A DNA stretch of 34,898 bases, from positions 1 through 34,898 of the forward strand of contig NZ_WVIC01000042.1 in assembly GCF_009939295.1 (NCBI RefSeq), in the 5' to 3' direction. Below, piece after piece: positions 1-34,898 of this stretch; position 1 is the stretch's first letter, and the number at the start of each line of letters is the position of its first letter. The translations under genes were made by a program, and so were the position numbers. Origin of the DNA: Petrachloros mirabilis ULC683 (lineage in GTDB: Bacteria > Cyanobacteriota > Cyanobacteriia > Thermosynechococcales > Thermosynechococcaceae). The notes under the pieces are model-generated. The model made no database searches. It was not told the DNA's origin and saw only the letters and a list, made by a program, of their open reading frames with translations.

Positions 1-842
1 AGTACTCGATTAGATATTTTTGCTAGTATGTAGTTTGCATGCTTAACAGCTTAGGACAAGATCGTGCAGCGTGCTCAAAATGGTTGGATCGGCTAGTCAG
101 TAGATTTGCATCAGTTGAAGAAGCTCTGCACCAACGGTTCTAGTCTAAAAGCGTTTCATAGGCTGATGAATATAGGGCAAAGATGCAGTCCTTCTAAAAG
201 CACTCTTAAACACCAACGTTTTTAATGCCGACTGAATTCATCATAAGGGTGACTTTCTCTAAAACCAAGAACGATCCAACTTTTTCCAATATTTTCCAAT
301 TTTTTAGAAAAATTGTGAACAAATTTATCTTCAGGGCTCTTCCGGATTAAGTATGCCGAAACACTCTACGATGACCTGAAAGTGTTGCTAGACAGGGCTT
401 TCAACTAAAATTAATTTTTCAAGGCTCCTTTTGTGAAACAAAGGCTTATAAGCATTGGCATAAAAGGGTGTTATACCTCTTGGGTCTTAACACCCTATGG
501 TCAGACTGGAAGAGCCATTTTTTCTCCTTTTCATAGATCCTATAAAATCCTATTGCTCAATCGATGATGAGTTGGCATTATGAACCTATCGACTTAAACA
601 GCCACAACCTTACAGACCATCAAATTACATCCACGATGTTACCTGATCGAAAGGTTGGCACTGGTTCTAACTAATGGTAAAAATCACTGAATTGCTTTCA
701 AGTCAAAGGATTCAGCTATCTGACTCCGAAATGACTATAAGTTTATGCATCAAGATTTTCAGACTATTGATTCCATGTTGCGGAACCAGTGCCGAAAGGT
801 TAAATAAGTTCTTTAATACTAACTTCCAAACGGAGACTCATC
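1..842. other. AT-rich stretch without a convincing gene
   Basis: No open frame here has a ribosome-binding site, a recognisable motif or a plausible composition. The only longer frame (674-949) overlaps the better secreted-protein gene that starts at 843 and has no family features. One inverted repeat is visible at 465-473 / 488-496 (AGGGTGTTA with TAACACCCT, 14-base loop). It is not followed by a T tract on either strand, so it is not a clear terminator. Confidence 0.5.
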
Positions 843-1268
843 ATGTTGAATTGTATTTCCACAAAATTCCTCGGCACAAGATTTGCAATTTTAACGGCAA
901 TGTCGCCTCTGTTTCTCACGATATCTTCAGCCTCGGCCTTTCGACCTAGCTGCAAAGATGTTTATTTGAAAGTCCAGAACAATACTGGAAACCCCATCAA
1001 GGTGATTGACTTAGACTATTGGGATCAGAATTCTGAAAAATGGCGCTCAGAACTCGTGCCCAACGAGATCATTCCCAACGGACAACCTTGGCAGGCAACC
1101 AGGAATCTAGAAAGAATCAATAATCTCACAACCAAAGTTAGGGTGGACTACCGAACCCGTACAAAAAATATATTCGGTAAGGAGTCCTGGAGTTTCAAGG
1201 TCAGTAAGGCCGAATCGAAGAGTGAAACCTGTAAGAAAGGCCAAATATTCCAGATCACCCTTGACTAG
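843..1268 (+). CDS. Small secreted hypothetical protein
   Basis: The product is 141 residues. The N-terminus has a basic start, a hydrophobic stretch (about residues 13-29) and an ASA-F type cleavage site near residue 32, so it is probably exported. The mature part is about 110 residues, polar, with two cysteines (in PSCKD and SETCKKG) that could form a disulphide. It contains the phrase VQNNTGNPIKVIDLDYWD, which reads like an edge strand of a beta-sandwich. GGAG lies about 8 bases before the ATG, which supports this start over the overlapping upstream frame. I do not recognise the family. The aegerolysin-like look of the first strand is only an impression. The gene stands alone and points away from the lasso operon. 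Confidence 0.65.
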   Translation: MLNCISTKFLGTRFAILTAMSPLFLTISSASAFRPSCKDVYLKVQNNTGNPIKVIDLDYWDQNSEKWRSELVPNEIIPNGQPWQATRNLERINNLTTKVRVDYRTRTKNIFGKESWSFKVSKAESKSETCKKGQIFQITLD

Positions 1269-1806
1269 CAGATTCCTTCGCAGTACTCCAGCCATAGCTG
1301 TTGGCGAAGCCTGCGGCAGGCCTAAGCTTGGCTGGGGGTGTAGCGGAGTATTTATCAAGCGGCTCAATGCCTTGTAGGCAAACAGTTTCAGCCATGTTAA
1401 GCTTGACCTGTATCGATTGGGGTGACGACCCACGCAGGGTATCCATACCTGGATCCCGAGGGCAGAAACGTACTCGCAAGAGTCGCGCTATATAGTTCAA
1501 AACATTTCCAGAAAATATCCGCCCTGGGGCACAGGGTAGATCTCAGTAAAATGCCTGCGGAGATAGTCTGACAGGGATTTAAGTTCATCGGAGTTTAAGT
1601 CTAGTTAAGAGTCTGAGAAACAGGAACCCTAGATCGTGAGGTTTAGAAATCTCCCTGTGTACCGCTTGAGCGGTACACAGGGAGAGGATGTCAAGGAGTT
1701 ACGGTATATAACCCGGTGACAGCATGTCAGCCGTCACATCAATGACTTGCTTTTGAGTGCAAACGATATTGGAACCCATTGCACCGATGACATTTTAAGA
1801 GATCCC
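1269..1806. other. Gene-poor interval between secreted protein and lasso exporter
   Basis: Several frames overlap here on both strands but none has a start signal or family motif. They look like translated repeat or decayed sequence. A direct reading shows a GC-rich repeat-like segment around 1300-1330 (GGCGAAGCCTGCGGCAGGC), a perfect 16-bp hairpin at 1651-1684, and a short minus-strand frame at 1699-1779 just past the exporter stop. Confidence 0.5.
1651..1684. terminator. Perfect 16-bp hairpin downstream of the lasso operon
   Basis: CTCCCTGTGTACCGCT (1651-1666) pairs perfectly with 1669-1684 across a 2-base loop. It lies about 120 bases past the stop of the last operon gene on the minus strand. 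In that direction the following bases are ATTTCTAAACC, a poor T tract. It may be a weak terminator, a transcript-stabilising stem or a protein-binding palindrome. Terminator is the best guess from position alone. Confidence 0.45.
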
Positions 1807-3624
1807 CTAGCGATAGTTTTGCGCTTGGGTTTCAAACAAATGGGCGTAAGTGCCCTGCAACGCCATTAACTGCTCATGGGTGCCATGCTCAATAATCGAC
1901 CCCTGATCCATAACATAGATTCGATCGGCCATTTTCACCGTTGAGAGACGATGGCTAATTAAAATGGCTGCTTGCCCTTCAATTAATTCGCGAAACTGCC
2001 GAAAAATCTCATACTCTGCCTTGGGATCCATCGCACTAGTCGGCTCGTCTAGTACAATCACCTGAGAATCTCGCAAAAAGGCGCGCGCCAATGCCACTTT
2101 CTGCCATTGCCCGATACTCAGTTCTTCGCCCTGGTCAAACATCTTCCCCAGGATAGTGTCGTATCCCTGAGGCAAACGCTGAATCACAGCATCAGCCCCC
2201 GAGCGTCTCGCCGCCGCCAACACCCGCTCATCGCTCGGCGGTAAATCTACATTCCCCAGCCAAATGTTTTCCTGAGCAGTGAAGTGATACTTAACATAGT
2301 CTTGAAAAATCACGCTGATTTGACGGCGTAAGTCTTCTTGACTGACTTGTTTGAGGTCAATTCCATCAATGGAAATTTTGCCCGCCGTTGGGTCGTAGAG
2401 GCGGCAGAGCAGCTTAATCAGTGTCGTCTTGCCAGAGCCATTTTCGCCCACTAACGCAATCGTCTCCCCTGGCCCTAAGGTGAGTGAAATATTCTGCAAC
2501 GCTTGGCGATCGCTGTTGGCATAGCTAAAGCTCACCCGGTCAAACACAATGCCTTGGCGTATCGGTTGAGGAATCAAGGTAGGTTGGACAGGTTCTACCA
2601 CCGTTGGCTTTAAGTCTAAAAACTCGTAGAGATTGGCCAGAAATAAGTTGTCCTCATAAAGCCCAGAGATGCCAACCAGGAAACTTTTCAAAGCTGACTG
2701 CCCCCGTTGCAGGGCTTGATGATAAAGTACTAAATCCCCAATTTGCAACCCACCCCAAACACTTTGATAGGCAATATAGCCATAGACACCAAAAGTGACC
2801 ACACTAGCAAATGCCTCGGCCACCAAAGACGCCATCGACTGGCGGGTAATAATAGCCAGATTTTCGTCGTAAATCTTCTCGCGGAGACCTCGAAAGCGAT
2901 CACGGAACAAGACACCGAGGCTAAAGAGGCGAAGTTCTTTGGCATGAACATCTGCGGTCATCATGTAGCCTAGATACATAGCCTGACGCTCCATCGCTGT
3001 GCGTCGCCGTCGCCAGTCGTACATGACCCGAGCAAACTTAAATCGCACAAACATAGCCGGAAGGGCAGCTACGAGTAAAATACCAGCCAGACCCCAGTAG
3101 AGAGCTAGTAACAACCCGACTACGGCAACAAGTGTGATGCCACCCTGTCCCAACTGCACCAACCGATACAAGATTTGGTTCGGGCGATAGGATGCCTCCT
3201 GCTGCGCCCGCTGCAAAGCATCGTAATAACGGGAATTTTCGTAATACTCCAGATCGGCCTCAATAGACTTATCATGCAAAATTGTTTGCATGTAGTCTGT
3301 CACGCGCTGACTTTGAGCCGCATTGGCCAGTTCTGCTAAAGAATTCACAATAGAGGTCGCTAGGGTGACCACTCCAGTCAAAATCAGCCAAAAGACAACC
3401 TGGTTAAACGCCAAACTTTTGTCTGCTGCAGTGAGACTATCAGCAATGGCGTCAATCACCAGCTTGGTCAAATAAATAGCGGCAAGTGGCAAGATGCTTT
3501 GCAGCATCAACAGCAACACCCGCACGACGGTCCATTTGGGAGATCCTTGCCAAACGAATCTAAGCGCAGGCAGAATATGAAGCGTCGTTTTTAGCTTGCC
3601 TTTTAATTGACTGAACAGACTCAT
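1807..3624 (-). CDS. Lasso peptide ABC exporter (D protein)
   Basis: A 605-residue half-transporter with the membrane domain (about 1-330) fused to an ATPase (about 355-600). Such proteins export lasso peptides and give producer immunity in known clusters (McjD type). Visible motifs are Walker A GENGSGKT (393-400), signature LSIGQ (502-506; the second G of the usual LSGGQ motif is at 505 but I replaces the first), Walker B VIVLDEP with catalytic Glu527, and the H-loop His558 in ISHRL. There is no N-terminal peptidase C39 domain, consistent with leader removal by a separate B2 protein. Its ATG overlaps the kinase stop as ATGA (3621-3624), so it is translationally coupled and last in the operon. 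Export of this particular peptide is inferred from context. Confidence 0.88.
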   Translation of the reverse strand: MSLFSQLKGKLKTTLHILPALRFVWQGSPKWTVVRVLLLMLQSILPLAAIYLTKLVIDAIADSLTAADKSLAFNQVVFWLILTGVVTLATSIVNSLAELANAAQSQRVTDYMQTILHDKSIEADLEYYENSRYYDALQRAQQEASYRPNQILYRLVQLGQGGITLVAVVGLLLALYWGLAGILLVAALPAMFVRFKFARVMYDWRRRRTAMERQAMYLGYMMTADVHAKELRLFSLGVLFRDRFRGLREKIYDENLAIITRQSMASLVAEAFASVVTFGVYGYIAYQSVWGGLQIGDLVLYHQALQRGQSALKSFLVGISGLYEDNLFLANLYEFLDLKPTVVEPVQPTLIPQPIRQGIVFDRVSFSYANSDRQALQNISLTLGPGETIALVGENGSGKTTLIKLLCRLYDPTAGKISIDGIDLKQVSQEDLRRQISVIFQDYVKYHFTAQENIWLGNVDLPPSDERVLAAARRSGADAVIQRLPQGYDTILGKMFDQGEELSIGQWQKVALARAFLRDSQVIVLDEPTSAMDPKAEYEIFRQFRELIEGQAAILISHRLSTVKMADRIYVMDQGSIIEHGTHEQLMALQGTYAHLFETQAQNYR

Positions 3625-4532
3625 ACAGTCTGCACCGACCTATTAAGATGCGTCTCAATGAGGCGAATTGTATCTGGAAGCAAATCCAAGTTGGATGGCC
3701 GTAATAAATGATGAATCGGAGTACAATTAGCAAGCTGAGTCAAATTCAGTAAATGAGTTGCCTCACTCTCTTGCAAAAGTTCTTGATCAAAACGGGTGAC
3801 GTAAGAGTTTTTATATAAGTACCGCAGAATTTTCTGAGGGCTTAGTTCTGAAATTGAGAGTCGGGGCGCTTGCCCCAGAATAAAAATTTGATGCAGGGGC
3901 AACTTACAAGTGGAAAACCCTTCTGTAAGACACCAGTTTCGCTTTTCGAGATGGGGAACTAGCGAAGGAAGGGTACTGGGATCTGTTCCCAGAGACTTGA
4001 CCGCATCAGGCCATAGCTTCAATTGCGGAAAGGCTGGAATCACCCAAGGCTGATGATCTTTACTGAGATCAAGGGCAATGACATCATCACCAATCAATTC
4101 ATATCCTTGACGGTTAAGCGCAGCAGCAAGGGTGGATTTACCCCATCCCTTATCTCCTAAAAAGATAACTGCTTTGCCATTAATATCAACAGCACTTCCA
4201 TGTAAGACAAGATAGCCTCTTTGGTGCAAGATTACGCCAATTGCTGCACCTAAAATAAAAAGTCTGAGCCGATCTTCATCAGTTTCTGGAGATGGCTCAA
4301 TCGTGATAGAGTGTCCTTGGCTAACCAGGAAAGTTCCAACCCCTTCCCAAAATATATATAGCCCATCTGAAGTGAATTGAAAGGCATGAGGTAATGAAAT
4401 ATTCTCCAATGGAGAATATTTTAAATTCCTGACTTTAATCGTGACATCAGGTGCCACTTCAGAGCTTACAATCAACTCTGGCAGCTCAATTTCAGAATGA
4501 ACCTGGAGATCGTAAGCAGAATAAGTATACAT
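3621..4532 (-). CDS. HPr-kinase-like lasso precursor kinase
   Basis: 303 residues. The C-terminal half resembles the HPrK/P kinase fold: LHGSAV (110-115), P-loop GDKGWGKST (126-134), the acidic pair D149-D150 in ELIGDDVIAL, and the family phrase PQLKLWPDAV. The N-terminal 100 residues lack the classical HPrK regulatory domain, as in kinases found in lasso clusters (PadeK, ThcoK), which phosphorylate the C-terminal Ser of the precursor. The adjacent precursor does end in Ser. The gene sits between the precursor and the exporter and is coupled to the latter by a 4-base overlap. A metabolic HPr kinase is very unlikely because it is too short for that family's layout and lies inside the operon. 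Activity on the peptide is inference. Confidence 0.85.
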   Translation of the reverse strand: MYTYSAYDLQVHSEIELPELIVSSEVAPDVTIKVRNLKYSPLENISLPHAFQFTSDGLYIFWEGVGTFLVSQGHSITIEPSPETDEDRLRLFILGAAIGVILHQRGYLVLHGSAVDINGKAVIFLGDKGWGKSTLAAALNRQGYELIGDDVIALDLSKDHQPWVIPAFPQLKLWPDAVKSLGTDPSTLPSLVPHLEKRNWCLTEGFSTCKLPLHQIFILGQAPRLSISELSPQKILRYLYKNSYVTRFDQELLQESEATHLLNLTQLANCTPIHHLLRPSNLDLLPDTIRLIETHLNRSVQTV

Positions 4533-4576
4533 ACGTCTCTACTCAAAATTAAAAGACTCAAAACAAATATAAAAAA

Positions 4577-4617
4577 TATAGGGACAACAACCTTATTGGC
4601 AAGTTGTTGTCCCTATA
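4577..4617 (-). terminator. Stem-loop and T-rich tract between precursor and kinase (attenuator)
   Basis: TATAGGGACAACAA (4577-4590) pairs perfectly over 14 bp with TTGTTGTCCCTATA (4604-4617), with a 13-base loop. Read on the minus strand, it begins 33 bases past the precursor stop and is followed by TTTTTTATATTTGTTT, a typical intrinsic terminator tail. Since the kinase and exporter lie downstream on the same strand, it probably terminates partially, giving more precursor mRNA than enzyme mRNA. It could also protect the 3' end of a short precursor transcript. Confidence 0.8.
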
Positions 4618-4650
4618 ACAACTACAGAACTGTAGCGCTAACAGAAATAT

Positions 4651-4800
4651 CTAGCTAGCAACACTAGTGATGCCATCGGGACCTACAGGCGTTCCGAGAG
4701 GAACATCAGTTTGTGAAACTCCACCTTGTTGAGTAAGAACCTCAACATCACCATGGATGGTCAGAAAAGGCTTGGCGTAAGCTTTTTTGTTAGAACTCAT
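4651..4800 (-). CDS. Lasso peptide precursor (A peptide)
   Basis: A 49-residue frame between the cyclase and kinase genes, preceded by AGGAGA 6 bases before the ATG. The leader (about residues 1-24 or 1-25) has the motif that lasso RRE proteins recognise: Y8-A-K-P11-F-L13, then G17 and T23 (YxxPxL...G...T). The core is G/V/T/P-rich: it starts QGGVSQTDVPLG and ends GITSVAS. If T23 is the usual penultimate leader residue, the core begins at Gln25 and the ring closes on Asp32 (position 8). If cleavage is one residue later, Gly26 to Asp32 gives a 7-residue ring. The last residue is Ser49, the expected target of the neighbouring kinase. No Cys is present, so it would be a class II (disulphide-free) lasso. 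The assignment is strong; the cleavage register is not resolved. Confidence 0.88.
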   Translation of the reverse strand: MSSNKKAYAKPFLTIHGDVEVLTQQGGVSQTDVPLGTPVGPDGITSVAS

Positions 4801-4972
4801 TGGTTTCTCCTATGTATGGTATTGACAGGCTTCAAAATTGCCCTTAACTGGGCATTGATACAGCTTCCTCAACCTAGGTTTCTCAAGAGAGAGTCTAGTC
4901 TTTAGAATGGCTGTGCTATTGAATTAATCCATTCAATAGGGCAACCATCTGGTCGTTCGAGACAATTATAAC

Positions 4973-6931
4973 CTAAGACATAGAGATTGTCTTCCTATCT
5001 GATGTTTTGTTTTCAACACTTTTATTAAGCCACAACGACAAGTTTAGCGCTTTCCACAGCTCATCATCACCTAATTTACTATCTGAACCAAAAAAAGATT
5101 CATATGCTTGATTTAGAGCAAAAAAGTCGAAAAAATGAACCATAGACTCGGGAGGATCATCCAAAAGTGCTTGGATTCGCTTTTGCTCGAATTTGTGGAA
5201 AATATATCGAAAGTTAGGTCCTAAGTTTGACTTGCCACCTCGCCACTGCACCTCTCTTGGTAAGATGCCGTCTAAACCCCGTCGCATAATCATCCGAGTC
5301 CATCCATCTCGAACTTTTTGCTCGGGGGGCAGCGACAAGCAGAATTCCACCAGTCGTTTGTCCCAAAAGGGGAAACGAGGCTCAATGCCAAAGGCTGCTG
5401 CACTCTTATCCAGCACCTCTAGGGTATAAGGCATCACGCCGCGCACCAGTGAGCGATAATGCTCTGCACGTTCACTTTGCAGGGCTGCTATTTCGGCTTG
5501 TTTTTGCGCGTTTAAGCGCTGTTCCAATGACAAGCGCTTAATCAGGTCAGGGTTAATCGTGTCTGGATAAGCGGCTGGTGGGGTGCGCTTAGATGTCCAA
5601 GCTTGCTTTTTTGTGATGGTTCTCCAGATGCGCTGCCCACCCCGAATTAATCTTGACTTGCGAAAGCCAAAATTCCATAGGAAGGGCCACAACCATTTGA
5701 ATAGAGGTTCGTTGGAGTTTCGACAAAATCCTTGCAATTCCCGGATTAAGTCACCCCATCTGCCAGCAATCGCCAGCTCTCGGAAGAATCCTATGCCATG
5801 AGAAATAGTGCTATCCCCATCGAACCCATCCAAGATGACCCTTACCCCTTTGTGGTGAGCTATGTCGTAGATACCCCAATTCAGAAATAAGTTAAAGGAA
5901 AAGAGTGGCTCATCCTGATGCCAAAGGATTTGATCAATGTCAGTCAGTGGGCTGCGTTGATCTCCATGCAAGTAATGTGGTGTGAAGCCGCCTTGATCCA
6001 ATACTGCATTGATATAGAATCGTTCGTCACACTCTTTGACCGTATCAAAAATAGCAGAGAAGGTAGGCAGAGGTGGCTGATGGCTTTCACTTTGAATGTG
6101 GCGGGCAGTACAGGTAATAGCAGAAGAATCTAGCCCTCCGCTTAACATAGATCCGACTGGCACTGCACTCCGTAGACGACAGGAGACGGCCTCAATAAAA
6201 ATTTCTCGAAACTGATCAGCATAGGCTTGATCAGTCTCAAGGTGTAAAGTCTGAATGGCATCCAATGACCAATACGGCTCTAAGGTCACTGACTCTGCCC
6301 GAATAAGCAGGCGATGGGCAGGAGGAAGCCGCCAAATATCTTCATAGAATGTGATGGCTGTATCTTCGAATAAAGAAAGGAGATAATCGCCGATTCGGAC
6401 TTCATTGATTTGGCGGGGAACATTAGTTTGACTTAGTAGGGCTTTAACCTCACTGCCAAATATAAAACTCTGGTCATTGAGATAATAATAGAATGGCTTC
6501 ACGCCAAAGTGATCTCGGGCACAAAAGAGGTGTTGTTGTTGTTTATCCCAAATGGCAAAAGCAAAATCTCCAATCAAATAGTCGAGGCACTGCTCTCCCC
6601 AGCGCTGATAGGCTTTGAGAATGAGTTGACTATCTGAAATCTCAAAGCTGGAACATGGATCGATGTTCAAAGCCTGCATCAGTGCTTTGCGGTTGTCAAT
6701 GCGGGCATCGGCAGTAATAACGTAGTCCTCACCAGGACTGACCAATGGGAGAACTTCGTGTTTTGACTCTGGAGTGGTATGCAACATACAATGCCCCAGG
6801 CCGATAGAGCCATGATGCCATTGCTGAATGCCATCTGGTCCTCGATGAGCCAGTGCCTGCGTCATTTGCGCTAAGTCACTTGGGCTGACAGCTTGCTGAT
6901 TGCGATAAAAGAGACCTGCAATGGCGCTCAT
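4973..6931 (-). CDS. Lasso cyclase, asparagine-synthetase-like (C protein)
   Basis: 652 residues, AsnB-like. It has an N-terminal glutaminase-like domain (about 1-200, with LAHRGPDG at 28-34 and GDFAFAIWD at 121-129) and an ATP-dependent synthetase domain with PP-loop SGGLDSS (264-270). In lasso clusters this enzyme adenylates the Asp/Glu side chain of the core and closes the macrolactam ring. Residue 2 is Ser where true glutamine-dependent asparagine synthetases have the nucleophile Cys, so ammonia release from Gln should be lost. This fits a cyclase and argues against a housekeeping AsnB. It ends 172 bases before the precursor start and begins 66 bases after B2 on the same strand. Confidence 0.88.
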   Translation of the reverse strand: MSAIAGLFYRNQQAVSPSDLAQMTQALAHRGPDGIQQWHHGSIGLGHCMLHTTPESKHEVLPLVSPGEDYVITADARIDNRKALMQALNIDPCSSFEISDSQLILKAYQRWGEQCLDYLIGDFAFAIWDKQQQHLFCARDHFGVKPFYYYLNDQSFIFGSEVKALLSQTNVPRQINEVRIGDYLLSLFEDTAITFYEDIWRLPPAHRLLIRAESVTLEPYWSLDAIQTLHLETDQAYADQFREIFIEAVSCRLRSAVPVGSMLSGGLDSSAITCTARHIQSESHQPPLPTFSAIFDTVKECDERFYINAVLDQGGFTPHYLHGDQRSPLTDIDQILWHQDEPLFSFNLFLNWGIYDIAHHKGVRVILDGFDGDSTISHGIGFFRELAIAGRWGDLIRELQGFCRNSNEPLFKWLWPFLWNFGFRKSRLIRGGQRIWRTITKKQAWTSKRTPPAAYPDTINPDLIKRLSLEQRLNAQKQAEIAALQSERAEHYRSLVRGVMPYTLEVLDKSAAAFGIEPRFPFWDKRLVEFCLSLPPEQKVRDGWTRMIMRRGLDGILPREVQWRGGKSNLGPNFRYIFHKFEQKRIQALLDDPPESMVHFFDFFALNQAYESFFGSDSKLGDDELWKALNLSLWLNKSVENKTSDRKTISMS

Positions 6932-6997
6932 CTGCTTTATACCTTGTCGCCTACTACTCGTGTGCCAGCCATAATCGAGTTCTATAAATAATGTGCT

Positions 6998-7474
6998 TCA
7001 ACGAAATTGCTCGGCTGTTGCCAGACTTGAAAAAGGGATAAAGCTTTGCAGCTCTGAGACTTGGCCGATAATGACTTGGTGATTTAATTCAACCCATGCA
7101 TGAGCTTCAAGTTGATTGCCTAATCCCTTCTTAACTCCAATACGGAGTTCACTGGGATATCCCCGACGCCGCAACAGAATTTGAGTCGTGAGGGCACGTG
7201 CCAAGCATTTAGCCCCACCTGGCATGTATTGGGTTGACCAGTTAACAGCTTTTACACATCGACCAATTGCAAATTGGCATTGAGGAGAATTTTGGTTATA
7301 GTTCTCCTGCCCACTTATCATCTTGGAGTTTTCCATTTTTTTCTGGAACTCAAGCAGTGATTGAAAGGGCAAGCACCACAACCCAAACTTCATTAAGAAT
7401 AGAAGGAAAAAGGCTTTCATAAATAAAGTTTTGTCCGAGGAAGAAAGGCGCAGAAATCTATAAATTTTTTTCAT
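6998..7474 (-). CDS. Lasso leader peptidase, transglutaminase-like (B2 protein)
   Basis: 158 residues of the Transglut_core3 / McjB C-terminal type, the cysteine protease that removes the leader. The nucleophile is Cys90 in GGAKCLARALTTQ and the His is His125 in EAHAWVEL, both in the expected context. The third residue, usually an Asp shortly after the His, is not obvious: the nearest equivalent position (131) is Asn. An N-terminal hydrophobic segment (about 20-37, FFLLFLMKFGLW) may anchor it to the membrane near the exporter. ATG at 7474 is chosen over the GTG one codon upstream. The gene overlaps the end of B1, so the two are co-translated. Confidence 0.83.
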   Translation of the reverse strand: MKKIYRFLRLSSSDKTLFMKAFFLLFLMKFGLWCLPFQSLLEFQKKMENSKMISGQENYNQNSPQCQFAIGRCVKAVNWSTQYMPGGAKCLARALTTQILLRRRGYPSELRIGVKKGLGNQLEAHAWVELNHQVIIGQVSELQSFIPFSSLATAEQFR

Positions 7475-7748
7475 CACAAATGCTAATTAGCTTTGCGTCT
7501 AAAAGATTATGGAGCAACTGAAGCACATCATTATTGCATTGATTTATCTCAACATCGTAATTATTGATAACCTCATTGACAACTGAATTCACAGACTGAG
7601 GTGATTGAATAAACTTCCAAATAATGGATCCGACCTCATTCAGTCCATAGTACATGCCCGATTTTAAGTCTAATATTACTGATTCATTAACCAAGTCAGA
7701 AGAGACTTGCTCAGGTTTCGCAACAACGATAGTAGAATTTGTGATCAT
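7458..7748 (-). CDS. PqqD-like leader-recognition protein (B1, RRE)
   Basis: A 96-residue stand-alone RiPP recognition element. The PqqD-fold pattern is visible: an early strand pair (VSSDLVNESVILDLKSGMYYGLNEVG), the central helix phrase GSIIWKFIQ, and a C-terminal helix rich in Leu (DVLQLLHNLLDAKLI). It binds the YxxPxL leader and presents the precursor to B2. It is the first gene of the lasso operon and overlaps B2 by 17 bases. Codon use and base composition are clearly more AT-rich than in the dnaK region, as for B2, which hints at horizontal acquisition of the cluster. Confidence 0.82.
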   Translation of the reverse strand: MITNSTIVVAKPEQVSSDLVNESVILDLKSGMYYGLNEVGSIIWKFIQSPQSVNSVVNEVINNYDVEINQCNNDVLQLLHNLLDAKLISICDEKNL

Positions 7749-7796
7749 TTCTGGTTAATAAAAAAACTAAATTGCGAGTAAAAATTCAATGTTATC

Positions 7797-7845
7797 TCAT
7801 ATGGCGGTTCTCACCTGAGTGAGGTATGGGGTGTAGGGGTAGAAC
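7797..7845 (-). repeat. Dispersed 49-bp repeat, copy 1
   Basis: The segment containing GCGGTTCTCACCT, GAGGT and GGGGTAGAAC recurs in inverted orientation at 34321-34369 with roughly 85 % identity by eye. It contains a small internal dyad (ACCT...AGGT). It lies just upstream of the first lasso gene. Confidence 0.7.
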
Positions 7846-7936
7846 CCCCACACAGGGGGCACTGCCCCATGTACTCCATTGATCTATAAACCGCTGTATC
7901 ATCTTTTGCCAAAGCTCGGATCTCTGCTATAGCGAT

Positions 7937-7957
7937 CTGTCAATTATGAATTGACAG
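7937..7957. repeat. Perfect inverted repeat CTGTCAATT/AATTGACAG
   Basis: Nine-base arms (7937-7945 and 7949-7957) flank ATG as a 3-base loop. It lies about 190 bases upstream of the lasso operon start codon. No T tract follows on either strand, so an operator or repeat remnant is as likely as a terminator. Confidence 0.4.
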
Positions 7958-9068
7958 GCAGGTGAAATCCCGAAAGCTTACTGAGCCTGAGTTTTGATAG
8001 ATCTTTGACCCATCAAAATTTTCTTGTAGAGCACTAGATTTCTAGTGTTCGGATCTCAACTATCATGATCCTCTAGTGGGTGCAGTATGTCCCGCACCCC
8101 AACCCCCTTGTTCATCAGGGCTTCAGGCGTACTTCATACCCATGAGAGCCGCAGTAAGGCACTCAAGAGGTGTGAACTCCAGGATCTTTGTACGCCAATT
8201 TTTGAATCCTCATGGGAGCCAGGAGCAGTTCAGGGGATCTAGGGATACACTGAGTTGTGAGCCAAGCATAGCCAGCAAGGCACTAACGACAAGCTTTGAA
8301 ACGTCTTAGAAATTTAACTTATGACATGGGATTGCTTGACAAAGCCTCACAATTCTAAACAATCCCCCCCGCTGTTCCCTGAGGCTTAGCTTTAGTTCGC
8401 AGTTTCTAGCGATGTTGCTAGCCTTTGGTAAAACCCACTCCATGCTACACCATGTGAATTCTGAACTGCAATATATTGCCGCACAGAACTCTTGGCTCGC
8501 CAGCCAAAGCGATGAGCCAGAGCCGCTTGTTGCTGTAGAGATCATTGCGGTTGCAGGGCTTGTGCAGCGATTCGGAGACCCAGTAGGTTGATGAAGGTTT
8601 GGCTAGCTGAAACCGAAAACCTTCTCTGGAGATGCGTGTACTCTCTAAGAGAGTTATCATGGCCTTAAAACACCTAGAGCTTATGTCAGATAGGAGCTTG
8701 AAGAATTCATTTCTCACATTCTGTCAATTGACTCTATATTGAGCAGACTCCGCCATACACTAGGATGACGGGCTCTTGAGCCTCTTGTTAAAACAAGGGA
8801 ACCATAGAAATTATTTGCAGTACTCATTATGCTTTACACAGGCAAATAGGCATTTCCGTATATCGTAAATCTAGGTTTCATCTTCTTTTGAAATTTATTA
8901 AGACACAACCGTCCATAGGCATTTTGAGAAGACTCGTGACTTAAGCGAATAAATTTCAGAAGTTTAGAATATATCTCCTGATTTGCTTTCTGTGGATGAT
9001 TTTCTGGATGTCGCAAAAAACTTGATTGAGGGAATTATAGTCACATATCATTTGATAGGACAGCATTT

Positions 9069-10220
9069 ATGGTGGGTACTAATGTGCCAAGAGAAATCGA
9101 ACTGCTCTGCTGCTGCACACGTCCTAGGCTTGACTCAGCAACGTTAAACCAGATGCAATCACTGTTGTTATCTGGTATTGACTGGTCAGTTGCGGTTCGA
9201 TTGGCTCGTCAGCACCGAGTACACCTACTTCTACATCAACGTCTTGAGAAAGCTGCCTTGGCGATGATGCCCCCAGATATATTGCAGCAGTTGTCTAATT
9301 TGGTGCGATTTAATGCTATCTCTAATGTTCGGTTGCTACAAGAGTTAACGCATTTACTGCACCTGTTTGAGTCAGAAAATATTGTTGCTATCCCGTTTAA
9401 GGGGCCTATGCTAGCCATAATGGCCTACGGCGACTTGGCGCTACGCCAGTTTGGGGATCTTGATATTTTGATTCCCAGTGGAGCAATGCTGACAGCTCAA
9501 GAGGTGCTGCTTAAGGATGGCTATGTTCAACAGCGGTGTGGGCGGGAGTTGAATCCAGGCAGCGCCAGCCAGCTTCTTAATTCTCAGTATCGCTACGATG
9601 AGTGGTACTGGAAAACATTGAACCAAAAGGATCGTTTTGGGGCTCGGGTAGAGCTACATTGGTCTACTGCACCGACGCATACTATTTTTCCTATGCATGC
9701 TGAGTTTATCTGGCAAAATCTAGAGCCGATAAAGCTTGCAGGCACTGAGGTGATGAGCTTATCAACAACCAATTTGTTGTTGATGTTGTGCATCAATTAC
9801 TCGAAAGATCATTGGCGATACCTACGCATGATCTGTGATATCGCGGCAATCTGCGATCGCACCCCCCACTTAGATTGGGACACCATCTTGGGAGAAGCCG
9901 AATTTCTAGGTCGCACCCGCGCCGTATTACTAGGGCTAAATCTAACCCACCAACTGCTGAAGCTGCCACTGCCCGAGATCATCGCCCACCGAATTCAAGC
10001 TGACCCAGCCATAGCCAGTTTGACTCAGAACGTCTGCCAGCGTTTATTTTGCGATAATGGCAGTGAGCCCAGCTTAGCCGCAAAGATCCCCTACAACTTT
10101 CAACTCCGGGATCGCCTTGCAGACAAGTGGCGGTATAGCCTGTATAGCCTCCTCAAAGTCGTAGACAAGCCCAATGACAAGAGGGTTCAGCCCATAAAAG
10201 AAGTGAAATCCTTGGCCTGA
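9069..10220 (+). CDS. Nucleotidyltransferase-family protein associated with lasso cluster
   Basis: 383 residues of the NTP_transf_5 (PF14907) type. The catalytic signature is PFKGPMLA (109-116) followed by YGDLALRQFGDLDIL (120-134), where Asp130 and Asp132 would bind metal. Members occur repeatedly in lasso and other RiPP clusters next to HPr-like kinases and B2 proteases, where they are thought to modify the phosphorylated peptide. From memory, the pseudomycoidin homologue PsmN is reported to add hexose to the phospho-Ser. Here the gene is divergent from the lasso operon, about 1.3 kb from B1. Membership in the same pathway is inference from family and proximity. The 3' third uses a more GC-rich, HIP1-containing sequence than the 5' part. 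Confidence 0.8.
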   Translation: MVGTNVPREIELLCCCTRPRLDSATLNQMQSLLLSGIDWSVAVRLARQHRVHLLLHQRLEKAALAMMPPDILQQLSNLVRFNAISNVRLLQELTHLLHLFESENIVAIPFKGPMLAIMAYGDLALRQFGDLDILIPSGAMLTAQEVLLKDGYVQQRCGRELNPGSASQLLNSQYRYDEWYWKTLNQKDRFGARVELHWSTAPTHTIFPMHAEFIWQNLEPIKLAGTEVMSLSTTNLLLMLCINYSKDHWRYLRMICDIAAICDRTPHLDWDTILGEAEFLGRTRAVLLGLNLTHQLLKLPLPEIIAHRIQADPAIASLTQNVCQRLFCDNGSEPSLAAKIPYNFQLRDRLADKWRYSLYSLLKVVDKPNDKRVQPIKEVKSLA

Positions 10221-10344
10221 GTTACCCCAACCGGTGCGTGGGTTGCTCTCAGCAAGTCAGAGGGGAATTCCGCGCTCAAGATACAATGAATGCGAATAAC
10301 CCGTAACATTCGCAAAGGGCTGGCGAGAGGAGACTCATCTTCAC

Positions 10345-12330
10345 ATGGGCAAGATTGTGGGAATTGACCTAGGGACAACCAACTCTGTGGTCGCAGTAAT
10401 GGAAGGTGGCAAGCCAGTTGTGATTGCCAATGTTGAGGGCGGACGCACCACCCCTTCAGTCGTAGCCTTTGGCAAAGAAGGGGAACGCCTCATTGGGCAA
10501 CTGGCGCGGCGGCAAGCAGTCCTCAACCCCCAAAATACCTTCTTCGGGGTGAAGCGGTTCATTGGTCGCAAGTACGGAGAACTGAGTCCTGAATCCAAAC
10601 GAGTGCCCTACACGATTCGTCGCAATGAGCTAGATCAAGTCAAAATCAAATGTCCTCGCCTAGAGCGGGAGTTTGTCCCCGAAGAAATCTCAGCCATGCT
10701 CCTGCGCAAACTAGCAGAAGAGGCCACCCGCTACCTCGGCGAACCGATCACCGAAGCCGTGATCGCCGTACCTGCTTACTTTAACGATGCTCAACGACAG
10801 GCCACCCGCGATGCGGGGCGCATTGCTGGCTTAGACGTGAAACGAATTATCAATGAACCCACCGCAGCAGCGCTAGCCTATGGATTAGAAAAACGCCGCC
10901 ATCAGACCGTTTTGGTCTTTGACCTAGGGGGTGGCACCTTTGATGTGTCCATCCTAGAGATGGGCGAAGGCATGTTTGAAGTCAAGGCCACCAGTGGAGA
11001 TACCCAGCTCGGGGGCAATGACTTTGACAAACTGATTGTAGACTGGCTGGCTGACCAATTCTTAACCCAAGAAGACATTGACCTTCGCCGCAATCGCCAG
11101 TCTCTACAACGACTCATGGAAGCGGCTGAAAAGGCCAAGATCGAACTATCCGGCTTACCAGAAACCAGCATCAGCCTACCCTTTATTACCGCAACAGAAG
11201 TTGGCCCCAAACACCTAGATGTGGTGCTGAGTCGGCAGCAATTTGAGCAACTCTGCGCCCCGCTGGTGCGACGGCTGCGACAGCCCATTGAACGGGCACT
11301 CCAAGATGCCAACTTATTTCCCGAAGATATTGAAGAAGCAGTTCTGGTGGGGGGATCGACCCGAATTCCCCTAGTGCAGCGGGTGGTGTGGGATCTTGTT
11401 AATCTAAAGCCCAATCAAAACGTCAACCCCGATGAAGTTGTAGCAGTAGGAGCGGCCATTCAGGCCGGGATTTTGACCGGCGAAATGAAAGACGTGCTGC
11501 TTCTAGATGTCACCCCCTTATCTCTGGGACTGGAGACTATCGGCGGGGTAATGAAGACCCTAATTCCTCGAAACACCACCATCCCCGTCCGGCGCTCTGA
11601 CATTTTTTCGACATCGGAAAACAACCAAACTCAGGTCGAAATTCACGTCCTCCAGGGTGAGCGGCAGTTGGCCGAGCACAATAAATCCCTGGGGCGCTTT
11701 CAACTGCGTGGACTGCCCCCCGCCCCTCGGGGCATTCCCCAAGTACAGGTCGCCTTTGATATTGATGCCAACGGCATTTTGCAGGTCACCGCTCTAGATA
11801 AATACACAGGCCGGGAGCAAACCGTAACCGTCCAAGGCACTGCAACCCTTTCTGAAGGAGAAGTTCGGCGGATGTTACAAGAAGCTGAGCAGTACTCAGA
11901 CACCGATCGGCTGCGGCGAGAGCAAGTTGACAAGCGCAATCGGTCACAGGATTTAATCACCCAGTGCGATCGCCAGTTGCGAGAAGCCGCCCTAGACTTT
12001 GGCCCCCAGTTTGCCGGGAATTTGCGCCGACGCATGGAGAACTTAATGGCGGATTTGCAAAGCGCCATCCGTCAAAATGACGATCGCCAAATTGATCAGA
12101 ACTACGCAGCCCTTCAAGATGGTTTGCTAGCCCTCAAGCGAGAGATTCGACAAGCCTCTGATTTCTATGCCGAAGAAGATGAGCTATTCCGAATGCCATC
12201 CATGTCCTCCATTTCTGAGGCCGTCAGTCGCGGCGTTGACGCCGTGCGCGGGAAACCAGCACCCAGCCGACGCTCACTCCCCAGTCGCAGTAATGAAATG
12301 TGGGAAGACTGGGATGACGAAGACTGGTAG
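10345..12330 (+). CDS. dnaK: DnaK (Hsp70) chaperone
   Basis: 661 residues. The ATPase domain carries GIDLGTTNSVVAV at the N-terminus, the phosphate-2 motif FDLGGGTFDVS and VGGSTRIP. The substrate-binding domain follows with DVTPLSLGLETIGG and NTTIP, then a helical lid. The last residues are strongly acidic and aromatic (MWEDWDDEDW), unlike the EEVD tail of eukaryotic Hsp70. Cyanobacteria have several DnaKs. The sequence and unusual tail fit the DnaK1 class better than the main stress DnaK2, but that sub-assignment is from memory. GAGGAGA precedes the ATG. A dedicated J-protein gene starts 108 bases downstream on the same strand, so the pair likely works as a unit. Confidence 0.95.
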   Translation: MGKIVGIDLGTTNSVVAVMEGGKPVVIANVEGGRTTPSVVAFGKEGERLIGQLARRQAVLNPQNTFFGVKRFIGRKYGELSPESKRVPYTIRRNELDQVKIKCPRLEREFVPEEISAMLLRKLAEEATRYLGEPITEAVIAVPAYFNDAQRQATRDAGRIAGLDVKRIINEPTAAALAYGLEKRRHQTVLVFDLGGGTFDVSILEMGEGMFEVKATSGDTQLGGNDFDKLIVDWLADQFLTQEDIDLRRNRQSLQRLMEAAEKAKIELSGLPETSISLPFITATEVGPKHLDVVLSRQQFEQLCAPLVRRLRQPIERALQDANLFPEDIEEAVLVGGSTRIPLVQRVVWDLVNLKPNQNVNPDEVVAVGAAIQAGILTGEMKDVLLLDVTPLSLGLETIGGVMKTLIPRNTTIPVRRSDIFSTSENNQTQVEIHVLQGERQLAEHNKSLGRFQLRGLPPAPRGIPQVQVAFDIDANGILQVTALDKYTGREQTVTVQGTATLSEGEVRRMLQEAEQYSDTDRLRREQVDKRNRSQDLITQCDRQLREAALDFGPQFAGNLRRRMENLMADLQSAIRQNDDRQIDQNYAALQDGLLALKREIRQASDFYAEEDELFRMPSMSSISEAVSRGVDAVRGKPAPSRRSLPSRSNEMWEDWDDEDW

Positions 12331-12438
12331 AAGGCACCTCTGCGTCAGGGATTGAGAGCGTCAGGTGACTTGGCGAACATTCCCCCTTGGTGCTAAGAAT
12401 CAGGTTGTCGTTTTACCCTCTCTTTCCCCAGTTGATCC

Positions 12439-13392
12439 ATGCGCAACTTCCGAAACTACTACGACATTTTGGGGGTGGCCAAAGGTGCCACCAATGACGA
12501 GGTTAAACAAGCCTACCGGCGGCTTGCCCGTCAGTATCACCCAGATTTAAATCCAGGCGATAAAGCCGCTGAAGATCGCTTCAAGGATATTGGGGAAGCC
12601 TATGAAGTGCTGTCGGATGTCACTAAACGCGCTCAGTATGACCGCTTTGGTCAGTATTGGAACCAAAATGGCTTCCAGGAAAGTGCAGCAGCGAAACCCA
12701 GAGGGTGGGGAGAGCGGGCAGCCGTCGCCGCCGAGGAACTAGACTTTGGCAAGTTCTCAGATTTTCAAGACTTTCTGGATCAGCTCTTGGGGCGGCGGAA
12801 AGTCAATGGAGCCAGTCGGGGACGCCCCAGCAGCCGATTTGGGACTGATAGTAGCCGTAAGGTTGGCGGGCGGGCGGTGCGGCGAGATGCTGAAGCTCGC
12901 TTACAATTGCCTCTGGAAAAAGCATTCACCGGGGGGCGGGAGCGCATTCGCCTAGAGGATGGTCGCTCTCTGGAAGTGACCATGCCAGGGGGGATGGTTT
13001 CAGGTCAACGCATTCGCCTCAAGGGACAGGGTGCTGGGGGAGGCGATCTCTATCTGCGCATTGAAGTCAGCCCCCACGACTACTTCAAGCTGGAGGGTGC
13101 CGATATTGTCTGTGAATTACCCATTACGCCCTGTGAAGCAGTTCTCGGCGGCCAAATTGAAGCCCCGACCCTAGATGGATGGGTGAAAATCCAGATTCCG
13201 GCGGGGGTGCGCCCTGGCCAGCGCCTGCGCTTAGGGGGTAAGGGCTATCCGTCTGAAACAGGGGAACGCGGCGATCAATTGGTGGAAATTCGCATTGAGG
13301 TTCCCCGCAATCTCAGTCCCCAAGAGCAAGCGATTTATGAACAGTTGCGACAGGTAGAGTCTTTTAAGCCCCGAGCGAGCCTACCGCTCTAA
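12439..13392 (+). CDS. DnaJ-type co-chaperone (zinc-finger-less)
   Basis: 317 residues. It has an N-terminal J domain with HPD at 34-36, a short linker rich in Gly/Arg, and two DnaJ C-terminal beta domains (AEARLQLPLEKAFTGG..., then PITPCEAVLGGQIEAPTLDG). There is no CxxCxGxG zinc finger, which makes it a type II (CbpA/DnaJ2-like) protein. It stimulates the ATPase of the DnaK encoded immediately upstream. The gene ends next to a palindromic repeat shared with the convergent cyclase gene. Confidence 0.92.
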   Translation: MRNFRNYYDILGVAKGATNDEVKQAYRRLARQYHPDLNPGDKAAEDRFKDIGEAYEVLSDVTKRAQYDRFGQYWNQNGFQESAAAKPRGWGERAAVAAEELDFGKFSDFQDFLDQLLGRRKVNGASRGRPSSRFGTDSSRKVGGRAVRRDAEARLQLPLEKAFTGGRERIRLEDGRSLEVTMPGGMVSGQRIRLKGQGAGGGDLYLRIEVSPHDYFKLEGADIVCELPITPCEAVLGGQIEAPTLDGWVKIQIPAGVRPGQRLRLGGKGYPSETGERGDQLVEIRIEVPRNLSPQEQAIYEQLRQVESFKPRASLPL

Positions 13393-13416
13393 GAGGCTGT
13401 AAAAGCCTTCCATTCT

Positions 13417-13530
13417 CTGCGTTTGCCCCCCAACCCCCATTCTGGGGGGCTTCAGAGTGATTAAAGTCCCCCAGAATGGGGGATTTAGGGAGCGGGTGCA
13501 AGGCGTTAGAAAGTTTTCAAACAAGCTCTA
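13417..13530. repeat. G/C-rich palindromic intergenic repeat (copy at dnaJ/cyclase)
   Basis: It starts near CTGCGTTTGCCCCCC. Arms GCCCCCCAACCCCCATTC and the GAATGGGGGATTTAGGG side fold into a long hairpin, followed by GTGCAAGGCGTTAGAAA. The copy at 30461-30570 has nearly the same arms and tail. It lies between two convergent genes and would also act as a bidirectional terminator stem. Confidence 0.75.
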
Positions 13531-15486
13531 AACGCCAGAGGGCTCTGAGGGCTGGAGAGACGGTGGTGTCGCTTCTGACTGGGCTGCCCCCAAGACCCGA
13601 TAAACATGCACGGGTTTGGCTTTTCCTTTCAGGGTGATGGCTCCCCAGGACTCCACTTGGAACTGATCTTGGAGGTAGGTAAGGGTTTCTTGGGCAATCA
13701 AAATGCGACAGGGGGGGGCTTGCCGATGCTTTTCTAGGTTCTCTAGGCGCGAGGCGATGTTGACGCTATCTCCTAGGACGCCATACTCTAAGCGGGTTTT
13801 GCCGCCCATGCTGCCTACGACGACCGAGCCGGTGAACAGCCCTGCCCGCATGGAGACGGTCGGCAAGTTTCGACTCTGCCACTGGTGATTGAGTTGTTCT
13901 AGGCGTTTCCCCATATCTAGGGAACAGGCAACGGCACGCTGAGCATTGAGGGCGATCGCCGCTTCTCCTTTATCGGGAATGGGAACGCCAAACAGTGCCA
14001 TAATGCCATCCCCCATAAATTTATTGATTACGCCGTGGTGGTCTTGAACCACTTGACTCATAGCTTCGAGATATTCATTGAGCCAAGTGAGCAGCATTTC
14101 GGGGGGCATCGACTCAGACAGGGTGGTAAAGCCCTGTAAGTCAGTAAACAGAAGGGTTGCGGTAACCTTTTGCCCCAAGAGCTTACCGTCTTCCAGGAGT
14201 TCATCTCGGCGTTGCCAGAGAGTTTCAGCAATGGCTGGCGAGGTGTTTTGACCTAAAAGGCGCATCACCATTTTCTGCTGGCGTTGGGCTTGTTGGGCGG
14301 AATAGGTGACTGTGCTGCCTCCTGTGGCCAGGAAGGCAATGGTGGGTGCGACCAAGGGCACCCAAAGGGCTGCATTAAAAAACAGAGCGGCGCAAGACAT
14401 CCACAGGACAGAGAGTGCCGCACTGCCTGCTAAGGCCAGCCCCAGGGGATGACGAATGCCCCAGGCGAGCCCCCCTCCTAAAATGCCCCAGCCTAGAATC
14501 CAGAGTATTTCCCAGGACTGAGACCACCAGCGCAGTTGGGAGCGTTCCCCAAGGGCGGCATCGAGAAACTGGCTGACCATCTGGGCATGAATCATGACCC
14601 CAGCCATGCGCTGCTGGTCCCGCAGCCCTGAACTATAGGGGGTGTAAAAAAAGTCTTTGCCACTTTCGGCGACGGTGCCTACCAGCACGATGCGATCGCG
14701 CACCCACTCAGGGGGCACCGTGCCATCGAGCACTTGAGAGAGCGACACAACCTGGGCTGCCCGAAAGCGATTGCGGTAGTTCAGTAAAATTTGGTACCCC
14801 GACGCATCCACATCAATGTAGTCTCCGGCATGGGGAGTGAGGGGCACAAAGGTGGCGGCTCCAAGCTGCATATAGTCTGGGTTAATGTCACTGGCCTGGG
14901 CTTCAATGCCGTCGTCCTGGAGATACCGGCGAGCCAATTGCAGGGAAAAAGAAAACCGTCCGTCTTGAATCAACAGGTTGCGTCGAATCACCCCCCCAGG
15001 ATCGACCGCCACGTCATTAAAGCCCACCTGGGCATCGGGCACATCAGGGGGCGGTGCGATCGCAGGCTCAAATTCAGAACTCAGCTTGGTCACCACAAAC
15101 AAGCGATCCGATGCCTGAAACTGAGCCAGGAATTGGCTATGACCAGGCTCAACCGGCAGATCTCGGTAGACATCTAAACCCACCGCACGTGGCTCAAGGC
15201 GTTGCAAATTCCCTAGCATCTGGGCAAAGGTCTGATCGGAAATAGGCCAACGCCCCTGGGCCTGAATATCTTCTTCGGTAATACCCACCACCAGCAGGCG
15301 TGGGTCTGGCGCTAGATCGGGGCGAAGCTGAGTCAAGCGATCAAAGGCAATGAGTTGTAACAGTTGCATCCATCCCATCTGACGCACGCCCACCACCAGC
15401 AGCGGGATAACCAAGCTGGCCACTACCACTGCACTCCACTCCAGCCATTGGCGTTGCAACTGAGGCAAAATCTTAGATCTAAGCAT
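13528..15486 (-). CDS. CHASE2-domain adenylate cyclase
   Basis: 652 residues from ATG 15486. The order is: one transmembrane segment, an extracytoplasmic CHASE2 sensor (about 50-305), three close membrane segments (about 325-395), and a class III cyclase domain (about 440-630). The catalytic set is complete: metal Asp449 in LLFTDLQGFT and Asp493 in NKFMGDG, adenine-selecting Lys489 and Asp573 (VLGDSVN), and transition-state Asn576 and Arg580 (NIASR). The Lys/Asp pair points to cAMP, not cGMP. An ATG at 15561 is possible but would leave only 3 bases to the divergent neighbour and adds a non-hydrophobic 25-residue tail. The CHASE2 ligand is unknown. Confidence 0.92.
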   Translation of the reverse strand: MLRSKILPQLQRQWLEWSAVVVASLVIPLLVVGVRQMGWMQLLQLIAFDRLTQLRPDLAPDPRLLVVGITEEDIQAQGRWPISDQTFAQMLGNLQRLEPRAVGLDVYRDLPVEPGHSQFLAQFQASDRLFVVTKLSSEFEPAIAPPPDVPDAQVGFNDVAVDPGGVIRRNLLIQDGRFSFSLQLARRYLQDDGIEAQASDINPDYMQLGAATFVPLTPHAGDYIDVDASGYQILLNYRNRFRAAQVVSLSQVLDGTVPPEWVRDRIVLVGTVAESGKDFFYTPYSSGLRDQQRMAGVMIHAQMVSQFLDAALGERSQLRWWSQSWEILWILGWGILGGGLAWGIRHPLGLALAGSAALSVLWMSCAALFFNAALWVPLVAPTIAFLATGGSTVTYSAQQAQRQQKMVMRLLGQNTSPAIAETLWQRRDELLEDGKLLGQKVTATLLFTDLQGFTTLSESMPPEMLLTWLNEYLEAMSQVVQDHHGVINKFMGDGIMALFGVPIPDKGEAAIALNAQRAVACSLDMGKRLEQLNHQWQSRNLPTVSMRAGLFTGSVVVGSMGGKTRLEYGVLGDSVNIASRLENLEKHRQAPPCRILIAQETLTYLQDQFQVESWGAITLKGKAKPVHVYRVLGAAQSEATPPSLQPSEPSGV

Positions 15487-15564
15487 CAATTCAGGGCTAT
15501 CCACGGTATGAGTATAAGGGAGCAGACCGCATCGACCCCTAGCCTTCAACCCTGAGTTCATTTT

Positions 15565-16080
15565 ATGACAACTGTTTTAGTCGCCACGATGGGCGATCGC
15601 ACCCAAGCTGAAGCCGCCGCCACTGCCCTCGAAGCCGCTGCCATCAACGCACCAGCAGTCCAAATTGTCGGCGATGGCTATTCCCCCTTGGAGAGCCTCA
15701 GCCTCAGTGATCCAACCCAGGATGCCTGGACGCGGATCCAACGCATGATGTTGTGGTTGGCTCCCTTTGGCTTTTTTGCCGGATTTAGCTTTAATCAAAT
15801 CACCCACCTTACCATTTGGCCTGTGCTCTCACCCATTGGCAACCATCTTCTGGGGGGCTTAATGGGTGCTGTCTCCGGCCTGTTGGGGGGCTTCACGGTC
15901 AATGGTGGGTTTCAGTTGTTGGCCAGTCCTGAATCACGATCGTTCCGCCAGCGATTGCGCCAGGGCAAGTATCTGATTGTGGTGGAGGGATCCGACCTGG
16001 TGATTCGACAGGCCATGCGGGTGCTTCAGACCTGTAATCCTGACAGTATTCAGATGCTTGAGTCCCAGGGTTCTTTGTAG
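15565..16080 (+). CDS. Small membrane protein, function unknown
   Basis: 171 residues. Residues 1-45 look like a small alpha/beta unit (TTVLVATMGDRTQAEAAATAL, then VQIVGDGYSPLESLSLSDP). Two membrane segments follow (about 64-85 and 90-120, Gly-rich with LLGGLMGAVSGLLGG), and then a cytoplasmic tail with a similar alpha/beta look (KYLIVVEGSDLVIRQAMRVL). This resembles the general plan of cyanobacterial proteins annotated only as hypothetical. It is divergent from the cyclase gene and shares its upstream region. Confidence 0.72.
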   Translation: MTTVLVATMGDRTQAEAAATALEAAAINAPAVQIVGDGYSPLESLSLSDPTQDAWTRIQRMMLWLAPFGFFAGFSFNQITHLTIWPVLSPIGNHLLGGLMGAVSGLLGGFTVNGGFQLLASPESRSFRQRLRQGKYLIVVEGSDLVIRQAMRVLQTCNPDSIQMLESQGSL

Positions 16081-16194
16081 TTGCCTGATGCGGCGGCAGA
16101 GGAACAAATCATTTTTGCCGATCCAGGCACTCAAGGGCTAGAGTGGCGTCTAAGAATCCCAGTCTTGTATCACCTTGATGAAGGAAAATTTGCC

Positions 16195-16575
16195 ATGAAC
16201 TGGAAGGCATTGATTGCCATGGCGGCTGCGATCGCAGCCCTCTCGTTCCCTGCCACACTCCACGCCCAGACCATTGGTGTGCCCGAGGATGGCAACACCC
16301 TTTTGACTGAGTTAAACCTTACTGAAGAACAACAGTCCCAGCTTGAGCATATTCGTGCCCTTGCCAAAGCGCAGCTTCAAGAACTCCTCACCCCACAACA
16401 ATGGCAGCAACTGCAAGATCAAGCCAACGGTGCGCCAATCTCCATGGCGTCTCTGAATCTATCCCAGCAGCAGATGTCCCAGCTCAATGACATCCAAGCT
16501 TTGATGAGTGAACGGTTCTTCGCCATGCTGACTCCAGAACAACTGCAAAAACTACAAGAGTTGATGCCAAACTGA
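16195..16575 (+). CDS. Secreted LTxxQ-motif protein (Spy/CpxP-like)
   Basis: 126 residues from ATG 16195, preceded by GAAGGAAAA. A longer frame starting with TTG at 16081 adds a non-signal extension and is rejected. A clear signal peptide ends at ATLHAQ (about residue 23). The mature protein is helical and Gln/Leu-rich, with repeated LTxxQ-type phrases (NLTEEQQSQL, LTPQQWQQL, NLSQQQMSQL, LTPEQLQKL). The family includes Spy and CpxP, periplasmic chaperones or stress sensors, but homology to those by function is inferred only from the motif. It is followed by a repeat-rich gap. Confidence 0.75.
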   Translation: MNWKALIAMAAAIAALSFPATLHAQTIGVPEDGNTLLTELNLTEEQQSQLEHIRALAKAQLQELLTPQQWQQLQDQANGAPISMASLNLSQQQMSQLNDIQALMSERFFAMLTPEQLQKLQELMPN

Positions 16576-16613
16576 AGCAAATTCTTGAGGGAGATCACTG
16601 GTGCGACCTCACG

Positions 16614-16647
16614 GTCCCCCAGAATGGGGGATGTAGGGGGCGAATGC
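16614..16647. repeat. Partial copy of the G/C palindrome repeat
   Basis: The half-arm GTCCCCCAGAATGGGGGAT followed by GTAGGGGGCGAATGC matches the right half of the repeats at 13417 and 30461. The left half is absent. Confidence 0.55.
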
Positions 16648-16714
16648 TGGGTGAAATCGTTTTTCTCAGACTTGTGTGTACACGGCAGCCCTTTTGGGAA
16701 GAAGGGAAACTGAG

Positions 16715-16947
16715 CCCTCACCCCAACCCCTCTCCCAGCTTGGGCTACGGTGTACGCACATCTCTAGTTCTCCGTGTTCCACGCTGCATTAGCCCCCCCA
16801 ACCCCCCAATTTTGGGGGGAGAAATCCGAAAGTTAGAACTAGTTCCCCCCAGAATTGGGGGGCTAGGGGGGCGAGTGCAAAGATTTTGAATTTTTCAAGA
16901 CTTGTGTATACACCATAGCCCAGCCTAGGAGAGGGGTTAGGGTGAGG
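16715..16947. repeat. Outer inverted repeat enclosing another repeat
   Basis: CCCTCACCCCAACCCCTCTC and its continuation GGGCTACGGTGTAC (16715-16754) are matched in inverted orientation by 16906-16947 (GTATACACCATAGCCCAGCC, then GAGAGGGGTTAGGGTGAGG). The sequence in between contains an independent palindromic repeat. The same CCCTCACCCCAACCCC family appears in the element at 27961-28110. Confidence 0.7.
16785..16880. repeat. G/C palindrome repeat, inner copy
   Basis: It begins TGCATTAGCCCCCCCAAC and ends GGGGGGCTAGGGGGGCGAG then TGCAA. The copy at 21224-21319 has the same beginning, same spacing and same end, with a different central spacer. The stem arms are mainly CCCCCC / GGGGGG runs around AATT. 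Confidence 0.75.
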
Positions 16948-17068
16948 ACATTGCGAGTACTAATCAAATAGAGGTCGCCCTCCTCAGAATTGGGGAAGCT
17001 TCTCGCTCCCTAGCATTCACGAACGGAATCAGGAAAAATAGAAATGTGAAGTTTTCTAAAACCCGATC

Positions 17069-18175
17069 ATGCACATCCACTCCCCATTTCCGGCGGCGAT
17101 CCCCCAGCCTGATCAGCTCTTTGAGCTAGCCTATCGCACCCTACAGTGGAGCAAAAATTCCTTTGGTCTGGCGCATAAGACCCTGAGTTCCCGGCTGATG
17201 AACTGGCTGTACCCAGCCCCCAGTCGAGAAACCCAACCCATTGACACAGCGCTGCTGGCTAACCTACAGCAGCGCTACGAAGCCCTCTTAACTGTCGATT
17301 GGCAAGATGCCCAGCGGGGCATTTATCCCCCATCCCTGCTCTTTGATCACCCCTGGGATGAGTTCTTTCGCTATTACCCAAACCTATGGCTAGACTTGCC
17401 TCAGATGTGGCTGCGATCGCAGCAGCAACAGCATCAAGACTTTGCCCCCCAAATCAAGACCGAAGGCTACCCCAAATACTACCTGCAAAACTTTCACCAC
17501 CAGACCAATGGCTATCTCAGCGACGACTCTGCCAACCTCTACGATCTACAGGTAGATATTCTCTTTGGCGGCACCGCCGATGCCATGCGCCGCAGAGTTT
17601 TAGCCCCCCTCAAACAAGGCTTAGCGCACTTCAGTACCCTAGAGCCATCCCAGCTCAAAATCTTAGATGTGGCCTGCGGCACCGGACGCACATTGCGCCA
17701 ACTGCGAGCCACCTTTCCCCAAACCGCCCTACTGGGCTGTGATTTATCAGCAGCCTATCTGCGCAAAGCCAATCAGACCCTACATCAGTTGCCCGGTGAA
17801 TTACCCCAACTGATCCAGGCCAACGCCGAAGCCCTACCCTACGCCAACCAAACCTTCCACGGCATCACCAGCGTTTTTCTCTTCCATGAGCTGCCCCCTG
17901 CTGTGCGGCGCTCTGTGATTCAAGAGAGCTATCGACTCCTCAAACCTGGGGGAACCTTGATCATCTGTGACTCTATCCAGATGAGTGACTCCCCCGAGTT
18001 TGCCCCCATGATGGCTAACTTTCCCAAGCTCTTTCATGAGCCCTATTATCGCCACTACACCACCGACGACCTCGAAGCCGTCCTCGCCAAGGTTGGATTT
18101 ACCCCCATCCAAACCAGCATTCATCTGATGAGCAAATACTGGATTGCCCAAAAGCCCAGCCTTATAGCAGCCTAA
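17069..18175 (+). CDS. Class I SAM-dependent methyltransferase
   Basis: 368 residues. The Rossmann methyltransferase core is in the C-terminal half: motif I DVACGTGRTLR (200-210), the acidic end of strand 2 LLGCDLS, motif II/III around ANAEALPYANQTF, and RLLKPGGTLIICDS. The N-terminal 160 residues are a helical extension with YPKYYLQNFHHQTNGYLSDD, a phrase seen in a cyanobacterial and plastid-type methyltransferase group. The substrate cannot be read from the sequence. The stop overlaps the convergent gene by 4 bases. Confidence 0.88.
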   Translation: MHIHSPFPAAIPQPDQLFELAYRTLQWSKNSFGLAHKTLSSRLMNWLYPAPSRETQPIDTALLANLQQRYEALLTVDWQDAQRGIYPPSLLFDHPWDEFFRYYPNLWLDLPQMWLRSQQQQHQDFAPQIKTEGYPKYYLQNFHHQTNGYLSDDSANLYDLQVDILFGGTADAMRRRVLAPLKQGLAHFSTLEPSQLKILDVACGTGRTLRQLRATFPQTALLGCDLSAAYLRKANQTLHQLPGELPQLIQANAEALPYANQTFHGITSVFLFHELPPAVRRSVIQESYRLLKPGGTLIICDSIQMSDSPEFAPMMANFPKLFHEPYYRHYTTDDLEAVLAKVGFTPIQTSIHLMSKYWIAQKPSLIAA

Positions 18176-18615
18176 TCGACATCTAAAATCAGGGTGTGGC
18201 GCAGACGGCCATTGCCGCTGCTCTGCTGCACCACATTTTGTCCCGGAGCCTTCAACTCTAAAGAGATGCTGCCCTGGGCAGGTGCATAGGAACCCGAAAT
18301 TTCTACCACATTTCGCCCCCGCCTCAAGTAGGGTGCCAGATTAACCCAAGACTCTCGACCATTGAGATAGCGAACAATGGTATTGCCGACCTTAACCTGC
18401 CCCCCTAGATTCCCCGTAGTTGATATGCGCAGCTCATGGGGGCGAGACAATTGACTCGCATCCAAATAGACCGTAGTGGTTTGTGACTGAATAGACTGAG
18501 CCAGCCGCCAAGGCGCAGAGCCGAGTGCCGACCCGATCGACTCAGCCTGAATTACAGCCGGACTGACGAGCCATAACAGCCCCCCAGCTATCAACCCCCC
18601 CAAAATTTTCGTCAT
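18172..18615 (-). CDS. Secreted hypothetical protein, last of a five-gene secreted cluster
   Basis: 147 residues with a signal peptide (MTKILGGLIAGGLLWLVSP... to about AVIQA-E, residue 24) and GGGGAGGAAG before the ATG. The mature part looks like a single beta-rich domain: TTTVYLDASQLSRPHEL, then NLAPYLRRGRNVVEISGSY and GSISLELKAPG. This is reminiscent of carbohydrate-binding-like beta sandwiches, but no family is recognised. It is encoded in line with four other small exported proteins upstream on the same strand, 30 bases after the next one, so probably co-transcribed. Confidence 0.72.
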   Translation of the reverse strand: MTKILGGLIAGGLLWLVSPAVIQAESIGSALGSAPWRLAQSIQSQTTTVYLDASQLSRPHELRISTTGNLGGQVKVGNTIVRYLNGRESWVNLAPYLRRGRNVVEISGSYAPAQGSISLELKAPGQNVVQQSSGNGRLRHTLILDVD

Positions 18616-18645
18616 AGGACTTCCTCCCCATGGGATGATGCCAAA

Positions 18646-19017
18646 CTAGCGACGACGATAGCGCTCACCCGCGTTGTAAACATCTACCTGTACATTAACA
18701 GGAACAACCATGGGATCTCCTGACCCTCGGCCACTACCATTAAGCTGGTGACGACTGCGGCGTTCTTGAACGACCTCATCTGAGTTGCCCACATAGACTT
18801 GGCGACTCGTATTCACACTGCGATTCCCCTCGCAAGAGCCCCTGCTGTCCACATCAACATCATTGGACTGACGGGCTGGATTGCGAGACCCTCGCACAGC
18901 CACTTGAACCCCAACATCGGTGACGACACACCGTGCCTCTGCCTGGGTCGCAGATCCTAGGATGAGGGTACTGGTCGCTATACCCATGAGACCGAGTGTT
19001 CCGAATAAAAGCTTCAT
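18646..19017 (-). CDS. Small secreted protein, Arg/Ser/Asn-rich
   Basis: About 123 residues from ATG 19017 (a TTG one codon earlier is also possible). AGGAGA precedes it. The signal peptide ends near ATQAEA (about 26-27). The mature chain is low in hydrophobics and rich in Arg, Ser, Asn, Val and Gln, with alternating V-x-V patterns (VGVQVAVRGSRN, NDVDVDSRG, VPVNVQVDVYN) that suggest beta strands. Two Cys are in the mature part (RCVVTD, RGSCEGN). No known family. It lies between two similar secreted genes and may share their extracellular role. Confidence 0.65.
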   Translation of the reverse strand: MKLLFGTLGLMGIATSTLILGSATQAEARCVVTDVGVQVAVRGSRNPARQSNDVDVDSRGSCEGNRSVNTSRQVYVGNSDEVVQERRSRHQLNGSGRGSGDPMVVPVNVQVDVYNAGERYRRR

Positions 19018-19041
19018 CAAGAGTCTCCTGAATGCTACGAA

Positions 19042-19335
19042 CTAACAAACCGTCGTGGATGTTGAGCTACTGGAATAGACGGTATTGCCCTGACGACTGG
19101 TGCGATAGGACTGGTAAGAGCGACAATTTCTGCCGGATGTGCGGTAGTAGGCAGGGCGACGAGAATAGCGGCCCGAACGGGAGGTGCTCCCTGGGGTGTC
19201 AACCCGAATATTGCCACTGTCAGAAATCGAGACGTTGACACGATTGGTCTGAACTCGAATGTTAGCCATCGCGGCAGTGGGGAGGCCAAGAACCGCAGAA
19301 AAAACAAGTGCTGCAATCAAATGATTGACTTGCAT
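19042..19335 (-). CDS. Small secreted protein, Ser/Arg/Tyr-rich
   Basis: 97 residues from ATG 19335, which has GAGGAG upstream; the longer frame from 19389 has no signal. The signal peptide runs to about PTAAMAN (residue 21). The mature part starts with an alternating strand phrase (IRVQTNRVNVSISDSGNIRV) and then becomes a Ser/Arg/Tyr-rich tail (RSGRYSRRPAYYRTSG, SYQSYRTSRQGNTVYSSSS) ending in Cys. No family is recognised. The tail looks disordered or surface-adhesive. Confidence 0.65.
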   Translation of the reverse strand: MQVNHLIAALVFSAVLGLPTAAMANIRVQTNRVNVSISDSGNIRVDTPGSTSRSGRYSRRPAYYRTSGRNCRSYQSYRTSRQGNTVYSSSSTSTTVC

Positions 19336-19524
19336 AATCAAACTCCTCTGGTGAGTACCTTGTCTGGAAACCATGATAAATATCTGCATCCAGCTAGGTT
19401 CTCTGAACAGAAAGCCAGGGAAGAAAAGTTGATTGACTATTGTGAACAGTTACTTTTTCTTCCCGGGCTGCGTGCTATGGACTGATCAAAACAAACGACT
19501 TAAATAGAATAGAACTGTGGTGAC

Positions 19525-19869
19525 CTAGCGGCGGCGATCCCAATTCCCCCTCCGAGAGGAGCCCCGATTGTCTCGCTCGATCCGAACTTCAGAGCGTTGG
19601 CGGGTATCTTGACGAGAGCTATTGTCCACTCCGTAGATTTCACCAAATTGAACCGCATCTTGCACCACAGCGCTGCTGTCTCGGCCAGAACCACTGGAAC
19701 GATAGGTGCTGCTTTGGCTGGTGGACTGACGGGAACTGTTGCCCCGACCGTCGATAATCACATCCTGCTGGCTAGACTGAATAACGGCAGTATCAGCCGC
19801 AGCAGGTAGCGCTACAAACCCTAGAGCAGCCCCGCTGAGAAGTCCGAGAGTCAGCATTTGCTTAAACAT
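19525..19869 (-). CDS. Small secreted protein with two curlin-like repeats
   Basis: 114 residues from ATG 19869 (AAGGAGAAATGT upstream). The signal peptide ends at LPAAADT (about 22). Two repeat units follow: AVIQSSQQDVIIDGRGNSSR with a Q...Q tail, and AVVQDAVQFGEIYGVDNSSR with a Q...Q tail. The shared pattern is A-V-x-Q-x3-Q-x3-(I/V)-x-G-x2-N-x3-Q, close to the Q/N-G-N spacing of curlin repeats. The C-terminus is Arg-rich. It is a paralogue of the 19963-20274 product. An extracellular amyloid-like or matrix function is a reasonable inference but not shown. Confidence 0.7.
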   Translation of the reverse strand: MFKQMLTLGLLSGAALGFVALPAAADTAVIQSSQQDVIIDGRGNSSRQSTSQSSTYRSSGSGRDSSAVVQDAVQFGEIYGVDNSSRQDTRQRSEVRIERDNRGSSRRGNWDRRR

Positions 19870-19962
19870 ACATTTCTCCTTGAGTTGATTCAAACTATTG
19901 CAAATGGAAACATTCACGAGTTGCGGTTTCCATTGACTACAACCTTTGTCGGTGAGTAGAGG

Positions 19963-20274
19963 TTATTTAGAATGACCTCGGGCACGACCGGGTGGCACGT
20001 TGCGGCCACGGTTGACCTGTCCCGATTGTCGGGACTCTTGTACTGCAATGGAGTTTCCACCCCGGCGGCCACCGTTCCGCATTTCGGCTCCTCGACCTGG
20101 ATGTTGGTTGTAGATCGTGGTTTGGTTAATGACTTGATTAACCTGGTTGTTATTGCCGGAGACAATCGCCCCTTGCGAAGCATCTTGAACTACAGCAGTG
20201 TTCGCTGCGGCAGGCAATGTAGAAGCTACAATGCCAGTCGCCAACAAACTCATCATGCCGATTTGCTTCAGCAT
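19963..20274 (-). CDS. Small secreted protein with curlin-like repeat, paralogue of 19525
   Basis: 103 residues. The signal peptide MLKQIGMMSLLATGIV ends at LPAAANT (about 25), closely matching the neighbour's MFKQ...LPAAADT. The first repeat is AVVQDASQGAIVSGNNNQVN followed by QVINQTT. A second, degenerate repeat begins SIAVQESRQSGQVNRGRN. The tail is Gly/Arg-rich (PPGRARGHSK). It is the first gene of the five-gene secreted cluster. Paralogy with the next gene is visible by eye in both signal and first repeat. Confidence 0.7.
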   Translation of the reverse strand: MLKQIGMMSLLATGIVASTLPAAANTAVVQDASQGAIVSGNNNQVNQVINQTTIYNQHPGRGAEMRNGGRRGGNSIAVQESRQSGQVNRGRNVPPGRARGHSK

Positions 20275-20454
20275 AGTTTACCTAAATTAGCTCGAAATGG
20301 TCAGCAGCATTTGCTGTCTTGACCTGTAATATAAGGCTTGAGCAATTGGAGTTCAATTGTGTTTCATGTAAAATCCTTTGCAGTTTTCTGAAGCTGTTGC
20401 TCTGGGTTAAGCTCTCTCACGCACCTACGCTTGTTGAAATGGGGGATGCCGTCG

Positions 20455-21072
20455 TCAGGTTGAGAAGTCTAATGGAGTGCTAGCGGTTTGAGCCCGTACC
20501 CACTGCCGAAAGTTGAGTTCTGCCATGACCTCATCTGCGATCGCGGCACTCAAGAAGTGGTAGAGATCGGTTTTGGCCACCAAAGGAAAGGTTGGCGATC
20601 GTTCGCAGTCCTCATACCTTCGCTCCACAAGCTGCAAAATTGTCCACTGGCGGCCATTAAAGCGCCAAAACTCTGGCACTCCCAAACTGGCATAGAGTTC
20701 ATTTTTCTGAATATCGCTGTGGGTAATGTCTACTTCCACCACCAGATCTGGGGGCGGGTCAACCGCCAAATCCACCTCATGGTCAGCGACTAAGGCGTAG
20801 TTCTGAATGTAATAGCCGTTATCGGGTTCTGCACTTTTAAGCAAATCTTTCCGTGCCAGGGTGGTCGAGCCCATAGATTTCATTTTCAGACCCAGTTCTA
20901 CCACCAAAATGCGAATGAACAGTTCAATTAAGCGAGCCAAGCGCTCATGTCCCTCTAGCGGCATGGTAATTTCTAAGACCCCGTTGTCATAGGTAAAGCG
21001 CGCTTGGGTGCGCTCTGCCAAGAGCTGACGAATGTGCTGAAAGTCGATCCAATCAAGGGATCGAAATGTCAT
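20455..21072 (-). CDS. Uma2-family (DUF820) putative endonuclease
   Basis: 205 residues from ATG 21072; an ATG at 21114 would add 14 residues. It has the restriction-endonuclease-like Uma2 pattern: YDNGVLEITMPLEGHERL, then PPPDLVVEVDITHSD (the D...ExD/K core) and LGVPEFWRFNGRQW. The family is greatly expanded in cyanobacteria and its role is unknown. The gene is followed by an intergenic gap and preceded by a palindromic repeat. Confidence 0.85.
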   Translation of the reverse strand: MTFRSLDWIDFQHIRQLLAERTQARFTYDNGVLEITMPLEGHERLARLIELFIRILVVELGLKMKSMGSTTLARKDLLKSAEPDNGYYIQNYALVADHEVDLAVDPPPDLVVEVDITHSDIQKNELYASLGVPEFWRFNGRQWTILQLVERRYEDCERSPTFPLVAKTDLYHFLSAAIADEVMAELNFRQWVRAQTASTPLDFST

Positions 21073-21223
21073 GCGAGTTTCCCCTTTTAGAGGGGTTGGA
21101 GCCTCTAAGTACACGAATCTTGCCTTCTTTGGGTGGAGCTTGCTTTACTTCTGCCATCTCAATTTTATGGGGTAAGATTGCGCCATGGTGCTCAGAGGCC
21201 GTCTGAGCAGACTCATTCATCCC

Positions 21224-21319
21224 TGCATTAGCCCCCCCAACCCCCCCAAATTGGGGGGAGAAAGCCAAAAACTTTGCTCATTTCCCCCCAATTTTGGGGG
21301 GCTAGGGGGGCAAGTGCAA
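21224..21319. repeat. G/C palindrome repeat upstream of stpA
   Basis: It starts TGCATTAGCCCCCCCAAC and ends GGGGGCTAGGGGGGCAAG then TGCA. It matches the copy at 16785-16880 in both arms and outer edges, with a different spacer. It lies between the divergent Uma2 gene and stpA. Confidence 0.75.
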
Positions 21320-21414
21320 GGTCTAAGCAACTTCTCAAACAAGCTCTCAGAGGCTTGAGTTGCATAGACAAAATGCTTCTGGCCGCTGAGCCTCTGTCGA
21401 AAGCTGGATTAAAC

Positions 21415-22746
21415 ATGATGAACACGACTGCCCCTTTGCACGAGCAGTTTTTATCCCTAGATCACAATGCCCTAGCGCATCTGCTGGCGACCCAAGAAAA
21501 TCTGCTAATCATTCAAGACCTCGATGGCGTATGTATGGGTCTGGTCAAAGATCCCCTGACTCGCCAACTGGACAAACGTTACATTGAGGCAACCCAAACC
21601 TTTGCGGCTCACTTTTTTGTCCTCACCAATGGTGAACATATTGGTGAGCGGGGTGTAAACCGGATCCTGGAAGCGGCATTGGATCAAGATGGGCAACAGA
21701 TCCAACAGGAGGGGCTCTATCTGCCCGGTCTGGCTGGAGGGGGTGTGCAGTGGCAGGATCGCTTTGGTTGCGTCTCTCATCCCGGCGTCAGTGAGGCAGA
21801 GCTAGCATTTTTGGCGGCAGTGCCCACCCAAATTGGGCACCGGTTGCGTGCCTTTTTTGAGCAACAGCCCTGGACAGGTTCAGCCGCAGCGCTAGAGAAG
21901 GCCATTACGGCTGCGGTATTAGATAACCAGGTTTCGCCAACGGCCAATCTCAATGTCTTCTATGAGCAGTTACAAGATCAGCCCGCAGTCTACCGCGACT
22001 TGCAGCAGGCGATGCAGACCTTGATGGAAGATCTATTGGCCGAGGCTCAGTCCCTCGGTCTGGGTGAGTCGTTTTTTGTTCACTATGCACCCAATCTGGG
22101 CAAAGATGTCCACGGGCAAGAGCGACTCCAGTTGGCCTCCGAAACTGCGTCGGGCACCACCGATTTCCAGTTCATGCTGCGGGGTGCGGTCAAAGAGGTG
22201 GGGGTGCTGGCTCTGTTGAATCGCTACTATTTCGAGCGCACCGGCACCTATCCTCTGGGGGAAAACTTTAATGTGCGTCAAGCACCGCGATCGCACCCCG
22301 AGCTATTGGCATTAGCCCAAGCCCACTTTGACCCTGCCCACATGCCCACTATCATTGGGGTGGGCGATACTGTTACCAGCCAAGTTGAGGAGGAGAACGG
22401 AACGCTTGAGGTACGCCGGGGGGGGAGCGATCGCGGCTTCTTACACCTGGTGCAAGACCTGGGGCGCACCTTCGAGACTGGGAATGTGGTCGTGTACATC
22501 GACAGCAGCGCTGGGGAAGTCAAAAACCGTAGACCCCTAAAACTCCAACCCCTAGAAGGCACTAACCCTCCGGGTTTTGAGGTGGTTGCTGGACCCGGTG
22601 ACCCGCGCGATCGCAGCGATCCACTCCTCTTAAATGTGGGATTCCCTGGAGGCCATCAGCAATATATTGAGCTGTTTTGTCAAGCTGCCCACCACAGAGC
22701 GCACCACTCAATTTTTACAGCGGGGAGCAGTTTACCCAAACCGTAG
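21415..22746 (+). CDS. stpA: Glucosylglycerol-3-phosphate phosphatase
   Basis: 443 residues from ATG 21415; the frame extends upstream into repeat DNA, so that part is not coding. It matches the cyanobacterial StpA/GgpP protein as I remember it: SLDHNALAHLL, the HAD-type DLDG at 35-38 (IIQDLDGVCMGLV), LTNGEHIGERGVNRI, GLYLPGLAGGGVQWQDR, SFFVHYAPNLGKD, FMLRGAVKEVGVLALLNRYY, IIGVGDTVTSQV and VNVAF-like ends. It removes phosphate from glucosylglycerol-phosphate made by GgpS to give the osmoprotectant glucosylglycerol, so the host is probably at least moderately salt tolerant. ggpS is not in this window. Confidence 0.92.
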   Translation: MMNTTAPLHEQFLSLDHNALAHLLATQENLLIIQDLDGVCMGLVKDPLTRQLDKRYIEATQTFAAHFFVLTNGEHIGERGVNRILEAALDQDGQQIQQEGLYLPGLAGGGVQWQDRFGCVSHPGVSEAELAFLAAVPTQIGHRLRAFFEQQPWTGSAAALEKAITAAVLDNQVSPTANLNVFYEQLQDQPAVYRDLQQAMQTLMEDLLAEAQSLGLGESFFVHYAPNLGKDVHGQERLQLASETASGTTDFQFMLRGAVKEVGVLALLNRYYFERTGTYPLGENFNVRQAPRSHPELLALAQAHFDPAHMPTIIGVGDTVTSQVEEENGTLEVRRGGSDRGFLHLVQDLGRTFETGNVVVYIDSSAGEVKNRRPLKLQPLEGTNPPGFEVVAGPGDPRDRSDPLLLNVGFPGGHQQYIELFCQAAHHRAHHSIFTAGSSLPKP

Positions 22747-22911
22747 CCCAGATGAGTGCTTGCGGAGATCTTCCGGGCAATGGCGACGCCGCTGAATGAG
22801 CGGGAAGTCCACGATAGAAACGACAAGGTGCTAGAGCACATCTACATCGGTCGCCGATATGTACCGTTCAATCGATATTAAAATTAGACCAGATCCTCGG
22901 AGAATAGAATA

Positions 22912-23517
22912 ATGATTGCAATTCCGAGTCATTCACCCAAGTTAACACCCGTTGAATATTTCGCTTGGGAAGAGCAGCAATTGTGTCGCCACGAGTATAT
23001 CAATGGCCAAGTCTATGTCATGAGTGGGGGAACCCAAAATCATAGCCGCATCGCTTTAAAGATTGCAGCTTTACTGGACAATCACTTATCCAATAGCAGT
23101 TGTCGGATCTTTAACTCTGATTGCAGGGTCAATCTTGTCGGAACTAATGATTACACCTATCCCGACGCTAGTGTTAGCTGCGATCCTAGAGATGAAGCCA
23201 CAACGCAATACATTACCTATCCTTGCTTAATCGTTGAGGTTTTGTCCGAGAGTACAGAGGCTTATGACCGTGGAAACAAGTTTTTTCGCTATCGTCAAAA
23301 TCCGCAATTGCAAGATTATGTATTGGTAAGTTCGCAGGAAATTGCGATCGATCTTTATTGCAAAAGTAGGGGTGGACGATGGGAAATCATCAACTATCGG
23401 GCTGGAGATTGGGTGCAATTGCAATCCGTGAATGTAAACTTCCCGATTGAGCAAGTGTATCGCGGGATCGACTTTTCAGAAGTTGCTGTTGAAACGACCA
23501 CACCCGAAAAACCATGA
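22912..23517 (+). CDS. Uma2-family (DUF820) putative endonuclease
   Basis: 201 residues. It has a typical Uma2 layout: LTPVEYFAWEEQQLCRHEYI, GGTQNHSRIALKIAALL, NDYTYPDASVSC (catalytic PD) and CLIVEVLSESTEAYDRGNKF (E-x-L/K) followed by YRQNPQLQDYVLVS. It is a different subgroup from the Uma2 protein at 20455, which has a shorter PD loop and no YDRGxK phrase. Function unknown. Confidence 0.88.
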   Translation: MIAIPSHSPKLTPVEYFAWEEQQLCRHEYINGQVYVMSGGTQNHSRIALKIAALLDNHLSNSSCRIFNSDCRVNLVGTNDYTYPDASVSCDPRDEATTQYITYPCLIVEVLSESTEAYDRGNKFFRYRQNPQLQDYVLVSSQEIAIDLYCKSRGGRWEIINYRAGDWVQLQSVNVNFPIEQVYRGIDFSEVAVETTTPEKP

Positions 23518-23582
23518 CCGCCACCACAAAACTCTACCCACTGATCCAGCACCTCTCGGTAAATCAATGAAACTCTGTCGTA

Positions 23583-24011
23583 TTAAGCCTCAAACAAGTC
23601 GAGGGGTAAATGGCCATACAGTTCATTGAGTCCAGACTCGTGAGCCGATTGACAGGCAACCAAAACACCTCGATGGGAGCCTTCATACTCACTGGCGTAC
23701 AACAAGCCCGACTCCGGGTTGTATTTGATATAGATCCCCGATGAGGTTGTAGAGGGGGGATTGCGGACTTGTAGAGTAGATAGATCCACCGTGTAGCCAC
23801 AGGCTTGGGCATAGGCAACCAGCGTCTTTTTTCCCTGCTCCAGCCCATCCGCGCAAATCCCCAACATTTGATAGTCTGAATGGGAGACAATGCTGTGTAG
23901 TGCAGCCTGGACATGCCCATAGGTGCTGGACTCAGGTTGCTCTGTGAGACAGTCCCATTGCTTGAGCAACTGGTGAGCCTCAAAAAGGGATAGCGGTTCA
24001 GGCTGTGCCAT
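23583..24011 (-). CDS. DUF1824 family protein
   Basis: 142 residues from ATG 24011 (a TTG at 24044 is the other option). The sequence has the DUF1824 look: FEAHQLLKQWDCLT, then ADGLEQGKKTLVAYAQACGY, and the C-terminal phrase GIYIKYNPESGLLYASEYEG then SHRGVLVACQSA. It is soluble, with no signal peptide. The family is cyanobacterial and uncharacterised. Confidence 0.82.
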   Translation of the reverse strand: MAQPEPLSLFEAHQLLKQWDCLTEQPESSTYGHVQAALHSIVSHSDYQMLGICADGLEQGKKTLVAYAQACGYTVDLSTLQVRNPPSTTSSGIYIKYNPESGLLYASEYEGSHRGVLVACQSAHESGLNELYGHLPLDLFEA

Positions 24012-24211
24012 GGCTAGACTATTGTGTGTAGAAGGCAGCGTCAATCAAAAGATGAATCTCCCTCTTATTCAGTGTACCTTTCGGTGATCGTGGGTGCAGT
24101 TTTAGGTAGGAAAGTTCGCGTTTACGGGTGATGCGGCTGAGGTTGCGCGGATCTTAAAATTAAAAGACTACATCGACTTGTCGTTGTGGGATAGTAATTG
24201 TGCCATAATCC

Positions 24212-24985
24212 GTGTCTGCACCGCCTTGGATTGAGAAACTACAAAAGTCATTAACCCACGGTCGTCGGTCTAGAGGTAACGTGTCTACCCCCCCTGTGCC
24301 ACACCAGCACTCAACCCTCGCTGAGCAAACCATTGTGATCGTTGACGATCACGAAATTGTGCTGACTGGAACCCTGAGCGCATTGCAGCAGCAATATCCC
24401 CAGGCACAGATTCTCACGGCTCAGACCGCTCAGGAAGCCATCGCACAGGTGCAACAGTTCAACCCTGATTTAGTGGTGGTGGATCTCTCAATTCCTGAAA
24501 CTGCGGGCGAGACCGCCCAAACTGAACATGGCCTGCGATTGCTACGGGACTTAATGGGGCTATTTCCGACGCTTAACATTACGGTGCAGAGTACCTATGT
24601 CAAGGCACTGGTGCGCATCCGCTCAGAAATTGATGCTCACCAAGGGGGATTTACGGTCACAGATAAAGGGTTGTCCAGCCGCGAAATGTTGACTCGGGTT
24701 GACTGGGCCTTGCAGGGGGTCACCCATACTAAAGACATTAGCGGTCTTCAGGCTGGACTAGAGGTGAAACCAGAATGGCTGACGGTCTTGAGCCTAGCCT
24801 TTCAAGAGGGCTTGCAGGATAAGACCATTGCTCAGCGCATGTATGTGAAGGAGCGCACAGTCCGCCACTACTGGACCAAAATTCAGGATGTGTTAGGGAT
24901 TTACCCTGAAGATGATAAAAAGGACGGCAAAAACCTGCGCACCATCACTGAAATTCGCGCTCGTGAAGAAGGCTTGATTGACTAG
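24212..24985 (+). CDS. Response regulator with LuxR/FixJ-like output
   Basis: 257 residues from a GTG. The receiver domain (about 40-175) has the acidic pair D45-D46, phosphoacceptor D91 (VVVDLSIPE) and the switch Lys152. An HTH of the LuxR type follows (about 185-240: FQEGLQDKTIAQRMYVKERTVRHYW), though the C-terminus IYPEDDKKDGKNLRTITEIR differs from classical NarL. The N-terminal 35 residues are polar and may be untranslated; GTG 24281 would remove them. It is in an operon with the CHASE2 kinase 18 bases downstream, so the two form a two-component pair with the regulator gene first. Confidence 0.88.
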   Translation: MSAPPWIEKLQKSLTHGRRSRGNVSTPPVPHQHSTLAEQTIVIVDDHEIVLTGTLSALQQQYPQAQILTAQTAQEAIAQVQQFNPDLVVVDLSIPETAGETAQTEHGLRLLRDLMGLFPTLNITVQSTYVKALVRIRSEIDAHQGGFTVTDKGLSSREMLTRVDWALQGVTHTKDISGLQAGLEVKPEWLTVLSLAFQEGLQDKTIAQRMYVKERTVRHYWTKIQDVLGIYPEDDKKDGKNLRTITEIRAREEGLID

Positions 24986-25003
24986 CGTAAGGTCGAGCTG
25001 AAG

Positions 25004-26896
25004 ATGCCACCAGGATATAGGGGAATGTTACGGCCTTGGTTTCGCTGGGTGTTGCCAGGTTTAGGGTTGATTGGCTTGGTAATTGCGACGCGGTTAACCG
25101 GCTCATTGCAATTTTTAGAATGGGTGGCGTTTGATCTGGCGCTCAAGCTGCGCTTAGATGAACCCACCGACGAGCGCATTGTGATTGTGGGTATTGGGGA
25201 AGCCGATTTAGCTGAAATTGGCACCTTTCCCATTCCCGATCAAGAGATTGCCAATTTAATTCGCAACCTGCAAGCCTATGAACCGGCAGTCATTGGCCTA
25301 GATTTGTTCCGCAGTTTAGCCATTGAGCCGGGGAGTGAGTCCCTGCGCCAGCTCATTGCCCAGAGCAACAACTTGATCACCGTAGAGCGAATTTTGCGGC
25401 CTCAAATTCAACCGCCATCGAGTGCGCCTCGGAAACGGGTGGGATTTTCCGATATTTTGCTGGATGGGGATAACCATGTCCGGAGGAGTCTATTAGGCTC
25501 GCCCAATCCCGATGATCTGAGTAATGAACAAGATTACCGCTTTGCATTGGCCCAAAGACTAGCAATGACCTATCTGCGACCGCTGAGAGTCTCCTTTGGT
25601 AACGGCTGGCGTGATCCCCAGACAATGCGCTTTGGTACTACTGAACTGCCACGGCTGTTGCCCAACTCCGGCAGCTATGTGGGGTTAGATGCAGGAGGAA
25701 TGCAAAGCCTGCTTAACTATCGCAGTGGATCGATGCCGTTTCGGTTTATCTCGCGGCAAGCCTTACTGGCGGGTGACGTTGACCCAGATTGGCTGCGGGG
25801 TCAAATCGTGATTCTGGGGATGGCGGTGCCCAGTGACCCTAATACGCTGCGAACGGGTGCGATCGCAAGTCTCAACCCCAATCCCAATCGCATGTATGGC
25901 GTCGAATTTCAAGCCCATGCCACCAGCCAAATTCTCAGTGCGGTATTGGATGGACGCCCCCTGATGCGAACCTGGCAGGATGCTTGGGAGTACTTGTGGA
26001 TTTTAGGATGGGGGTTGCTCGGCATTTACCTCAGCCGCTGGATTCGCACCCCGACCTGGAGTTTAGTGGGGTTGTTGAGTGCCCTGCTCGGGGTTGTGGG
26101 CATCAGCACCCTATTGCTGTGGGTGGGTTGGTGGGTGCCCTTGATTCCAGCGGGGCTAGTCCTGCTGGGGAATGGGTTATCCTATACAGTCTTTATGCAA
26201 TATGACCGACTGCTGCGATCGCGCATTGATGAACGCCGCCGCACCATTGAGCAGACCTTTAATGTCATTCATAATGGCCCCCTGCAAACCCTGGCCACGA
26301 TTCTTCGACGCGTCCAAGACCAGACCTTAACTCAAGCCGAACTCTTGCAGGCCCTCGCCAACCTCAACAGTGAAATTCGAGAGCTGGGTGAACACCTCAA
26401 GCAAGGAGTACTGTCCCAAGAAGAAAGCCTATACCTGCGCAGCGGCCTGAAGCTCGATCTCAATCCCCCCCTCCATGAGCTACTCTATGAAGTCTATAGC
26501 ACCACCCTGGAACGAGATTTTCCTGGGTTTAAAACCCTTAAGGTAAAAGCCCGATCCTTTGACCCCTTAAAAGATCACACCCTCAGCCTGGAGCAAAAGC
26601 GCGAACTCTGTCGCTTCTTAGAAGAGTCGCTTTGCAACGTCGGCAAACACGCCGAAGGGGCAACCCGCCTCAGCGTCACCGGTGAGGTCAATCAGGGATG
26701 GTACGTGCTACGCATTCTGGATAACGGGCCCGGGTTGATTTCGACAAAAGAAGGGGAGGGGACGAAACAATGTTTGCGTCTTAAGCATCAGTTAAAGGGA
26801 AGATTTAAACGGGAGTCTATACACCCCAGGGGCACTCTGTGTGAACTTATGTGGCCAGTCACACCTTGGCTTCCTTGGCGCTACAGTAATGAATAG
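25004..26896 (+). CDS. CHASE2-domain sensor histidine kinase
   Basis: 630 residues. TM segment 15-30, extracytoplasmic CHASE2 (about 55-310), three TM segments (about 325-395), then a cytoplasmic kinase core. The phosphorylation His is His423 in FNVIHNGPLQTL, a phrase typical of cyanobacterial CHASE2 kinases. The HATPase N box is EESLCNVGKHA (541-550) and the G1 box is DNGPG (573-577). The C-terminal GTKQCLRLKHQLKGRF follows the same family's ending. It partners the regulator upstream. Its domain order up to the last TM matches the adenylate cyclase at 13528, only the effector differs. Confidence 0.9.
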   Translation: MPPGYRGMLRPWFRWVLPGLGLIGLVIATRLTGSLQFLEWVAFDLALKLRLDEPTDERIVIVGIGEADLAEIGTFPIPDQEIANLIRNLQAYEPAVIGLDLFRSLAIEPGSESLRQLIAQSNNLITVERILRPQIQPPSSAPRKRVGFSDILLDGDNHVRRSLLGSPNPDDLSNEQDYRFALAQRLAMTYLRPLRVSFGNGWRDPQTMRFGTTELPRLLPNSGSYVGLDAGGMQSLLNYRSGSMPFRFISRQALLAGDVDPDWLRGQIVILGMAVPSDPNTLRTGAIASLNPNPNRMYGVEFQAHATSQILSAVLDGRPLMRTWQDAWEYLWILGWGLLGIYLSRWIRTPTWSLVGLLSALLGVVGISTLLLWVGWWVPLIPAGLVLLGNGLSYTVFMQYDRLLRSRIDERRRTIEQTFNVIHNGPLQTLATILRRVQDQTLTQAELLQALANLNSEIRELGEHLKQGVLSQEESLYLRSGLKLDLNPPLHELLYEVYSTTLERDFPGFKTLKVKARSFDPLKDHTLSLEQKRELCRFLEESLCNVGKHAEGATRLSVTGEVNQGWYVLRILDNGPGLISTKEGEGTKQCLRLKHQLKGRFKRESIHPRGTLCELMWPVTPWLPWRYSNE

Positions 26897-26908
26897 GAGG
26901 AAACGGCC

Positions 26909-27118
26909 ATGATCTACCCAACCCAACGTTCTAAACTTGTGCTCGTCAGTCGTGCGACCCTGTTGGTTTTGCTGATCTTGAGCCTGACAACTCCTGCCCT
27001 GGCACAGCGATCGCGGGGTAATTCACGGCAGTCTGAGACAAATAGCTCAGAGAGTGACTACAAGCCACCGCAACGGCAGCGCCCCCCCAATAGCAATTCA
27101 ACCTCTTCCAGCCGGTAA
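26909..27118 (+). CDS. Small secreted, low-complexity protein
   Basis: 69 residues. AGGAGG lies 8 bases upstream of the ATG. The signal peptide ends near TPALAQ (about 32), leaving only a short polar tail of Ser, Asn, Arg, Pro and Gln (RSRGNSRQSETNSSES, PPQRQRPPNSNSTSSSR). No domain. It lies 12 bases after the kinase stop and 5 bases before the next gene, so it is likely in the two-component operon. Confidence 0.65.
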   Translation: MIYPTQRSKLVLVSRATLLVLLILSLTTPALAQRSRGNSRQSETNSSESDYKPPQRQRPPNSNSTSSSR

Positions 27119-27123
27119 CTGAC

Positions 27124-27627
27124 ATGAATCGTAAGGGTTGTCTTTTTTTACTTGGTAGTTTAACCCTGGGAGGCTTCGCCGCCTGGGGTGTGCCCGCCCT
27201 GGCCAGTACCTTGATCTTAAAGGTGTACCCAACCCTGGCGACCAATCCCACCCTCTGTCCGACCCAGGTGATTGCCTACCAAACGGCTCGTCCCTACCAG
27301 GAGGGAAGCTACGCCACGGATGGCATGGTGCAGCTTGCTGCCATCGCAACTGACATTGGCCTCCTGCAACGATCGCCGTTCAGCGCGACCTGGACGGGCA
27401 GGCTCAAGCCCCAATACAGAAATTGTCAGGCCACCGCTGGCATTACCACCCTCGATGGCGAGCCATTCCAGGGACATTCTTACCTGCGATTGCAGCTCAA
27501 CGATGGACGGGTAGCGGCTATTCTCGATATGACCGGGGTGCCTGATGCCAACAGCTTTACGAGCACCCTTTTGTTTAATGGTATGCGTGAGGGCAATCCT
27601 CGCTGGGCTTGGGGGGGAAGCGACTAA
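27124..27627 (+). CDS. Secreted hypothetical protein
   Basis: 167 residues with a signal peptide (MNRKGCLFLLGSLTLGGFAA to about ALAST, residue 28). The mature part has two Cys (TLCPTQV, RNCQATA) and strand-like phrases, VAAILDMTGVPD and HSYLRLQLND. No family is recognised. It begins 5 bases after the preceding small secreted gene, suggesting translational coupling at the end of the response regulator-kinase operon. Convergent overlap of 4 bases with the next gene. Confidence 0.7.
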   Translation: MNRKGCLFLLGSLTLGGFAAWGVPALASTLILKVYPTLATNPTLCPTQVIAYQTARPYQEGSYATDGMVQLAAIATDIGLLQRSPFSATWTGRLKPQYRNCQATAGITTLDGEPFQGHSYLRLQLNDGRVAAILDMTGVPDANSFTSTLLFNGMREGNPRWAWGGSD

Positions 27628-27923
27628 TCTTGCCAAGTCGCAACACCTTGCAAAACTCTCGGAATCTCAGGGCCAGTTTGGGGAAAGGCCAACTGGGTTT
27701 CTGAGAGCCCCAGGTAACCGGAGGTCTGAAAAGCGCTTAACACCCGCATCAGTGCCAGCCATACCTCAGGTTCATACTCCCAGTGGCCGTGGCGCGGAGC
27801 ATGGCCTGCGATCGCACGCAATGCCCAGAAATAGCTATTGCGAACCACCGACCCCCCTTTCTTAAAGGTCGGCACATCCTCCTGATGGAGGAACAAGACC
27901 TCATCCACCAACCAAGCCCTCAT
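27624..27923 (-). CDS. Hypothetical protein
   Basis: 99 residues from ATG 27923; a GTG at 27938 would add five. There is no signal peptide. The phrases VRNSYFWALRAIAGHAPRHG and EPEVWLALMRVLSAF suggest a small all-helical protein. It overlaps the convergent secreted gene by 4 bases, a common tail-to-tail arrangement here. I do not recognise a family, and a chance frame cannot be excluded. Confidence 0.5.
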   Translation of the reverse strand: MRAWLVDEVLFLHQEDVPTFKKGGSVVRNSYFWALRAIAGHAPRHGHWEYEPEVWLALMRVLSAFQTSGYLGLSETQLAFPQTGPEIPRVLQGVATWQD

Positions 27924-27949
27924 AGGTCGCTCAAGCACCCAACCTTAAA

Positions 27950-28121
27950 TTGAATTAACGTGAGTTCGACAGCTCTCGTCTGCCCTCACCCCAACCCCTC
28001 TCCCAATGTTGGGAGAGGGGCTAAAACCTTGAATTTGTGCTCTGTTCCCCCTCTCCCAATGTTGGGAGAGGGGGCTAGGGGGTGAGGGCGGATAAGTCCT
28101 CGAACTCACGTTGAATTAACG
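27950..28121. mobile_element. MITE-like palindromic element with flanking direct repeats
   Basis: Terminal inverted repeat CGTGAGTTCGA (27959-27969) matches TCGAACTCACG (28100-28110). The direct repeat TTGAATTAACG flanks both sides (27950-27960 and 28111-28121), of which TTGAATTAA would be the target duplication. Two perfect internal palindromes, 27995-28020 (CCCCTCTCCCAA arms) and 28047-28074 (CCCCCTCTCCCAA arms), share the same TG loop. No coding capacity. It is the best-defined mobile repeat in the window. Confidence 0.75.
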
Positions 28122-28124
28122 ACC

Positions 28125-28613
28125 TTAATTTGAAAGACTCAAGGAATAGCGGAAATTGCCCCCACTTTCAAAGGAACCCACCCACACCTCGTAAGCGCCG
28201 GGTTTTAGATTTGTGAGCACCAACCCCGCTTCTTGCCCACCACTAACGCCTTCATCAGCGCAGTAGACCGTACCATCAGGGCCTCTAACCAGCAGGGTTG
28301 AATCATGCCCACGACTATTCACCTGAACTTGCAAGCGCGGAAACCCCTGCTCTAGTTGAATGACATGATCTGGATTTGGAGCCCCAAACCCAACACAAAG
28401 GGTATTATTTACATCTCGATGTGCCACGATTCGATGCAAAGCCACAGCCCCTCGGGTAAACCCCCGTAGCGTGGGTAAGTTGCTCTGATTAATCGCAATT
28501 GTCTCTGCCTGAACGGGAGCTACCATGAGCGCTAAGGCGGTGCAGGCCATACCGAATGGCCAACTTTTAACTCGACCCACTCGATTTATTGTGTTCCACA
28601 CTTGAGAACCCAT
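28125..28613 (-). CDS. Secreted protein, possible PPC-like domain
   Basis: 162 residues. The signal peptide has an unusually long n-region (MGSQVWNTINRVGRVKSWPF) and ends near PVQAE (about 37). The mature domain is beta-rich: RIVAHRDVNNTLCVGFG, then STLLVRGPDGTVYCADEG, and NLKPGAYEVWVGSFESGGNF. The last phrase resembles bacterial pre-peptidase C-terminal domains (G-x-Y-x-V-x-V-G). Two Cys likely pair. Function unknown. Confidence 0.7.
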   Translation of the reverse strand: MGSQVWNTINRVGRVKSWPFGMACTALALMVAPVQAETIAINQSNLPTLRGFTRGAVALHRIVAHRDVNNTLCVGFGAPNPDHVIQLEQGFPRLQVQVNSRGHDSTLLVRGPDGTVYCADEGVSGGQEAGLVLTNLKPGAYEVWVGSFESGGNFRYSLSLSN

Positions 28614-28774
28614 AGCTCCAGTCCTTTACCCTCAGGGCACGCACATTAATTTCACCGTCATCTTCATAACCAACTCACACTGGTTCTTAGTTTACTTGAC
28701 GGGCTGATGCTCCTAAAGGTTTCGCTCGGGTCTATCCTGGGCTGGAGGTCTCGGCAGTTGGCCACTCAAGCCGA

Positions 28775-29524
28775 TTACGGCGGCGTGGCCACCAGTTCGG
28801 CAATAGTGCCCGCAGACCCCATGGGGGCAGCAGCCTGATTGTTCACCGCCGCGAGGACGCCGCCCGCATTGCCAACCACCACTTCAATTTGGGTTTGTCC
28901 TGTGAGCGTGCGAGTTTCACCGGCAGAAACGATGCCTTCAAAGTCTGCACGTCCATCCAAGGTAAAGGCCGCCCAGGAATCTTCGTTAAAGGTCAACACC
29001 ACCTCAACGGGAGCCTCTTGCACCGGCGGCGGCGGGGTCGGTTCTGGTGGAGGGGGTGCCTCAACTTCAGAAGGCTCAGGCGTAGACACGGAGGGGGCAC
29101 TGTCCGATGGGTTAGGATCACGACTCAGGTAGTAAGACAGACCGCTAACCGCAGCAATAATCACCACCACATACAACAGCCACAGATGGACGGGACGCAG
29201 GGAATCAACCGCGATTGGAGGCTGTGCCTTAAGTTGCTCTTTACTGGGTGCAAAAGCGGCACTCACAGGAAACAGATCCGCCAGTTTTGTGCCGTTCAAG
29301 GCGAGGGCATCGGCATATCGACGAATAAAACCTTTGACATAAACTGGTTCCGGCAGTTGTTCTAGTTTTCCAGCTTCAATGGCTTTCAACATCCGCTGCT
29401 GAATCAAAGTTTTCGCCGCAATATCCTCTAGGGACTTCCCTTGCTGCTCCCGAGCTCGACGCAGTTCTGCGCCAATGTCGGCTAGCTTTCGAGACTGCTC
29501 TTGCTCAAACTCAGGGGAACTCAT
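28775..29524 (-). CDS. RodZ-like membrane protein (HTH_25 / DUF4115)
   Basis: 249 residues from ATG 29524. It has an N-terminal helix-turn-helix (about 10-85: ELRRAREQQGKSLEDIAAKT, then PVYVKGFIRRYADALAL), one TM (LWLLYVVVIIAAVSGLSYYL, about 115-135), a Pro/Glu-rich linker (PPPPEPTPPPPVQE) and a C-terminal DUF4115-like domain (DSWAAFTLDGRADFEGIVSA). RodZ links MreB to the envelope in rods; a cyanobacterial role in cell shape is inferred. The start overlaps the rluB stop as ATGA (29521-29524). Confidence 0.85.
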   Translation of the reverse strand: MSSPEFEQEQSRKLADIGAELRRAREQQGKSLEDIAAKTLIQQRMLKAIEAGKLEQLPEPVYVKGFIRRYADALALNGTKLADLFPVSAAFAPSKEQLKAQPPIAVDSLRPVHLWLLYVVVIIAAVSGLSYYLSRDPNPSDSAPSVSTPEPSEVEAPPPPEPTPPPPVQEAPVEVVLTFNEDSWAAFTLDGRADFEGIVSAGETRTLTGQTQIEVVVGNAGGVLAAVNNQAAAPMGSAGTIAELVATPP

Positions 29525-30303
29525 ATCACGCACTCTTGATGGGGGTGGATGGGTTGAGAGGGCTGGAGTTCCTGCACCTCTGAAGGGGTCAGGAGGCGGC
29601 AGGCTCCTGGTGGCAAATGGGTGCCGTCAGAGCGCTGAAGGCTGATTTGGCCAATATGGGTGCGATGCAGTTTGACCACAGGATGTCCGAGCTGCTCAGC
29701 AACCCGACGAATTTGCCGATTGCGACCTTCTTTGAGGATAATCTCTAAGCTGGTCGTCTGAGTACAGGATTGATAGGGTCGAACCACTCGGATCTGGGCA
29801 GGTTGGGTCACACGACCGTCGAGAGACACCCCCTGCCGCCACTGCCGAAGCACCGCATTTGAGGGATTTCCCTGCACCCATACCCAATAGGTTTTGGGAA
29901 TATGATGCCTAGGATGGGTCAATGCAAACGTCCACTGGCCATCGTTGGTGAGCAGTAACGCCCCAGATGAGTTGAAGTCGAGACGCCCCACAGGATGTAC
30001 CCCCGGCACGCAGCGATAGAGAGCTGGCAGTAAGTCCAGAACGGTGCGGCGCTGTTGAGGGTCATAGCAGGTGGTGACGACTCCCACGGGCTTGTGCAGC
30101 AACAAATAAAGTGCCCTAGGGTTAGAGGGAGGGTGTAGGTCTTGGCCATCGACTTGGATGCGATCGCAGCTTGGATCCACTTTTTGACCGAGCGCCGCCA
30201 CCCCACCATTCACCTGCACCAGACCTGCTTGAATCAACACCTCAGCACGGCGACGAGAGGCCACCCCCCATTGTGCCAAAACCTTCTGTAGTCGAACGTT
30301 CAT
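29521..30303 (-). CDS. rluB: Ribosomal large-subunit pseudouridine synthase (RluB/RsuA family)
   Basis: 260 residues from ATG 30303; seven extra residues from 30324 are unlikely. An N-terminal S4 RNA-binding domain (about 3-50, RLQKVLAQWGVASRRRAEVL) is followed by the pseudouridine synthase core with the catalytic Asp109 in HPVGRLDFNSSGALLLTNDG. It isomerises a uridine in rRNA (RluB in the large subunit by family; RsuA in the small subunit cannot be excluded). First gene of a two-gene operon with the RodZ-like gene. Confidence 0.88.
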   Translation of the reverse strand: MNVRLQKVLAQWGVASRRRAEVLIQAGLVQVNGGVAALGQKVDPSCDRIQVDGQDLHPPSNPRALYLLLHKPVGVVTTCYDPQQRRTVLDLLPALYRCVPGVHPVGRLDFNSSGALLLTNDGQWTFALTHPRHHIPKTYWVWVQGNPSNAVLRQWRQGVSLDGRVTQPAQIRVVRPYQSCTQTTSLEIILKEGRNRQIRRVAEQLGHPVVKLHRTHIGQISLQRSDGTHLPPGACRLLTPSEVQELQPSQPIHPHQECVI

Positions 30304-30460
30304 ATTTTTTGAATGGTGCCCCATTCACCAACCCTAGCAAAATCAGATGCAATCTATAATCTACCCATGACAAACCACCCAGTTATTAAAAGCTGTAAAA
30401 CTGATCTGGAACTTGCTCGCAGGCGTCAGGTTCAAGTGACAGGAGATTAAGACCTCTACA

Positions 30461-30570
30461 TTCGCCCCCCAACCCCCCATTCTGGGGGGCTTTGATCACG
30501 CTTAAGTCCCCCAGAATGGGGGATTTAGGGGGCAAGTGCAAGGCGTTAGAAACGTTTCAAACTGGTTCTA
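30461..30570. repeat. G/C palindrome repeat upstream of XRE gene
   Basis: Arms GCCCCCCAACCCCCCATTCT and AGAATGGGGGATTTAGGGGG, then GTGCAAGGCGTTAGAAACG. It matches the copy at 13417-13530 in arms and in the GGCGTTAGAAA(C/G)TTTCAAAC tail. It ends immediately before the AAGGAGGT of the next gene, and may carry or disturb that gene's promoter. Confidence 0.75.
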
Positions 30571-30580
30571 AGGAGGTAAA

Positions 30581-30883
30581 ATGATCGATCATTGCCACGT
30601 CGGATCAACCTTGGATAATCTTCTCGAAGAAGATGGCATGCTCAGTGATGTCACGGCTGTCGCACTAAAAAGGGTTCTGGCGTGGCAGCTTGAACTGGCA
30701 ATGGAATCGGAAGCCCTCACCAAATCTGCCTTGGCCAAACGCATGGGAACCAGTCGTGCGGCTTTAGATCGATTGTTGGATCCTGAAAATGTTTCTGTGA
30801 CCCTGAAAACGCTGGATAAGGCAGCTCGTGCAGTGGGCAAGCAAATTCAACTGGAATTGGTTGACAATCCATTTCCTGGCTAA
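30581..30883 (+). CDS. XRE-family antitoxin-like regulator (HigA-like), orphan
   Basis: 100 residues. A helix-turn-helix is visible in SALAKRMGTSRAALDRLLDP, followed by VSVTLKTLDKAARAVGKQIQ, a layout typical of HigA-type antitoxins. A strong ribosome site AAGGAGGT lies 4 bases before the ATG. No HigB-like toxin gene is visible upstream; that space is occupied by a palindromic repeat. The product may be an orphan antitoxin or a stand-alone regulator. Convergent 4-base overlap with purB. Confidence 0.8.
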   Translation: MIDHCHVGSTLDNLLEEDGMLSDVTAVALKRVLAWQLELAMESEALTKSALAKRMGTSRAALDRLLDPENVSVTLKTLDKAARAVGKQIQLELVDNPFPG

Positions 30884-32175
30884 ATACTTAGCCGCTGATA
30901 AACTGCATCTAAGTTCTTGAGGTGCTGCTGTGGGTCAAAACAGGCCGCAATCTCCTCCTCACAGAGATACTCGCGCACCTTGGCATCTGCGACGATATTA
31001 GCCTGGAAATCGCCGCCTTCCTGATTCCAGGCTTGGTGGGCATTGCGCTGCACAACGGCATAGGCATCTTCACGTCCCATGCCTTTTTCAACTAAGGTTA
31101 GCAAGACTCGCTGGCTAAAAATGACGCCGCCGTAGCAGTTCATATTGCGCTGCATATTTTCGGGGTAGACCAGCAAGCGCTTGACCAGATCGGTGATTTC
31201 CACCAACATGAAGTGGGTCAAGATGGCGGCGTCGGGCAAAACCACCCGCTCGGCGGAGCTATGGGAAATATCACGCTCGTGCCAAAGCGCCACGTTTTCC
31301 AATCCGGTCATGGCATAGCCGCGAATGACCCGAGCTAGACCGGTGAGCCGTTCGGAGCGGATGGGGTTGCGCTTGTGGGGCATGGCAGAAGAGCCTTTTT
31401 GTCCTTTGGCGAAAAACTCTTCGACTTCTAAAACATCGGTGCGTTGCAGATTGCGAATTTCGACCGCAAAGCGCTCAATAGAGGCGGCGACCAAAGCCAA
31501 CACTTGCAAATAATAGGCATGGCGATCGCGGGACACGACTTGGGTTGAAGCGGGGTCGGGCTGGAGTCCTAGCTTTTGGCAAGCCATGGCTTCTACTCGG
31601 GGTTCAATATTGGCGTAGGTGCCTACGGCTCCAGAAATTTTGCCTACGGCAATTTCTTGGCGGAGCTGTAAGAGGCGATCGCGCCCTCTGAGCACTTCCG
31701 CGAGCCACCCAGCTAGCTTAAACCCAAAGGTAATGGGTTCAGCATGAATCCCGTGACTACGACCCACCATCACGGTATAGCGATGCTGTTGCGCCTGATA
31801 GCGAATCGCCTGCACCAAGCACTCAATTTGGGTGAGCAACACATCGACACTGGCCACCAGTTGCAGCGCCAAGGCGGTATCCAACACATCTGAGCTGGTC
31901 ATCCCCAGATGGATATAGCGTCCAGCATCCCCCACATACTCATTCACATTGGTTAAGAACGCAATCACATCGTGCTTAACTTCTGCCTCAATTTCTAAAA
32001 TTCGTTGGGGATCAAACTTCGCCTGCGCTTTGATAGTTTCCACTGCTTCAGCAGGAATCTTGCCCAACTCGGCCTGGGCTTCACAGACGGCAATCTCAAC
32101 CTGGAGCCAGGTTTGCAGCTTATAGGTGTCTGTCCACAGTTGACCCATTTCGGGCAGAGTATACCGTTCAATCAA
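30880..32175 (-). CDS. purB: Adenylosuccinate lyase
   Basis: 431 residues, the normal length. It cleaves adenylosuccinate to AMP and SAICAR to AICAR in purine synthesis. Signature SSAMPHKRNP (262-271), active-site His141 in GRSHGIHAEP, and the TSSDVLDTALAL motif (93-104) are all present. It has no suspicious truncation. It is 35 bases after the LOG-family gene on the same strand and may be in one transcript with it. Confidence 0.96.
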   Translation of the reverse strand: MIERYTLPEMGQLWTDTYKLQTWLQVEIAVCEAQAELGKIPAEAVETIKAQAKFDPQRILEIEAEVKHDVIAFLTNVNEYVGDAGRYIHLGMTSSDVLDTALALQLVASVDVLLTQIECLVQAIRYQAQQHRYTVMVGRSHGIHAEPITFGFKLAGWLAEVLRGRDRLLQLRQEIAVGKISGAVGTYANIEPRVEAMACQKLGLQPDPASTQVVSRDRHAYYLQVLALVAASIERFAVEIRNLQRTDVLEVEEFFAKGQKGSSAMPHKRNPIRSERLTGLARVIRGYAMTGLENVALWHERDISHSSAERVVLPDAAILTHFMLVEITDLVKRLLVYPENMQRNMNCYGGVIFSQRVLLTLVEKGMGREDAYAVVQRNAHQAWNQEGGDFQANIVADAKVREYLCEEEIAACFDPQQHLKNLDAVYQRLSI

Positions 32176-32210
32176 ATTGTTTTGCCGAGCACAACGGACT
32201 TATTGTAAGC

Positions 32211-33314
32211 CTATTTACGCTCGGGATGGCAGGCCGGCTCACCGGGGAGAACCAGGTTGTTAATGGCTGCAATCAGTTGATACAGGCGTCCGTGATCTCG
32301 TTGGTTAAAGTGAAACACCAGTCGAGGTAAATGCTCAGTGCCATCGGTGGTCTGCTGGGGCTGAGGTTCCTGGGCTTGAAGTTCTGCGGGAAGGGCGGTG
32401 GACTGTGGGACAATCTTGCCCTGGACTAGAATGTCGGCAAACTCCTGGTTTAGTTGATTAATCTGCTCCGAAGTAGGGGCACAGTTGAGCCGCATCACAA
32501 GCTGGTCGCCCACATACCGGCTGGAATGGTAAACCCGATAAAATTGCGCGATCGCAGCACAAGCGGTCTCAATATTGTCGGTGATCGTATAAATATGGTG
32601 ATCCTCTGGGCTAATGAGACCCTGAGCGGTCAATTGCTTTTTAAGATAGGCATCCCAGTCTTGCCAGTAGCGCCCCCCTGGCACATCTATCAACACCATG
32701 GGAATGGGGGGAGACTTGCCGGTTTGGGTCAGGGTCAGACATTCAAAGGCTTCATCCTGGGTGCCAAAGCCACCGGGGAAAAGTGCGATCGCATCCGTCT
32801 CTCGGAGAAAAAACAGCTTGCGGGTAAAGAAATACTTAAAGTCAATCAACTTTGGATCGCCTTCAATGAAGGGATTGCTGAGCTGCTCAAAGGGAAGCTG
32901 AATGCCAAGGCCAAAGGAGTCGGCTGCCCCTGCCCCCTTATTAGCCGCTTCCATAATGCCGCCTCCAGCCCCCGTCATCACCATAAACCCCAGTTGGATT
33001 ACCCGCTCTGCAAAAGTAACGGCTAGTTGATAGGCAGGACTCTCCTCCGACAGCCGTGCCGACCCAAACACCGAAATTTTGCGTACATGGCGATAGCGAT
33101 TAAAGATCTGAAACCCCCGCTCTAAATCTTGCAGCGACGACCGCAAAATCTTCCAATCCAGCCGATCAATGTCTTCATGGCTCATACGGATTAGCGTCGT
33201 CAGCACCTCAGCAATCAAATTGCCATGGCTCAAATGCGGCAACTGCTCTACCAGCGACATCAAATCACGCTGGAGGTGGGTCATCGCTGGAGACTGTTGA
33301 TTAGAAAGCGTCAT
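32211..33314 (-). CDS. LOG-family (TIGR00730-like) Rossmann protein
   Basis: 367 residues from ATG 33314; an ATG at 33422 would add a polar 36-residue tail that begins 4 bases after the Tab2 stop. The lysine-decarboxylase-like LOG fold is visible: SVFGSARLSEESPAY, TGAGGGIMEAANKGA, then FPGGFGTQDEAFECLTL and PMVLIDVPGG. Small LOG proteins hydrolyse cytokinin nucleotides or related nucleotides. This is a long version with N-terminal helical and C-terminal (LNQEFADILVQGK) extensions, common in bacteria. Substrate unknown. Confidence 0.88.
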   Translation of the reverse strand: MTLSNQQSPAMTHLQRDLMSLVEQLPHLSHGNLIAEVLTTLIRMSHEDIDRLDWKILRSSLQDLERGFQIFNRYRHVRKISVFGSARLSEESPAYQLAVTFAERVIQLGFMVMTGAGGGIMEAANKGAGAADSFGLGIQLPFEQLSNPFIEGDPKLIDFKYFFTRKLFFLRETDAIALFPGGFGTQDEAFECLTLTQTGKSPPIPMVLIDVPGGRYWQDWDAYLKKQLTAQGLISPEDHHIYTITDNIETACAAIAQFYRVYHSSRYVGDQLVMRLNCAPTSEQINQLNQEFADILVQGKIVPQSTALPAELQAQEPQPQQTTDGTEHLPRLVFHFNQRDHGRLYQLIAAINNLVLPGEPACHPERK

Positions 33315-33426
33315 AGCAAACCAAGGCTCAGAGTAGTATCTTATTTTACCGGGAGGAAACGACCGGGTGAAAGCCTTGTCTGTTTGACCATTAAGGTTAA
33401 GGAGACATAATCTCCATTTCATGACC

Positions 33427-34263
33427 CTAGGGAGCCAGAAGCCATAGGCCGCTGAAGGTCACGCCCGAATCATCGGGCTGCACCAGCAAAAAATGCAAAC
33501 CCTGGCTAGCCTGCTGACGGCGCATAAAGGCTTGAGCAGCTTCGATCACCTCGGGATCCTCGTAGGTGACCAAAATCCACCGCTGATTCAGTCCAGCGGC
33601 TAAAACCAGGCCACTGGGACTTCCTTGGATCCCTTGTAAATAGACAGGATTTTGTTGCTGAAGCCACCGAGTCAGGGGCATTGATTGCCGACCGCCATAA
33701 ATGACCACCCCAGGAACGCGGGTACTGAGGGATAAACCCAGATGACTGGGGGTGAGGTCGGCAGGGGCAACCTTGACCGGAATCGTGCGGGTCAAAAGTC
33801 CCATTTCCAAGTCCTGAGCCGATAGGGTGACAAACTGCCACTGCTCTCCCCAGAGTTGTTCTGGTATGGGTTCTGGGGGTGGCTGCTCAAGATGGCAGGG
33901 GTCTTCATCCCGGCCAGTGTACTCCGGCATCTGGGGATAGAGCTGCGATCGCTCCTTGAGAAGCTGCTTCAGAGCAACCGTTCGGCGGGTTGGCACCACT
34001 GGAATCTGGAGGGTTTCACAGACAGGTACCATCAAATTCAAGGTTTGGGGGCGAAATACCTGAATGGTGGTGGGCGGCTGGCTGGCTTGGGCAATCGCAG
34101 TTTGCAGTTGCGTTTTTAACCAAGCCGCCGTTGCCATCTCCTGAGGGCAATACGCAATCACGGAATCCCTTAGATCTGGGCTACAGATGACCAATTCCCA
34201 CAAGGAGTTGCCCTGCCCATCTTGCAGGGGTCGGCGGTAAAAATCAACTTGCCAAATGGACAT
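33427..34263 (-). CDS. Tab2/Atab2 family RNA-binding protein (DUF1092)
   Basis: 278 residues from ATG 34263 (MSIWQVDFYRRPLQ). The family phrases NSLWELVICSPD, IQVFRPQTLNLM, EQLWGEQWQFVTLSA, and TRVPGVVIYGGRQSMPLTRW are present. In algae and plants Tab2/Atab2 activates translation of photosystem I/II mRNAs; in cyanobacteria it is conserved with an assumed light-related translational role. Normal length for the family. Confidence 0.9.
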   Translation of the reverse strand: MSIWQVDFYRRPLQDGQGNSLWELVICSPDLRDSVIAYCPQEMATAAWLKTQLQTAIAQASQPPTTIQVFRPQTLNLMVPVCETLQIPVVPTRRTVALKQLLKERSQLYPQMPEYTGRDEDPCHLEQPPPEPIPEQLWGEQWQFVTLSAQDLEMGLLTRTIPVKVAPADLTPSHLGLSLSTRVPGVVIYGGRQSMPLTRWLQQQNPVYLQGIQGSPSGLVLAAGLNQRWILVTYEDPEVIEAAQAFMRRQQASQGLHFLLVQPDDSGVTFSGLWLLAP

Positions 34264-34320
34264 GATCGATCCTGTTGAATTGTCACCTGCCAACTCCCAC
34301 CATAGAGAGCAAGATGGATG

Positions 34321-34369
34321 GTTCTACCCCCACACCCCGTACCTCAATGAGGTGAGAACCGCTATATGA
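34321..34369 (+). repeat. Dispersed 49-bp repeat, copy 2
   Basis: Inverted copy of 7797-7845 (GTTCTACCCCCACACCCCGT, then ACCTCAATGAGGTGAGAACC). The internal dyad ACCTCA-A-TGAGGT is perfect here and imperfect in the other copy. Confidence 0.7.
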
Positions 34370-34445
34370 TTAGGCTGAGTACTCTAAGCAACCTTAAATT
34401 CCTGCATCAGTTCAGTGAACGATCACGTTAGCGCCAGAATTAAGT

Positions 34446-34874
34446 ATGAGCGAGAAGTATTTAACAGATTTTAATTCATGGATCAACCAAACAGCTCAAC
34501 TATTGCGGGAATATCGTTGGCATGAAATCGATGTACCAAATTTAATTGAAGAGGTTGAAGGCTTGGGCAAAAGTGAACGACGAGCAATTGCCAGTCAACT
34601 CACTCGTCTTTTACTGCATCTGCTCAAGTGGCAGTACCAACCTCAGCGCCGCTCAGATAGTTGGCTAGATTCTATTACTGATGCACGGACTCAGATTGAA
34701 CTAGCTATTGAAGATAGTCCTAGTTTAAGAAGTTATCCTGCAGAAAAACTTGGGGAGAGTTATCAACGGGCGCGCTATCAAGCAGCGAAGCAAACCAGGA
34801 TAAACCCCTCAGTGTTTCCAGAAAAGTGTCCCTATTCCTTAGAGCCCACATTCAGCAGGTGTGGCATGGGATGA
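34446..34874 (+). CDS. DUF29 domain protein
   Basis: 142 residues. It has DUF29 features: DFNSWINQTAQLLREYRWHEIDVPNLIEEVEGLGKSERRA (read here as separate phrases WINQTAQLL, LIEEVEGLGKSERRA), LLLHLLKWQYQP and VFPEKCPYSLE. All-helical, cytoplasmic, function unknown. The last ten residues (TFSRCGMG) do not match the usual end after CPYSLE, and another frame continues briefly past the TGA. A small C-terminal frameshift is possible, though the length is normal. Confidence 0.85.
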   Translation: MSEKYLTDFNSWINQTAQLLREYRWHEIDVPNLIEEVEGLGKSERRAIASQLTRLLLHLLKWQYQPQRRSDSWLDSITDARTQIELAIEDSPSLRSYPAEKLGESYQRARYQAAKQTRINPSVFPEKCPYSLEPTFSRCGMG

Positions 34875-34898
34875 AATAAATTTGAGGTTGTCCCTCAC

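Follow-up and report, generated by a model that had tools for sequence, protein, structure and literature searches.

We identified a lasso peptide precursor gene of 49 codons in the window, by which we mean the whole 34,898-nucleotide stretch of DNA from Petrachloros mirabilis ULC683 that was analysed. At a probability of about 0.9, we read it as gene A, encoding the class II (no Cys) precursor of a B1-B2-C-A-K-D cluster that has a nucleotidyltransferase gene close by, and its product as having a 25-residue core that would be closed by a Gln1-Asp8 ring and phosphorylated on Ser25. The precursor joins a family that is already described and covered by curated models, and the system is not of a new kind. 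The features of the locus are collected in Table 1.

Table 1. Genes and signals of the lasso peptide locus, with positions in the window
Feature	Position	Strand	Size	Evidence or remark
ABC exporter D	1807..3624	-	605 aa	PF00005, PF00664; syntenic homologues 36-68% identical
HprK-like lasso precursor kinase K	3621..4532	-	303 aa	family matches, kinase alignment, tree
Putative intrinsic terminator/attenuator after precursor	4577..4617	-		17-bp stem, loop 7, then TTTTTT
Lasso precursor A	4651..4800	-	49 aa + TAG	leader M1-Q24, predicted core Q25-S49 QGGVSQTDVPLGTPVGPDGITSVAS
Shine-Dalgarno AGGAGA	4806..4811	-		5 nt upstream of ATG; sequence
Promoter-like site AAGACA-17-TATAAT, between C and A	4965..4993	-		consensus match only
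Lasso cyclase C (asparagine-synthetase-like)	4973..6931	-	652 aa	NF033535 854 bits (cut-off 525); PF00733 + PF13537
Leader peptidase B2	6998..7477	-	159 aa	NF033537 102 bits (cut-off 33); Transglut_core3
B1 RRE (PqqD-like)	7458..7748	-	96 aa	PF05402 63 bits; NF033536 79 bits (cut-off 80)
Nucleotidyltransferase (NTP_transf_5), PsmN-like candidate tailoring enzyme	9069..10220	+	383 aa	PF14907 187 bits

The precursor gene and its cluster

The ATG frame encodes MSSNKKAYAKPFLTIHGDVEVLTQQGGVSQTDVPLGTPVGPDGITSVAS, with a predicted leader MSSNKKAYAKPFLTIHGDVEVLTQ and a predicted core QGGVSQTDVPLGTPVGPDGITSVAS, and the stretch upstream of it, AGGAGAAACCA, carries the ribosome-binding site. An earlier note on this DNA had proposed a lasso precursor between the cyclase and kinase genes; the frame, its AGGAGA site and residues Y8, P11, L13, G17, T23 and D32 are exactly as it described. 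That the gene encodes a lasso precursor in a full cluster was confirmed, and family matches and codon comparison support the reading. Across all six reading frames of the 34.9-kb window there is a single instance of the strict leader motif Y..P.L...G.....T, whereas chance would give 0.033 per window (mean of 150 first-order Markov windows). The NF033528 model (lasso_cyano) aligned to residues 5-31 with an E-value of 2.4e-7 and 30.6 bits, 2.4 bits short of its 33-bit cut-off, a cut-off passed by three of the four closest homologues (L047, L048 and L050) and missed by L026 and L049. By this cut-off precursor A falls outside NF033528, and its homology to members of that family is clear. Automatic naming would miss precursor A because its score lies just below the cut-off. 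The earlier claim that such a gene is hidden from gene callers was overstated, since curated NCBI models exist for precursors this short.

Codon comparison with the homologues gave dN values of 0.39-0.44 and, where estimable, dS values of 1.3-1.8, corresponding to pairwise dN/dS ratios of about 0.24-0.34 that are rough because dS is close to saturation. A chance ORF was rejected on the rarity of the leader motif and on these ratios. Searches of viral contigs and plasmids with precursor A returned no match. A pseudo or silent precursor at this ORF, with the cluster using another one encoded elsewhere, is extremely unlikely; such an arrangement would fit the presence of a second B2/K/B1 locus on another contig of the genome, but the frame is intact, has a good ribosome-binding site and its own putative terminator, and appears to be under purifying selection. 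Moreover, a relaxed pattern revealed no further convincing leader-like short ORF in the vicinity of the cluster, and the relaxed motif gave only chance-like matches for a second precursor in the window.

On the minus strand the genes are transcribed in the order B1, B2, C, A, K, D. Pfam and NCBIfam matches bore out the B1, B2, C, kinase and ABC exporter genes named in the earlier note, which missed the NTP_transf_5 gene. This nucleotidyltransferase gene is divergent from the operon, about 1.3 kb from B1, is the only copy found in the genome, and has homologues in many related clusters. The features by which lasso clusters are recognised are present, namely an AsnB-like C, a B1 RRE with a transglutaminase-like B2 leader peptidase, and a YxxPxL...G...T(-2) leader followed by an Asp or Glu at core position 7-9 (here D8). 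Cys91 and His126 of B2 are invariant in 51 homologues; at the position of the third catalytic residue of McjB (Asp), B2 has Gly, as do nearly all homologues. A branched, unthreaded macrolactam instead of a true lasso is a very unlikely product: threading is invisible in sequence, but the cyclase scores far above the cut-off of the lasso cyclase model NF033535. Elsewhere in the same genome, a second locus (L041 2568-8722, on contig C57 of G000) carries a B2-like gene, an HprK-like kinase, a sulfotransferase, a PqqD-like B1, ATPgrasp_ST and a divergent AsnB-like gene, with no recognisable YxxPxL precursor.

We also found a hairpin with a perfect 17-bp stem between the precursor and kinase genes (dG -26.6 kcal/mol, z -7.6), which was absent from the earlier note and is without conservation in relatives. 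It is present in a single copy in the genome, and its identity as a dispersed repeat was rejected on that ground. A terminator after A as a family trait was likewise rejected, the strong 17-bp hairpin occurring at this locus only; weaker hairpins follow A in L027, L049, L078 and L101.

Related clusters and the register of the core

Of 386 genomes of the phylum searched with the cyclase model NF033535, 20 matched at E <= 1e-100, and 17 scored above the cut-off of the model. A single-protein cyclase query gave no match against genome contigs, whereas an alignment-based query did, yielding 80 named loci. The best was Pleurocapsa sp. MO_192.B19, with a cyclase 57% identical, and the other best matches were Scytonematopsis contorta, Nostoc sp. 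MG11 and an Oculatellaceae MAG. Mesorhizobium, Rubrobacter, Halosimplex and others have clusters as well. The order B1-B2-C-(A)-K recurs in cyanobacterial clusters, usually with D next and often with the nucleotidyltransferase too. The earlier note had staked its reading on homologous short frames beside other cyanobacterial cyclases, and these are present in nearly all related clusters examined, in most of them at the corresponding position after C and before K.

Leader-bearing short frames lie close to the cyclase in most loci and gave 82 distinct precursors, 81 of which share the leader register (15 residues from Y to T), T(-2) being imposed by the search pattern with which they were collected. 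The closest group comprises our precursor, QGGVSQTDVPLGTPV, together with L047 NNGTSFVDVPQGTPV, L050 AGGGSRTDVPRGTTV, L026 QGGPPVRVDVPQGTPI and L048 QGGPAFRVDVPFGTPL. L028 and L061 (Thermosynechococcaceae cyanobacterium MS004) have identical precursors, and the genome behind L028 belongs to the same family as that of the window. In Mesorhizobium (L069-L075 and L101, except L072, which is Halosimplex) the precursors are near-identical, end in LTFS, have G1-D9 in the T(-2) register and are placed before B1, with the kinase after C.

The claim of a single Asp in the core holds for the ring region, where D32 (D8 of the predicted core) is the sole acid in positions 1-13; the tail has a further Asp, D42, within 'GPDG'. 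In the T(-2) register, the first acid at a position of at least 7 is at 9 in 45 and at 8 in 20 of the 82 precursors (65/82 together), the remainder having it at 10 (5), 11 (6) or 7 (3) or not at all (3), and two of the four closest homologues carry the ring acid at position 9 rather than 8. Known ring-acid positions are 7-9. The first ring-capable acid is at position 10 in L042_8751, L044 and L072 and at 11 in the precursors of L037, L046, L056, L078 and L079, which would imply rings of larger size or cleavage at another site.

The earlier note had allowed a core of 24 or 25 residues and had overlooked that it ends in Ser; of the two lengths, the register of the leader favours 25. The shorter core, with a 7-residue Gly1-Asp7 ring, would arise if B2 cut one residue later (TQQ|GG), which we consider unlikely. 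Such a cut would place Gly first, the commonest first residue among known lasso peptides, and three of the four closest homologues have G at the same place (L047 has N); it would also bring the family's ring sizes mostly to 7-9, the D10 cases (L042, L044) becoming D9. On the other hand, Thr would move to -3, whereas it is at -2 in experimentally studied precursors (PMC10368454). In addition, the T(-2) register puts G precisely at +1 in the Mesorhizobium members, L027 and L049, and Ala and Gly make up half of the +1 residues. Gln is core residue 1 in 13 of the 82 precursors. It is less usual than Gly or Ala and could form pyroglutamate, blocking ring closure, a point against the Gln1-Asp8 model. 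The computed lasso mass of the favoured QGGVSQTDVPLGTPVGPDGITSVAS 25-mer is 2320.155 Da, or 2400.121 Da with phosphate, compared with 2192.096 and 2272.062 for the 24-residue alternative.

The kinase and the C-terminal serine

The last residue of precursor A is S49 (Ser25 of the core), and Ser likewise ends L026, L047, L048 and L050, the closest precursors (Pleurocapsa, Scytonematopsis, Oculatellaceae and genome G305). The kinase, which had been called HPr-like, is indeed HprK-like and is better read as a paeninodin-type precursor Ser kinase. K has the full active-site set of characterised lasso kinases, and its H111, G126, G129, G131, K132, S133, D149 and D150 are spaced exactly as in the BsfK motif H148-G163-G166-G168-K169-S170-D186-D187 (PMC10368454). 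In 55 aligned kinases these residues are invariant, except for G126 (53/55). In a tree of the 55, our kinase groups with those of L026, L048 and L050 (support 100/98); that of L047 is truncated by a contig end. As described in PMC9266682, characterised lasso kinases phosphorylate the precursor's C-terminal Ser, as in paeninodin, and by analogy the final residue of our product is probably phosphorylated.

An internal [GDSN]S.[DN] motif was found in 28 of the 55 precursors not ending in Ser, against a mean of 8.0 and a maximum of 17 in 2000 shuffles of the tails, and the kinases belonging to these 28 fall largely into another group of the tree; the counts are non-independent owing to near relatives, the motif was picked after viewing the sequences, and group labels were assigned manually. 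The tails of the long cyanobacterial precursors L030, L031, L034-L036 and L042-L045 carry [GD]SxD, as do those of L052-L055, L057, L076 and L081, and nearly all such long precursors end in a residue other than Ser. This internal [GD]SxD is possibly a phosphorylation site or a site of C-terminal trimming. We tentatively suggest, at less than even odds, that cyanobacterial kinases have two substrate classes, one acting on a C-terminal Ser (our locus and its close relatives) and the other on the Ser of internal [GD]SxD, and that our locus, with its nucleotidyltransferase, makes a lasso peptide that is phosphorylated at its C terminus and carries additional decoration.

Proposed pathway and relation to known systems

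We infer a pathway in which B1 would bind Y(-17)..P(-14).L(-12) of the leader, K would phosphorylate the C-terminal Ser of the precursor, and B2 would cut the leader after T(-2)-Q(-1). C would then activate Asp8 and join it to the N-terminal amine of Gln1, giving an 8-residue ring with a 17-residue tail in a presumably threaded product that D would export. The nucleotidyltransferase might perhaps add a further group to the phosphate in the manner of PsmN from pseudomycoidin, and the hairpin after A may allow more precursor mRNA than kinase and exporter mRNA.

Our locus resembles the NF033528 precursors and the NF033535 'lass_lactam_cya' cyclases in leader motif, cyclase family and gene order, but its short core has a terminal Ser, whereas many of the cyanobacterial cores collected exceed it in length and contain [GD]SxD internally. 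As far as the available accounts describe them, paeninodin (PadeA/K/B1/B2/C/D) and the ThcoK/SyanK systems share with it the split B1/B2, the HprK-like kinase with its active-site residues and the C-terminal Ser; they differ in belonging to another phylum, and in our system the first core residue is Gln in the favoured register and phosphorylation is predicted. The pseudomycoidin cluster (psm; PsmK, PsmN) likewise has a kinase and a nucleotidyltransferase in its neighbourhood, and a passage of PMC9266682 reports that this nucleotidyltransferase gene is needed for a hexose on the phosphorylated Ser; in our locus the gene is on the opposite strand and its role is that of a candidate. BsfA/BsfK of Bradymonas sediminis is alike in its B1/B2/C/D/K/N gene set and in YxxPxL at -17 to -12, with Y at -17 and L at -12 as in precursor A, but in BsfA residue -2 is Ile and the phosphate goes on Ser3, whereas our precursor has Thr(-2) and Gly at position 3 (PMC10368454).

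PMC8600333 and PMC7533575, both citing Tietz et al. 2017, already treat the lasso clusters of cyanobacteria as a class, and the latter describes cyanobacteria as underexplored for lasso peptides on the same authority. The phrase 'cyanobacterial lasso peptide' was not found in the literature searched. Precursor A gives a specific, testable peptide with a defined core and mass, and the 82 precursors tie kinase type to the position of Ser in the core, which suggests where the phosphate sits in this group.
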